Below are positions 1-49,826 of a stretch of DNA of 49,826 bases, one piece after another. The first letter of the stretch is position 1, and every line of letters begins with the position of its first letter. Location of the stretch: positions 1 through 49,826 of IMG/VR virus record IMGVR_UViG_3300031223_000012. One strand, 5' to 3'. The DNA is from a virus. The notes beneath the pieces are model-generated. The model was not told the origin of the DNA. It did not search any database and saw only the letters and a list, made by a program, of their open reading frames with translations. The position numbers and the translations under genes were made by a program.

Positions 1-533
1 GACAATTTAGTAACAGCAGACAATTCAGCAGTTTCAAGTTTAAAACTAACAAGCTTTGTTTCTGGTTTAGGCTTGAATATTTGACTGATTAGTTCAGGTT
101 CATATTCAATAAATGTTGTTTCTGCCCTTGCACAAAGTACTGTAATTGCAAGTATAGTTCGGCCGTTTGCATCTTTTTTAGAAAGATTTATTTTCTTAAC
201 AGTACCCAGTACGTGTTCGATTTCCATGTCTACTAGTTGACCAAAATGACCCAGTACCTGTTTACTAAAACTATCACCTTTATATAGTGAACATTTTAGC
301 TTAGGTATTGTGTTGTAAGTTGGATCATTATCAGCAAGACCTGTTAACTTTGCTAGTGGTAGCTGCCACATTTTATATATTGAATCTGCTTCGTTGTTGT
401 TAATTCCAGACAGTACGCTGTTTTCAATAGAAAAGTTTAAAATCTCAGATTTTTTAACTGACATTGAAATTGCTAGGTATTTGCGTAAGGTTTCAGTATT
501 TACGTTACATAGTGTAACCTTTTGTAATTCCAT
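1..533 (-). CDS. Partial protein, possibly sliding-clamp-like
   Basis: The reading frame is open from an ATG at 531-533 to the window edge, so the C-terminus is missing. I translated it by eye; it begins MELQKVTLCNVNTET. The roughly 177 visible residues alternate short beta-like stretches with polar turns and have no catalytic motif I recognise. It lies downstream of the DNA polymerase and dUTPase on the same strand. In T4 the sliding clamp (gene 45) belongs to the polymerase cluster, so a gp45-like clamp is a reasonable guess from size and position. The sequence match is too weak to assert it; an unrelated replication accessory protein is equally possible. Confidence 0.35.
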   Translation of the reverse strand, partial: MELQKVTLCNVNTETLRKYLAISMSVKKSEILNFSIENSVLSGINNNEADSIYKMWQLPLAKLTGLADNDPTYNTIPKLKCSLYKGDSFSKQVLGHFGQLVDMEIEHVLGTVKKINLSKKDANGRTILAITVLCARAETTFIEYEPELISQIFKPKPETKLVSFKLETAELSAVTKL

Positions 534-568
534 AATTTTGTATTTAGTAAATTTAACTATTTAAGTAA

Positions 569-595
569 AATAGCTGACCGCATAGGTCAGCTATT
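569..595 (-). terminator. Hairpin terminator
   Basis: An 11-bp perfect stem (AATAGCTGACC / GGTCAGCTATT) with a 5-nt loop lies 29 nt past the stop of the gene ending at 624. On the minus strand it is followed by a T-rich stretch. It probably ends the polymerase/dUTPase transcript or reduces readthrough into the partial gene beyond. Confidence 0.6.
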
Positions 596-623
596 GTAGA
601 GTCAATCTTGTGCTAACAACTTT

Positions 624-1178
624 TTATTTTTCTCTTTGAAAAGTATAAATATCACCAATATAAAGTCCTATTTCTACTGCATCAATGTCTAATTTCGCCG
701 CCGTAACAGTACCGTCTTCGGTAACCCATATTGAACCACCAACATTAACAAATTTAGTAAGTTCAGGCATATTGCCTAATATTTCTTCAGTTACTTTTGT
801 TTCTTCACCACTAAACAGTTTAGTTGACTTAATCTCAATTGCATCAGTTGCTGTTACATCGACAGTTGGTGCGTTAACCTTTGCCTTTGCCTTTGTTGTT
901 TTTTTCTTTTTAGGCTCACTCTTTTTGTGTCCAACAAAACTTTTAAGTAGTGACTTAATGTCTATGACAATTTGTTGTCTACCCATAGTTGGTTGGCTAA
1001 TTTTATCTAGTCCAGCAATTGCTGTTAACATTTTTGCTTCGTTTTTTTCTGCAACGGCGGACACAAATGCTTCTTTCACTTTTAGTAATGCACCTGCACC
1101 AGAAAGTCTAACTAGTCTGTTTTGTATTAGTTCAGAAAACTGTTTTAGTGTAACGTCTTTACCTTTTACTTTGCCCAT
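624..1178 (-). CDS. Hypothetical protein with basic linker
   Basis: 184 residues, unrecognised. The N-terminal ~80 residues look helical. A Lys-rich stretch follows (about residues 84-100, including KKSEPKKKK), then a beta-rich C-terminal half. The basic linker in the middle suggests nucleic acid contact or a flexible tether between two domains. It sits between dUTPase and a partial clamp-like gene in the replication cluster, so a replication accessory role is plausible but unproven. Confidence 0.6.
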   Translation of the reverse strand: MGKVKGKDVTLKQFSELIQNRLVRLSGAGALLKVKEAFVSAVAEKNEAKMLTAIAGLDKISQPTMGRQQIVIDIKSLLKSFVGHKKSEPKKKKTTKAKAKVNAPTVDVTATDAIEIKSTKLFSGEETKVTEEILGNMPELTKFVNVGGSIWVTEDGTVTAAKLDIDAVEIGLYIGDIYTFQREK

Positions 1179-1265
1179 CTTGCTTAATTTATGTTAATTA
1201 TTGTTAGTTTATTTTATATTTTGATTATGTATAACTTGTCTTAAATTTGCGTAGTGATAAGCAAT

Positions 1266-1841
1266 TTAGAATTGTCCTGTGCTACCAAATGAGCCTTGCC
1301 CTCTACTAGAAGTTGACTTAAATAGATTTTCATCATTTTTGACTTCTTGCCATTCAGTTAGCATTACAGGTACAAGCACAAATTGTACGATTTTTTCACC
1401 ATAAAATATTAGTTGACTGTCTGGTGAAGTATTGGTTAGTGAAATGTGCAATTCGCCTTGGAAATCTTCATCTATAACAGTTGCAGCAACATCAAGTTGT
1501 CTTTTAGATGCTACACCACTTTTGTTGAATGCAATTAAGGCGAGCGCAAGTTCATCTGAATACAAAAAGCCATCGTGATCTTGTAGATTGCATGTAATGC
1601 CTGACGGTATCATTACATGACTATGACCCTTCAGCAAAAAATAGTCATTATCGTAATCATGAAATTCGACAGAAGCCGGATTGGACCATTCTAACTTTGT
1701 CCTAAATTCGCTAACAATGTCATTGTTTGGCACATAGAAATCAATACCAGCACTACGATCAACTAGACCAAACATTTCGTCTTTGTGGGCATTGCCTCTA
1801 GTTGGCTGCTTAACATCTCTTACTCTTTTATATTGTATCAT
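1266..1841 (-). CDS. dut: dUTPase (trimeric type)
   Basis: Hydrolyses dUTP to dUMP and pyrophosphate, keeping uracil out of phage DNA and supplying dUMP for dTTP synthesis. At 191 residues it is slightly longer than a typical trimeric dUTPase (about 150). All five motifs are visible: AGIDFY at 31-36, KSGVASK at 107-113, ATVIDEDFQGEL at 120-131 (Phe replaces the usual uracil-stacking Tyr), GEKIVQFVL at 148-156, and the P-loop-like RGQGSFGSTG at 180-189. An extra segment of about 35 residues lies between motif 1 and the core. Its start overlaps the end of the 68-aa gene by 14 nt, implying translational coupling with the polymerase operon. Confidence 0.93.
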   Translation of the reverse strand: MIQYKRVRDVKQPTRGNAHKDEMFGLVDRSAGIDFYVPNNDIVSEFRTKLEWSNPASVEFHDYDNDYFLLKGHSHVMIPSGITCNLQDHDGFLYSDELALALIAFNKSGVASKRQLDVAATVIDEDFQGELHISLTNTSPDSQLIFYGEKIVQFVLVPVMLTEWQEVKNDENLFKSTSSRGQGSFGSTGQF

Positions 1842-2034
1842 GACTACGATTTTTGTTATTAAGAAAAGACATGTTTTCCCAACCTGAGTCTGAACATGAA
1901 ACCCAGTACCGTTGTCTAACTGTTACACGTTCTAGCCATCTAATCTCAAGCGGTACAATCACAGGCAGCCAGGCAAAGAATGTACGATCTCTAATGTCAT
2001 TTTCTTTTGGTTTCTTTTTAGTTTTTAGTCTCAT
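1828..2034 (-). CDS. Small hypothetical protein between polymerase and dUTPase
   Basis: 68 residues, Lys/Arg- and Trp-rich, beginning MRLKTKKKPKEND. It starts 4 nt after the polymerase stop and overlaps the dUTPase start by 14 nt, so the three genes look like one translationally coupled unit. Its repeated basic and aromatic residues (RDRTFFAWLP, WLERVTVRQRYW) suggest a compact beta protein, perhaps a polymerase or DNA partner. It contains no polymerase motif B or C and so does not supply the missing half of the upstream polymerase. Confidence 0.65.
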   Translation of the reverse strand: MRLKTKKKPKENDIRDRTFFAWLPVIVPLEIRWLERVTVRQRYWVSCSDSGWENMSFLNNKNRSHDTI

Positions 2035-2038
2035 AAGT

Positions 2039-3541
2039 TTAGTCTTTAGGTATTCTTAGTGAACGCTTGCTAAGCTCTTGTTCTATTGGCCCTAGTGCAT
2101 CCCTATAAATGTTTAGCATTAAGTCTTTGTATGCATATCTTGCAGATAGCATTTTATTCTCAATACGTTTTAAGGTGTAGTCTTTATCGTTTTTGTAGTA
2201 GTTACCTAATACGCTAACATAAAAACCTGTCTTAATAAGTTCTTCCTTGTGTTCTTTGCTTTCTACTTTACCAATAAAGTTTTCAAAGGACATATTGTAT
2301 GACTGCATTAACCTTGGGTACAGTGCTGAAAAGTCAGAACAGACACCAAACATAACAAACTTTCTAGTTGGAGACTTAACATAGCCACCTTCAAATGATG
2401 TTTTTTCTTTTTTAACGAAAGGTTCACCGTTAATTTTATTGTCTTCATATAGTTCATCCCAGCATAGTGCATGAACTTGTGCTGTTACTTTTGTGCTATC
2501 CCACAATGATGTTTTAGTTCTGAAAACTAAAGAGTCAATGGCAGCAGTGTAATTTTTCTTTTTGTGTATAATTTGCATGTTAATTGTATCAACTGCACCA
2601 TACAATAAAAATCTATCTATTGGTCCATCGTAAAGGTCTTTGTAACTGCCTTCATAGTCAACCTTACCAACTGGAAATATTTTCTTTGTAACATAGTCTA
2701 GACCGACAGATAATAACGGCGCCAAGTCCCAACCCCATTTTTCTACCAGTTGCATGTAATCCATAACATATCTATGCTTTGGCCATTTGTTAAAGTCAGA
2801 CATTTCACCTGTAGGTGAACCTTGTGCCATATCAACGCCAATTTTTGGACATCTGTTGTTAAGATATGGAACATCAAATCGTGCACCATTCCAAAAAGCA
2901 ATACAATGCAATTTCTTGTTAACAAGTGACCAAAAATAATTAAGCATTTCGGCTTCTGTATCAAACTTAATATGACTATATGCAAGTCTTTCAACTTGCG
3001 CCCAAACCCAATCTGCATCCTTATAGTGTTCGTTAACAAGGTTTTCAATGTGTGCAATTTGTTGATCATCTTGCATTGCCCTACTGTTAGTTGTTAACGT
3101 AACAGTTCTAAGATTTGGTGCTGTTATTTGAATGCTGTCAATTGGAAATGCTGCCTGCTGTGGACTTGGGAAGATTTCGCCGTCTTTAATGTCAATTTCA
3201 ACATCGACCATATACAGCTCAGGCTGTCGAAATGCAAATATTTGATCCCTTAAGGGTTCCGGTATTGATTGTGTTAAGAATTCACGTTTTTCATCAAAGT
3301 CTAGGCGCCAACTAGAAATGCGTTTAATTGGCAGATCATCTTTAAAATGACGCAGGACTGGTTCTACATCAGGGTCTGAAGCATCACAAATTGCATAGTC
3401 ATAGCTACCAAAACCATTAACATCTCTAATGTCAAATTCTTGAAGCTTAATATGGCCGTCTTCTGCAATGTAAGAAACAGATAAGTTATTACCGTGTTGT
3501 GATGTGTCTATAAGCATATATAATTTTTTATAATTGAACAA
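2039..3541 (-). CDS. 43: T4-type family B DNA polymerase, N-terminal half (exonuclease and first part of palm)
   Basis: Replicative polymerase of the T4 gp43 kind, present only as its first 500 residues. Exo I is at VDVEID (D113, E115), Exo II at WNGARFDVPYLNNR (D223), Exo III at YGAVDTIN (D318), and palm motif A at SDFSALYP (D403). In T4 gp43 the matching residues are D112/E114, D219, D324 and D408, so the alignment is almost residue for residue. The ORF stops at 500, inside the region corresponding to the T4 fingers, before motif B (K-x3-NS-x-YG) and motif C (DTD). No continuation lies downstream in any frame of this window. Some T4-like phages have a split gene 43, so a separate second subunit elsewhere in the genome is the simplest explanation. 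Confidence 0.9.
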   Translation of the reverse strand: MFNYKKLYMLIDTSQHGNNLSVSYIAEDGHIKLQEFDIRDVNGFGSYDYAICDASDPDVEPVLRHFKDDLPIKRISSWRLDFDEKREFLTQSIPEPLRDQIFAFRQPELYMVDVEIDIKDGEIFPSPQQAAFPIDSIQITAPNLRTVTLTTNSRAMQDDQQIAHIENLVNEHYKDADWVWAQVERLAYSHIKFDTEAEMLNYFWSLVNKKLHCIAFWNGARFDVPYLNNRCPKIGVDMAQGSPTGEMSDFNKWPKHRYVMDYMQLVEKWGWDLAPLLSVGLDYVTKKIFPVGKVDYEGSYKDLYDGPIDRFLLYGAVDTINMQIIHKKKNYTAAIDSLVFRTKTSLWDSTKVTAQVHALCWDELYEDNKINGEPFVKKEKTSFEGGYVKSPTRKFVMFGVCSDFSALYPRLMQSYNMSFENFIGKVESKEHKEELIKTGFYVSVLGNYYKNDKDYTLKRIENKMLSARYAYKDLMLNIYRDALGPIEQELSKRSLRIPKD

Positions 3542-3850
3542 TTAGCTGGCTATACATGTAGGCAAAAATGTTTTTTCAAGTAGTGGCTGAGTTGTATAAT
3601 GGAACATGCACTTATGACCACGTAATAGTCTAAGCTTAATAGTCGACGTGGTCAAGGTTGGACGTTCGGCTTGCATAGCTATAACTGCTGATTTCAACAT
3701 CGAAGTGTGCCAATCGTGTCCTAAATTAATGTTTAATACGAACATGTCAATGGCAGATGTGTGTAACTTAAGCACTACTAGTCTAAAAACTTTACCACGA
3801 TAGGTAACTTCGTATGCCGTGCTTATTGCTTGTCTTTTTGAGACTAACAA
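3542..3850 (-). CDS. Hypothetical protein, start uncertain
   Basis: 102 residues ending directly at the polymerase start (stop at 3542, polymerase ATG at 3541). The start shown is a TTG; I see no in-frame ATG upstream, although the frame stays open for about 60 nt beyond it. An ATG at 3867-3869 lies in another frame and stops after 8 codons. The protein is hydrophobic/basic with no motif I recognise. It is probably the first gene of the leftward polymerase operon, facing away from the plus-strand virion genes. Confidence 0.45.
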   Translation of the reverse strand: MLVSKRQAISTAYEVTYRGKVFRLVVLKLHTSAIDMFVLNINLGHDWHTSMLKSAVIAMQAERPTLTTSTIKLRLLRGHKCMFHYTTQPLLEKTFLPTCIAS

Positions 3851-3954
3851 CTTATGTAACGATTTTTCATATTGTTTAGTTTTGTAAGATGTTAAATTAA
3901 ACTATACTACTTAAATTTGCAATAGAATTACTAATTTCGTTTTAGGTATACATA

Positions 3955-3962
3955 CATAAATA
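3955..3962 (+). promoter_or_regulatory. Possible T4-late-like promoter for virion genes
   Basis: CATAAATA lies 9 nt before the first virion gene ATG, differing in one base from the T4 late promoter octamer TATAAATA. Late promoters drive structural genes in T4, which fits. The spacing would give a very short leader, so this is suggestive only. Confidence 0.3.
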
Positions 3963-3971
3963 CATTAATTC

Positions 3972-5204
3972 ATGATCACAACACTTAATGACCAAACACC
4001 TAGCAGTGTTCATGCAAATACTTTAATTCAGGTTGAAGACAATTGGAAAAATGGTCTATACTACAACAGTGCATATGAAATAGAAAACTTTGTGCAAGTA
4101 TATAGTGACAAAAAACGTGGTGATCCGTTTAAAGTATTAAATGACCCGACATATAATGGGTTTAAGCTGTTTTTCCATTTTGATACAAGCAAAGGTATTC
4201 TTGCTGATGAACGTCATGTTAATAGCGGTCTGGCTTACCTAAAAAGAATTGGCAGCACCGAAAGATACGACTTACTTAAGCGTTTTATTACCACGCTGTC
4301 TAAAGTAAACTCTATATGCCCTTGGATATTTCAAGAAATTGAAGGTCTAAAGGAATTGCATGAAATGAAAAGAAGTGAACCTAGACACGACTATGAAATT
4401 AGAATTAGGACGCTAGAGACAATTGACTATAAAATACAGTCACTGAATGAAATGTATCGTCATATCATATTTGATGACGATCGTTACTGCTATGTACTAC
4501 CCGAAAACCTTCGTGAATTTAGCATGTCTATTTATGTCTACGATTTTAGACAATTTGATGTTGGCTCACAAACTGCGATAGATTTTTTTCAAACAATTAA
4601 AAATCAGGATGTCAAAAAGTTAAACCACGTTATGTTTGATCTTGGTGGTTGTGAGTTTACCGAGGCGTCAGGTGGTGATTTTTTTACTTCTGTTAACAAC
4701 GCAAGCCCAGTGCAGGTAGATAACAACTTTGTGATTTCAGGTAAAGACTTTACGAGGAATTCAATGTTTAAGTCTATTACTGGCGGTCAGCAGCTTAATG
4801 CAGCAAGTCTTGACGTGGTTAAACGAGTCAACAGTGTAACAACTGGTGTTTCTGAAAACGAAGACCCATCGTTTATTGATAGACTTCGAAATTCAAGACT
4901 GTTTGAAGACATTCAAACGCGAAAAAATGAATACGCAGAACTGCTAGAACGAGATACTTGGCGAAGAAAGTTAACAGATACTAAAAGTGAAGTAGAACAA
5001 AGAGCAGCAGAGCGCATAGAGGCAGAATTGACAAGACTTTATTTTGGTAATGTAAACGGGTTTGGCATCGATGACTTGCTAAGGTTAAACCAAGACGGCG
5101 GCTTTAGAACTGCATTTAATCAAATTTACGCTCAACAAAAAGGCACACAGTCATTAGCTCTTGGCAATACACAAGCTGACGAGTTAGGTAACATTAACAT
5201 GTAA
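3972..5204 (+). CDS. Virion protein, baseplate / tail-tube-cap-like
   Basis: 410 residues, the first gene of the only plus-strand operon. The region RYCYVLPENLREFSMSIYVY (about 165-184) followed by DFRQFD, together with the earlier PWIFQEIEGL, resembles the baseplate tube-initiator proteins (T4 gp48/gp54 type) of large myoviruses. The C-terminal 120 residues are charged and helical (RTRKNEYAELLERD-like heptads), suggesting a coiled or extended tail. The next gene is a gp5-like spike, which supports a baseplate role. The exact T4 equivalent is inference. Confidence 0.55.
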   Translation: MITTLNDQTPSSVHANTLIQVEDNWKNGLYYNSAYEIENFVQVYSDKKRGDPFKVLNDPTYNGFKLFFHFDTSKGILADERHVNSGLAYLKRIGSTERYDLLKRFITTLSKVNSICPWIFQEIEGLKELHEMKRSEPRHDYEIRIRTLETIDYKIQSLNEMYRHIIFDDDRYCYVLPENLREFSMSIYVYDFRQFDVGSQTAIDFFQTIKNQDVKKLNHVMFDLGGCEFTEASGGDFFTSVNNASPVQVDNNFVISGKDFTRNSMFKSITGGQQLNAASLDVVKRVNSVTTGVSENEDPSFIDRLRNSRLFEDIQTRKNEYAELLERDTWRRKLTDTKSEVEQRAAERIEAELTRLYFGNVNGFGIDDLLRLNQDGGFRTAFNQIYAQQKGTQSLALGNTQADELGNINM

Positions 5205-5210
5205 CAAAAT

Positions 5211-5987
5211 ATGTTCGATCAAATATCAGATAAAGAGTCGTATTGGGGTGAGGTCGTTTCAGTAGACGATCCAAAAAAATCAAGCCGAGTTCGAGTTAGA
5301 GTTGTTAGTGTATATGATGAAATACCTGATGAGTATATACCTTGGGCATTGGCACGATACATTGACGGTCGGGCTCATGACCTACCTGCAATTGGTGACG
5401 TTGTGCAAGTTAAGTTTTTAAACGACGACATATACTTTCCAACTTGGTACATGATTAGAAATGAAGACTCTAAGCTGACCGAAGATGACTATGCCAGTGC
5501 ATCTGTAATTATAGAAAAAGACCTGTCTAAGTATGACCTAGACGGTCAACTTTCTGTTCGGTATACGAAATCAGAAGGTTTATTATTAGAGTTAACAAGA
5601 AATGGCAATCGATCTAACATTATTATTAGAAACGACAATACTGTCCTGCTCAACAACGCAAAGACTGGGCGTTGGGTACACATTAGTGACAGTGGTATTA
5701 GCATTGGATCAGAAACAGAAAGTCAACAACCAGCAGTTGTCGGTGATGATAACCTAACAGCACTGATCAAACTAAACGATACTATTCGTGATCTGGTCAT
5801 AAGTATGCATAGCAATCTGACAACTTTGGCCAATGCTGCAAGTTCTAATCCGTATACCTCATTACTGGCACCACCCTTGCTGGCATATGCTGCACAAATA
5901 AAGCTTGAGTCAGAACAAGTATGGCAAATAAACAACGAATTTTTTCCAGAGACAAAATCAACTATCGTAACATTAGATAAAACTTAA
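5211..5987 (+). CDS. Baseplate central spike protein, gp5/VgrG-like OB domain
   Basis: 258 residues. The N-terminus (GEVVSVDDPKKSSRVRVRVV, then IPDEYIPWALARY and IGDVVQVKFLND) is the classic OB-fold of phage baseplate spikes (T4 gp5 N-terminal domain, P2 gpV), which plugs the tail tube below the hub. The C-terminal part has a short beta segment (SNIIIRNDNTVLLNN) and then a VGDDNLTALIKLNDTIRDL helix, common in spike proteins. No lysozyme domain is present, unlike T4 gp5. It starts 6 nt after the previous stop and 4 nt precede the next ORF. Confidence 0.72.
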   Translation: MFDQISDKESYWGEVVSVDDPKKSSRVRVRVVSVYDEIPDEYIPWALARYIDGRAHDLPAIGDVVQVKFLNDDIYFPTWYMIRNEDSKLTEDDYASASVIIEKDLSKYDLDGQLSVRYTKSEGLLLELTRNGNRSNIIIRNDNTVLLNNAKTGRWVHISDSGISIGSETESQQPAVVGDDNLTALIKLNDTIRDLVISMHSNLTTLANAASSNPYTSLLAPPLLAYAAQIKLESEQVWQINNEFFPETKSTIVTLDKT

Positions 5988-5991
5988 CACT

Positions 5992-6279
5992 ATGCCATTA
6001 TTAAGAAACAGAATTAAATTTAAGCAGGATATAACTGCATTGCTTAAAGCAGGATCAAAGCAGGCATTCTTAGAAACATACAACACAACGTATTCAGAAA
6101 CAGAAACAGCAGCAACTTTGGCAGAAAAAATGAGTGTCAAGTTTTCTGAAAGCTTTGCACAAGCTGTAGGTAATGACCTTGCAACCCTAATAGATACACA
6201 AATAGACGAGCAAGGCTTTAACGTTACAGGGCTAACAGCAGGTGGTAACCCTGTTTCAGGTGTCCTTACGTCACTTTAG
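5992..6279 (+). CDS. Small virion-associated protein
   Basis: 95 residues, last gene of the plus-strand operon, 4 nt after the spike gene stop. It is mostly helical with an Ala/Thr-rich middle (TETAATLAEKMSVKFSESFAQAV) and a Gly/Thr-rich end. Small proteins of this kind often sit beside spike genes in myovirus baseplate clusters. No specific function can be assigned. Confidence 0.55.
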   Translation: MPLLRNRIKFKQDITALLKAGSKQAFLETYNTTYSETETAATLAEKMSVKFSESFAQAVGNDLATLIDTQIDEQGFNVTGLTAGGNPVSGVLTSL

Positions 6280-6280
6280 G

Positions 6281-6511
6281 CTATTGACCTAGGACTTTAT
6301 TAATTGCATCGTTGCTAAATTTAATTTCTTGCAATGCAGTTTCAAGCTTATGCAATCTTGCAAGGGTTTGCGTATTGCTTTCGTTTACTGCATTTAACCC
6401 GTTTAGGGCATGGTCTTTCATTTCTTTGCTTCTTGTCGTATGACATTCTCCGCTTTCAATCATACTGCTTAACATTGCAATAGTTCTTTGTGCTAATTTT
6501 ATATAGTCCAT
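6281..6511 (-). CDS. Small helical hypothetical protein
   Basis: 76 residues, predicted almost entirely helical with two amphipathic stretches (IKLAQRTIAMLSSMIES and TLARLHKLETALQEIKF) compatible with a coiled-coil hairpin. It converges tail to tail with the virion operon, with one nucleotide between the stops. No family recognised. Confidence 0.55.
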   Translation of the reverse strand: MDYIKLAQRTIAMLSSMIESGECHTTRSKEMKDHALNGLNAVNESNTQTLARLHKLETALQEIKFSNDAINKVLGQ

Positions 6512-6565
6512 AATTGTTAAGTTTTTAATATGTGTTAATTATTCCATTGTGTGTCATACTATCCA

Positions 6566-6835
6566 TTACGTTATTGTTAAAAATTGAAATCTAGTTAGTC
6601 CTGGTCTCTCTCCATTTTCACTTGATGTTTTATGTTCTATTGATCGCCAACCGGCAGCAACATACATTCTTACTATTTCCTGTCTAAGCGCTAAGCTGTA
6701 TTCATCTGTAATTACAATTGTCGGTGAAGCGTCTGTTGCCACTGATAGTTGTCTTTCTATTTTTGTTACCATTGACTGTATAGTGTCAGCATTTGTAACT
6801 TTGTTTCCAATTTGTGTTGGACCTGATAGTTTCAT
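6566..6835 (-). CDS. Hypothetical protein
   Basis: 89 residues with alternating helix and strand: TIVITDEYSLALRQEIVRMY followed by a Trp turn and RFQFLTIT at the end. It lies 10 nt downstream of the helicase stop, so it is probably co-transcribed with the helicase. No motif recognised. Confidence 0.55.
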   Translation of the reverse strand: MKLSGPTQIGNKVTNADTIQSMVTKIERQLSVATDASPTIVITDEYSLALRQEIVRMYVAAGWRSIEHKTSSENGERPGLTRFQFLTIT

Positions 6836-6845
6836 ATTGTGTTTG

Positions 6846-8795
6846 TTAGTTTGTTAGTTCATCAATCATTTGGTTAAACTCTGCATCTGGATCATACACA
6901 GTGCCTAGCTCTTCAATTTTTGTCATTTTAAGCCTTTTGCTTATCCAACCAGGTGGGCTGTATCTAGTAAAAAATCCTTGAAAACCACTGTCTAATAAGT
7001 AAGTAACACACCAGTCGCTTTTGTTTCTTATTGGTCGACCAAGACCTTGCAATATTGCCATAAGAGTTGTCCAGTTATACCAGTTTGGATATATGTTCAT
7101 TTTCCTTTTAGTCAGCTTGTCTGATAGTGACATATATGGCACCTTAGCAAAGACCATAAATCTACATAAGTCATCTTTAAGATCGACACCTTCAACCAGA
7201 CTAGGGCCACATACAACTGCATTAGTTTGTGAGCCTAGTAGTTTTATCATTTCTTCTTTTTCCGCACTGCCGTAATATGTTTTAATCCTAGGGTGTCTCA
7301 TGGCTTCTATTGCTTTCATGATCTCATAATTACCAGTATGTATTAAGCCTCTTTCATTTGGGTGTGCCTCTAAAATATCAACAATTCGTTTAAGCATTGT
7401 TGGCAGGTTACGCTTTTTGTTTTTCCATGACATAGATATCATAGGTTCAACCTTAAAAATAGGTGATCGTTCATACTCAAATATTTGAGGTACTTCAAAA
7501 CCAACCCAGTCTTCTAGTCCTATTTGAGTTGCGTAGTCTTCAATGTTACCTAATGTTGCAGACATAAACAGGGCATGATTAGTCCATCTATGCACAGATT
7601 GCTTAATTAGTTCTGCCTCATTTGTACACTGTATGTTAAGTGTAAAGTCGTCTAGACCTTTAAATTCAGGTATTGGAAGGTTTTTCTTCGGGTTATTACC
7701 ATTGAATTGAAACACTGCAGTATCATGACCTAGTTGTCTGTACAGTACAATCATAGCACCAATTTTGTCAACATAGTCAGACATTGCATCTAAAAACTTA
7801 TAAATCATTTTTGACTCATCGGTCTTAACGATTTGACCGTCTTCATTTTTTTGTAGTGTACCTGACCACGTTTTTGTTAGTTCACCAAATGACGTAAATT
7901 CACTTACAATTTCTTTTTGAAACCTAATCAGTGCCTCAAATGCATCTTCTGGTCTGTCTTGTGCACCTCGTAGTTCAGTAAATGCTTTAATCAATCTAAC
8001 ATAGTCAGTATACTTGCCAACTTCGCCGTTGTCTAATGCAGCATTCATACTATACTTATTTGCGTGTAGTCTTCTAATAATTGCATTAATGTTGACTTTT
8101 ATTGTAAACATATCTTGAACAATGTTACCCATAACATGACATTCATCAAATATTGAAAGCAAACGAGGCGCAAATGGTGCCCTAGGGTTGTCCTGATATA
8201 CATAATTCATTGCTGTTAGCCAATAATTGTAGTTAAAAATTGTACTATGGGCATCTATTGCACCTCTTCTGGCTACGATGTATGGGCAGGCAACAGCACA
8301 TTTATATTTTTCTATAGTGCCTGATTCAAGGTCTGCTATTGATTGTTCACTGCATTCACGTTCAGCAAAGCTTTTACCATTAAGTGTACATTCGTAGTTT
8401 GCCTGACCTTTAAGCATTTTAAATTTTGACATTTTGAATGCCTTAATGTCTCTTTGATATTGAGCCTGTAAGAATTTATTAGAAGTCATAATGTACGAAC
8501 TGGCATCTTCACTAGATGGGATTTTGTTTTCTAACTTTAATGCAGTGTTGCGTATAGTTTCACAATTGTTAATAAACTTGGTTAGGAAAAATGCCATTAG
8601 TGACTTACCAAAACCTGTTGGTGCAATTAGTATGACATTCTTTTTGCCACTATGCCAGGCATCCACGCATTTTCTTGCATATTCCAGTTGTAGTTGCATT
8701 CGTTCCATGTCAACTTTTTCTATCTTTTCAAAATAGTTTACTGTTAAGTGCCAAGCTTGTTGAATTTCTTGTTCTGTAAATGTGTTTAGTCTCAT
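6846..8795 (-). CDS. XPD/DinG-like superfamily 2 helicase with Fe-S cysteines
   Basis: 649 residues with the full SF2 set: Walker A APTGFGKS (58-65), DECH box (217-220), motif III SAT in ALFMSATLG, motif V in the VCGPSLVEGVD stretch, and motif VI QGLGRPIRN near the C-terminus. Between Walker A and the DECH box lie four cysteines at 136, 148, 166 and 170, placed like the 4Fe-4S cluster ligands of XPD and DinG. Those enzymes unwind DNA 5' to 3', and DinG also resolves R-loops and G-quadruplexes. A role in phage replication, repair or transcription conflicts is likely. The start overlaps the stop of the upstream 230-aa gene (TAATG), so the two are coupled. Confidence 0.85.
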   Translation of the reverse strand: MRLNTFTEQEIQQAWHLTVNYFEKIEKVDMERMQLQLEYARKCVDAWHSGKKNVILIAPTGFGKSLMAFFLTKFINNCETIRNTALKLENKIPSSEDASSYIMTSNKFLQAQYQRDIKAFKMSKFKMLKGQANYECTLNGKSFAERECSEQSIADLESGTIEKYKCAVACPYIVARRGAIDAHSTIFNYNYWLTAMNYVYQDNPRAPFAPRLLSIFDECHVMGNIVQDMFTIKVNINAIIRRLHANKYSMNAALDNGEVGKYTDYVRLIKAFTELRGAQDRPEDAFEALIRFQKEIVSEFTSFGELTKTWSGTLQKNEDGQIVKTDESKMIYKFLDAMSDYVDKIGAMIVLYRQLGHDTAVFQFNGNNPKKNLPIPEFKGLDDFTLNIQCTNEAELIKQSVHRWTNHALFMSATLGNIEDYATQIGLEDWVGFEVPQIFEYERSPIFKVEPMISMSWKNKKRNLPTMLKRIVDILEAHPNERGLIHTGNYEIMKAIEAMRHPRIKTYYGSAEKEEMIKLLGSQTNAVVCGPSLVEGVDLKDDLCRFMVFAKVPYMSLSDKLTKRKMNIYPNWYNWTTLMAILQGLGRPIRNKSDWCVTYLLDSGFQGFFTRYSPPGWISKRLKMTKIEELGTVYDPDAEFNQMIDELTN

Positions 8796-9487
8796 TATTT
8801 GCTAAATTTGAATTCCCAAATGTCTAGGTTGACGTTTTCAGGATTTTGTGTAAGGCTTAATTCTCTAACCAGTTGCTTAAATGGTCTATATAAAGAATCA
8901 GTAAAATCAAAATAGTTACCATATTTTGCTCGACCGGTGATTTCTTCTGTTTCAGTTCTAAATGCCTGAACTACTTCTTTGTTTGTTTCTGACCAAGTTT
9001 CTGACTTTTTAAAGTAAGGCTTTTCAAATTCGTAGTATACTGTGAATTTTAAAGAAGATTTAAGTGCCCGGTTAAACTTTACTTTTATTTTGACTTTATC
9101 TTCAGTAAGTATTTCGAATGTATGACCAACTTGTTCCTGTATTGTTTCAATGTTGTAACGTTCAGCAAAACCAAATATATCTCTTAGCCTGTTGAATAAT
9201 GGGTGAGGCAGTTCAGAAGTATGGGCAGCATTAATTCTTGCTAAGTATCTGTCTAATTTTATTTTTTGTTTTCTTTCACAATCTTCAATTATTCTACCGC
9301 TATAGCCACCAACGAAAGTAGTATCGTTTTCTTTTACTTTTTCTCTTGCCAGTATTTTTTTGTTGTCAGATTCCGTTCTTTTTCTTGATCTTTCAATATG
9401 TGCATTTCTGCTTTCATGTTGATCACCCCTAAGTGCATGTTTGAATTGACCTAGTATTACATCTTGTTTTTCTGAGTAGGAAGCCAT
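8795..9487 (-). CDS. Hypothetical protein coupled to the helicase
   Basis: 230 residues. The first ~80 are highly charged and probably extended or helical (ERSRKRTESDNKK). The remainder is mixed alpha/beta with an aromatic patch (KFTVYYEFEKPYF). Its stop codon overlaps the helicase ATG, suggesting the products work together. Copy 1 of the repeated palindromic element lies 38 nt upstream, so this is probably the first gene of the helicase operon. No family recognised. Confidence 0.65.
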   Translation of the reverse strand: MASYSEKQDVILGQFKHALRGDQHESRNAHIERSRKRTESDNKKILAREKVKENDTTFVGGYSGRIIEDCERKQKIKLDRYLARINAAHTSELPHPLFNRLRDIFGFAERYNIETIQEQVGHTFEILTEDKVKIKVKFNRALKSSLKFTVYYEFEKPYFKKSETWSETNKEVVQAFRTETEEITGRAKYGNYFDFTDSLYRPFKQLVRELSLTQNPENVNLDIWEFKFSK

Positions 9488-9524
9488 AATTGTGTTTTTT
9501 TGTTGTTAGTATTTATATTTGTTT

Positions 9525-9594
9525 GTTATATAAATATATAACAATTAGTGGTTAAAAAGAACTTTAATGTGTTAAATTTTCAAGAAGTTGTTAC
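9525..9594 (-). promoter_or_regulatory. Palindromic promoter-like element, copy 1
   Basis: Contains the 18-bp inverted repeat GTTATATAAATATATAAC (9525-9542), then the conserved GTTAAATTTTCAAGAAG block. On the minus strand it reads as a TTG-type upstream box and a TATATTTA box before the helicase operon. Confidence 0.7.
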
Positions 9595-9623
9595 AGTTTT
9601 ACCTGAGCATTGTTTGAAATTTT

Positions 9624-9998
9624 TCATGCGTTATTGTGTATTTTAGCGTTACCATTTAGGTTACCTAACTCTTCTACATAAGCATTATACTTTTGTTTAA
9701 TTAAATGAGGTTTCCCATTAGTATTAAGGGTCAGGTTACGTTCTACTAATCTATTCACTTCAGGGTACTTACATATCAAGGCATCTACATAGCTTTCAAA
9801 TTTAGTTTGTGCAAGTTCCAAAGATTCATATGCCCTGTTAGAGGTTGACTTATCATCGTCATCGTATTGCCTACAATGCATGTAGTATGATATTTGCTGT
9901 ACTATATCATAGCTTAATATATTCAACGTTAAGAACTCTTCTCTACTTAGAGGTGAACGTCTTTTTAACCCTTTGAATAACCTTTTAAATATGTTCAT
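9624..9998 (-). CDS. Hypothetical protein
   Basis: 124 residues with a basic amphipathic start (MNIFKRLFKGLKRR), which could contact membrane or nucleic acid, then a helical body and an acidic DDDD stretch near residue 48. It starts 4 nt after the stop of the upstream gene, so it is part of a co-transcribed run. No domain recognised. Confidence 0.55.
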   Translation of the reverse strand: MNIFKRLFKGLKRRSPLSREEFLTLNILSYDIVQQISYYMHCRQYDDDDKSTSNRAYESLELAQTKFESYVDALICKYPEVNRLVERNLTLNTNGKPHLIKQKYNAYVEELGNLNGNAKIHNNA

Positions 9999-10002
9999 AA
10001 AT

Positions 10003-10476
10003 TTACTTGTTTGTTACTAATTGGCTGCTATAGTTTAGCCGAAGGGCAGCAGTAAGCTCTTTTCTTAATTGTACCGTTCTTGCTGCATTGCTACTAAGGG
10101 CATTTGGCCACTGACAATTCTTACTAATCCAATCCCTTGACTGATGTAAACCTATTAGTTGATTCCGAATTTCAGCAGTATTATACGCAAAAACACGATT
10201 TGCCTCATTGCGTGACTTTTCCTTATGTTTAGTCATTTGGTTATCAAAGAACTCGATTGCAGACTTTGACTCTTTTATTATTTCAGCCGCAATAGTCGAT
10301 CTAAAATCAAGCAGCATTATATGACCCGGTCTAAGTACATAAGTCATATCTTGATCTAGTAGTTTACAATGATACACCAACAGTCCTAGTTCATAGTCAG
10401 ACTTGGTCACAATTGCAGGTCTGTTGTGTGTAATTATAACGTAGTCACCAAGACTAAACTTTTGCTTCTGACTCAT
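10003..10476 (-). CDS. Hypothetical protein with SH3-like N-terminus
   Basis: 157 residues. The first ~55 (FSLGDYVIITHNRPAIVT, then LRPGHIMLLDF) have the look of a small SH3-like beta barrel such as those in KOW or hypha-type binding domains. The rest is helical and charged. Its start overlaps the stop of the upstream DHFR-like gene by one base. The fold suggestion rests on pattern only. Confidence 0.5.
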   Translation of the reverse strand: MSQKQKFSLGDYVIITHNRPAIVTKSDYELGLLVYHCKLLDQDMTYVLRPGHIMLLDFRSTIAAEIIKESKSAIEFFDNQMTKHKEKSRNEANRVFAYNTAEIRNQLIGLHQSRDWISKNCQWPNALSSNAARTVQLRKELTAALRLNYSSQLVTNK

Positions 10477-11156
10477 TATCTACTGTATTCATAAAATTTA
10501 TAATCAGGCGTGTTTAGCAGTGTATCTATTGGATCGATGATTGGTGCAGTAACAGGTTTTATAATTTTCATGCCGTTGTCTGCAATTTCAACTTCTGTTT
10601 TCTGTGATTTTTTACGCATCATTTCCTGATATTGCTTTATTTTTTCGAGCATTTCAGGGTGTATTGTTCTTCTCTTTTTAAATCTTTTTTGCATTACTTC
10701 TAGTGGTAGTTTATCAACAACCTCACCATCTATTGCATATTCTCTATCGATAACTGTTAGTAATAGTTTTTTGCTAAACTTTGCAGCGTGTTCTAAAAAT
10801 TCACTACCACCAATAAAAAATATTTGGCAGTTTGGGCTATATTGATTCTTGGCACTTACAATTTTACTAAGTTCTTCCCACTTGTGCGTTTGATAATTTC
10901 TAGAACTTGGTACCGTGTGACCATCTTTTGCAAATACTCGTGTAAATCTAAGTGGAAAGTTTTTAGAACCTAATGCCTCAAATGCCATTTCGTCAATGTA
11001 GAAGTGGTGACCTTCTGATATTTCTTCCAGCCTTTTAATGTGTTCGGCTATTCTTTCGATAAACATAATTTCACTTTCTGATTCTCTGAATAGGTTAAAG
11101 TTTAGGTCTACTGTGGCGACCAAAAAATTCATACTAAGTGGGTGTTCGTGTTGCAT
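10476..11156 (-). CDS. Dihydrofolate-reductase-like protein, possibly degenerate
   Basis: 226 residues. MNFLVATVDLN at the start, GHHFYIDEMAFEALGS with FPLRFTRVF in the middle and CQIFFIGGSEFLEHA near residue 118 match the order of DHFR landmarks: the N-terminal strand, the G-R-x-T-Y-E region and the I-G-G-x-x-h motif. DHFR would supply tetrahydrofolate for thymidylate synthesis, consistent with dUTPase and RNR in the same genome. The usual catalytic Asp/Glu after the W/L-P segment is not evident, and a ~60-residue basic C-terminal extension is unusual. It may be a diverged or repurposed DHFR. Confidence 0.45.
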   Translation of the reverse strand: MQHEHPLSMNFLVATVDLNFNLFRESESEIMFIERIAEHIKRLEEISEGHHFYIDEMAFEALGSKNFPLRFTRVFAKDGHTVPSSRNYQTHKWEELSKIVSAKNQYSPNCQIFFIGGSEFLEHAAKFSKKLLLTVIDREYAIDGEVVDKLPLEVMQKRFKKRRTIHPEMLEKIKQYQEMMRKKSQKTEVEIADNGMKIIKPVTAPIIDPIDTLLNTPDYKFYEYSR

Positions 11157-11173
11157 TGTTTTGTTTTTTGTTG

Positions 11174-11320
11174 TTAATTTGTTGTTGTTGTTGTTGAGTC
11201 TATGGGTGTTAAAATAATCTGTTTTGCTTTTTCTGTTTCTGTTTTCATACTTACATTCTTCCAGCCGTCTAACACTTTTTGATTGTACATTTCGTTTGCT
11301 AATTGCTTTACTTTATCCAT
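11174..11320 (-). CDS. Small ORF, 48 residues
   Basis: Begins MDKVKQLANEMYNQKVLDGW and ends in a Thr-rich tail (PIDSTTTTTN). The DNA of its 3' end is nearly repeated at the 3' end of the next gene upstream (11333-11830), whose protein ends DSTTTN. It lies 12 nt downstream of that gene and 17 nt before the DHFR-like gene, so it is probably translated as part of the operon. Confidence 0.5.
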   Translation of the reverse strand: MDKVKQLANEMYNQKVLDGWKNVSMKTETEKAKQIILTPIDSTTTTTN

Positions 11321-11332
11321 AACTTTTAATTG

Positions 11333-11830
11333 TTAATTTGTTGTTGTTGAGTCTATTCTGTAAAAATGAAGTATAAAGTTATTGTCCATATCCCAAACGA
11401 TGTACGGTGAACTTTTGCATCCAATGCCATGCCCTTCTTGTAGTTCTTCTACCATTTGTGCCAGGCGCCATGCCCAACTTGTGCCAAATTTAGAAGTTAG
11501 TACTGTTGTTCTAATGTGGCCTCTGTTTACTACTTCTTCAATAATCGTATTTTTAAGTCTGTTAACATATTTCATGTTAGGCATTGCCATTTTAGGTTTT
11601 GCTGAACGATCAAATACCAATACACAAGTAGTAGCTGCAATTATACTGACAATCCATAGGAGCCAAATGTTTGGAATTCCTGTGTCATACCAACAAAGCG
11701 CAATAAAAAGGAGCACATAAAAAATATGTGCTCCTATGAGTTTTCGTTGTGTATTTTTCCAGGACTTTAGTCTGTTTTGATATGTAACTAGCGGTATATG
11801 TTTTTTATTATTTAGTAAGTCTAAAAACAT
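11333..11830 (-). CDS. Small membrane protein
   Basis: 165 residues with two adjacent hydrophobic segments (about 34-49, HIFYVLLFIALCWY, and 55-74, WLLWIVSIIAATTCVLVF), so it is probably a two-pass inner membrane hairpin with a basic N-terminus and a ~90-residue C-terminal soluble domain. The C-terminus ends DSTTTN, like the small ORF downstream. A terminator-like hairpin lies inside the coding sequence at the first membrane segment. Function unknown. Confidence 0.6.
   Translation of the reverse strand: MFLDLLNNKKHIPLVTYQNRLKSWKNTQRKLIGAHIFYVLLFIALCWYDTGIPNIWLLWIVSIIAATTCVLVFDRSAKPKMAMPNMKYVNRLKNTIIEEVVNRGHIRTTVLTSKFGTSWAWRLAQMVEELQEGHGIGCKSSPYIVWDMDNNFILHFYRIDSTTTN
11709..11735 (-). terminator. 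Terminator-like hairpin inside a coding sequence
   Basis: An 11-bp perfect stem (AGGAGCACATA / TATGTGCTCCT) with a 5-nt loop, followed on the minus strand by four T residues. It lies about 100 nt into the membrane protein gene. It may act as an intragenic attenuator or be a coincidence of codons. Confidence 0.4.
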
Positions 11831-11873
11831 TCTTTAGTATTATTATATTTAATTTAACTATCTTTTGTAAAAG

Positions 11874-12821
11874 CTAAGCCAATTTTGTGCAATACTTTTG
11901 ACTTGGGCTTATTTTTAAGTATTCAAATAGTGCCACCTCTTTGCCTTTTGCTTCTAACTCTATATCTAAGTGCCATTTGTGATCGTTGATTTCTTCGTAA
12001 ATAAGATCAGAATGTGCACGATACATGCTATCAGGTTGTTCATGTTGCCTGCTAGAACTATAGTGGCAAAGTGGTTTAACACCTCGACGTTGCCATGTTT
12101 CCACCGCCAATGCCAAGGCATCCGATTCTGTAAGACCATCTGGATGACATCGATGGTGGTGGTAGTCGAAAACAATTGGTGTTGGTAGGTTGTATTGTGT
12201 GATAAATTTGTGCAATTCTTTCGTCGACCATTGACCTGGTTTATCATCGTTTTCAAATGTTAACCTCATTTGACAATTATGATCTAACCGTCTAAACGCA
12301 ATTGCCAACCTAGCGAAGGTTTTCCCCTTATTGCCATAGACACCGTTTATATGAACATTAATTGCTGCCCATGGTGTAACTGGCAGGCCAAATAGATCAA
12401 GAATCTTTGCGTGTTGGTTTAGGTCTTGTATTGTATTATCAACCACCCGAGGTGTTGGGCTCGCCAAGACATCAAAGTGGCCAGGATGAAAACCAATGCG
12501 TTGACCTGATGCCTTTACTGTGTCACCAATTTCTGTCATGCATTGTTTAATCTCATTGTAGTTTGGTAGACTAGTAAACTCATATTCAGTCATCCATGGA
12601 AATAATGATGAACTCATTCTAAATACCTTAACGTCATTTTCGTCATTCCATTCAATAATCTTTTTAAGATCGACTAGGTTACGTAGCGCCAATATACCTG
12701 CATATTCAATGCCTCTAGCCTTAAATGTTCTTTTAATCATACCACGGTTTGTAGTCCAACCCCGTTCGTTACGTAGCGTATTGTTTATACAGCAATACCC
12801 CAAATTTGTCATTTTTTCCAT
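11874..12821 (-). CDS. uvsE: UV damage endonuclease (UvdE/UvsE family)
   Basis: 315 residues, the typical length. UVDE nicks DNA immediately 5' of UV photoproducts and some abasic sites, starting an alternative excision repair. Characteristic stretches are visible: NLGYCCINNTLR at the start, FRMSSSLFPWMTEYEF, GFHPGHFDVLASP, the metal-binding segment around INVHINGVYG, LTFENDD, and PIVFDYHHHRCHP. The TIM-barrel family uses His/Glu/Asp metal ligands, and all these blocks retain them. It follows element copy 2, which probably supplies its own promoter. Together with the Fpg-like gene it suggests strong selection for repair of damaged genomes. Confidence 0.92.
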   Translation of the reverse strand: MEKMTNLGYCCINNTLRNERGWTTNRGMIKRTFKARGIEYAGILALRNLVDLKKIIEWNDENDVKVFRMSSSLFPWMTEYEFTSLPNYNEIKQCMTEIGDTVKASGQRIGFHPGHFDVLASPTPRVVDNTIQDLNQHAKILDLFGLPVTPWAAINVHINGVYGNKGKTFARLAIAFRRLDHNCQMRLTFENDDKPGQWSTKELHKFITQYNLPTPIVFDYHHHRCHPDGLTESDALALAVETWQRRGVKPLCHYSSSRQHEQPDSMYRAHSDLIYEEINDHKWHLDIELEAKGKEVALFEYLKISPSQKYCTKLA

Positions 12822-12861
12822 ACCTGTTTTGTTGTTATGTAATTAACCAATACCTTTTGGT

Positions 12862-12958
12862 GTTATATAAATATATAACAATTAGTGGTTAAAAGTAACC
12901 TTAAAGTGTTAAATTTTCAAAAGAAAATTGTTGCTTTGCATAAAAGTTTAAGAAGTTA
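12862..12958 (-). promoter_or_regulatory. Palindromic promoter-like element, copy 2
   Basis: Palindrome at 12862-12879, conserved TTAAAGTGTTAAATTTTCAA block, then a TTGCTTTGCATAAAAG extension shared with copies 7 and 9. Directly upstream of the UV endonuclease gene. Confidence 0.7.
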
Positions 12959-13402
12959 TTATGCGTAAGTAATACAAACCGGACCAAGTCCAGCCTTGAT
13001 TGACGTAACGTCTGTTAATGTCCTGCCACATCTGGCGCAATTGCCCGTATGCCATATTTCGACGCTGTTTTTAATCTGTTCATAGAGACGCCGTTCAACA
13101 AGATTAAAAATCCAGGCAATACTTAGTGCTGTAGTAGAGGTTATAACTCGACCACCTTTTCTAAGGATTTCTCCACGCCAATAGTGACCAAGATAGCGCC
13201 ACGATAGGTAACCAACCTCAACATAACAATGATAAAATTGGCGATCTTTAAATGTCTTTTTGACTACCTTAAATGTGTAGTCTTTACCAGTCTTTTTTGA
13301 TACTGCTACAAAAACAGTTTCTGTTCTTGGTTTATCTGTAGAGTTAAACACTGCAGTAAGAATTCTATGGTCGGCTAGGTGTTTTGTTCTTGTCTGTAAC
13401 AT
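12959..13402 (-). CDS. Protein with C-terminal DUF6011-like zinc finger
   Basis: 147 residues. The end reads NCARCGRTLTDVTSIKAGLG followed by PVCITYA: two CxxC-like pairs arranged as in the DUF6011 family, a small Cys4 module found in phage and actinobacterial proteins (pattern C-x2-C-G-R-x-L-t-d-x-x-S-x-x-x-G-x-G-x-x-C). The N-terminal ~110 residues are basic and mixed alpha/beta, with an aromatic central strand (YHCYVEVGYLSWRYLGHYW). The zinc finger probably binds nucleic acid or a partner. Element copy 3 lies 52 nt upstream. Confidence 0.65.
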   Translation of the reverse strand: MLQTRTKHLADHRILTAVFNSTDKPRTETVFVAVSKKTGKDYTFKVVKKTFKDRQFYHCYVEVGYLSWRYLGHYWRGEILRKGGRVITSTTALSIAWIFNLVERRLYEQIKNSVEIWHTGNCARCGRTLTDVTSIKAGLGPVCITYA

Positions 13403-13454
13403 TGTATGTATTTATTGTTATGCATCTTTGATGCAATTAACCAAAGTTTTTGGT

Positions 13455-13525
13455 GTTATATAAATATATAACAATTAGTGGTTACATGACAACATAAAGT
13501 GTTAAACTTTCTACGAAGTAGAAAG
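13455..13525 (-). promoter_or_regulatory. Palindromic promoter-like element, copy 3
   Basis: Palindrome at 13455-13472, then the TTACATGACAAC and AAAGTGTTAAA blocks. It ends in an extra small hairpin, CTTTCTAC-GAA-GTAGAAAG (13507-13525), not present in other copies. Upstream of the DUF6011-like gene. Confidence 0.65.
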
Positions 13526-13589
13526 CAATTGCTCTACACATATTCTTTTACTTTTTGATTCGTTACAATGCGGGCTAGACCGCCGTTCA

Positions 13590-13790
13590 TTAACCATTAA
13601 GATTCAAGTCAAACAGATCATTTACTGTGCATTCAAGCACTTTGGCCAGTTCGACATTGCTCATTAGGTTAAGCCTCCAATGAATTTCAGCTCAAGTTCG
13701 GTGTATTTTGTCTCCTATGACCATGTAACCAAAATCTGTCCTTAATTTTGGGTAAGTCAAAGTACAGTCTATTGCAAAAACCTGACCTTT
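13590..13790 (-). pseudogene. Possible remnant of an XRE-type HTH gene
   Basis: This ~200-nt stretch has no intact gene. On the minus strand, in the same frame as the 75-aa gene just upstream and directly after its stop, it reads on as KGQVFAIDCTLTYPKLRT and so forth, meets one TGA, then gives AEIHWRLNL followed by MSNVELAKVLECTVNDLFDL and a stop. The last part looks like the end of an XRE/Cro helix-turn-helix domain (helix-5 pattern A-K-V-L-x-C-x-x-x-D-L-F). It could be a decayed repressor gene, a short product starting at the internal Met, or chance. Nothing else is evident between 13526 and 13590. Confidence 0.35.
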
Positions 13791-14018
13791 TTAATATCTT
13801 GTAGACTTAGTTTTTTTGGTGTCTGTGGCCTTATCCTTATCACGTTTTAGCTTTCTAGTATACTTTTCTAGTAGCTGTTCATTGTCCATTGTGAATAAGC
13901 CACTGTGTTCTCCAGATTTTGACCACAAACTAACTCTTTGTGCTGGGCTTAGTTTTGCTAACCAGTCAGCAAACCCTATTGCAAATTTATTCCTTTCTTT
14001 TGTAATTGATGTGTTCAT
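13791..14018 (-). CDS. Small hypothetical protein
   Basis: 75 residues. FAIGFADWLAKLSPAQRVSLWSK is probably amphipathic helical, followed by a Lys/Asp/Thr-rich tail. It may be an intact small protein or the 5' part of a longer gene whose remainder (an HTH-like segment) continues in the same frame after the stop. Confidence 0.5.
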   Translation of the reverse strand: MNTSITKERNKFAIGFADWLAKLSPAQRVSLWSKSGEHSGLFTMDNEQLLEKYTRKLKRDKDKATDTKKTKSTRY

Positions 14019-14093
14019 AGTATTTAGTTTAATTAGTTACAAAATAGCGTCTAGCCTTATGACATAAAATATTTTGGTGCTTGCCTGACATGT

Positions 14094-14687
14094 TTACTGG
14101 CTGGTCAACGCTTCGAATGACCAGTAACCATTAAGTATGCCAGTAACTTTGTCATAGTATAGTTCAAATGCTGTATTTGTTGTCTTATTTATACATCTGA
14201 TGCTACCAATTGAAAAGTCTATTGCTTCAATGCCTATCGTGTGACCAACTAGGGCCTCTTGCATTTCCATATTGCTAAATAGGTCACCTTGGCATATCAA
14301 TCTAACAGGGTACTGTGCCTTTTTTGTCAAGACGTCCTTAATGTTAATAACTGAATGTTTACTATTTGGTACTATTGCCCTAACTTCAGGCAGGACAGAC
14401 GAACAGTTAGGGCAACATCTATTAATAGTCTTTCCATGTCTCTTGTTATTGTCATCGTACATCTTGCAGCTGCTACAGTTATGGCTGCCTGTTGCACCAG
14501 AACCAGTAATGTCATAGCCAGTAACGCCATAGTCAGTAACATCATAGCTCTTTATGTGACTTGTCACCTTTGACGATTCGTCTTGTTCTATGTCTTTTGC
14601 CTTTTGCATAACTATGTTTTCTGCACCATAGCCATCTTCAGCAAGCATTGTTTGTAATGCCCTTATTTTTTCTAACGTTGTTTCCAT
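14094..14687 (-). CDS. Hypothetical zinc-binding protein with short repeats
   Basis: 197 residues. Residues about 48-67 form a degenerate tandem repeat (YDVTDYGVTGYDITGSGATG), followed by CSSC and CCPNC, a likely Cys4 zinc site with 15-20 residues between the pairs. A beta-rich C-terminal domain follows. The repeat probably acts as a flexible linker. It starts 9 nt after the upstream gene stop. No family recognised. Confidence 0.55.
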   Translation of the reverse strand: METTLEKIRALQTMLAEDGYGAENIVMQKAKDIEQDESSKVTSHIKSYDVTDYGVTGYDITGSGATGSHNCSSCKMYDDNNKRHGKTINRCCPNCSSVLPEVRAIVPNSKHSVINIKDVLTKKAQYPVRLICQGDLFSNMEMQEALVGHTIGIEAIDFSIGSIRCINKTTNTAFELYYDKVTGILNGYWSFEALTSQ

Positions 14688-14696
14688 GTTTGTCTT

Positions 14697-14999
14697 TTAA
14701 CTATTACGTGAACGCTGCACCTGCTTAGCAAAGTCAGTTATTCCGTAACTGGCCCGGTCTTTTTTAGTGTCAAAACAAAGATCGTAACCTGTTAGGTTTT
14801 TCTTTGCCCATTTTTTATAGATATGCATAGTTTCACCCTTGTACCAAATTGCATCCTTTTCAAGCCTCATGATAATCCTTTGAATATTACCAATCCAATA
14901 ACCCTTTAAGAATTCTCTCTTCATTAATTCTGTTTCATCACAAGGCTTAATAAACAGGCTTACTGCTATTTCTTCTGTTAATTCTTTTATTTGTGACAT
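14697..14999 (-). CDS. Hypothetical protein
   Basis: 100 residues, basic and mostly helical (MSQIKELTEEIAVSLF at the start, QVQRSRNS at the end). Closely packed with its neighbours: 9 nt to the gene below and 11 nt to the small ORF above. No motif recognised. Confidence 0.5.
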   Translation of the reverse strand: MSQIKELTEEIAVSLFIKPCDETELMKREFLKGYWIGNIQRIIMRLEKDAIWYKGETMHIYKKWAKKNLTGYDLCFDTKKDRASYGITDFAKQVQRSRNS

Positions 15000-15010
15000 T
15001 ATGCTATGTT

Positions 15011-15157
15011 TTATTTACGATCATGAACCACAACTGTGACCTCGTTGCCCTTGTCTCTTTCGATTGCCATTAAGGCAGACCTCAAGCGCTCTGCCATTTG
15101 GTCCTTAGTGTATGCAATCCAGTGCGAAGTAACCTTTATGTTATATTGTGTTGCCAT
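15011..15157 (-). CDS. Small ORF, 48 residues
   Basis: Begins MATQYNIKVTSHWIAYTKDQ and ends EVTVVVHDRK, a strand-helix-strand pattern. The spacing to its neighbours (11 nt and 34 nt) and the start context match surrounding genes, so it is probably expressed. Function unknown. Confidence 0.5.
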   Translation of the reverse strand: MATQYNIKVTSHWIAYTKDQMAERLRSALMAIERDKGNEVTVVVHDRK

Positions 15158-15191
15158 TTTTCTTACTTTTTATTTATTATATGAGTTTGCA

Positions 15192-15884
15192 TTATTGAAC
15201 TATTGTTTGCTTAGGTAAGAGGTCTAATCTTGCCATAGTCTCTTTAGAAAATTCATCTACACGTTCAACAGTTTGATTAATCTTTAGCGCATTGGCCCAA
15301 GCAGACTCTACATGGCATTGACCAATTAACTTCTTACCCATTTGATGTTCAGTTAACCGTCTAAACCAATCGTAAGAGCTGAATGTTGTTGAAAATGTTA
15401 TGATGTCCGCATTGTCAAAGTATCTAAAAATGTCATAATCACTTCTAAGATCAAAATAGTTTATTGTTACAATTACTTGTTCGGGAAATCTTTCTCTAAG
15501 GTAACGAACCCAGTACCGTTCTGGCTTTTCGTCGTTTTCACAAATAACTATACTGCCATACTTGTCTATTGGAAAGTCAAGGTCTAACCTTTCTTCTGTT
15601 ATCTCATTACCCTGCAAGAGCATATATGAACCACTAGGTCTAACCAGTAATGTGCCATAACGGGCAGCAGTTGCAGCATAGTTAACTTCACGGGTAGCAG
15701 CAAGTATCAATCTATGCATTGGACCCATAACGTCACGCCTATCGTGCACTTTGCAAACCTGTGACCTAAGTATTTTTTCTTGCATGGTTGCAGAAAGACC
15801 ATCTGGTCCAAGATGTCTATCGTCAATCCGTAGGAACCAATTACTATGACCCTTAACCCTTACATACCAGTGTGCATCTTTCAT
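15192..15884 (-). CDS. Hypothetical protein
   Basis: 230 residues, mixed alpha/beta. A central SIVICENDEKPERYWVRYLR segment and then QVIVTINYFDLRSDYDIFRYF alternate strand and helix in a way that recalls Rossmann-like folds, but I see no glycine-rich loop or known catalytic motif. Many aromatic residues are spread through it. It is unlikely to be a shadow ORF given its length and sensible start (AGATGCACACTGG context). Confidence 0.6.
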   Translation of the reverse strand: MKDAHWYVRVKGHSNWFLRIDDRHLGPDGLSATMQEKILRSQVCKVHDRRDVMGPMHRLILAATREVNYAATAARYGTLLVRPSGSYMLLQGNEITEERLDLDFPIDKYGSIVICENDEKPERYWVRYLRERFPEQVIVTINYFDLRSDYDIFRYFDNADIITFSTTFSSYDWFRRLTEHQMGKKLIGQCHVESAWANALKINQTVERVDEFSKETMARLDLLPKQTIVQ

Positions 15885-15901
15885 TTAGTTAAACCCTCTT
15901 T

Positions 15902-16225
15902 TTATTTTCCATTGTTATATTTTTCTAGTAATGCTAGGCACAATTTTGCTGTTACCGTGCTGCCGTCTATGCCAGGTTCGACAAGGTCTATGAGACACTT
16001 TATATGACTATTAGTCATGTCTTGTATGTGCCCAGTGGTGTCACGTTGTGCATCAGCCAGTGACATGGCAGACCCTAGCCAGTTACCTTTATGTATAATG
16101 TCGTAGCTAGGTCTATCTTTCCAACTCTTCCACTCTATTATAAATTGACCTAGTGCAGTGTCTAGTATTGCGTGATCATAATAGCTAACGCCTTCTGATG
16201 GGCTCTTTGGTTCTGTCCATTTCAT
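15902..16225 (-). CDS. Hypothetical protein
   Basis: 107 residues beginning MKWTEPKSPSEGVSYYDHAI. A short strand-turn-strand region with WKSWKDRPSYDI and GNWLGSAMSLADAQ resembles small antiparallel-sheet proteins that recur in phage accessory regions. The C-terminal half is helical. No specific family. Confidence 0.5.
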   Translation of the reverse strand: MKWTEPKSPSEGVSYYDHAILDTALGQFIIEWKSWKDRPSYDIIHKGNWLGSAMSLADAQRDTTGHIQDMTNSHIKCLIDLVEPGIDGSTVTAKLCLALLEKYNNGK

Positions 16226-16235
16226 AAATTTCCTT

Positions 16236-16361
16236 TTAACTTAACAAGTCATATGCAATTATTGCAAGGCAAATAAAGGCCAACGCGATGCCAAACATGA
16301 CAACAACAAGTCCTATGCAACCTAAACAGGAAACCCTGCAGCTTTTTTTAGTACTACTCAT
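16236..16361 (-). CDS. Small membrane protein, 41 residues
   Basis: Begins MSSTKKSCRVSCLGCIGLVV and continues with a single hydrophobic segment (VVMFGIALAFICLAIIAY). Three cysteines (SCRVSCLGC) lie just before the membrane span. Its ATG overlaps the TGA of the upstream 70-aa gene (ATGA), a strong sign of translational coupling. Possibly a membrane-associated accessory such as a host-takeover or lysis-control peptide. Confidence 0.5.
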   Translation of the reverse strand: MSSTKKSCRVSCLGCIGLVVVMFGIALAFICLAIIAYDLLS

Positions 16362-16570
16362 TTTGACTCTACTTTACAGTTTAGGCAACTGTCCTTTTCT
16401 TGACAATACGTGCTGTCTAACCAACCGTCAGTGCATTCCTCTGAAAGCTTGTCTGTTGATTGCAATTGTATTATGCTTTCGGCTACATCGTTATACTGTT
16501 CTTCAGTTGGCTTAAGTGTCGTCTTGATGAAAACTTTTAGTATTGCTTTAATCTCTTTGTTTTGTGACAT
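16358..16570 (-). CDS. Small hypothetical protein with C-terminal cysteines
   Basis: 70 residues. The N-terminal half is helical (KEIKAILKVFIKTTLKPTEE); the end has CTDGWLDSTYCQEKDSCLNC with four cysteines that could bind zinc. It overlaps the 41-aa membrane protein by ATGA. No family recognised. Confidence 0.5.
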   Translation of the reverse strand: MSQNKEIKAILKVFIKTTLKPTEEQYNDVAESIIQLQSTDKLSEECTDGWLDSTYCQEKDSCLNCKVESK

Positions 16571-16627
16571 TTAGTCAAGTTTTTTGTATATTATAATATA
16601 ACAATGCATATTGCCTAGCGTGACGTC

Positions 16628-17023
16628 TTACTTCTTTTTCCTACTAACGTCACGTTCTATTGCGGTTGCAATTGATGTTAACATACCAATTTCGGATTCA
16701 AATATTTTTGCTTCAAACAACTTTTGTTTTTCGTCTATCCATTTAATAATTGGCTTTTTTGTTTTTTTATACCAATCATAGCCATGTTGTGTTACGTAGT
16801 GCATCTTTGAATTTGTAACCTTAGTTAGGTCTGGTGTTATAAGTACATAGTAGTGCATTCTGTCATTGTAAACATAAAAGTGATCGTCTGCTGTCATTTT
16901 ACAATCTGTGTCAGTCAACTGAAGTAAGCCTGTAACGATAGAATATATTTGATCTTTAGTTTGCTGTTCAGTTTGACTTGCTGTTGGTGTAAAAAGAGCC
17001 AATGTTTCATCTATAAATTTCAT
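16628..17023 (-). CDS. Hypothetical protein
   Basis: 131 residues with a hydrophobic start, a central beta segment (DHFYVYNDRMHYYVLITPDL) and a helical basic end (RDVSRKKK). It lies 27 nt downstream of a short intergenic gap. No motif recognised. Confidence 0.55.
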   Translation of the reverse strand: MKFIDETLALFTPTASQTEQQTKDQIYSIVTGLLQLTDTDCKMTADDHFYVYNDRMHYYVLITPDLTKVTNSKMHYVTQHGYDWYKKTKKPIIKWIDEKQKLFEAKIFESEIGMLTSIATAIERDVSRKKK

Positions 17024-17050
17024 ACTGTTTCGTATTTGTACTGTTTCTAA

Positions 17051-18064
17051 TTAAATTTGTGCAACTTCCCAAGCCCAGGCGCTCGCCATTGCATCTGCTA
17101 GGGTTAACTTTGGTGACCAACCAAGTACCTGTTTTGACTTAAGAGTTTGGGCCCAAGCTTCCTGTATATCGCCCTGTCTTCTTGCTACTTTTTTGTACTT
17201 TAGCTTAAGTCCACTAACCAGTTCAAATGCAGTAATAACTTCCATAACAGTACTGCCTACTCCTGTACCAATGTTGAATTGTTCAAACCTATCCCTTGGG
17301 CTTGACGCTTCGACAAGTCTGTTCATTGCTACTACGTGAGCATCAGCAAGGTCAACAACATGTATATAGTCTCTAATAGCAGTACCATCTCTTGTTGACC
17401 AGTCATCGCCAAATACTGAAAGTTCATCACGTAAACCAATTGCAGTCTGTGTGATAAAAGGTACAAGGTTTTGCGGTGTACCAATTGGCAACTCTCCAAT
17501 CTTTAGGCTGCTATGTGCGCCAATTGGGTTAAAATACCTAAGCGCTATGGCACTAAAGCCCGGTCTTGCATTGCACAAGTCTTGTATTATTTCTTCTCCA
17601 ATCTTTTTTGTGTTACCATAAGGAGACTGGGCAGGCTGTATAGGTGCCGATTCTGAAATTGGCAGCTCAAGGGGTTGACCATAAACTGTGCAAGAAGAGC
17701 TAAATATTAATCTCATTTTTCTGTGTTCAATTTGGCTTAGCAAGTTGACCAGTCCGGCAACATTGTTGTCGTAATACTTTAGTGGGTCATGCACACTTTC
17801 ACCTACAGCTTTAGCCGCAGCAAAGTGAATAACACCATCAATTTCAAGTTCTTTGCTAAAAAAGTCAACAAGGGCTGAACGGTCCCTAACGTCTATTTGA
17901 TTAAATTGAGGCCTTATGCCAGTAATGTCACTAATACTGTCAAGCACAGACATAGAAGAGTTTGACAAGTTGTCAATGATGATAACAGCATAGCCGACTT
18001 CTTGCAGTCTAACAACTACATGTGAACCAATATAGCCTAGTCCTCCGGTTACCAATATTTTCAT
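17051..18064 (-). CDS. galE: UDP-glucose 4-epimerase
   Basis: 337 residues, the usual GalE length. It interconverts UDP-glucose and UDP-galactose using bound NAD. It has the extended-SDR NAD motif TGGLGYIG (6-13), DNLSNS at 31-36, catalytic Ser in FSSSCTVYG (121-129), and the Y-x3-K pair in SPYGNTKK (Y149, K153), followed by ALRYFNPIGAH and DGTAIRDYIHVVDLA. In a phage it may remodel host surface sugars or provide a sugar nucleotide for DNA or protein glycosylation; no glycosyltransferase is visible here to decide. Its ATG overlaps the end of the gene at 18061 by 4 nt. Confidence 0.95.
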   Translation of the reverse strand: MKILVTGGLGYIGSHVVVRLQEVGYAVIIIDNLSNSSMSVLDSISDITGIRPQFNQIDVRDRSALVDFFSKELEIDGVIHFAAAKAVGESVHDPLKYYDNNVAGLVNLLSQIEHRKMRLIFSSSCTVYGQPLELPISESAPIQPAQSPYGNTKKIGEEIIQDLCNARPGFSAIALRYFNPIGAHSSLKIGELPIGTPQNLVPFITQTAIGLRDELSVFGDDWSTRDGTAIRDYIHVVDLADAHVVAMNRLVEASSPRDRFEQFNIGTGVGSTVMEVITAFELVSGLKLKYKKVARRQGDIQEAWAQTLKSKQVLGWSPKLTLADAMASAWAWEVAQI

Positions 18065-18429
18065 TTCTTGTCGTGTTTAAGTATTAGTTCTGTATTTTCT
18101 AACATAAAGCTTTCTGTTGGAGTTGTTATTGTAACTCTAAATTGATCAAGACTGTGCATCAAAATTGTTGCCAGGGCAATAGCCCTGTCAAGTATGTCAG
18201 ATTCTTGCATTTCAAATCTTGGATATTGTATCAGACCAACAACTACGCCAGGTTCATTGCCACCTGCGTATATGAATTCTGTTGGTGTAACAGTAACGCA
18301 ATCTTTCACATCGTCAGTCCAAGTCTGACATAGTGACCTAACCACTTCGGGATGGACTATTGTGTCTGGATTGTAATGCTGACCAAGACCAACCCATATT
18401 TGCACATTATAACTTTTCAGTATTTTCAT
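18061..18429 (-). CDS. Hypothetical protein coupled to galE
   Basis: 122 residues with a regular beta/alpha pattern: YNVQIWVGLGQHY at the start, DCVTVTPTEFIYAGGNEPGV and VVGLIQYPRF in the middle. The TPTEFIYAGGNEPG-type sequence recurs in phage proteins of unknown function, as far as I recall. It overlaps galE by 4 nt. Confidence 0.55.
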   Translation of the reverse strand: MKILKSYNVQIWVGLGQHYNPDTIVHPEVVRSLCQTWTDDVKDCVTVTPTEFIYAGGNEPGVVVGLIQYPRFEMQESDILDRAIALATILMHSLDQFRVTITTPTESFMLENTELILKHDKK

Positions 18430-18432
18430 TTC

Positions 18433-18588
18433 TTAGTCTTTAAATTGTTCAATTACAAAGTCACGAAGTGACCTTGGCAATGTTGATTTACCAGCCAGGA
18501 CAAGTGACCGTTCATCTCGTAAAGTGCCGGACTGGGCCTCTATGTGATCCAATACCTTGGTCATTTTAGTTGACCACTGGCTAGTCAT
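18433..18588 (-). CDS. Small ORF, 51 residues
   Basis: Begins MTSQWSTKMTKVLDHIEAQS and ends in a basic/acidic helix (LRDFVIEQFKD). The start overlaps the stop of the 163-aa gene by 8 nt, and its stop lies 3 nt before the next ATG, so it fills an otherwise empty slot in a tightly packed operon. Function unknown. Confidence 0.55.
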   Translation of the reverse strand: MTSQWSTKMTKVLDHIEAQSGTLRDERSLVLAGKSTLPRSLRDFVIEQFKD

Positions 18589-19072
18589 GTTGCATGTCCA
18601 TTATTGCATCTAGCAAGTTGTCGCTTGTTGATTCTGAACCAGGTGACAGTTTTTGTCTATCCCACATTGCAACAAGCCACTCATGCGTTGGTATACCATC
18701 TGGAAAAATCGTGTGTCCCATATTTGAAATAGTAACTTTTTCTAACAAGGCATTTTTAGCTCGCCAATACGTATACGCGAGCAGCATCACAGCAATGCCG
18801 GGTGTTGAACAATGACTAGAAAGCCAAACTATAGCAGAAGGTGACATTGTCATATTTTCAAAACCTGTAAGCTTTACCTGTATGATCTTAATCATAAAGG
18901 TCTCCTCGTCTACGATATCTGACATTTTAGCCAAGTCTTGCGTTTCGTTTTCATATACAAGCAAGGCACTAAATAGCCTAAAGTTTTCAAGCGTTAGCAT
19001 AGTTGGTGTAAATTTACTAAAAGCTGTTGCCCAATCTGACAATGCCTTTATTTGTTTCTCTTCTCTTACCAT
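18581..19072 (-). CDS. Hypothetical protein
   Basis: 163 residues, mostly helical. A hydrophobic stretch near residue 90 (GIAVMLLAYTYW) could be a buried helix or weak membrane segment. The C-terminus is acidic with DAIMDMQHD. It overlaps the next small ORF by 8 nt. Confidence 0.5.
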   Translation of the reverse strand: MVREEKQIKALSDWATAFSKFTPTMLTLENFRLFSALLVYENETQDLAKMSDIVDEETFMIKIIQVKLTGFENMTMSPSAIVWLSSHCSTPGIAVMLLAYTYWRAKNALLEKVTISNMGHTIFPDGIPTHEWLVAMWDRQKLSPGSESTSDNLLDAIMDMQHD

Positions 19073-19077
19073 GTTGT

Positions 19078-19617
19078 TTATTTTTGTTCTTTTCCTATTT
19101 TAGTCATTGGTGTCAATTTTGGCTTTCTGCCTGCCAGATTATTAATAAGATCAAAGTCGATAGCATCGTTTGGTTTACTCTTGTTGCCACGCTTTTTGTC
19201 AGAAAATAGACCATGTCTAGATATAAAAGCAAGAAAAAAGTTTTCTCTAAGTTCTGCCAATTCTTCTTTATGTAAAGACCTGTAAAAGATATACCATTCT
19301 CTAACGTTAATAAATTCTTTTGCTGTTAGTTCAACCTCTATGCGCTTGACACCGTTTTTGAATGTCGCAAAAACTGTAAGTTCTGTTAGCATTGACAATA
19401 ATTGCATTAGCAAACGTCTGTCTTCTGGTGTTTTAAATTGAAACTCGTATTTGCTAGTTGCATCATCGTCAGACATGACACGGTCAGGGTTAATACCGTG
19501 ACGTTTACAAACTCTTTTTATTTTGTCTAGTGCGTTAGCAATTTCTGCCTCAGTAGTACCACCTCGCCATAATGAGACTAGTTTACCTATTTTTTCTAAC
19601 TCTTTGCCTTGTTCCAT
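19078..19617 (-). CDS. DUF2786-like hypothetical protein
   Basis: 179 residues. The first ~45 (IGKLVSLWRGGTTEAEIANA, then KIKRVCKRHGINPDRV) match the pattern of the DUF2786 N-terminal helix pair (K-L-L-x-L-A ... E-A-x-x-A-x-x-x-A-x-x-L-x-x-x-H-G), found in phage and bacterial proteins of unknown role. A helical middle and a basic tail follow. The start codon abuts the ligase C-terminal gene stop (shared base at 19617). Assignment is by pattern only. Confidence 0.45.
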   Translation of the reverse strand: MEQGKELEKIGKLVSLWRGGTTEAEIANALDKIKRVCKRHGINPDRVMSDDDATSKYEFQFKTPEDRRLLMQLLSMLTELTVFATFKNGVKRIEVELTAKEFINVREWYIFYRSLHKEELAELRENFFLAFISRHGLFSDKKRGNKSKPNDAIDFDLINNLAGRKPKLTPMTKIGKEQK

Positions 19618-20444
19618 TATGCCTTTGCTTTTAATACAGCCATGCCGTATGTTATTGTTTCAATACCAAGTGACTTGGCTTGTTTCATTTTTGATGATGT
19701 AGATTGTAGGTTATCTGTAATCAGTACCTGTGCATCTTTAAGCTTGTCAACCTCAAGCCATGTTACCAGTTCAGACTTAAACAAGGCCTTTGTTTTGTAA
19801 CCAAAACTTTTTGGTGAACCAGTCATTAAAAACTTTACAGTATTGGCAGCTGGTGCCGTGTCTTCCACTGGCAAGTGTATAGTGTAACCCATATTACGTA
19901 ACCTCATTTGCATGTTGTTAATACGATGGTCTGAATTTTCTAATTCTTCGAGTACTTTGCCTGCCATACTATCGAAATTGTAACCAATACCTGCTAGTTT
20001 CTTAGACCATTCTTTTGCAATTCGGTTACCACAATTATTAATGCCTAGTGACCTAATGATTCTAAATAGTTCAAAGCCTTTTGTTCTCCATTTTAGTATG
20101 CCATGTAGCAGTAATTCTGTTTGTCTTGGTCCAAAGCCAACCTCATTCAATACTTTTGCATTTACAATTACAGGATCGAAAAAACCTATTGGACTTTGTA
20201 GTAATGTATCAACTTGCATTAATCGCTTAAATGATTTACCGCTAAAGCCTCGTATTGGGAAGCATGCCATAAAATGATAAAATTGTAGTCTTTGCATTGC
20301 TTGACCATCATCAATAACCATTGCATTGCAACCTTTAACTATTGCCATTTCTGGTAAGTTAAAATTAGACCTAAGTTGTGCATATGTAATGTCTTTACCT
20401 GCAATTCTTGCAATATCTGTTGGTTCTGGTATCTCTTGAAGCAT
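19617..20444 (-). CDS. NAD-dependent DNA ligase, C-terminal part (HhH and BRCT)
   Basis: 275 residues that look like the DNA-binding half of bacterial LigA. Residues ~50-170 form the helix-hairpin-helix region (FPIRGFSGKSFKRLMQVD, LNEVGFGPRQTELLLHGI, LGINNCGNRIAKEWSKKLA). Residues ~200-275 form a BRCT domain (FLMTGSPKSFGYKTK, STSSKMKQAKSLGIETITYG). The Cys4 zinc finger that normally precedes the HhH domain is absent. The catalytic half is encoded separately at 20803-21852, with one small gene and a promoter-like element between them. The two products presumably assemble into one ligase. Confidence 0.8.
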   Translation of the reverse strand: MLQEIPEPTDIARIAGKDITYAQLRSNFNLPEMAIVKGCNAMVIDDGQAMQRLQFYHFMACFPIRGFSGKSFKRLMQVDTLLQSPIGFFDPVIVNAKVLNEVGFGPRQTELLLHGILKWRTKGFELFRIIRSLGINNCGNRIAKEWSKKLAGIGYNFDSMAGKVLEELENSDHRINNMQMRLRNMGYTIHLPVEDTAPAANTVKFLMTGSPKSFGYKTKALFKSELVTWLEVDKLKDAQVLITDNLQSTSSKMKQAKSLGIETITYGMAVLKAKA

Positions 20445-20461
20445 AATATTTATTTATTGGT

Positions 20462-20512
20462 GTTATATAAATATATAACAATTAATTGTTATATGACACT
20501 AATTGGTCACTA
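20462..20512 (-). promoter_or_regulatory. Palindromic promoter-like element, copy 4
   Basis: Palindrome at 20462-20479 preceded by ATTTATTGGT, then a divergent right arm (ATTGTTATATGACAC). It gives the ligase C-terminal gene its own upstream element, separate from the catalytic gene. Confidence 0.6.
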
Positions 20513-20800
20513 AGTTATTAACAATAAAGTCTTTTTTAGTTCTTTTGTAAATGTTGCTGTGATTAGTTCTTGGTGTGAACCTTGCGTCATTGTTGCTGGA
20601 TGGAATACTTCAATTTCATTACTGGTACCACAATCATAGTAAAGTACAGGTACACATTTTGTTTTTATGACGTCTGGATAGCCCAGTTCGCCTGGGCACC
20701 AAATGCTAAGCTGTGTCATAACAATTCTGTAGTCTCGTTTAGTCAGGTACAATTGCATTTCTTGTTCTGTAAAATGTAACATGATTGATGTGTGTTCCAT
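20510..20800 (-). CDS. Hypothetical protein between the two ligase genes
   Basis: 96 residues beginning MEHTSIMLHFTEQEMQLYLT, then a beta-rich middle with two cysteines (TKCVPVLYYDCG). It starts 2 nt after the catalytic ligase stop, so the two are co-transcribed. It does not carry the missing ligase zinc finger. Function unknown. Confidence 0.5.
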   Translation of the reverse strand: MEHTSIMLHFTEQEMQLYLTKRDYRIVMTQLSIWCPGELGYPDVIKTKCVPVLYYDCGTSNEIEVFHPATMTQGSHQELITATFTKELKKTLLLIT

Positions 20801-20802
20801 AG

Positions 20803-21852
20803 TTATGCTTTTTTGATCATTGGGATTATGTCATTAGCCAGTGTAACTGTAACATTTGATCCAATTTGGATATCGTTAACAACCAGGTATTGAAGGTGAT
20901 GACCTGATGCTCTTTGTATTTTTCTACCATCAACTATGATTGGCATAAAATAAACTACTGGGGTCCATCTTCCTGTCTTATTCATATTCCATTTAATATC
21001 AGTAACGGTTGACTGCATAGTTGGTGCCTTAAATTTAATAGCAACTGCATGCTTAGGATATGTACCGTTATGTAATACCTTTTTGACACCTATTGTGTTA
21101 AAAACAATACCATCTGTACCAAATTGGTACTCTTTACGTCTTTGTGCCATACTGGCAAATGATGTTACTAATTGGTCCGGGGTGGTGCAATTGGTTATTT
21201 CTTTACAGGTAAATTCAGGAAACATGTCTAAGTCTAATATTTCACCAGTTGGTGTAACAGACTCTAACATAATTGGTATAAGATCATGTTTTCTAACATC
21301 ATCTTTGTTAATGTCATTAACTATGCCAGCAACCAGATTTCTAGAGTGTGAATACTTATCTGAATATTTACTTTCGAATACTCTTTGATTCATAACCATT
21401 TCAAAACGAATACCAACATGGTCTTTGTAACCAATACATTGTGGAAATAATGAAGCCAATTTTGCATGGACATTAACACCCATGTTGCCATCACCTCTGG
21501 TGGAAACCATTTCTAGTTTACCCATTTTGTAACTGGCTTCAATTGCAACACCATCATATTTCCAACTGAGTTGGCCTGGACCAATACGATCAAATAAGGC
21601 CTGTGCAGTTTCATTTGACATACCATTTGTTTCCACTTTAGTCTTAGAAAGACTTAACATTCGATGGCCATGCTTAACCTTTCTTTCTGTTGATACCTCT
21701 TGGTAACCAACCGTTGGATCAAAACCTTGTTCTATAAGTTCATCTTCTAAAGAGTCAAATTCATCATCTGATATAATAGCTTCTCCTTGATAATATGCAT
21801 CTTTTGCTATATAGTATAGATCAACTTTAGCCTTGTAGTCTGATTGTGACAT
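20803..21852 (-). CDS. ligA: NAD-dependent DNA ligase, catalytic part (Ia, adenylation, OB)
   Basis: 349 residues. Domain Ia is recognised by YYQGEAIISDDEFDSLEDEL; the NMN-binding region is followed by HRMLSLSKTK. The adenylated lysine is K98 in KYDG, followed by STRGDG (R119), FGTDGIVFN and AIKFKAP. The OB domain follows, with KTGRWTPVVYFMPI and the IGSNVTVTLANDIIP end. It lacks the zinc finger, HhH and BRCT domains, which (minus the zinc finger) are in the downstream gene. It seals nicks using NAD. Many T4-like phages use ATP ligases instead. Element copy 5 lies 14 nt upstream. Confidence 0.9.
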   Translation of the reverse strand: MSQSDYKAKVDLYYIAKDAYYQGEAIISDDEFDSLEDELIEQGFDPTVGYQEVSTERKVKHGHRMLSLSKTKVETNGMSNETAQALFDRIGPGQLSWKYDGVAIEASYKMGKLEMVSTRGDGNMGVNVHAKLASLFPQCIGYKDHVGIRFEMVMNQRVFESKYSDKYSHSRNLVAGIVNDINKDDVRKHDLIPIMLESVTPTGEILDLDMFPEFTCKEITNCTTPDQLVTSFASMAQRRKEYQFGTDGIVFNTIGVKKVLHNGTYPKHAVAIKFKAPTMQSTVTDIKWNMNKTGRWTPVVYFMPIIVDGRKIQRASGHHLQYLVVNDIQIGSNVTVTLANDIIPMIKKA

Positions 21853-21865
21853 AGTATTTATATTT

Positions 21866-21940
21866 GTTTGTTATATAAATATATAACAATTAGTGGTTAA
21901 ATGACAACTTAAACAGTTAAAAATAGGCAAAGTTGTTAAC
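21866..21940 (-). promoter_or_regulatory. Palindromic promoter-like element, copy 5
   Basis: Palindrome at 21866-21883, TTAGTGGTTAAATGACAACTTAAA block, then a changed distal part (CAGTTAAAAATAGG). Immediately upstream of the catalytic ligase gene. Confidence 0.65.
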
Positions 21941-21969
21941 ATGTTGCAGTTCAATATTGAGTTGCTTTC

Positions 21970-22323
21970 CTACACTCTTGTCTTTTTGAGTCTATTTCGA
22001 CGTGCGTAAAGAAAGTCAACGTAGTTACCCCAATGAAACGTATCTGAACTTGTCACATGCCTAAACTTTTTTAAACTACAACTTTCGATAAGGTCTACTG
22101 CATCAGCTAATGCCTTGTTATATGTTGAAAATGTGCCTGACCACACATTGTCACCATTATGATCAGAATACCCTAGTTCGGTGCCACTTCTAACCATCAT
22201 TGCTGACCACAAAAAACCTGAAGCATTAGTATAAACGCTAATAAGAACATCCCTAGTTGTCATTAGGGCATAGTGTCTCTTTGTTAACTCGACAAGCATT
22301 GCTAATTCTTCTTGACTTTTCAT
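21970..22323 (-). CDS. Hypothetical protein
   Basis: 117 residues from MKSQEELAMLVELTKRHYAL. A longer frame upstream is open but overlaps the neighbouring tagged gene, so I prefer this internal ATG. The middle has GFLWSAMMVRSGTELGYSDH, resembling small phage proteins that modulate enzymes, without a clear family. The end is basic (RRNRLKKTRV). Confidence 0.5.
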   Translation of the reverse strand: MKSQEELAMLVELTKRHYALMTTRDVLISVYTNASGFLWSAMMVRSGTELGYSDHNGDNVWSGTFSTYNKALADAVDLIESCSLKKFRHVTSSDTFHWGNYVDFLYARRNRLKKTRV

Positions 22324-22390
22324 ATGTTGTATTATTTTAAAATTAAACACTAAAAAAGAAGATGGTGCAAAGTCGTACTGTCCTCTTTTG

Positions 22391-22699
22391 TTACAACTCT
22401 CTCCTGACGTGGCCGGCCTCAATGGCAGACTGAAACTTTGACAGCCCCATAGTTATCTTTTCTTTCTTTGTGCCAAGATAGTCTAAAAACTGAATAATGC
22501 CTTCACTGTAGCCTAAAAATTCAAAGCTGTTTCGCCATTCGCCCTTGTCAACAACAATTAGTTTATCACCCATTTGTAACTGGACATGACTGGTAACAGG
22601 TTGACCAAATTGCCCCTTGGTTAGGCCAGGGCCTATGCTCATTCCGTCTAGATCGATGGCCTCAAATGATTCGTTAATGTGACTGCTTAGTGACTTCAT
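22391..22699 (-). CDS. Tagged protein, SH3-like (capsid-targeting-like leader)
   Basis: 102 residues beginning MKSLSSHINESFEA, a member of the shared-leader family with a predicted cleavage after INE. The rest is beta-rich (HVQLQMGDKLIVVDKGEWRN, FEFLGYSEGIIQFLDY) and paralogous to the next tagged gene at 22996: both have a GL-x-K-x-x-FG motif, a GD-x-hIVV strand and EWR...FLG. The fold looks like a small SH3 barrel. Proposed role: an internal head protein or injected effector. The tag and paralogy are seen; the packaging is inferred. Confidence 0.65.
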   Translation of the reverse strand: MKSLSSHINESFEAIDLDGMSIGPGLTKGQFGQPVTSHVQLQMGDKLIVVDKGEWRNSFEFLGYSEGIIQFLDYLGTKKEKITMGLSKFQSAIEAGHVRREL

Positions 22700-22829
22700 T
22701 ATTTTGTTTTCTTTTATGTTTTGACCAAAAAAATCTAGACTTTATTGCATTGCAGTTAGGACACTGCCAAAATAAAAAGTTTTTAACTCTAAGCGGAAAG
22801 TCGTGATTGCAATTTATTACGTGTTCCAT
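22674..22829 (-). CDS. Small zinc-knuckle-like ORF, 51 residues
   Basis: Begins MEHVINCNHDFPLRVKNFLF and contains a C-x-H plus CPNC pair that could bind zinc, then a basic tail. It overlaps the start of the downstream tagged gene by 26 nt in another frame. Its start sits 6 nt after the stop of the 53-aa ORF, so the three could be co-translated. Its shortness and the overlap leave some doubt. Confidence 0.45.
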   Translation of the reverse strand: MEHVINCNHDFPLRVKNFLFWQCPNCNAIKSRFFWSKHKRKQNNEVTKQSH

Positions 22830-22834
22830 TATGT

Positions 22835-22996
22835 TTAGGTTTTAACTGCTATTGCACCAAAGCTGCCATTAATCATATCGCTATTAATATGATCAGGTTT
22901 GTCTAGCAAGGTATAGTCAGGGAAGTCAACCCGCCATTGTTTGTTAGCAAACTTAAAAATAAGTTCGTTAAAATAGTCAAGCATAATTTGACGCAT
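22835..22996 (-). CDS. Small ORF, 53 residues
   Basis: Begins MRQIMLDYFNELIFKFANKQ. Its ATG overlaps the TAA of the upstream tagged gene (TAATG), strongly suggesting reinitiation. The sequence is helical, then a turn-rich acidic region. Not recognised. Confidence 0.5.
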   Translation of the reverse strand: MRQIMLDYFNELIFKFANKQWRVDFPDYTLLDKPDHINSDMINGSFGAIAVKT

Positions 22997-23319
22997 TATT
23001 TCTTTTTGTATACGAAACCAAGACTAATGTCTTCTAAGAACCAACTGTATCTTATTTTCACCTTTTCATTATTGCCACCATAAGTAAACAATAATTGGAC
23101 AGCATTACCAGAATCACCTAAAAATTCAACCTGATCTCGCCATTCGTTGTCTGATCTGTTTACTATAATTATGCTGTCTCCTAGCTTTAGGTCTTGTATG
23201 CTAGTGACTAAGTCACCAAAGTCACTCTTTTTCAGACCGTTTGCTAAACTTAAGCTGTCAATCTTAATGTTATTTTGCGGTCTGAAAGATTCGTTTATGT
23301 GTTTGCTAAGTGAATTCAT
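22996..23319 (-). CDS. Tagged protein, paralogue of the 22391 gene
   Basis: 107 residues beginning MNSLSKHINESFRPQ, with cleavage expected after INE. Downstream of the leader it matches its paralogue: LANGLKKSDFGDLVTS, DLKLGDSIIIVNRSDNEWRD, VEFLGDSGNAVQLL. The shared SH3-like body with different leader-adjacent sequence suggests tandem duplication followed by divergence. Two small ORFs and the paralogue follow in the same transcript. Confidence 0.65.
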   Translation of the reverse strand: MNSLSKHINESFRPQNNIKIDSLSLANGLKKSDFGDLVTSIQDLKLGDSIIIVNRSDNEWRDQVEFLGDSGNAVQLLFTYGGNNEKVKIRYSWFLEDISLGFVYKKK

Positions 23320-23331
23320 AGTGTTGTTTGT

Positions 23332-23664
23332 TTAGTTAAATTTTATTTTAGAATTGTCAATTTCGTGCCACGGTCCATAATGTTTAAATTTAAACGCATG
23401 TTGTAGTACTTCCTGTTTAGTATATCTTACTGTTGTGTCTGGTGAAAATGTTGCAATAAACATTTCCTTACTGTAATGCTTTTGTAGTACTGGATCGTAT
23501 AGTTTACCAGTTGCATTGTGTTCACACCATGCATGATCTATTGTATTGCCAGTGCCAAAAATATTATCTGTAATAAAGCCGTGACACAATGTCCAATCTT
23601 GTTTTTCTGTTACATGTTGATATGCCAACATGTAACATTTACCTAGTCTATCTTTTAGTGCCAT
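23332..23664 (-). CDS. Possible papain/transglutaminase-like small protein
   Basis: 110 residues. C10 in LGKCYMLAY, H44 in DHAWCEH and D57 in KLYDPVL form a Cys-His-Asp order like that of transglutaminase/NlpC-type proteins, with HAW and YDP local patterns that are common in such folds. The protein is shorter than most such enzymes, so this could be a minimal domain or coincidence. The start overlaps the next gene upstream by one base (23664). Confidence 0.4.
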   Translation of the reverse strand: MALKDRLGKCYMLAYQHVTEKQDWTLCHGFITDNIFGTGNTIDHAWCEHNATGKLYDPVLQKHYSKEMFIATFSPDTTVRYTKQEVLQHAFKFKHYGPWHEIDNSKIKFN

Positions 23665-24068
23665 TATGCGATTGCTTTTGTGTTAATCATATTTTCATAG
23701 AGCCACATTATTGATATGGTGCGTATTCTGTTACCAACTTTACTAAAACTAATTGGGTTATTTTCTCCATTTGTGGTAAAAAATACTCGTTTTGATTTAA
23801 AGTCTATTATAACAAAAGCAGATGTTCCAAAAATTGAAGATCTTTTTGTTTGTACAGTGAATATCATTTGATGTTCAGGTAACTGAATGTGACCTGTTAA
23901 CTCTTGGTCTATTTCTGACAGTCTATGTAACATATACATTGAATACTTTTCGGTAGTACCAGTATGGCTAAATGTTCCAACAAAATTATCAATGTTTTTG
24001 TTGTTATCGATAACGTTTTGGCTAAATAATTCGCCCCAGGTGGATAATATTGAGATTGACGTGTTCAT
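23664..24068 (-). CDS. Hypothetical protein
   Basis: 134 residues with a beta-rich centre (HQMIFTVQTKRSSIFGTSAF, VIIDFKSKRVFFTTNGE), first gene after element copy 6. The alternating strands suggest a sandwich or PH-like fold, but no family is evident. It is coupled to the Cys-His-Asp protein downstream. Confidence 0.55.
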   Translation of the reverse strand: MNTSISILSTWGELFSQNVIDNNKNIDNFVGTFSHTGTTEKYSMYMLHRLSEIDQELTGHIQLPEHQMIFTVQTKRSSIFGTSAFVIIDFKSKRVFFTTNGENNPISFSKVGNRIRTISIMWLYENMINTKAIA

Positions 24069-24091
24069 AATAGATGTATTAGTTTTTTATT

Positions 24092-24162
24092 GTTATATAA
24101 ATATATAACAATTAGTGCATAAATGACACCTTAATTTGTTAACTTTTCAATAACTTGTTAAC
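24092..24162 (-). promoter_or_regulatory. Palindromic promoter-like element, copy 6
   Basis: Palindrome at 24092-24109, then GTGCATAAATGACACCTTAA and a TTGTTAACTTTTCAA block. Upstream of the 23664-24068 gene. Confidence 0.65.
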
Positions 24163-24174
24163 AAAAACGCTTGA

Positions 24175-24363
24175 TTATTTTCTATTCTTATCTCCTGCAA
24201 TGCTTATACTTTGTTGCCAATACTTCATTTCATTACTTTCATCGTCTAGTCTAGTCACTTGTGCAGTAGGCCAACCTGTAATTGGATTAATTTTTCGATC
24301 CCAAAAAGGTAAGTCTTGCATTTTACATTTAGGTTCACCTCTTTTTGTGATTTTTTTTGGCAT
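24175..24363 (-). CDS. Small hypothetical protein
   Basis: 62 residues, basic, beginning MPKKITKRGEPKCKM, with DRKINPITGWPTAQVTRLDD. It is the last gene before element copy 6 and lies in the same direction as its neighbours. No motif recognised. Confidence 0.5.
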   Translation of the reverse strand: MPKKITKRGEPKCKMQDLPFWDRKINPITGWPTAQVTRLDDESNEMKYWQQSISIAGDKNRK

Positions 24364-24398
24364 GGGTTTTAAGTTATGTTACTGTTTTCATGTTGGCA

Positions 24399-24947
24399 CT
24401 ATAGGCTAAACGTCCACATTTTTGGGTTGCTAAATAGTTTACGTTCAAGTTTAGCCTGGTCCCTCTCTTTTTGGTTGCTAGGTCTAGTTAGACCTGTACT
24501 GTCTTTTGTTTGTTGCAGCAATGGCTCTTTTGGTGAAGTTTGGCCTCTTGTATTTCTTTTGTACTTTGTTGGTCTCTTTGAAGATTGAGCCATTGTGCTA
24601 GTATCAGTCTTAGCCTTTGTTGCTGTTGCAGTCTTTCGTTTTAGTAAAATATTGGTAGCCGTTTTTATTTCGTGTTCAGAAAGCAAAGATACAAAGTCTT
24701 CTACTATGTTTGCTAATTGCAAGCCCCATACTTTTTGTTTGTACAGACCTGTTTTTTTGCCGTCAAAGAACCTGTACGTCTCGTACCACATATTTTGACC
24801 GCGTACAGATGTAATTGAAATACAAAGTTGTGCGGCGTCAATAGTACACAACTCGTAGTGTTGACCTGTACAATTTTTAATGCCTAGCTGTGACAATTTT
24901 AGTAATTCAAATTCAATTAACAGTTTATTTTCTTGTACTTTTGTCAT
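24399..24947 (-). CDS. Hypothetical protein with Thr/Lys-rich tail
   Basis: 182 residues. The first ~100 form a helical and beta domain (LLIEFELLKLSQLGIKNC, MWYETYRFFDGKKTG). The last ~80 are rich in Lys, Thr, Ser and Gln (KRKTATATKAKTDTSTMAQS) and probably disordered, possibly for nucleic acid binding. Its start overlaps the kinase stop by 4 nt. Function unknown. Confidence 0.5.
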   Translation of the reverse strand: MTKVQENKLLIEFELLKLSQLGIKNCTGQHYELCTIDAAQLCISITSVRGQNMWYETYRFFDGKKTGLYKQKVWGLQLANIVEDFVSLLSEHEIKTATNILLKRKTATATKAKTDTSTMAQSSKRPTKYKRNTRGQTSPKEPLLQQTKDSTGLTRPSNQKERDQAKLERKLFSNPKMWTFSL

Positions 24948-25486
24948 GTAAGTTTGTATTTTTCTATCCAGGTGTTTACAACCTCTTCAGCTGCTAGTCT
25001 AAGTTCAGCTAGTGCCAAGTTGTTGTTGACCTGTATGTCATAGTCGTAAGGTAAAGTAGAGCCAACGTCTCCTGTATTATTGTCAACGATGTCAACTGAA
25101 GTACGTGATATCTTTAAAGTTTGGCAATGTATCATATGCGTCTTGCACCATTCCACTATTGCTGTAATTTCTTCTGGCTCTCTAATATGTAGAAATACTA
25201 TTGCCCTGTTGGCACGTTCAACGTGGCCTGTCATATACTTAAATGGGCTGTTACTGTACGCTGTTGCAAGGTCTTTTATGTCAGACAAGAACTGCCTAGA
25301 CTTGTTGTCCTTATCACCATGCCACCCTAGTAAGCGTGCTGCCTGTTTAACCCGGTCTACTGATGACACATTATGTACTACTATGTCTGCGCCAATTGAC
25401 TCAACGTGTTCTGCTGCCATTGCTGCAAAGGTGTCTTTGCCCGAACCGGCCATACCATTAATAGGTACACAAAGTAAGTTTTTCAT
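24944..25486 (-). CDS. P-loop nucleotide kinase, dNMP-kinase-like
   Basis: 180 residues with a Walker A loop GMAGSGKDTF at 11-20, followed by helices and a VFLHIREPEEI strand typical of phage nucleoside monophosphate kinases (T4 gp1-like) and adenylate kinase relatives. It would phosphorylate (d)NMPs to support DNA synthesis alongside RNR and dUTPase. The lid region with Arg residues is consistent but not diagnostic of substrate. It overlaps the nuclease gene upstream and the unknown gene downstream by 4 nt each, so the three are coupled. Confidence 0.7.
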   Translation of the reverse strand: MKNLLCVPINGMAGSGKDTFAAMAAEHVESIGADIVVHNVSSVDRVKQAARLLGWHGDKDNKSRQFLSDIKDLATAYSNSPFKYMTGHVERANRAIVFLHIREPEEITAIVEWCKTHMIHCQTLKISRTSVDIVDNNTGDVGSTLPYDYDIQVNNNLALAELRLAAEEVVNTWIEKYKLT

Positions 25487-26253
25487 TTTTCTATTCTTGT
25501 AAAGTTAACGATTGCTTCAATAAAAGTAGGATCAAAATCAAATGCGGGACCTAATGTTTCATAGCCCGTTGTCTTAAATTGAAAGCATCGAGCTATAATC
25601 TCGTCAAATATACCATATTCTAGAAGTATGTATTGATAAATTTGAAACTGTATTGTATAGTTAACCCATTCGCAATCATCAAGGTGTGATGCTGGGCCGA
25701 TAAGTTTCTCAAATCTGTTCGAGGTTGCAATACTTTCTGTGTTTTTCCATTCAGCAATAAGACAAATTTGTGGGCTGTCTTTCGCTAGGAACAGGCTGTC
25801 ACATCGAACGCTAAGACCTAGCACTTTAGATGTTAGCCAAATCTCTGTGCCAATCCAAGAATGCATGCGGCTAAGCACAGTATCATATAGGTTGTCAAAG
25901 TGACCCATTTTTGACAATAGTTTGGGGTCTTCAATACCTGCGATGTCTACTTGACCACCGTGTGCCAATTTTGAGTCAATGTAGTCCTCTAACTTTAGTC
26001 CGCGATTTTGTCCTTTTTTGCCTCTCGACGACCATTCAAGTCTGATTGCTTCAACTGTAAGACCAAACATTTCATGATTAGGATTATTTGAACATTTTAG
26101 TGCTATTGCATCCCAATCTTTTGGCTCTTGTAGTGCTTTGTTAATTGCATACGTAGACAATAGCTTTTGGTCTGGATGGGCATTTTGCCAAGCCGTTCTG
26201 TTGTCCCAACCTGTTCGTTTAAGCTCTTGAAATAATGTTGAATTTCTTTGCAT
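25483..26253 (-). CDS. PD-(D/E)XK nuclease family protein
   Basis: 256 residues. A core of LGLSVRCDSLFLAKD (D152), ICLIAEWKNTES (E168, K170) and then NYTIQFQIYQYILLE (Q202 to Y206) gives the D / E-x-K / Q-x3-Y pattern of RecB/Cas4-like nucleases. Such phage proteins are thought to process DNA ends or take part in recombination or packaging. Its end overlaps the kinase start. No CRISPR genes are near, so a Cas4 adaptation role is unlikely. Confidence 0.65.
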   Translation of the reverse strand: MQRNSTLFQELKRTGWDNRTAWQNAHPDQKLLSTYAINKALQEPKDWDAIALKCSNNPNHEMFGLTVEAIRLEWSSRGKKGQNRGLKLEDYIDSKLAHGGQVDIAGIEDPKLLSKMGHFDNLYDTVLSRMHSWIGTEIWLTSKVLGLSVRCDSLFLAKDSPQICLIAEWKNTESIATSNRFEKLIGPASHLDDCEWVNYTIQFQIYQYILLEYGIFDEIIARCFQFKTTGYETLGPAFDFDPTFIEAIVNFTRIEK

Positions 26254-26263
26254 GCTGTTTGTG

Positions 26264-26500
26264 TTATGGTTCTAACAACTTAGACGTCATAGTCTTGTTG
26301 TCTTCTGCATCATTCAGCACACTAAGCTGGGTGTCTCGTTGAGCCTTTTTCGCAAGCTGCTTTCGTTGTTCCTCTTCAAGCATAATCTTGTTAACTCGAC
26401 GTTTGAGGTTATGTGCGTCTTGCTTTTTTTGTGCAAGCTGAGTAGATTTAAGTTTGTTTGCTTTCGCTTTGAATCCTTTACGGTGCTTTGATTTAGGCAT
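26264..26500 (-). CDS. Small basic coiled hypothetical protein
   Basis: 78 residues, about a third Lys/Arg, with a long charged helix (NLKRRVNKIMLEEEQRKQL). It starts MPKSKHRKGFKAKANKLK. It could bind nucleic acid or be a scaffold. It lies 10 nt before the nuclease gene and after a terminator hairpin. Confidence 0.55.
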   Translation of the reverse strand: MPKSKHRKGFKAKANKLKSTQLAQKKQDAHNLKRRVNKIMLEEEQRKQLAKKAQRDTQLSVLNDAEDNKTMTSKLLEP

Positions 26501-26539
26501 AAATTGTGTAATTTTTTTAGTTGTATAATTAAATTAAAC

Positions 26540-26566
26540 AACGATGCATAAAATATATGCACCGTT
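26540..26566 (-). terminator. Hairpin terminator
   Basis: Minus-strand stem AACGGTGCAT / ATGCATCGTT (10 bp, one G-U), loop 7 nt, followed by GTTTAATTTAATT. It lies just past the stop of the tagged gene at 26578 and separates the tagged array from the kinase/nuclease operon. Confidence 0.6.
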
Positions 26567-26577
26567 GCAGCATTTGC

Positions 26578-27054
26578 TTAAATTTCTGAATTTTTGACTT
26601 CTACACTATTGCCATCTTGTAAATCAAGCATGTAACTGTCTTTTAATATTAGTGTAACTGTGCCACTTTGGCCTGACCATTTACCCATCTTTACAGTCAC
26701 TGTGTCACCTTGACCTATGCCTTCTGTTACCGCTTCTGTTACCGGGTCTTGCAACCAACGCCCTGACTGTTTAGCCCTGCCTGATATTATTGCCTGAAAG
26801 TCAGACTTTGACATATCAGTCCACAGTTCAAGTGTCTCTTCGTCCCATTTTGCAACCGCCTGTTTTGTCTTAATACTTAATAAAATATCAAGGCCACTGT
26901 CGGTAACTGTTCTCAAAGACCTGTTTGTTGCCTTGGCTATTTTAACAAATGTACGCCATTCATGTGGCATTATTGTAAAACGATTGCCAAGAATGTCAGA
27001 CTCGTTAACGGTTGTCGCCAAGGTCTCTGTAAGGTGTTTACTTAATGATTTCAT
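26578..27054 (-). CDS. Tagged protein with KOW-like C-terminus
   Basis: 158 residues from MKSLSKHLTETLATTVNES (the frame also continues upstream, see the 16-bp repeat). The leader predicts cleavage after LTE. The C-terminal ~45 residues (IGQGDTVTVKMGKWSGQSGT and VTLILKDSYMLDL) are a KOW-type SH3 motif, as in ribosomal and NusG proteins. The middle is helical. A KOW domain in an injected protein could target ribosome or RNA polymerase factors of the host; that is inference. Confidence 0.65.
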   Translation of the reverse strand: MKSLSKHLTETLATTVNESDILGNRFTIMPHEWRTFVKIAKATNRSLRTVTDSGLDILLSIKTKQAVAKWDEETLELWTDMSKSDFQAIISGRAKQSGRWLQDPVTEAVTEGIGQGDTVTVKMGKWSGQSGTVTLILKDSYMLDLQDGNSVEVKNSEI

Positions 27055-27085
27055 AGTTGTTTTGCCTAGTAATTTCGTGTGTTTA

Positions 27086-27490
27086 TCAATAGTTGACTTT
27101 ATCAATAGTTGACTTTATGTCTTGTATGACATTATCGTCGATGCTATATAGCGTAGTATTATCTAGTTGCAAAGTATCTCGTGGATCAATTTTGAGATTA
27201 GGGAATCGTTTAGCAAAGTCTGCTAATTCTTGTCCTGCCTTGTCCAAATCTTTAATAATTATGGATTCTGCACCACCTTTTTTGTCTTGCTTAACAAAAC
27301 TGGCAAGATTACGTTTGTTATTAGACGTGATCGGTACAATAGCAATGCTAACAGGTTTACGTCCTGTCGGTTTAGTTTGACCTGGACGCATAATGTTAAT
27401 CATTTCAGTATAGACATAGAGATTGATAATCTCTTGCCCTGCTTCATCAATTTGAAACGATTCTGTAATGTGTGTGCTTAATGATTTCAT
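27086..27490 (-). CDS. Tagged protein, unknown body
   Basis: 134 residues beginning MKSLSTHITESFQIDE. The body (GRKPVSIAIVPITSNNKRN, GGAESIIIKDLDKAGQELAD) is mixed alpha/beta without a known motif. The last codons lie within the 16-bp tandem duplication; the reading frame of its second copy supplies the terminal KVNY and stop. Deleting one 16-bp copy would join this gene in frame to the next tagged gene. Confidence 0.65.
   Translation of the reverse strand: MKSLSTHITESFQIDEAGQEIINLYVYTEMINIMRPGQTKPTGRKPVSIAIVPITSNNKRNLASFVKQDKKGGAESIIIKDLDKAGQELADFAKRFPNLKIDPRDTLQLDNTTLYSIDDNVIQDIKSTIDKVNY
27087..27118. repeat. 16-bp tandem duplication at a gene junction
   Basis: Two exact copies of CAATAGTTGACTTTAT. 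On the minus strand the first copy reads K-S-T-I-D and the second K-V-N-Y-stop in the frame of the 27086 gene. With one copy the frame would pass through KHTKLLGKTT into the MKSLSKHLTET leader of the next gene. Confidence 0.9.
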
Positions 27491-27541
27491 AGTTTTCTTT
27501 TTTTTTTTTGTTATTTTTTGTTCTTTTTTGTTCTTTTTTGT

Positions 27542-28141
27542 TTAGCTATAGTAGACACATTCGGAGCCCTTATCACCGCCGGCACTCGCGCCTATTTGTA
27601 TGTTTAACTTATTCCCAAACTGAGATAGGGCCGCAATGATCTTATCTGCCATTTCGTCATCGTAACCACGACCTAGAGCAAATCCAATAGTGTTGTCACC
27701 GTCTGTTACGATAAAACTTGTATACACTACAGCGTCATACAAGGCCTTGCTAATATCTAAAGCGCTAATACCTCTAACTGGTTCAGGTATTTTAAGTATC
27801 GATATAGAATCTAACGTCAACGTAATATTACCAACGAATTTATTTCGACCATTTCTACTAGAGACAGCAAACAATTCACCCATTATATAATTGCCTTGCG
27901 GTTTTACATTTTTAACTACTGTTCCTTTTTCAATGATAGTAGGTACAACACCAAATGGATTAGGGCTAACGACTACTTCATCATATCTGTCGAAGTCTTC
28001 TTCTGAGATTTCTTTAAAGTCTGTGCCTTCTCTTAAGTCTTTAGTAATGACTAAATCAAATCCACTTTTGGCTGCTGACTTGACATCTTGGACAGCTTCG
28101 TTGACGAATGATTCTGTAATGTGGGTGCTTAATGATTTCAT
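27542..28141 (-). CDS. Tagged protein, unknown body
   Basis: 199 residues beginning MKSLSTHITESFVNEAVQDV, the consensus leader. The body is alpha/beta (FDLVITKDLREGTDF, FVGNITLTLDSISILKIPEP, NTIGFALGRGYDDEMADKII) with a Gly-rich end. No family recognised. It is preceded by an unusually T-rich/A-rich intergenic run that includes repeated TTTTTTGTTC on the plus strand. Confidence 0.65.
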   Translation of the reverse strand: MKSLSTHITESFVNEAVQDVKSAAKSGFDLVITKDLREGTDFKEISEEDFDRYDEVVVSPNPFGVVPTIIEKGTVVKNVKPQGNYIMGELFAVSSRNGRNKFVGNITLTLDSISILKIPEPVRGISALDISKALYDAVVYTSFIVTDGDNTIGFALGRGYDDEMADKIIAALSQFGNKLNIQIGASAGGDKGSECVYYS

Positions 28142-28159
28142 ATTTTTTCATTTTGTTTT

Positions 28160-28483
28160 TTATTCCTTAAAACCAGAACTTAGAACAACAGTCCTACTGC
28201 TATCAGATTCAAACAGGTTGCCGTTAACTGGTACAACAACGTATTTTAAACGATAGTGCTTACGTTCTCCGGGCGACATTGATTTATTCATTCTTTTTGC
28301 TTTCGCCGTGGCGTCTTCCTTACTGAACAGCTGTTCATCTTTTGGTACCGGCATGCCCTTAAATTCCCTAGCGTTTGACGGTCTTGGCTTGTCGCCTATA
28401 GAGCCTCCTGTTAACATAACAGCAAACATGCTATTTGACTCGTTGACAAATGATTCTGTAATATGTGTGCTTAATGATTTCAT
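28160..28483 (-). CDS. Tagged protein, small basic body
   Basis: 107 residues from MKSLSTHITESFVNESNSMF; I reject the seven upstream codons because the conserved leader starts at this Met. A body with KDEQLFSKEDATAKAKRMNK and HYRLKYVVVPVNG resembles short strand-helix-strand modules found in other tagged phage proteins. Unknown function. Confidence 0.65.
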   Translation of the reverse strand: MKSLSTHITESFVNESNSMFAVMLTGGSIGDKPRPSNAREFKGMPVPKDEQLFSKEDATAKAKRMNKSMSPGERKHYRLKYVVVPVNGNLFESDSSRTVVLSSGFKE

Positions 28484-28500
28484 AGTTGTTTTTATTTGTG

Positions 28501-28857
28501 TCATTTATCTATTGATATGTTAAAGTTATAATCAGTGTTACCAGGTAATTGAAAACTTACGTTATGCTTTGCCAAGTCATTACCTAGTCTTTTAAAACTA
28601 ATACCACATGATCTATCAAAATAAAAAACGATTTGCTTACCTGCATCCCATATACCATGTATACTATAGTCTGGGCTACCTACTTTAAAACTATCTTCTA
28701 TAATACTTTGCATATGTGGATAAACTTGTATGATCTCTTTGTATACTTTAAAATTATGTGTAGGATTACCGTTCTGTGCTTCTGTAAAATTATCGTCTTT
28801 CATTTCGTTTAGCAAACCGCCGAATGATTCTGTAATATGTGTGCTTAATGATTTCAT
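28501..28857 (-). CDS. Tagged protein, unknown body
   Basis: 118 residues beginning MKSLSTHITESFGGLL. The body has aromatic strands (YSIHGIWDAGKQIVFYFDRS) and ends in NFNISIDK. No motif recognised. The stop lies near the leader of the next tagged gene, with the conserved A-rich gap between them. Confidence 0.65.
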   Translation of the reverse strand: MKSLSTHITESFGGLLNEMKDDNFTEAQNGNPTHNFKVYKEIIQVYPHMQSIIEDSFKVGSPDYSIHGIWDAGKQIVFYFDRSCGISFKRLGNDLAKHNVSFQLPGNTDYNFNISIDK

Positions 28858-28875
28858 AGTTGTTTTTGTGTGTTA

Positions 28876-29325
28876 TTACATGTTAAGTACGGACATACAA
28901 AACCATTCTAAACCGTAGTCAAACATACTGTCATCACCTACTGGTGAACCTTGCTGATCTTTAATGTAAGTCTTTGCTTGTTGTGGCAATGCTTTCATGT
29001 AGCCTGCTAGGTCAGAATCATCAGTCTCTTGCGTCATTATACAACCGACTATTGTGTCGAAGTGCTTACGATCCGAAGCGCTAATTTGTTTAAACTCTGG
29101 AAAAGAAACAATAGCTAATTTATATAAATCTGCAGCAGCCTGTATTTCGTCAGTTCGCCAAACAATTTCTAAAGTGTGTGATAACCAGCGACCAGCATTC
29201 ATATATTTAGGGTCGTTTTTATTGTCAAGACCAGCCGGGTTATCTGATAACCATTTTTCATAGTTTGGAGCCGTAACCTTGCTGAAACTAAATGATTCTG
29301 TAATGTGTGCGCTTAATGATTTCAT
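28876..29325 (-). CDS. Tagged protein, helical body
   Basis: 149 residues beginning MKSLSAHITESFSFSK. The rest is largely helical (RTDEIQAAADLYKLAIVSFP, SDRKHFDTIVGCIMTQE). No family recognised. In the same direction as its neighbours with 17-18 nt gaps. Confidence 0.65.
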   Translation of the reverse strand: MKSLSAHITESFSFSKVTAPNYEKWLSDNPAGLDNKNDPKYMNAGRWLSHTLEIVWRTDEIQAAADLYKLAIVSFPEFKQISASDRKHFDTIVGCIMTQETDDSDLAGYMKALPQQAKTYIKDQQGSPVGDDSMFDYGLEWFCMSVLNM

Positions 29326-29342
29326 AGTTGTTTTTTTGTGTG

Positions 29343-30395
29343 TTATTTTATTGCTTCAGGTAATGCTATTTCTTTACTAAATCGATATGTTTCTGCCTGT
29401 TGTCTTGAGACGTTTGTGCCTGCTTCAAATTTATGTAGCTCTTGTACACTGTTAAATATTACAGGGCCATCTGTTTCATAACCACGAAAGTATGCCATAT
29501 ACGTAGCTCGATCATTTTGTAACTTTGTCAATACAAACGTTTGAGATGACTTTTTGTTGTAATATCTAGGCCAACCTGATACCATTTCACTAGCCTCGTT
29601 AACTAATGATTCGGTGATATGTGTGCTTAATGATTTTATAGTTTTCTTTTTCTTTTTGTTATTTTTTGATTCAGCAACATAAGGGTCTCTAATATCAATA
29701 TCACCATTGGACATTGACTTAGTAACTTTATCAACTTGTTCTGGTTCTATTTTTGGCATGTCCTTTCGGGCCGGTGCACCAACTGGAGGCTTTGCAGCTT
29801 GTAGCATAGAAAGTCTTTTTGATATAGTACTGGCACCAATGCTTTCGTACCAATCAATTGCTTTTTGTTGGTTGTAAAATGCAACATCCATGCCTTTACC
29901 TTTGTAAATGCTGTCTTCAATATCTGAAACTGTCGCCTTAAATACGTTAAGGTCACCAGAAACCTGATCGTTGCCTCTTTTGTTACCATAATTGTCACCA
30001 GCTGCACGAAGTACTGGTATAAGATCACCAATTGTCATGTTAGCTTTGCTAACATCTAGTATTGCATTAGGATTATTAAACATCGTAGCAGCCCATCTAT
30101 GGTGACCGTCTAGTATACGATTTTCTTTACTAACAATACTGCCAAGATCACCACCAGAAACACCACCAATCGCCATGCTTAAAGATTTACCTAAGTAAAC
30201 AGCATCTTGTGAAGCAAGAAGCTCTTTTGCTGATATTTTAACTTTTACTGTCTTAACAATGTCATCGACCTTGTTACCATCTCGTTGACCCTTGCTGAAA
30301 AAGTCACGATCAGTTTTGCCGCCGTTCGGAAAACGGGTAGCATCAACATCTTGTGTAGCCAATTTTTCGTTAATGTATGAAGTTATACTTTTCAT
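29343..30395 (-). CDS. Fused tagged protein: ParB/Srx-like domain plus second tagged module
   Basis: 350 residues. The N-terminal leader is MKSITSYINEKL. ILDGHHRWAATM (94-105) is the D-G-H-H-R-W motif of the ParB/sulfiredoxin nuclease superfamily (such proteins bind or cleave DNA or hydrolyse nucleotides). Residues 253-266 are a second full leader, IKSLSTHITESLVNE, where the expected Met codon is ATA instead of ATG. The residues just before it (SKNNKKKKKT) translate what in sibling genes is the A-rich untranslated gap. The C-terminal ~85 residues resemble a separate tagged protein body. It therefore looks like two tagged genes fused by readthrough. Confidence 0.75.
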   Translation of the reverse strand: MKSITSYINEKLATQDVDATRFPNGGKTDRDFFSKGQRDGNKVDDIVKTVKVKISAKELLASQDAVYLGKSLSMAIGGVSGGDLGSIVSKENRILDGHHRWAATMFNNPNAILDVSKANMTIGDLIPVLRAAGDNYGNKRGNDQVSGDLNVFKATVSDIEDSIYKGKGMDVAFYNQQKAIDWYESIGASTISKRLSMLQAAKPPVGAPARKDMPKIEPEQVDKVTKSMSNGDIDIRDPYVAESKNNKKKKKTIKSLSTHITESLVNEASEMVSGWPRYYNKKSSQTFVLTKLQNDRATYMAYFRGYETDGPVIFNSVQELHKFEAGTNVSRQQAETYRFSKEIALPEAIK

Positions 30396-30462
30396 CCTTT
30401 ATGCTTAGTTTAGATTATATGTATACAAGAATGAAATAACGTAAAGTTTTTATGCTAGCTCA

Positions 30463-30774
30463 TTATGCCTCGGTATGTGTTGCATTAACCTCTAACGGCG
30501 TCAGGCCTTGATTAGCAATGTCCGTCGACCTAATAAACATTTGCTCAAACATTGACCGTAAAAGGCTACTTGTCAGGTCCACACCAGGAGGCTTAGCACT
30601 AATTGTACTCGTTAGCAGTTGACATCTTGTCTCTTCTCTTTCCTTGTTATCACTATCTTCTAATAGGATTGAAATTGTAATCTTTTTGTGTCCATTACTC
30701 TTTGCGCAATAGGCTAGAATTTCATCTATATCACCATTATGCCATAAGTCTTGTTGCTCTTTCGTGTAATTCAT
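30463..30774 (-). CDS. Hypothetical protein downstream of the nuclease fusion
   Basis: 103 residues, beginning MNYTKEQQDLWHNGDIDEIL. A helical start, a beta middle (KKITISILLEDSDNKE) and a helical end (LLRSMFEQMFIRS). It starts 10 nt after the SbcD/SbcC-type stop, so it is co-transcribed and may modulate it. Unrecognised. Confidence 0.55.
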   Translation of the reverse strand: MNYTKEQQDLWHNGDIDEILAYCAKSNGHKKITISILLEDSDNKEREETRCQLLTSTISAKPPGVDLTSSLLRSMFEQMFIRSTDIANQGLTPLEVNATHTEA

Positions 30775-30784
30775 ATTGTTTTAT

Positions 30785-33700
30785 TTATTTTCTGTATTTT
30801 AAGTTTGAACCGCCTGTGTCAGGAAAGACTTCTATAACCTTAGAGTCCTTAAATGTTAGCGTGTGGTCAACAATGACAACCTGGCAGCCCTTACTAATAG
30901 TTGCTATAAATTGCTGAACCAATTCTTTGTAATTTCTTGCCTCGTATGTAAGGTCTTTGCCGTCGTTTAGCTTACCAGATATTTCATCAATCATTAAGAC
31001 ATTAAATTGTTTGCTACCGTTTAACTGCCTCATAATATTAATCAAGGCCAGGGCTATGACTGTCGTTTGCATACCTGATACAAATTGTACTGGTCTCATA
31101 ACATCTTGCTTAAGATCGATAAATTTAAGCTCCAATGTGTCTTGATCGAATTGTAGTCTAAAGTCTACGCCTTCAAGGCTTTCGTTTAGCTTAGTATTAA
31201 TTAGACCAACAATATGTGCAAATATGTACTGAGGCAGGCCATGTTTACCAAGCAGTCGTTTATACAATTTAAGACTTGATTCAACTAGTCTCCATTGTCT
31301 AACTTCTCCTATTTTGCCGTTAAGTATTTCAACCTGTTGAATACCTGATGCCTTTTCTTGCGCGAATGCGGCTAGTGTTTCATTAACTGACCTTGCCTGT
31401 TCTTTCATGTCACCTAGCAACCTGTCTTGCGTGTCTATCTTTAATTGTGTTTCTTTATTTTCTATTGACCATCTTAGCCTTTGTGTAAGCAGTTGTTGTG
31501 TACCCCTTTCTTTTTCATTGTCTACCAAGTGAAGCTTAACCGCATCATTAAGTTCCTGTATGTTGTCATCAATTGTGGCTAGTTCTGCAAGCTTGGCTTC
31601 AATTTTAGCCATATCAATCTTAATGTCTATAACTGCCTGTTTTAGCAAGGCCTCTGACCCCTTGTGCTCTTCAAGTTCTTGAGTAACCTTTACTATTTGT
31701 GACTTTGCTTCAATAACACGATCGTGTTGCTTAAGTTTTGCACCTAGTTCTGCACCAAAGTGAACAACTTCAGCAGTAAGAGTCTCTAGCTGTTCACTTT
31801 GGTCTGCTAACTCCTTTGTTATTGCCTGACCCATTGCAAAAGCCTGTTGCCATTCTGAAATATTAGGTACTGTTTCACCTAAAAGTAAGGCTTTAAGCTT
31901 TATCGACTCTTTGTTATGCTCTGCCTGTATGGCTTTGTTTAGTTCAATCTTTGTCTGACACTGTGACCAATCTGCCTTTATGGTGTCAACCTTTCCGCCT
32001 AGCAATAGCATTTCTGCTTCTTGGTCTACTATTGACTTCTTTACTGTTACTATTTGTTTGTCAATTGCCTCTTGTGCACTTTTTGATTTTGTTTGCTTAC
32101 AGGTTAGGCAAACCTTAGATGTTACTAAGTCAGCAACCTTTTTTTCTGCACGTTCTATCTTTTCAGTAATTGTCTTTTTTGCCATTGCGACTTCTGCGGC
32201 TACAATTTTTATTGCTGACAGTGCATCATTAAGACCTGAGCCAACTGTAATAGACTTGTTGAGTAATTCATCAACTGCATTTTTGCTACGCTGTACTTCA
32301 TTTAACCAAGAAGCCACGTGGGCTGACTTTTTGCCTTTAAGTTCTAGTATTAATTCTCTCTTTGCTGAAATTGACTTTTCTTGTATTGCTATTTCACTAT
32401 TTAACTCAAACGTAACGTCTTTAACTATTAGTACTGCATCAGACTTTTTAGCATCAATAGTTTGCCTTATTGACTCTGCCCTTTGTTCACTTTGTTCTAC
32501 CTTATGCCTAGCGTTAACAAGTTTAAGTTCTAAGGCATGACTACCGTCTTTTAACTTGTCAATTGACATTGAATCTTTGGTTGCCAGTAAGAGGTCTAGA
32601 CGAGCCTGTTTTTCAGTAATTGTATCCTGTCGCCTTGCCACATTTGCGTTAATGACTTCTATTTGTGCGTCTATAATGTGCGTCTTGTCTACCTGATGCA
32701 GTTTAGAACGTAACCCGTTTGTGTCTTTAGTCTTCGCGTCTACCTCTGTCTCAATTGCCTCTGCTTCTGACCGCTTGGCCTTGGTATCATGCTCTAAAGT
32801 TTGAGCTTTGGTTTCAATCTGTGCTATTTGTTCGACAATTTGATTTACTGTCATTGCAGGTTTAGCCAACGGACCAAGCTTTGCAGCCTTAACATCTTCT
32901 ATTTGACCCAGTAGGTCTGTCATTGCATCAAGACCAATAATGTTTAAGAATCTAGCAGACAAGTCTTCAGGCTTCATATTAATTAGACGATCGAAAGAAA
33001 AGCTGTTAATGAATACAAGTTGCTCTAACTCTTGAAAAGTAAATAAACTGTCCATGTATTCCACAACTTCTTGTGTGTTATCAGTTGTAAGGTTAGACGA
33101 AGTTAGGGTTAATGACATCGTTGGCGTACCAGATAGGTTGTCTATCCAATTTTTAGCAAATATGTCTTTTTTGCCTTTTTTCCAAGAACGGGTTAACGTC
33201 TTAACCAATTTGTGTGGTTTACCGTTAACAATAAACTTAAGTTCACCACTAACAGTGTCAGCTTCTGAATGATCATTAAAATACAGGGCGTAGTTATATC
33301 GTTTGTTTCTTAGATTTTGACTACTACTTATTTGATCTTTAGTCATCCATTTTAAAAAGTCAAACAGTTTTGTTTTGCCAACACCATTGGCCCCCGTTAT
33401 CTTAGTAATTGGTGCATTACCAAATCGTATTTGTACATCTTTTGTAAATGACATAAAGTTACTAACAGTACCGCCGATAATGTCAATGCTTAATTTTTTG
33501 TTAGTCAAGTCTGCAGCAAGCAATTGTTCTTCAAACATTTCATATATCATTGCTGCTGATGCTTCACGATCTTCTGTTTCAATTGTTGTTGACTGTTTAA
33601 CAATAGTGTCTATGTACTTTTTTGAAATCTTTAGCATTTTGTCCTTATCAACTATTTGTGATAAGTCAGCATATTCCGTAGTATCAACCTCAACACTAAG

Positions 33701-34759
33701 GACATCTTTGGCCCAGTCTGTTTCAACAGAGCAAGTATACTTAGACTTAAAGTGTCGAACTAGGGCCTCTTCATTTTTAGTAAATTCACTAAGGCCAGAT
33801 TTGCAAACCAGTCTAATCTTATTTAGTTCTGTAGCCTCAATACTTAGTAATGCAGTCATAGTTTCATAATCAAACTTGTCAGACAGGTATATCGTATGCC
33901 TACTAACAACCTGATTAAGACTAAAAAATTCAATATCAACAACCCGGTTAATGTCAGTATCAAAAGTCAAAATGTTGTAGCCATGCTGACAGTTACCCTT
34001 TACTGTCAATTTGTGACCATCGTAATAGTCACCTTCACCAAAATTACGCTGTACTAGTGAACTACAATATGTAAATGTCTTGTCACCGTCTCTAACAATG
34101 TCAGGTGCATGAATATCACCAGCAAGTACTGTTGGTGCCTGAAAGTCTGCCATCGTAATTTTGTAATTTTCGAAATGCTTACTAGGTTGACCGTCAAAGT
34201 GTTTGCAACCCATAACTGGATCGTGAAACAATTCAATAACAGAAGATGTTTTTACTGACTTAATGTCATTGTCTACCCAAGGGCTATATGCTGGTTTTAC
34301 GTCAGCCATACTATGCTTGGTCCATTGTGACCAAACTGCCCAGGTAATGTCAAAAGTAGTGTCCTCGTAGAGTCCGGTTTTTTGGTAATATGATATTTTA
34401 GGTGACTTTACTGCAGTAACAGCAAGATCAATAGCATCGGTTAAGTTTCTTTTTTCTGTGCTAGTCGTTAGTGCAATACCTCTTTGTCTAACATCGTGAT
34501 TCCCAGGTATGATGATGACTCTTTTGCAAGTGGGTAAAATAGCATGTAAGTGTTGAGTAAACAATTTTAACTCTTCAGCATTAGCATCTTGAAATTCAAA
34601 AATATCACCAGGAATAACTATAATGTCAGGTTGCATCCTTTGAGCAACTGCTTCGATGTCTTGAAGACCTCTTGCAAATTCATCATATCTTTGTGCACCA
34701 GTACCGCTGGTTCTAACTTCTATTTGAATATCTGCGTAATGCAACATTTGTATTTTCAT
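30785..34759 (-). CDS. Fused SbcD-SbcC (gp47-gp46, Mre11-Rad50) recombination nuclease
   Basis: 1324 residues in one open frame. Residues 1-~420 are the Mre11/gp47-type metallophosphoesterase: HYADIQ (D10, with Q12 at the usual His), PGD (50-52), GNHD (86-89), GDIH (214-217). Residues ~425-1324 are the Rad50/gp46 ATPase: Walker A GANGVGKT (456-463), long coiled coils, a zinc hook CLTC near residue 882, the signature FVSGMQTT, and Walker B VLMIDEIS. In T4 these are two proteins; here they are one. The complex resects DNA ends for recombination-dependent replication and degrades host DNA. The Gln at the first metal-ligand His position is unusual. Confidence 0.9.
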   Translation of the reverse strand: MKIQMLHYADIQIEVRTSGTGAQRYDEFARGLQDIEAVAQRMQPDIIVIPGDIFEFQDANAEELKLFTQHLHAILPTCKRVIIIPGNHDVRQRGIALTTSTEKRNLTDAIDLAVTAVKSPKISYYQKTGLYEDTTFDITWAVWSQWTKHSMADVKPAYSPWVDNDIKSVKTSSVIELFHDPVMGCKHFDGQPSKHFENYKITMADFQAPTVLAGDIHAPDIVRDGDKTFTYCSSLVQRNFGEGDYYDGHKLTVKGNCQHGYNILTFDTDINRVVDIEFFSLNQVVSRHTIYLSDKFDYETMTALLSIEATELNKIRLVCKSGLSEFTKNEEALVRHFKSKYTCSVETDWAKDVLSVEVDTTEYADLSQIVDKDKMLKISKKYIDTIVKQSTTIETEDREASAAMIYEMFEEQLLAADLTNKKLSIDIIGGTVSNFMSFTKDVQIRFGNAPITKITGANGVGKTKLFDFLKWMTKDQISSSQNLRNKRYNYALYFNDHSEADTVSGELKFIVNGKPHKLVKTLTRSWKKGKKDIFAKNWIDNLSGTPTMSLTLTSSNLTTDNTQEVVEYMDSLFTFQELEQLVFINSFSFDRLINMKPEDLSARFLNIIGLDAMTDLLGQIEDVKAAKLGPLAKPAMTVNQIVEQIAQIETKAQTLEHDTKAKRSEAEAIETEVDAKTKDTNGLRSKLHQVDKTHIIDAQIEVINANVARRQDTITEKQARLDLLLATKDSMSIDKLKDGSHALELKLVNARHKVEQSEQRAESIRQTIDAKKSDAVLIVKDVTFELNSEIAIQEKSISAKRELILELKGKKSAHVASWLNEVQRSKNAVDELLNKSITVGSGLNDALSAIKIVAAEVAMAKKTITEKIERAEKKVADLVTSKVCLTCKQTKSKSAQEAIDKQIVTVKKSIVDQEAEMLLLGGKVDTIKADWSQCQTKIELNKAIQAEHNKESIKLKALLLGETVPNISEWQQAFAMGQAITKELADQSEQLETLTAEVVHFGAELGAKLKQHDRVIEAKSQIVKVTQELEEHKGSEALLKQAVIDIKIDMAKIEAKLAELATIDDNIQELNDAVKLHLVDNEKERGTQQLLTQRLRWSIENKETQLKIDTQDRLLGDMKEQARSVNETLAAFAQEKASGIQQVEILNGKIGEVRQWRLVESSLKLYKRLLGKHGLPQYIFAHIVGLINTKLNESLEGVDFRLQFDQDTLELKFIDLKQDVMRPVQFVSGMQTTVIALALINIMRQLNGSKQFNVLMIDEISGKLNDGKDLTYEARNYKELVQQFIATISKGCQVVIVDHTLTFKDSKVIEVFPDTGGSNLKYRK

Positions 34760-34809
34760 AATCTTTTGATAAATTTACCGTATTTTAAATATAACACTAT
34801 TGCTGCAGT

Positions 34810-35658
34810 TTATGCCTTTTCGCCAATTGTCTTGGTTGGCCAAGCCATTGCAACCTGTTCTTTCCATTTAGGATGGAACCAAAGCCTGCGACCAGATGGG
34901 TCATAAACATGGCACATACCTCGTTGACTATAACAATAAAACTTTGTCAACTTTTGATACTCGAGACCTGGAGTTTTAAATGACTGAAGTCGACCACCGC
35001 CAACCTGATACATTTGAATGCATAGACCAGCCATAACATCAACAAAATGATCAACACCATGATGTGCAATAACCTGCTCAATAGTCCAAGTTGGGCTGAC
35101 ATCAAGTATATAAAGGAGGTCACTCCTAAGATAGTTACCAATGCCGTTAAACCAAAACTGATTCAATAGCATTGCTGGTGCAGATTTTAAACGGTCTTTA
35201 TGCATTAGCAGTTTTTCCATATGTTGCTTGACTAGTGCTGGACTAGTAATAACATCAGGGCCTCGGTTTGGATGCCATGTTTGAATAGGTTTCCATGTAC
35301 CAAATCGCCGAGGATCAACAAAGCTAAGCTGATCGTCATAGTTGAGACTAAATGTTATGTGTGCATGCTTTGGTCTAGTCGTAGTGTCATGCAGTACAAA
35401 GTGACCAGACATACCAAGATTAAAACGAACCCTTAATGACAAATTGGTGTCTTGTGGGTGTGACATAATAACATGCAGTTCTTTGCCTCTTGCCTCTGAG
35501 CTAAGCTTACTTATACCCCAACTGCAATTGTCATTGTACCAAGGCTCAAGATCAAGACCTTTATGTACTTGGCTTTTAGTAATGCCACTACATCGTTGAC
35601 CTCTACTAACCTCATTAATGTAATCTGAAACTAATCTAACTTCTGCTATTTCTGGCAT
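34810..35658 (-). CDS. Fpg/Nei-type DNA glycosylase lacking zinc-finger cysteines
   Basis: 282 residues. The N-terminus MPEIAEVR gives the catalytic Pro2 and Glu3 (after Met removal P1, E2) and Glu6; Lys59 in ARGKEL matches the conserved Lys; DPRRFG and LGMSGHF are family landmarks. The H2TH segment LLNQFWFNGIGNYLRSD is at 164-180. The usual C-terminal Cys4 zinc finger is missing, but the GRRLWFHP segment (257-263) keeps the Arg that such loops use, resembling the zincless finger of NEIL1/mimivirus Nei1. It removes oxidised bases and cleaves the abasic site. It lies just downstream of the SbcCD fusion. Confidence 0.9.
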   Translation of the reverse strand: MPEIAEVRLVSDYINEVSRGQRCSGITKSQVHKGLDLEPWYNDNCSWGISKLSSEARGKELHVIMSHPQDTNLSLRVRFNLGMSGHFVLHDTTTRPKHAHITFSLNYDDQLSFVDPRRFGTWKPIQTWHPNRGPDVITSPALVKQHMEKLLMHKDRLKSAPAMLLNQFWFNGIGNYLRSDLLYILDVSPTWTIEQVIAHHGVDHFVDVMAGLCIQMYQVGGGRLQSFKTPGLEYQKLTKFYCYSQRGMCHVYDPSGRRLWFHPKWKEQVAMAWPTKTIGEKA

Positions 35659-35684
35659 CTTTTATGTTTGCGTTTTATTTTTCA

Positions 35685-36440
35685 TTATCCTTGTAATTTT
35701 TTATATCGGTCTTCGTAACTACTTAGTATCAATTTTCCTTTTTCACTAAGCTTGCCACTTTTAAATTGATTAACAAAAACAGAAGTTGCGACTTCGTCCT
35801 GGTATATTGCTGCTTTCCATACAAAAGATGGTAATGCATTAAGTTCTTTGTTGTAGTCAGAAAGTTTAGCCAGAGTAGCTGTAGCGGCAGTATATGCAAC
35901 AGCTGTAGAATCCAAGACTATACTAACTTGCTTTTTGTAACCTAACGACTTGATAGACTTATACATTTTTTTGTATACAGCAAGCATGTCAAGTTTTAGT
36001 TGCGGGTCAGATATTGCTGAGTCAAGAAAAACTAATACTTGTTCAGCCTTTATGTCGTGACCCTGTATGTGATATATAGAACCTTTAGCTATTCTTTTGT
36101 CTCCGTGTTCCTGAACAAACTTTTTTTCTGCTGATTTTTGTTTTACTAAACCGACGGACACTACTTTGTAGTTAGTTATGCTTTGTAATTCATACTGATG
36201 AATAATGTCAGTATTATCACGTTCATCAACCCAGTCCATTGCTTGTTCAAAAACGTCAATCGTATAGTCGTCAGGTAATGATGTTAGTTTAGGGTTGTAT
36301 TTTAGAAGTATTTCCTTGAGCTTGCCACTTACCTTTTTTGTTATGTCACTAAACTCTACACCAGTTTCAAACTCATGCTTAAAGGTCTTACTCTTTCCTG
36401 TATTGTATGACACACCGAAAAATTTAATTGATATTTTCAT
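35685..36440 (-). CDS. Hypothetical protein
   Basis: 251 residues with a beta-rich start (MKISIKFFGVSYNTGKSKTF), a helix-strand middle and a Lys-rich helical end (SEKGKLILSSYEDRYKKL). No motif recognised. It begins 10 nt after the RyR-domain gene stop (36451), so the two are co-transcribed from element copy 7. Confidence 0.55.
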   Translation of the reverse strand: MKISIKFFGVSYNTGKSKTFKHEFETGVEFSDITKKVSGKLKEILLKYNPKLTSLPDDYTIDVFEQAMDWVDERDNTDIIHQYELQSITNYKVVSVGLVKQKSAEKKFVQEHGDKRIAKGSIYHIQGHDIKAEQVLVFLDSAISDPQLKLDMLAVYKKMYKSIKSLGYKKQVSIVLDSTAVAYTAATATLAKLSDYNKELNALPSFVWKAAIYQDEVATSVFVNQFKSGKLSEKGKLILSSYEDRYKKLQG

Positions 36441-36450
36441 GAGTTTTTCC

Positions 36451-36810
36451 TTATTTTTTGAATGACATAACGATATCGAAAAACATGATGTCTTTAAATA
36501 TGTTTGCTGGTGTTAACTTGTCAAATGCTGTTAATCTAGGATTGTGTTTTAGTTCTACATTGTGAACCGGAGCCCAAACCCAACCGCCTTCTAATTTCAT
36601 ATTAACAAAGTTTTCGTGAGCCTCTTGTGGTGACCGTAGTTCACCAGAAAGTATTTTCTTAATAGAATTGTAAACTGTTAACTTGTGGCTTTGTGTCGTT
36701 TCCGGCCAAGTTGGTTGTTTTGACTGTTCAACATTAATACAAAATGCACGATGTGCAGCATGTGCAGTTTTTGCAATTTGTATGACGTTGTGCTTTTGAC
36801 TTGTACTCAT
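36451..36810 (-). CDS. RyR-domain protein
   Basis: 119 residues. QIAKTAHAAHRAFCI, WPETTQSHKLTVYNSIKKIL, SPQEAHENFVN, LEGGWVWAPV, and DKLTPANIFKDIMF appear in the order of the RyR domain (PF02026), the ~90-residue repeat of ryanodine receptors that also occurs in bacterial and phage proteins. In phages its role is unknown; nucleotide binding has been proposed for some RyR domains. First gene after element copy 7. Confidence 0.75.
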   Translation of the reverse strand: MSTSQKHNVIQIAKTAHAAHRAFCINVEQSKQPTWPETTQSHKLTVYNSIKKILSGELRSPQEAHENFVNMKLEGGWVWAPVHNVELKHNPRLTAFDKLTPANIFKDIMFFDIVMSFKK

Positions 36811-36833
36811 AATAGTTGTATTTATTTATTGGT

Positions 36834-36934
36834 GTTATATAAATATATAACAATTAGTGGTTATATGACAACTTAAAGTGTTAAATTTTCAAAAGAAAAT
36901 TGTTGCTTTGCATAAAATTTCAAGAAGTTGTTAC
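36834..36934 (-). promoter_or_regulatory. Palindromic promoter-like element, copy 7
   Basis: Palindrome at 36834-36851, TTAGTGGTTATATGACAACTT, then AAGTGTTAAATTTTCAA and the TTGCTTTGCATAAAATTTCA extension. One of the longest copies and nearly the same as copy 2. Upstream of the RyR gene. Confidence 0.72.
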
Positions 36935-36961
36935 ATTTAATTACTCATACTTAATTGTCTT

Positions 36962-37393
36962 TCATAAAGTTTTTTGTATGCCTAGTATTTCATATATGTC
37001 TTCGTTTTGACAATACATTAATTCTTGCCCTTTTGTCAGTAATTTAATGTCACTATGGCAACTGACTAGGCTATGTATGACCTTGCTTGTTGTACCAATA
37101 ACTTTTCTATCGTAAAGACTTGTAGCATTGTGCCATTTAGTGACTTCGTGATCTATTGCACGTATTTTAATCTTTTTAGCCTTTAGACAATAGAATACGT
37201 CACCAGGCAAAATTTCTTCTGATGATAATGTAAACAAGTCATGATATTCATCGTTCATGTCCTTTTGTGCACTGCCATAGTATTCCCTAAAGTGAGGCAT
37301 GCCTTTGCCAACACCTTTTGTTGGTACGATAATATTTGTGTCTTGCAAGCTAGGTAATGTTTCCATGCTAAAAATAATCCTTTGAGTCTTCAT
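36962..37393 (-). CDS. Hypothetical protein
   Basis: 143 residues, mixed alpha/beta, containing ILPGDVFYCLKAKKIKIRAI, then HEVTKWHNATSLYDRKVIGT followed by TSKVI. The DRKVIGTTSKVI stretch resembles a phage hypothetical pattern (KVIATT-like). Function unknown. Confidence 0.5.
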   Translation of the reverse strand: MKTQRIIFSMETLPSLQDTNIIVPTKGVGKGMPHFREYYGSAQKDMNDEYHDLFTLSSEEILPGDVFYCLKAKKIKIRAIDHEVTKWHNATSLYDRKVIGTTSKVIHSLVSCHSDIKLLTKGQELMYCQNEDIYEILGIQKTL

Positions 37394-37441
37394 TTGTTTG
37401 TTACTTGTCTTGTTAATTAAGTCAGTTGCTAATTCGGGGTG

Positions 37442-37633
37442 CTAGAGATTTTGTGCCCAATCATTGCCGTATTTGTTAACTAACCATCCATAATATACGC
37501 CTGCAAATAAGTGTTTTTCTAAATCTGAAGCGAAGAAACCTGGTTTCTTGTCCCCATCAGCATCTTTAATTGCTTTTAGAAATTCATCGTTTCGTCGGCC
37601 ACCTTTGTAAATATCTCTAACGTATGTTGTCAC
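37442..37633 (-). CDS. Small hypothetical protein
   Basis: 63 residues, MTTYVRDIYKGGRRNDEFLK start, aromatic C-terminus (FAGVYYGWLVNKYGNDW). It lies 12 nt before the mini-polymerase gene in the same direction. No motif recognised. Confidence 0.5.
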   Translation of the reverse strand: MTTYVRDIYKGGRRNDEFLKAIKDADGDKKPGFFASDLEKHLFAGVYYGWLVNKYGNDWAQNL

Positions 37634-37645
37634 AATGTTTTGTCT

Positions 37646-38392
37646 TTAGCCTTTTATGAATTTTTCGTATGCTCTATTTGTGCTTTTGCTAGGTCTAAAG
37701 TCTACATTTTTGTCTGCAACTACTTTTGATGCAATTGTAAAGCCGTATTTATCCTGTAGCTCTTTTAGCATTATATGTGCTTCTGCTGTGTCTTTTAGCC
37801 ACATAATGTCGATGTCTACTGCTATGGTGTATGGTTTGTATAGTACTAATGATGATATGTCCTCCATACATTGTTTCATAGCAGAAGTTTGTTTACTGTT
37901 TACACGAAGTGGCATGTCTGTGCCAATTATATACGATGCTGCAGCAATAACACCATATAAAGAGTTGAGTATGTATCTTGCTACATAGTATGCTCCAGCG
38001 TTTTCTTGGACCTTTAGTATTTGTATGTTGTCTAGTAGCCAAATATACATTTTGTCAAAATTTGGTCTGTTTGTTTCTAATAATTTGTTGATAAACATGT
38101 GCCTAAATATCGTAGGGTACATGTAGTTGACATCAACGACAAGGTGATTGTCTGCTGTTGCAAGTCTGTTACGTGTAAAGTCATCTAGCCGCATAGGATA
38201 TACAGGCATCATAGTACTGTTATGTTCAGCGGTTTCTGACATATCCAAACCTAGTGCCTTTGCTACATCTGTATACAGGGCACCAAATGGCTTTGTTTTT
38301 ATTTTAGTGCCATTTTTGACTAGGAAAGTATGTACGTGTCTGTCTAGTGCTTTGACCACTTTGTCGATTATTTCTTGTTGAATTTCATTCAT
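37646..38392 (-). CDS. Miniature family B DNA polymerase palm protein
   Basis: 248 residues carrying three palm motifs in order: motif A VVDVNYMYPTIFR (85-97, D87), motif B RYILNSLYG (139-147, matching K/R-x3-N-S-x-Y-G), and motif C AVDID (191-195; D193, D195). A later RAYEKF stretch may match the K-K-x-Y region. There is no exonuclease domain and only ~42 residues separate motifs A and B, so fingers and thumb are minimal or absent. It is distinct from the truncated polymerase at 2039-3541, which already has its own motif A. It could be a small polymerase, a relic, or a non-catalytic factor. Motif similarity is seen; activity is unknown. Confidence 0.7.
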   Translation of the reverse strand: MNEIQQEIIDKVVKALDRHVHTFLVKNGTKIKTKPFGALYTDVAKALGLDMSETAEHNSTMMPVYPMRLDDFTRNRLATADNHLVVDVNYMYPTIFRHMFINKLLETNRPNFDKMYIWLLDNIQILKVQENAGAYYVARYILNSLYGVIAAASYIIGTDMPLRVNSKQTSAMKQCMEDISSLVLYKPYTIAVDIDIMWLKDTAEAHIMLKELQDKYGFTIASKVVADKNVDFRPSKSTNRAYEKFIKG

Positions 38393-38444
38393 AATAGTTT
38401 TTTTATTTATTTTTGTTAATTGCTTGTGTCCTGTTTATCCGTTG

Positions 38445-38711
38445 TTATAAGTCATTTAAGTAATCTTGCAATTTCCAGTTGTTCCAATACTCTTTCTTTT
38501 TTGCCCCATTAAATGGGGAATTCGTATCCCATTGACAAACCTTACAATCATATAATTTTGGTGCGTCACTATTACATTCAGGGCAAAAAGACCAAAAGTG
38601 GATTCGTGTCCAAGCAAAAAAACGCCCTATAAGACTGTATATGTTTGATTTAACAGGCTCGTAGTGTATCTGACCAGTTTCGTTATTTATAAAATTTTGC
38701 ATTAACCTCAT
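38445..38711 (-). CDS. Hypothetical zinc-ribbon protein
   Basis: 88 residues. FCPECNSDAPKLYDCKVCQW has two CxxC pairs 11 residues apart, a zinc ribbon. The N-terminal half has an aromatic helix (YSLIGRFFAWTRIHFWS) that may be membrane-associated or a DNA-binding wedge. It lies 52 nt upstream of the mini-polymerase. Confidence 0.6.
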   Translation of the reverse strand: MRLMQNFINNETGQIHYEPVKSNIYSLIGRFFAWTRIHFWSFCPECNSDAPKLYDCKVCQWDTNSPFNGAKKKEYWNNWKLQDYLNDL

Positions 38712-38721
38712 GTTGTTTCTT

Positions 38722-38865
38722 TTAAATGACCTCTAAGCCTTGCAATTTAATTATTTCTTTTTTAGCCATGCTATTCCAATAACAATTTGTTAAACTGCCC
38801 CATTTATCTCTTATAAATGACCTTTGCCATTTTTTAATTTTTATCTTAATTTCAATTCGTTTCAT
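38722..38865 (-). CDS. Small basic ORF, 47 residues
   Basis: Begins MKRIEIKIKIKKWQRSFIRD and continues KWGSLTNCYWNSMAKK. It is strongly basic and sits 10 nt upstream of the zinc-ribbon start. Codon context is similar to its neighbours. It may bind nucleic acid. Not certain to be expressed. Confidence 0.4.
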   Translation of the reverse strand: MKRIEIKIKIKKWQRSFIRDKWGSLTNCYWNSMAKKEIIKLQGLEVI

Positions 38866-38959
38866 ACACAAGTTCTAAGTTTTTTCATTTATTGCCTACT
38901 AATACTTTCATCAAATATAGTCTCAATGTCATTCAATAGTTGTGCTTTAATATCTTTAG

Positions 38960-39241
38960 TTAATCTAACCATGATCGCACTTGTCTTAGCATTTCTGACT
39001 TTCTGGCTTCTGATGTGGTGCCTAGTGGTGCCATAAAGATACCATCGTAATATGTTGACATGTACTGTTCACCCTTTAAGTGCTGCTCTGGCACAAATAC
39101 TGCAATCATGTCTAAAAATATGTTGGCCTTGTCAAAGTTGTTAAGACCAACAAAGTGTCTATTGTTATTAACTGCAGCAGTGAACCGTTTTGCTATGTTA
39201 TTCTTATACTGTGCACTGCTTTGTTCTTTCAAGTTATCCAT
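38960..39241 (-). CDS. Hypothetical protein
   Basis: 93 residues from MDNLKEQSSAQYKNNI; I chose this Met (39241) over a longer start because it gives an 8-nt overlap with the upstream stop rather than 26. Largely helical with FVGLNNFDKANIFLDMIAVF. No family recognised. Confidence 0.5.
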   Translation of the reverse strand: MDNLKEQSSAQYKNNIAKRFTAAVNNNRHFVGLNNFDKANIFLDMIAVFVPEQHLKGEQYMSTYYDGIFMAPLGTTSEARKSEMLRQVRSWLD

Positions 39242-39599
39242 TGGTTGCTGTTTTTGCAAGTTCTATAAATTGAGCCTGTGCCTCTTCTGTAGCAGTTGCT
39301 GACAGTACGGTTACAGTAACGTTGGTATTGTTAACATGTGATGCAGCAAGTAATGCCGTTTGACCAGTAACAATTGTTAGTCTTAGCTGGTCTTGACCCT
39401 GTATGACGTGAATTGGTGGATGACTAAGACCTGAGTGTATACAGGCTATAGCGTTTGCCAAGCCATCTATTGCATATGTATCGTCAATAATAATTAGCTG
39501 GTCGTTTATTAAGTCACGTAGTAAATCAGAACTAAACAGTTTAGTCGTTACAAATGATGCCAGTGTCATCATTTGTTTTTTCGTAGTCGGTAATGCCAT
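39234..39599 (-). CDS. Hypothetical protein
   Basis: 121 residues: helical start (TKKQMMTLASFVTTKLF), then IHVIQGQDQLRLTIVTGQTA and NNTNVTVTVLSATA, a beta-rich part, and a helical end. First gene after element copy 8. Unrecognised. Confidence 0.5.
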   Translation of the reverse strand: MALPTTKKQMMTLASFVTTKLFSSDLLRDLINDQLIIIDDTYAIDGLANAIACIHSGLSHPPIHVIQGQDQLRLTIVTGQTALLAASHVNNTNVTVTVLSATATEEAQAQFIELAKTATNG

Positions 39600-39613
39600 T
39601 GTATGTATTTTTT

Positions 39614-39692
39614 GTTATATATAAATATAACAATTTTATTCATAACTTGACAACTTTATATGGTGTAGTTGTTAACATTTTTTGTAAGTTGT
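39614..39692 (-). promoter_or_regulatory. Palindromic promoter-like element, copy 8 (divergent)
   Basis: Variant core GTTATATATAAATATAAC (39614-39631) with a TTGACAACTTTATATGGTG block and TTGTTAACATTTTTTG. Less similar than other copies but the same placement relative to the downstream gene. Confidence 0.5.
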
Positions 39693-39699
39693 TAACATC

Positions 39700-39732
39700 A
39701 ATAAAGGGCTGATTTCGAATCAACCCTTTATT
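39700..39732. terminator. Hairpin terminator
   Basis: Stem AATAAAGGGCTGATT / AATCAACCCTTTATT with one C-A mismatch and a 3-nt loop, A/T-rich on both sides. It lies ~65 nt past the stop of the tagged gene at 39798 and separates it from the element copy 8 operon. It can act in either direction. Confidence 0.6.
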
Positions 39733-39797
39733 TTAACAAAAACAAATACTGTAGCTATGGCGTAACTACAATTCTTTTAACGATGCCTATACGCTAT

Positions 39798-40391
39798 CTA
39801 TCTTTTTGGTTGTATTGTGCCAAACATCATTTTCTTGTGGACTTCTTTGCCAGCTCCACCTAAAATTCTACTATAAGTATACACATCATGTGCAGTTAGT
39901 TCCCTACTGGTCAGTATAGCTTGAGCTTCTTTAACAGTTAATCTATATTGCTTAAATTCCTGAGGAAAACCTTTACGTAAAAAATCAAGCATGCCACCAG
40001 AAACTTCCATAATACTACGTTTAAAGTCGTCTTTAATCATATTCGAAAATTTCTTTTTTGCCATTGCTTTAGTTTCAGGGTCTCTTAGTATTCCACCTGC
40101 TGCCATTTTTCTAAATGTGACACCGTTAGGGGATTCTTGCTTAAATTTGTACAAAATCACAGCAAGTACTTTACCGTCTACAATGTCAAGTTTCCAAAAT
40201 GGAATACGTAACATGTCTTGTTTAGACGCAAAACCAGAACCTTTTATGCCACCTTGACTGGCATATGCATCTTTAAGCAATTGCCAAACTTGGTCAACCA
40301 TTGCTGTCTTTTTATCTAGATCACCAGCTAATAAATTTTGAACAGATTCATTAACTAATGATTCGTTAAGTCTAACTCTTAGTGATTTCAT
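39798..40391 (-). CDS. Tagged protein, helical body
   Basis: 197 residues beginning MKSLRVRLNESLVNESVQNL (cleavage predicted after LNE). The body is mostly helical with a central QESPNGVTFRKMAAGGILRD and C-terminal AHDVYTYSRILGGAGKE. No function recognised. Its 5' side is the 18/19-bp tandem repeat array. Confidence 0.65.
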   Translation of the reverse strand: MKSLRVRLNESLVNESVQNLLAGDLDKKTAMVDQVWQLLKDAYASQGGIKGSGFASKQDMLRIPFWKLDIVDGKVLAVILYKFKQESPNGVTFRKMAAGGILRDPETKAMAKKKFSNMIKDDFKRSIMEVSGGMLDFLRKGFPQEFKQYRLTVKEAQAILTSRELTAHDVYTYSRILGGAGKEVHKKMMFGTIQPKR

Positions 40392-40431
40392 TTTTTCTTT
40401 TTAGATTATATATCAATAGGTTGTAATTAAA

Positions 40432-40579
40432 AGCTATTGTATTACTAAACAGCTATTGTATTACTAACAGCTATTGTATTACTAACAGCTATTGTATTAC
40501 TAAACAGCTATTGTATTACTAACAGCTATTGTATTACTAACAGCTATTGTATTACTAAACAGCTATTGTATTACTAAAC
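40432..40579 (-). repeat. Eight-unit 18/19-bp tandem repeat with a stop-codon switch
   Basis: Eight copies of AGCTATTGTATTACTAAC or its +A form (19 bp). Lengths from left to right are 19, 18, 18, 19, 18, 18, 19, 19. Read on the minus strand in the esterase frame, an 18-mer codes V-S-N-T-I-A and a 19-mer introduces GTT-TAG. The esterase reads the first unit and stops at the second, both 19-mers. Changing the second to an 18-mer would add about three VSNTIA repeats. Confidence 0.9.
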
Positions 40580-41082
40580 AGTACCATGTCTTTAATATAG
40601 CGGCTAAAACCGAGTACTGCATGGCCTCCTGGTATTCTTTTTACTTCAGTTGACCGTAATACTTGACCTGGTATTTCTGAATAGTCTAATATTTCATCCT
40701 CTCTTGGCAGCAATAGCATAGCATCATTTAATGTTGCAACTGTGACAATTTGATCAATTATGTTTTTGGGTAGAATAGAAGAGTCAATAAGCTGTTTTGT
40801 ATTAAAAATTGGTGCAATTATTATTAACTTACACCATGAGTTTGCCTTTGTTATTTCAGTTCTAAATTGTAAAGCGAGGTTTGAACCAGCAGAGTCACCA
40901 ATAATCAATACATCTTTAGTAGACGTTGACATTTCAACTGCTAAAGTTTTAATTCTTTGACTTAGTTGCTTTTCTGTTGGTGTCCAATAAAAACATTTTG
41001 CCTGAGGCCATTGCTTTTGTATTGCTAAAAATTTAGGTGACTGAGGTCCACTGTTTAGACCGTGAAAATATAGTACTTGCAT
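40555..41082 (-). CDS. YqiA-like alpha/beta hydrolase (esterase)
   Basis: 175 residues. LYFHGLNSGPQSPK (4-17) is the oxyanion-hole and N-terminal motif of YqiA-type hydrolases. IIGDSAGSNLALQ carries the nucleophilic Ser (G-D-S-A-G), LPREDEIL supplies a candidate Asp/Glu, and GGHAVLGF the His. YqiA (UPF0227) is a small esterase with unclear physiological substrate. Its final residues (FSNTIAV) come from the first unit of a tandem repeat that spans its stop. Element copy 9 is upstream. Confidence 0.72.
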   Translation of the reverse strand: MQVLYFHGLNSGPQSPKFLAIQKQWPQAKCFYWTPTEKQLSQRIKTLAVEMSTSTKDVLIIGDSAGSNLALQFRTEITKANSWCKLIIIAPIFNTKQLIDSSILPKNIIDQIVTVATLNDAMLLLPREDEILDYSEIPGQVLRSTEVKRIPGGHAVLGFSRYIKDMVLFSNTIAV

Positions 41083-41102
41083 AATATTGTTTACTTTTTG
41101 TT

Positions 41103-41160
41103 GTCATATAAATATATAACAATTAGTTGTTACGTGACAACTTAAAGTGTTAAATTTTCA
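41103..41160 (-). promoter_or_regulatory. Palindromic promoter-like element, copy 9
   Basis: Core GTCATATAAATATATAAC (41103-41120, one change in the left arm), TTAGTTGTTACGTGACAACTT and AAGTGTTAAATTTTCAAG. It lies directly upstream of the esterase gene and is followed by direct repeats. Confidence 0.68.
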
Positions 41161-41161
41161 A

Positions 41162-41230
41162 GAAGTTGTTACTTTGCATAAATTTTAAAGAAGTTGTTAC
41201 TTTGCATAAATTTTAAAGAAGTTGTTACTT
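41162..41230. repeat. 28-bp direct repeat next to element 9
   Basis: Two full copies and one partial copy of a unit that starts GAAGTTGTTACTTTGCATAA and ends ATTTTAAA. The same GAAGTTGTTAC and TTTGCATAAA words occur once in copies 2 and 7 of the palindromic element, so copy 9 has an expanded distal module. Possibly a curved or activator-binding region. Confidence 0.85.
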
Positions 41231-41803
41231 GCTTAAGTACTTAATGCATTTGTTTTTTGCCTCAGTTATTTGTATAAACATTGCCTGTTTGCCTCCACAA
41301 TCTGGATGATGCTTCATTGACAACTTTCTGTATGTTGACTTAACATCTTGTAACGTTGCATCAATAGTAAGACCAAGTTGGACAAAAGAACTTGTTGGCG
41401 TAACCAGTACTGACATAAATGCCATACTTAAGTTAGACCAACTGTCACCATAGTATTCATCGTTGAATTTTTTCCTATCTTCGTATTGCTTTTGTCTTTC
41501 TGCCTTTGCGTCTTGCCTCCTTTTAGTCACTGCTGGACAAAGCTGTTCTCGTAAAGGTACAATAACTGCTGCAAAAAAGAAACCCCAAAAAGAACTAATG
41601 TCACCGAGAGTTTTGTTGTTAATTGCATCGAATTTCATTTTGATAACTTTAACTGAGTTGTCAAAACCTTTAATGTTATCCTTGGCCTTGTTTAGTTCTA
41701 AGAATGCAATGAATTCTGATGTTAGGTCTTCTTTAAATGCAGACCTGTCAAAGTTAGTGCCCTTGTCTAACCCGTAACGCTTGATAAATTCGATTGGTTT
41801 CAT
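41225..41803 (-). CDS. J-domain (DnaJ-like) protein
   Basis: 192 residues from MKPIEFIKRYGLDKG (an upstream Met would overlap the neighbouring gene by 20 nt, so I prefer this start). The C-terminal ~55 residues are a J domain: LGLTIDATLQDVKSTYRKLS with MKHHPDCGG carrying the catalytic HPD, and then ITEAKNKCIKYLSK. J domains stimulate Hsp70 ATPase. Here it is at the C-terminus, an arrangement used by viral proteins to recruit host DnaK. The N-terminal half is helical and basic, with two hydrophobic patches. Confidence 0.8.
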   Translation of the reverse strand: MKPIEFIKRYGLDKGTNFDRSAFKEDLTSEFIAFLELNKAKDNIKGFDNSVKVIKMKFDAINNKTLGDISSFWGFFFAAVIVPLREQLCPAVTKRRQDAKAERQKQYEDRKKFNDEYYGDSWSNLSMAFMSVLVTPTSSFVQLGLTIDATLQDVKSTYRKLSMKHHPDCGGKQAMFIQITEAKNKCIKYLSK

Positions 41804-41813
41804 AATTGCTTTA

Positions 41814-42047
41814 TTATAGTGTGATTTTTGCATGACCGTTACCGTATTTATCGTAAAACACTATAAAAGTGTACTGCATCAAAATTGGCAATATTTGTTC
41901 TTTCTTAAAAGAATCTTTTATCCTAACATCAATTATTTCATTTGTTGATGTGTCTTGTACTCTAATTCCCGTTAAATCATCTATATCGATGATACCGTTA
42001 GCCTCTGCATTACTCATTTCAAATTTAAAGTCTTCATATCCTCTCAT
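41814..42047 (-). CDS. Hypothetical protein
   Basis: 77 residues, beginning MRGYEDFKFEMSNAEANGII. Acidic start, then short beta strands (IRVQDTSTNEIIDVRIKDSF, FIVFYDKYGNGHAKITL). Upstream of the J-domain gene; element copy 10 precedes it. Not recognised. Confidence 0.55.
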   Translation of the reverse strand: MRGYEDFKFEMSNAEANGIIDIDDLTGIRVQDTSTNEIIDVRIKDSFKKEQILPILMQYTFIVFYDKYGNGHAKITL

Positions 42048-42068
42048 AATTTCTATTTGTTTTTTATT

Positions 42069-42138
42069 GTTATATAAATATATAACAAATAAATGACACT
42101 GGACTAGTTAAAGTGTTAAACTTTCAAGTCTAGTGTCA
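42069..42138 (-). promoter_or_regulatory. Palindromic element copy 10 overlapping a terminator
   Basis: Palindrome at 42069-42086, then a stem TGACACTGGACT / AGTCTAGTGTCA (42094-42138) whose loop contains the conserved TTAAAGTGTTAAACTTTCAA block. It can be both the promoter of the 42047 gene and the terminator of the ADP-ribosyltransferase gene ending at 42153. Confidence 0.6.
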
Positions 42139-42152
42139 AAAAAGAAATGTTT

Positions 42153-43415
42153 TTAGTTTAAGTTTTTAAACAGTTTTTTCATGTTGTTAACCATGCTATC
42201 AATTGCAACAGCTTGTTCTTTACCAATAAGGCTATTTATTTTATCGACTGACGCCTTGCTATTTAATTCTTTGTAGTATTCACCAACTTTAATATTTAAA
42301 AGTCGACCAATTTTGCTTGCTAATTTAGTGTCCATAAACTTAGACATCATTTCTAATCCATCAACTCGAAAAAAGTAGTCTTGTTCGGTTGATAAGTTTA
42401 GCATTTCAAATTCTTGAACGAGACTGCCCCCTAATTGATCAATTGCCTGTTTAACTTTTTCTTGGTCTGCATCAGTAAATAGATGCAAATACGCCAAAAG
42501 ATTTCTATTAAAACCTTTAGCAAATAGTATAGCCTTAACTTGCTTTTTATCTTTAAGCAATGAGTCTGTACCATATTCACTTGAATACTTATCATCTCTT
42601 TCTGGTTCTAAAAATTGACCTGCTTTAGTTATTGCGTCATAACTGTCCATTGTGCCCGTTTTAATCACCCAACTTGCACTTGTCATGCCACCAGAAAACA
42701 TTTGAAATAGGTGTTTTCTAGAATCGTCATTCAATTGCTCTTCATAATTAGCTAAAATATGTTCTAGCATTGAGTAGTCCATTTGTTGACCAAGACCACT
42801 TTTTATCTTTCGCTGTTTCATGACATATTCGTTTAGGTCTACAATATCTTTAACACCTTGTCTGTGTGGCTTAAACGTTTTTAAAATCTTAACAACATAG
42901 TTACCAGCTGGCAGTATAAGCTCGTCTTCTTGACTAACGTGTGGCACTAGACTAACGTCTATTGCCTGTTCTCGCCTAATAACCGTTTCAATGATAACAC
43001 CATATCCTTGCGTATAGTCTTTTACTTTTCTTCTTTGATCTTCAGACTTAAAAAATTCACGACCAAGCAGCATAATGTTATTTGTTGGTGATGTTAAGGC
43101 AAACTGTTGTGCAGTGTCGACAGATCGAGTCCAGCTAGTATAGCCTGACAGGTCTATTTTGTTACTTTTGATGTCAGCAACAAATCCTTTGTAACTTTCA
43201 ATATCCCTAAAAAATAGACCTCTGAAAGCAAGCATCTTTTTTTGATTTGGGTACTTTTTTAGTAAAGAATTTAGTGCAGCCGGGTCAATGAACCCAACAC
43301 TTGCGTCATAGACATATGCTGCCAGTTTTCCTTCTGGCTCATGGTCATCATAGTATGATGACCATTGACCTTCTGCGACAAGAGATTCAGTAAGATGTTT
43401 ACTTAATGCCTTCAT
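42153..43415 (-). CDS. Tagged mono-ADP-ribosyltransferase (Alt-like)
   Basis: 420 residues beginning MKALSKHLTESLVAEGQW (cleavage predicted after LTE). The mART signature is visible: Arg65 in MLAFRGLF, S-T-x in GYTSWTRSVDTAQQFA (91-106), and E163-D-E165 in SQEDELILPAG, i.e. R / S-T / E-x-E as in arginine-specific transferases. T4 Alt, packaged in the head and injected, modifies host RNA polymerase with ADP-ribose; this gene has both the tag and the activity signature of that strategy. The C-terminal ~200 residues are helical and may determine target choice. Substrate is inferred, not shown. Confidence 0.8.
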   Translation of the reverse strand: MKALSKHLTESLVAEGQWSSYYDDHEPEGKLAAYVYDASVGFIDPAALNSLLKKYPNQKKMLAFRGLFFRDIESYKGFVADIKSNKIDLSGYTSWTRSVDTAQQFALTSPTNNIMLLGREFFKSEDQRRKVKDYTQGYGVIIETVIRREQAIDVSLVPHVSQEDELILPAGNYVVKILKTFKPHRQGVKDIVDLNEYVMKQRKIKSGLGQQMDYSMLEHILANYEEQLNDDSRKHLFQMFSGGMTSASWVIKTGTMDSYDAITKAGQFLEPERDDKYSSEYGTDSLLKDKKQVKAILFAKGFNRNLLAYLHLFTDADQEKVKQAIDQLGGSLVQEFEMLNLSTEQDYFFRVDGLEMMSKFMDTKLASKIGRLLNIKVGEYYKELNSKASVDKINSLIGKEQAVAIDSMVNNMKKLFKNLN

Positions 43416-43426
43416 ATTGTAAAGTT

Positions 43427-43879
43427 TTAGGTTAAATCTATACTAAGAGTTCCTGTCTTTGCAGACCATTGCATTTTAGATTTATCTATTTTAACTGCTG
43501 TCATCTCATCTTTTATTGTTTCAATCTCATCATCAGACATTCTGGATGACTTAAATTTTAGATATAAAGCAGGGTTACCGTTTGCTGCGGTTGACAATTT
43601 AAATGATAACGATTTAAAGACATCCTGTCTACTATTAACATATTTGACCACCGAATTATTAGCATCGACTGCTTTCCTATTTTTTTTAACTGCTTGCAGT
43701 TTGTCTACGTCGACGTTTAAAGACTTGATGTCTTCTTCTTTTGATTTTTTAGTAGATAGGTCAGCAATAACACGATTAATATTGTTAATTTGCTGATCAA
43801 CTACAATATTTAAGTCGAGCACACACATCACAGACTCGTTAACAAACGATTCTGTGATGTGTGTGCTTAGTGATTTCAT
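43427..43879 (-). CDS. Tagged protein, coiled body
   Basis: 150 residues beginning MKSLSTHITESFVNESVMCV. After the leader come a long coiled stretch (QQINNINRVIADLSTKKSKE, INVDVDKLQAV-type heptads) and a beta-rich end (PALYLKFKSSRMSDDEIE). No enzyme motif. It is 11 nt upstream of the ADP-ribosyltransferase gene. Confidence 0.65.
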   Translation of the reverse strand: MKSLSTHITESFVNESVMCVLDLNIVVDQQINNINRVIADLSTKKSKEEDIKSLNVDVDKLQAVKKNRKAVDANNSVVKYVNSRQDVFKSLSFKLSTAANGNPALYLKFKSSRMSDDEIETIKDEMTAVKIDKSKMQWSAKTGTLSIDLT

Positions 43880-43924
43880 GTCTTATTATTAAAATATATT
43901 ACTATTCTTATTTATGCGTTTGTA

Positions 43925-44293
43925 TTATGCTCTAATTTTTCCTGCTTTCCAGTCTTTATAGACGAGAGCAAGATCACCAACAACAGAACCAGTAGAACCC
44001 ATGTAGTCATCAGCCTTATTGTCAAGTTTAACCGTTTCACCTACTGCAGTCTCTATTGACATTGTTACGTTTCTGTCTGCTGTATATTCTATCATATCGC
44101 CATTACTAAATGTAACGGTTACGTCTGTTTCACTGTCGCTTATTGTACCAGTTACTTCAGACATAGTAATTTCTGTCGTAATTTTAAACTTTCGTTGTGC
44201 ATTTTTTTCTGATGCAGCATCGAAAGGTGCAATAACATCAAGGTCAAACTTTACTGTTGCTGCTTCGTTAATGTAAGATTTTAATGATTTCAT
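43925..44293 (-). CDS. Tagged protein, beta-rich
   Basis: 122 residues beginning MKSLKSYINEAATVKFDLDV. The leader is closest to the T4 type (ends INE|A). The body is almost all beta (RKFKITTEITMSEVTG, TDVTVTFSNGDMIEYTADRN) and looks like a small beta sandwich. Unknown function; possibly an internal head protein or a secreted domain. Confidence 0.62.
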   Translation of the reverse strand: MKSLKSYINEAATVKFDLDVIAPFDAASEKNAQRKFKITTEITMSEVTGTISDSETDVTVTFSNGDMIEYTADRNVTMSIETAVGETVKLDNKADDYMGSTGSVVGDLALVYKDWKAGKIRA

Positions 44294-44413
44294 TTTTTTT
44301 TTTTTTAATGTATTATGTATTACAGTTAGGTAATTGCTAAGTTAAATTATTTTACGTATTGCAATGCTAACGAAACTATTTAGACAATAGGTGACCAGGC
44401 ATGAGTTTGATAA

Positions 44414-44602
44414 TTAGCTTTTCGGTTGCATCGTTTGTGTATTTTCTGTTTTTGATATTCTAACTAAAACTTCAACTGGTGCATGACCGGGTTTGTGATG
44501 CATTACTAGTTTTTCTCTTAAAGATATGCAACGCACTGGTTCATAATAGCCAAGTCTAATAGATTTTAAATATTCTGATGCTGTTGTTGTTACTGTTTGC
44601 AT
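44414..44602 (-). CDS. Hypothetical protein
   Basis: 62 residues from MQTVTTTASEYLKSIR (an upstream Met would start inside the promoter-like element, so this start is preferred). Contains SLREKLVMHHKPGHAPVEVL, a strand-turn pattern. Follows element copy 11. Confidence 0.5.
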   Translation of the reverse strand: MQTVTTTASEYLKSIRLGYYEPVRCISLREKLVMHHKPGHAPVEVLVRISKTENTQTMQPKS

Positions 44603-44618
44603 TATTGTTGTTTTTATT

Positions 44619-44700
44619 GTTATATAAATATATAACAATTAGACTCTTTAGAGCAATCTAAAATGTTAAATTTTCAACAGAAAATTGTTGCATTGTATAA
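44619..44700 (-). promoter_or_regulatory. Palindromic promoter-like element, copy 11
   Basis: Palindrome at 44619-44636, a changed middle (AGACTCTTTAGAGCAATCTA), then AATGTTAAATTTTCAACAG and TTGCATTGTATAAA. Upstream of the 44414-44602 gene. Confidence 0.65.
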
Positions 44701-44727
44701 ACTTTTCAGTAGTAGTAAACAAATAAA

Positions 44728-44754
44728 GGGCAAGAAACATTAAGTCTCCTGCCC
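44728..44754 (-). terminator. Intrinsic terminator of nrdAB
   Basis: On the minus strand GGGCAGGAGAC / GTTTCTTGCCC pair over 11 positions with two G-U pairs and a 5-nt loop, followed by TTTATTTGTTT. It lies 33 nt past the nrdB stop. Confidence 0.7.
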
Positions 44755-44786
44755 TCTAACTGAGTTATCCTAACCTCAATAGGTTC

Positions 44787-45869
44787 CTAGAAGTCAACGT
44801 TTATTTCACCGTCTTGTATATTACCGTCCATTGAATTTGACAAGTACGAAGTAATTTCTGTTTCTTGCGGTGCTACTTGAACACTACCAGAATCAACATA
44901 CTTGTTAATCCAAGTTATTGGGTTTTTTGTTTTTTCAAAAATAGGTGTAAATCCGCAATTTTTCATTCGTAGGTTTACTAAATGCTTCATGTACTTTGTT
45001 AGTATTTCAGCATTAAGACCCATTAGGTCTCCGTCTTTAAACAAGTATTCAGCCCACTTTATTTCTTCTTGGGCAGCATCAGACCACATTTTTTGTACTA
45101 TGTCCTCGCAATCTTTTGCAACTTCGATAAAGCCTTCGTCTTCTCTTGTTCTTAATTGCTTGACTACAAACCTTGTTAATGAACCATGAATGTTTTCATC
45201 TCTGTTGATTAACTTAATAATGCTTGCGTTACCAATCATTTTGCCTTGCTCAGCAAAGTAGTATGAACACGCAAACGATATGTAAAACCTAACAAACTCT
45301 AAAATTTGAATTGAAACAAGAGTAAGATACAATTTTTTCTTTTTGTCGTACTGGGTTTCATTACCAATATTGTTGATTAAGTCGTCATAGTATTGTGTCA
45401 CTGAAGAGGCACGCTTTATGATTTCTTCGTCAGTTGATATTTCATCAAATATTGTAGACGGATTCGGGTATACATTTTTTATGATGTGAGTGTAAGACCG
45501 TGCGTGTATGCCTTCAAAGAAAGCCCATTCTTCACAGAACGATTCAAATTCTAAGTTTGAACAGTCTTCTAATAAGTGTAAAATACCTCTAGACTGTATG
45601 CTGTCTAGTAATATTTGATAACCTAAGTTTTTAGTAAAAATAAACTTTTCATGCTCGGTAAGAGTATGGAAATCTGCACGATCTTTTGTTAGGTCTATTT
45701 CTTGTGGCCGCCAAAACATAGACAATTGTGCTTCATACAGTTCGTCAATTTGTGTATACTTAGGATTGTCATATCGCTGAAACCCCATGGGCTCACCAAA
45801 GAAAATTGGTTGCGTTGACTGGTCTACTATGTTTGTGTTGATAATCTTTTTTGTTTGTGTTGAACCCAT
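44787..45869 (-). CDS. nrdB: Ribonucleotide reductase beta subunit, class Ia
   Basis: 360 residues, near the E. coli NrdB length. It holds the dimetal centre and tyrosyl radical used by NrdA. The block EEWAFFEGIHARSYTHIIKN matches E. coli WAFSETIHSRSYTHIIRN, retaining the metal ligands Glu and His and the radical Tyr (Y122 equivalent). LLDSIQSRG, IRFY-type helix (EFVRFYISFACSYYFAEQG) and NRDENIHG also match. The C-terminal SGSVQVAPQETEITSYLSN is the NrdA-binding tail. It lies 17 nt downstream of nrdA. Confidence 0.96.
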   Translation of the reverse strand: MGSTQTKKIINTNIVDQSTQPIFFGEPMGFQRYDNPKYTQIDELYEAQLSMFWRPQEIDLTKDRADFHTLTEHEKFIFTKNLGYQILLDSIQSRGILHLLEDCSNLEFESFCEEWAFFEGIHARSYTHIIKNVYPNPSTIFDEISTDEEIIKRASSVTQYYDDLINNIGNETQYDKKKKLYLTLVSIQILEFVRFYISFACSYYFAEQGKMIGNASIIKLINRDENIHGSLTRFVVKQLRTREDEGFIEVAKDCEDIVQKMWSDAAQEEIKWAEYLFKDGDLMGLNAEILTKYMKHLVNLRMKNCGFTPIFEKTKNPITWINKYVDSGSVQVAPQETEITSYLSNSMDGNIQDGEINVDF

Positions 45870-45886
45870 TTTAGTTTTTTGTTAAA

Positions 45887-48148
45887 TTATAGTGTGCATG
45901 CACCGCTTTCGCAATCATTAGTATCATCCTCTACCACTGCATCCAGTGTATTTGCATAATACAAATTATTACCGCCATACTTAAAGAAGTCTATGATGTC
46001 ATTAATAACAACTTTTGCTGGTACCTTTTTACCTTCAAAAGATAATGGGTTATAGTAATGATTTACAGATATTGATTGATCTATCCACTTTTGTATAACT
46101 GCAGATATATCGTTAATTGGCTTATTAGACTTAAGGTCCCAAGCTGTCGTATACCTAGCACCTAGTGATTTTATAGATGGCACTACGACTTTGATGCTAC
46201 CGTTTTTATTTGTCTTCGTAGTGACCAATGCTCTTGGTGGCTCTATGCCATTTGTCGAGTTTGTAACTGGTGACGATGATTCAGCAGGCATTATTGCAGA
46301 AAGTACAGAGTTTCGCATTCCATGTTCTAAAACTTCTAGTCTTAAGGCTTCCCAGTCTAATGTGTAGTCACGCATGACTAGTTCATCAACGTTTTTGTTG
46401 TATCTATCGATAGGTAATATACCTTGTGCATACTTAGTCTGGTCAAAAAATTCACACTTTCCGCGTTCTTTTGCTAATTGTACAGATGCCTTGATGAGGT
46501 AGTACTGAATGTGTTCAAATAGTTCATCAACTAAAGGTAGAGTTGCAGAGTCACCGTAGGCTAGGCCATTTTTTGCTAACCAATATGCAAAGTTTGTTAC
46601 GCCAACGCCAATGCTTCTTCGTTTAGTTTGTTTTTCTGCTGCTGGCACCGGGTATTCTTGTATTGAAATTATATTGTCAATACCTTTAACCAACATTGAT
46701 AGTGGTTTTTCTAATTTATGAAAAGTATCAGGACCACTAATTTTACCGAGGTTAACACCACCTAACATACATAGTGCAATTTCACCGTTGATATCGTTTA
46801 TGTCATAAATTGGCTTTGTTGGTAGCTTTATTTCTTGACACAAGTTACTCATTTGTATAAGGTCTACCCAAGGGCTATTGTTGTTTACATTATCTAGCAT
46901 AGAAATGTAAATTCGACCAGTATTGATTCTTTCGTTGACGAGGGACATTAGTAAGTCTCTACCCTGTATAACCTTTCGTTTGACACTTGGGTCATTTTCA
47001 AATTTGATGTATTCTGCGTCAAAACCAGGACCACCCCATAATGGGTATAAGGTAGGAACATCTGAAGAGCTAAACAAAGATATTTTTTCGTTTTTAACCA
47101 TTCTCATAAGAAACAACCTGGTTATTTGAATTGAGTAGTCCATTTTACGTACTCTGTTTTCACTAGTGCCTTTGTTGTTCTTAAGTACAAGTATGTCTTC
47201 TATTTCAATATGCCATATAGGAAATGCAACTGTTGCACCACCGTCTCTAATACTGCCTTGTGAGCATGATTTTGTTGCTGCTTCTTGAAACTTTAGGAAC
47301 GGAATAACACCAGTTGTTATTGCCTCACCTGCTCGTATTTGTGAACCAAGGCCTCTAATCGCACCCATATTAAGACCAATTCCAGCCTTTCTGCTAACAA
47401 AACGACCAACTGCATGCGCTGAAGCGTAAATTGAATCAAGATCATCAGCAATATCAATAAGCGTACATGATGCAAACTGCTTTGTTTGGGTTCTAAGACC
47501 AGCCATAACTGGCGTTGGTATATTTAGCCAACGACCTTTTAGCATACCATAATAATCTTTAATATCAGCAAGATCATCAAACTTTGTTGCAGCAATAAGT
47601 ATAAATGCTATTTGCGGCGTTTCATATATGTAATTGCTGTGCCTGTTTTTAGCAAGATACGTATCTGTCATTTTTTTGTATGCAGCATGCTCTAACTTAC
47701 CATCGGCAGAGTGATCAATCATAGAGTTTATTTTATTCCACTCTTCGGTTGTATACTTGTCTTCTAGTGCAGTGTCATATAGACCTATTGCTGTATTTGA
47801 CTTAACAACGTCTAAGATGTGTGGCATGTCTTCATCTCTAAAAACACCAAACACCTGTTTTCTAGTGTAGAAGTTAAGTAGCCGACCTGCAACATATTGA
47901 TAGTCAGGTGTGCGACCACTAATGAGGTCATATGCAGAATTGACTAAGATTTCATGTATTTTTGTAGACTTAATGCCATCATAAATTTTTATTTTGGCAT
48001 TCATTATAACATCTGACGGATTGGCTACTAGACCTTCGCATGCCCAATTGACTACTGCGTTTATTTTATCTACATTTAATTTTTCTGACGAGCCGTTACG
48101 TTTAATGACATTCATCTTAGTAACAGACATTGTATTTGTTTCTTCCAT
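45887..48148 (-). CDS. nrdA: Ribonucleotide reductase alpha subunit, class Ia
   Basis: 753 residues. It reduces ribonucleoside diphosphates to deoxynucleotides. An ATP-cone starts the protein (MNVIKRNGSSEKLNVDKI). The active-site Cys lies in KQFASCTLIDIADD; SNLCQEIKLPT carries the N-C-E catalytic group; ALCMLGGVNLG holds the paired Cys; the C-terminus CESGACTL is the redox shuttle, as in E. coli. Either the first Met or MSVTKMNV six residues later could be the start. It is followed by nrdB and supports a heavy phage DNA synthesis demand. Confidence 0.96.
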   Translation of the reverse strand: MEETNTMSVTKMNVIKRNGSSEKLNVDKINAVVNWACEGLVANPSDVIMNAKIKIYDGIKSTKIHEILVNSAYDLISGRTPDYQYVAGRLLNFYTRKQVFGVFRDEDMPHILDVVKSNTAIGLYDTALEDKYTTEEWNKINSMIDHSADGKLEHAAYKKMTDTYLAKNRHSNYIYETPQIAFILIAATKFDDLADIKDYYGMLKGRWLNIPTPVMAGLRTQTKQFASCTLIDIADDLDSIYASAHAVGRFVSRKAGIGLNMGAIRGLGSQIRAGEAITTGVIPFLKFQEAATKSCSQGSIRDGGATVAFPIWHIEIEDILVLKNNKGTSENRVRKMDYSIQITRLFLMRMVKNEKISLFSSSDVPTLYPLWGGPGFDAEYIKFENDPSVKRKVIQGRDLLMSLVNERINTGRIYISMLDNVNNNSPWVDLIQMSNLCQEIKLPTKPIYDINDINGEIALCMLGGVNLGKISGPDTFHKLEKPLSMLVKGIDNIISIQEYPVPAAEKQTKRRSIGVGVTNFAYWLAKNGLAYGDSATLPLVDELFEHIQYYLIKASVQLAKERGKCEFFDQTKYAQGILPIDRYNKNVDELVMRDYTLDWEALRLEVLEHGMRNSVLSAIMPAESSSPVTNSTNGIEPPRALVTTKTNKNGSIKVVVPSIKSLGARYTTAWDLKSNKPINDISAVIQKWIDQSISVNHYYNPLSFEGKKVPAKVVINDIIDFFKYGGNNLYYANTLDAVVEDDTNDCESGACTL

Positions 48149-48210
48149 ATTTTATTTATCTTTTGTTTGTCCTTTTGATCAATTAAACACTTATATGCAT
48201 AAGCATACTA

Positions 48211-48253
48211 GACAAAGCAAGACGTTAACACAATGTTAACGTCTTGCTTTGTC
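48211..48253. terminator. Strong 19-bp hairpin downstream of the lipoprotein gene
   Basis: Perfect stem GACAAAGCAAGACGTTAAC / GTTAACGTCTTGCTTTGTC with a 5-nt loop. It begins immediately after the lipoprotein stop and lies ~60 nt upstream of nrdA. There is no U tract on the minus side, so it may be a terminator, an RNA stability element or a protein site. Confidence 0.6.
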
Positions 48254-48511
48254 TTATTTTTTCATATGTGACACGTAATCTTTTTGGTTTACGTCAGTCC
48301 TATCATGAACCCAGAATTGCACGAGCTCACCAACTGCTATATCTGTTTGTGGCACTAGGCAAATTCTTACACCAGTATCTAACATAATTGCAAAATAATT
48401 ATTGCCTGAAATCTTTGTTACTGTGCCTGTAATTGTTACTGTGCTCATTGACTGTCTGCTTGCGCAAGATGTTGCAAGTAGCAACACAATTGCTAATACT
48501 AAGTTTTTCAT
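48254..48511 (-). CDS. Predicted lipoprotein
   Basis: 85 residues: signal MKNLVLAIVLLLATSC with a lipobox LATSC (lipidated Cys16), then a small beta domain (TVTITGTVTKISGNNYFAIM and GVRICLVPQTDIAVGE). It would be anchored to the inner or outer membrane on the periplasmic side. Possible superinfection exclusion or envelope modification, not shown. Confidence 0.7.
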   Translation of the reverse strand: MKNLVLAIVLLLATSCASRQSMSTVTITGTVTKISGNNYFAIMLDTGVRICLVPQTDIAVGELVQFWVHDRTDVNQKDYVSHMKK

Positions 48512-48523
48512 TTATGACTTGTT

Positions 48524-49198
48524 TTAACCTAATGTAATGATTGATTTTTTCTTGTCTTCTCCATCGCCAACTGTAATCTGCACGTGTTCACCTCTTTTAA
48601 GGAACTCGTCTGGATTAATTTTACTCAGTGTATCGTTAATGCCGCTAAGGCCTTGTTCAATTGCAGCAAAGCGCTCGTCTAGTATTGCTATTTGTGAAGT
48701 TGACATGTCTGACTGCTCTTGTATTGCGTCGATATCTCCAAATTCTAAACGGTTGTCTGAACTAATAACACCAGCAAATTGTTTGATTGCATACGGCATA
48801 ATGTAAGCAAACGGCATTGCTACTGTTACATATATCCAATCTTTAATCTCTAGTGTATTAAAATCTTTTAGCAAGATAATAGAATTCCAGTAGTAAAATA
48901 TGTTAGTGAAAACTTCAAAGTAAAAGAAAACGTTGATGATTTGTTTTATTTGTAAATTTTTGCCATCGTACTTTAGAGTAAATACTGCAAGTGCACAACT
49001 AATAAACAAGCCAATACCCATTGCAACAGTAAACCTAAGCCACGGCTGATCGAATGCAGCAACTTCATACATTAATAGTGTTGTATGTGATGCCTGCAAC
49101 ATAACACCTAACATAACAATAATAAATGAGCTGCCTCTAGAGCTTAACTCTCTGGCCCAAACAACAAACCTGTCTGACTGTCTTTGTAAGTTTTTCAT
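48524..49198 (-). CDS. Four-helix membrane protein
   Basis: 224 residues with hydrophobic segments at about 25-49, 56-75, 90-109 and 120-137 and a hydrophilic C-terminus with heptad-like leucines (IAILDERFAAIEQGLSGIND). A multi-pass protein with a cytosolic coiled tail. Starts 25 nt before the terminator hairpin region and lies 12 nt before the lipoprotein gene. No family recognised. Confidence 0.6.
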   Translation of the reverse strand: MKNLQRQSDRFVVWARELSSRGSSFIIVMLGVMLQASHTTLLMYEVAAFDQPWLRFTVAMGIGLFISCALAVFTLKYDGKNLQIKQIINVFFYFEVFTNIFYYWNSIILLKDFNTLEIKDWIYVTVAMPFAYIMPYAIKQFAGVISSDNRLEFGDIDAIQEQSDMSTSQIAILDERFAAIEQGLSGINDTLSKINPDEFLKRGEHVQITVGDGEDKKKSIITLG

Positions 49199-49220
49199 TT
49201 AATTGTGTTAAGTTAGTGAT

Positions 49221-49260
49221 AAAAAGGAGGCACTTACAATTATGCAAGTGCCTCCTTTTT
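49221..49260. terminator. Bidirectional terminator
   Basis: 15-bp stem AAAAAGGAGGCACTT / AAGTGCCTCCTTTTT, 10-nt loop, T-tracts on both strands. It separates the 49277-49822 gene from the membrane protein gene. Confidence 0.8.
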
Positions 49261-49276
49261 TTAGTTATTTATTTAT

Positions 49277-49822
49277 TTATACCTTAGTCAGTGGCGTGTC
49301 TGCTTTTTCAGTTGGTGCAGGTAAATCTTCTGCCGTGTCGTCCTTTTTGTGTTCCAAGCCAGTTTCTTTTACTTGCTCGATTCTATTTAAGAATTCTGCA
49401 ACATGCTTAGCCTCTTCTTCAAATCTGGACATTTCAACATTTATTGGATTTAGTGCAACTAAAACATTGTCAACAATACCAGCAGCTTCTAGGCTTGTGA
49501 TTGTTGTGTGTTTCAGAATTGTTTCCTGAATGATACGAAGATGCAAAACTGTTAATTCTGACTTTGCGTCATTAAGAACTCCGTTAACACTAGCTAAACC
49601 TTTTGCTAATCTAAAATCAATAGACCAAATACCGGTTGAACCAAAAAATGCCTTTAAAGTTGTGCGTGTCTTTTTGTCAAGTAAAAACGTTGTGTCATTT
49701 TGCTTGGCCATTAAGGCATCAAAACGTTCAATTAGAGTTTTCTCATCATGTGACCCTAAGTTTTCACGAAGTGTGTTGATTTCTGCTGCCGTGTATGGCA
49801 TTAATACTTTTACTTTTTTCAT
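49277..49822 (-). CDS. Hypothetical protein
   Basis: 181 residues beginning MKKVKVLMPYTAAEINTLRE. The N-terminal part is helical and charged, a middle FFGSTGIWSIDFRLAKGLAS turns into a long helix, and the C-terminus is acidic and Pro-rich (EDLPAPTEKADTPLTKV), probably disordered. Not recognised. Ends 16 nt before a strong terminator. Confidence 0.5.
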   Translation of the reverse strand: MKKVKVLMPYTAAEINTLRENLGSHDEKTLIERFDALMAKQNDTTFLLDKKTRTTLKAFFGSTGIWSIDFRLAKGLASVNGVLNDAKSELTVLHLRIIQETILKHTTITSLEAAGIVDNVLVALNPINVEMSRFEEEAKHVAEFLNRIEQVKETGLEHKKDDTAEDLPAPTEKADTPLTKV

Positions 49823-49826
49823 AAAT

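Follow-up and report, generated by a model that had tools for sequence, protein, structure and literature searches.

The window, that is the whole stretch of DNA analyzed here (49.8 kb), is a complete IMG/VR record and constitutes a linear fragment. The following features were found at its left end; pol-N and pol-C denote the N- and C-terminal halves of the DNA polymerase, respectively.

3 to 533, minus strand: very probable sliding clamp of the PCNA fold, N-terminal ~60%, cut by the contig end; homologue of PTm1 ORF-237
624 to 1178, minus strand: ORF of 184 amino acids, no assigned function; no convincing Pfam or PHROG match
1266 to 1841, minus strand: dUTPase (PF00692, E = 1.2e-10); at the same place in PAU (gp106)
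1828 to 2034, minus strand: conserved small phage protein of 68 amino acids (phrog_11031, E = 2.5e-10), directly after pol-N
2039 to 3517, minus strand: pol-N, N-terminal half of a split family B DNA polymerase, 492 amino acids (phrog_2062 match, 48% identity to PTm1, invariant motifs)

The initial annotation had described the ORF at 2039–3541 on the minus strand as a DNA polymerase ending within the fingers. This ORF indeed comprises 500 amino acids when read from the TTG at 3541, whereas the start homologous to that of its relatives is the ATG at 3517. We found that pol-N combines the 3'-5' exonuclease with motif A of the palm and the first helix of the fingers. The exonuclease residues D113, E115, N218, D223, Y314, and D318 as well as motif A (D403/SALYP) are present in the correct order. 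Because these residues are invariant compared with four relatives, pol-N appears to be functional. Pfam searches matched PF03104 (E = 1.3e-6) and PF00136 (E = 2.3e-8), the latter only across profile positions 36–140 of 453, and the T4/RB69 polymerase can be aligned only as far as about residue 494. According to the alignment to T4 gp43, the protein terminates at the fingers tip (~505–515 in T4), ahead of motifs B and C, which bears out the earlier view that only half of a polymerase is encoded here. The half-length polymerase family phrog_2062, in turn, covers pol-N end to end (positions 4–500 of 502, E = 1.4e-69). Judged from its sequence, pol-N is thus the N-terminal half of a T4-type family B DNA polymerase (PHROG 2062). 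Also as annotated initially, the gene is followed by the ORF of 68 amino acids and the dUTPase gene; by its sequence, the former is no polymerase remnant.

A reading frame that stops ahead of motifs B and C would be expected if the gene were genuinely broken by a nonsense mutation, a frameshift, or a sequencing error, leaving the polymerase truncated, and the initial annotation had considered this alternative. IMG/VR was scanned with pol-N. While a single-sequence scan of viral contigs returned no loci, the alignment-based scan yielded 80, in all of which the pol-N ORF is 458–515 amino acids long and stops at the homologous place. Moreover, the last residues of pol-N can be aligned with PTm1 and PAU, and the gene that comes next is the conserved, unrelated 68-amino-acid gene and not polymerase sequence in another frame. 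A broken gene is therefore very improbable. The other alternative of the initial annotation, a remainder encoded as a separate gene elsewhere, is strongly supported by the separate C-half genes of the relatives and by the gene order described below.

The second polymerase half had been reported as missing from the window, and our searches agree with this. A tblastn search of the window with the C-halves of four relatives gave a best E value of 1.5, and with a 46-row C-half profile, run at maximum sensitivity, no hit was better than E = 0.57. As the record is a linear fragment, this absence says little about the genome. One candidate within the window was the 248-amino-acid ORF at 37646–38392 on the minus strand, which by eye contains strings resembling motifs A, B, and C (DVNYMYPT, R-x3-NSLYG, and DID, respectively). 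It had no match in Pfam, PHROG, phage, or PDB searches, scored below zero with the pol-C profile, and was aligned by hhalign over 12 columns (1.5%), while its single-sequence AlphaFold model was uninformative (pLDDT 37). As pol-C, it would duplicate motif A and be too short to include a thumb, and we consider this assignment exceedingly improbable.

We also searched for sequence beyond the window. An exact search for contigs overlapping its left end found none, and a contig scan based on the dUTPase returned only relatives at 35–43% identity and no sister contig. Via the ORF at 37.6 kb, the sister contig IMGVR_UViG_3300031224_000021 (42339 bp) was found, which is 99.98% identical over window positions 18034–49826 and carries an identical copy of this ORF. 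It extends the window only rightward, by 10.5 kb, and hence carries neither polymerase half.

The organization of the relatives indicates where pol-C might be located. Pol-N is 48% identical to its homologues in the Tenacibaculum phages PTm1 and PTm5 and 32% identical to that of the Sphingomonas phage PAU; homologues also occur in pT24 and MA9V-1. In PTm1, PAU, pT24, and MA9V-1, which we inspected individually, a second DNA polymerase gene is located 1.2–2.4 kb downstream of the N-half, and the C-halves of the relatives contain KxxxNSxYG and DTDS. A C-half was identified 2.0–5.6 kb downstream of pol-N in 50 of the 80 IMG/VR loci. Among the remaining 30, 27 have too little downstream sequence (0.4–6.2 kb), and three with ~10 kb have the C-half elsewhere in the same record, approximately 12, 17, and 36 kb off. 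Similarly, the N-half ends at 476–515 amino acids in Lak-C1, LR756500, LR756501, and LR756502, with the C-half elsewhere in the record. Pol-C was thus found in every relative's record that has enough sequence. In several loci, intein-like halves separated by other DNA interrupt the C-half gene directly at DTD|S (L101 and L106 in LR756500, L105 in Lak-C1, and L002 in PTm1).

The closest correspondence is to PTm1 and PTm5 (ORF-236 with ORF-239/241), which share with the window a pol-N of the same length and the downstream clamp homologue, and in which a separate C-half follows. In PTm1, an annotated intein with a VSR-type endonuclease gene divides the C-half further, whereas that of the window's virus is not visible. 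PAU (gp105 and gp110), pT24, and MA9V-1 have the order pol-N, clamp, pol-C, and in PAU a dUTPase gene lies between the halves as it does in the window. In contrast, identity to these three phages is 27–32%, and the other genes between the halves differ.

The assignment of the clamp is based on structure prediction for its homologue. The ORF at 3–533 is 34% identical to PTm1 ORF-237 (E = 4e-27), with ~100 residues missing in the window. The gene is annotated as hypothetical; Pfam returned no match for it and PHROG none that was convincing. The full-length PTm1 homologue was modelled by AlphaFold with a pLDDT of 89.7, and the model has a PCNA fold according to Foldseek (E = 4e-12) and VIA-align (Z = 18.9, 232 residues, 3.3 Å). 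The two-domain PCNA fold was hence found for the full-length PTm1 protein, the window copy itself being truncated; an hhalign comparison to gp45 was weak (probability 44%). Given the fold of the PTm1 copy, the gene preceding pol-C very probably encodes the phage's sliding clamp. It lies immediately upstream of pol-C in all 50 IMG/VR loci that have a C-half, and the gap between the two genes ranges from -54 to 168 bp in 48 of them; it amounts to 707 bp in L012 and, with a homing-endonuclease-like gene in between, to 1104 bp in PTm1. Three further contigs (L060, L076, and L082) likewise stop in or at the clamp gene and lack a C-half.

Together, these data suggest, with a probability of about 0.93, that the T4-type replicative polymerase of this virus consists of two separately encoded polypeptides; that the genome contains pol-C is deduced from its relatives. 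Since the ORF at the left end is the clamp gene, which precedes pol-C in 50 of 50 loci, pol-C should begin ~0.3 kb beyond position 1, right after the truncated gene. It would comprise ~400 amino acids and supply the thumb, motif C of the palm (DTDS), and the second fingers helix, which includes motif B. All in all, pol-C almost certainly lies just past the contig's left end, although direct adjacency to the clamp gene is likely and not certain because in some relatives a distance of 11 kb to hundreds of kb separates the halves. A distant pol-C would resemble the situation in the 640–735 kb phages and in Lak-C1, in which pol-N is found at 162–164 kb and pol-C at 391–394 kb (~230 kb apart); LR756501 and LR756502 are similar. 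Against such an arrangement, pol-C follows the clamp gene within 5 kb of pol-N in all of the nearest relatives (PTm1, PAU, pT24, and MA9V-1), and the window retains the order from pol-N to the clamp, making it improbable.

Under the preferred reading of two polypeptides with pol-C next to the clamp gene, pol-N and pol-C most likely form a single functional polymerase by folding together, which would run on the adjacently encoded clamp, because the chain is interrupted in a surface loop, the fingertip. By analogy, 43A and 43B of phage 25 co-purify and are active (PMC2988022), and reassembly of the two chains is the most likely mechanism in this clade. T4/RB69 gp43 shares the family B architecture and motifs with the window but is one chain of ~900 amino acids.

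Other T4-like phages also have split polymerases. In Aeromonas phage 31.2 (43A/43B), the aligned break is at the same fingertip position as in the window. In the Aeromonas phages 25, 44RR, and 31.2 and the Acinetobacter phage Apostate, however, the clamp gene is located upstream of both halves and not between them, and the tree suggests a separate origin of their 43A/43B genes. In this tree of 28 N-halves (IQ-TREE, LG+C20), 18 clade members including Lak and other huge phages, all of them split (18/18), group together with support of 100/100, while Aeromonas 31.2 and Acinetobacter Apostate are placed with the unsplit T4 and GEC-3S. The split requires three changes on the tree; a single change is allowed by none of 200 bootstrap trees, and at least two are needed to accommodate the well-supported branches. 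The three changes may represent one gain and two losses. As the split T4-like members are surrounded by unsplit phages on the tree, it is simpler to assume that this fingertip break originated more than once, and the split of the window's clade would then be one old, clade-wide event, separate from those in Aeromonas and Acinetobacter phages.

Extending this to the whole group, PTm1/PAU-like, Lak, and 460–735 kb huge phages probably have no single-chain replicative polymerase, PolB having been obligately two-chain since the clade ancestor, with the clamp gene directly before the C-half in most sampled members. If true, this position could couple clamp and polymerase synthesis. The apparent truncation is no cause for alarm: the fingertip split is a stable, clade-wide state that has probably arisen more than once in phages, which suggests that the fingertip of family B polymerases is a naturally tolerated break point. 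Two polymerase genes have already been annotated in individual genomes, and the PTm1 record reads 'split DNA polymerase', while a jumbo-phage review (PMC7824862) calls the polymerase of this group a classic enzyme of family B. We did not find the clade-wide extent of the split or the identity of the clamp stated in the open-access papers covered; the latter provides a name for the gene that is listed as hypothetical in PTm1, PAU, pT24, and MA9V-1.

Several additional features were observed in the window. Thirteen proteins encoded on the minus strand between 22391 and 44293 share an N-terminus like MKSLSTHITESF, reminiscent of the T4 capsid-targeting leaders that are cut by the prohead protease. 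The near-palindrome TGTTATATAAATATATAACA occurs in eleven mostly intergenic copies inside longer repeats, with none expected by chance (9524, 12861, 13454, 20461, 21869, 24091, 36833, 39613, 41102, 42068, and 44618); these are perhaps promoters or regulator sites. An NAD-dependent DNA ligase with only the adenylation and OB domains is encoded at 19617–21852 on the minus strand. Two genes past it, a separate ORF of 275 amino acids resembles by eye the missing HhH/BRCT part and has no Pfam match. Finally, an SbcD-like nuclease and an SbcC-like ATPase (T4 gp47/gp46) are fused in one ORF of 1324 amino acids at 30785–34759 on the minus strand.
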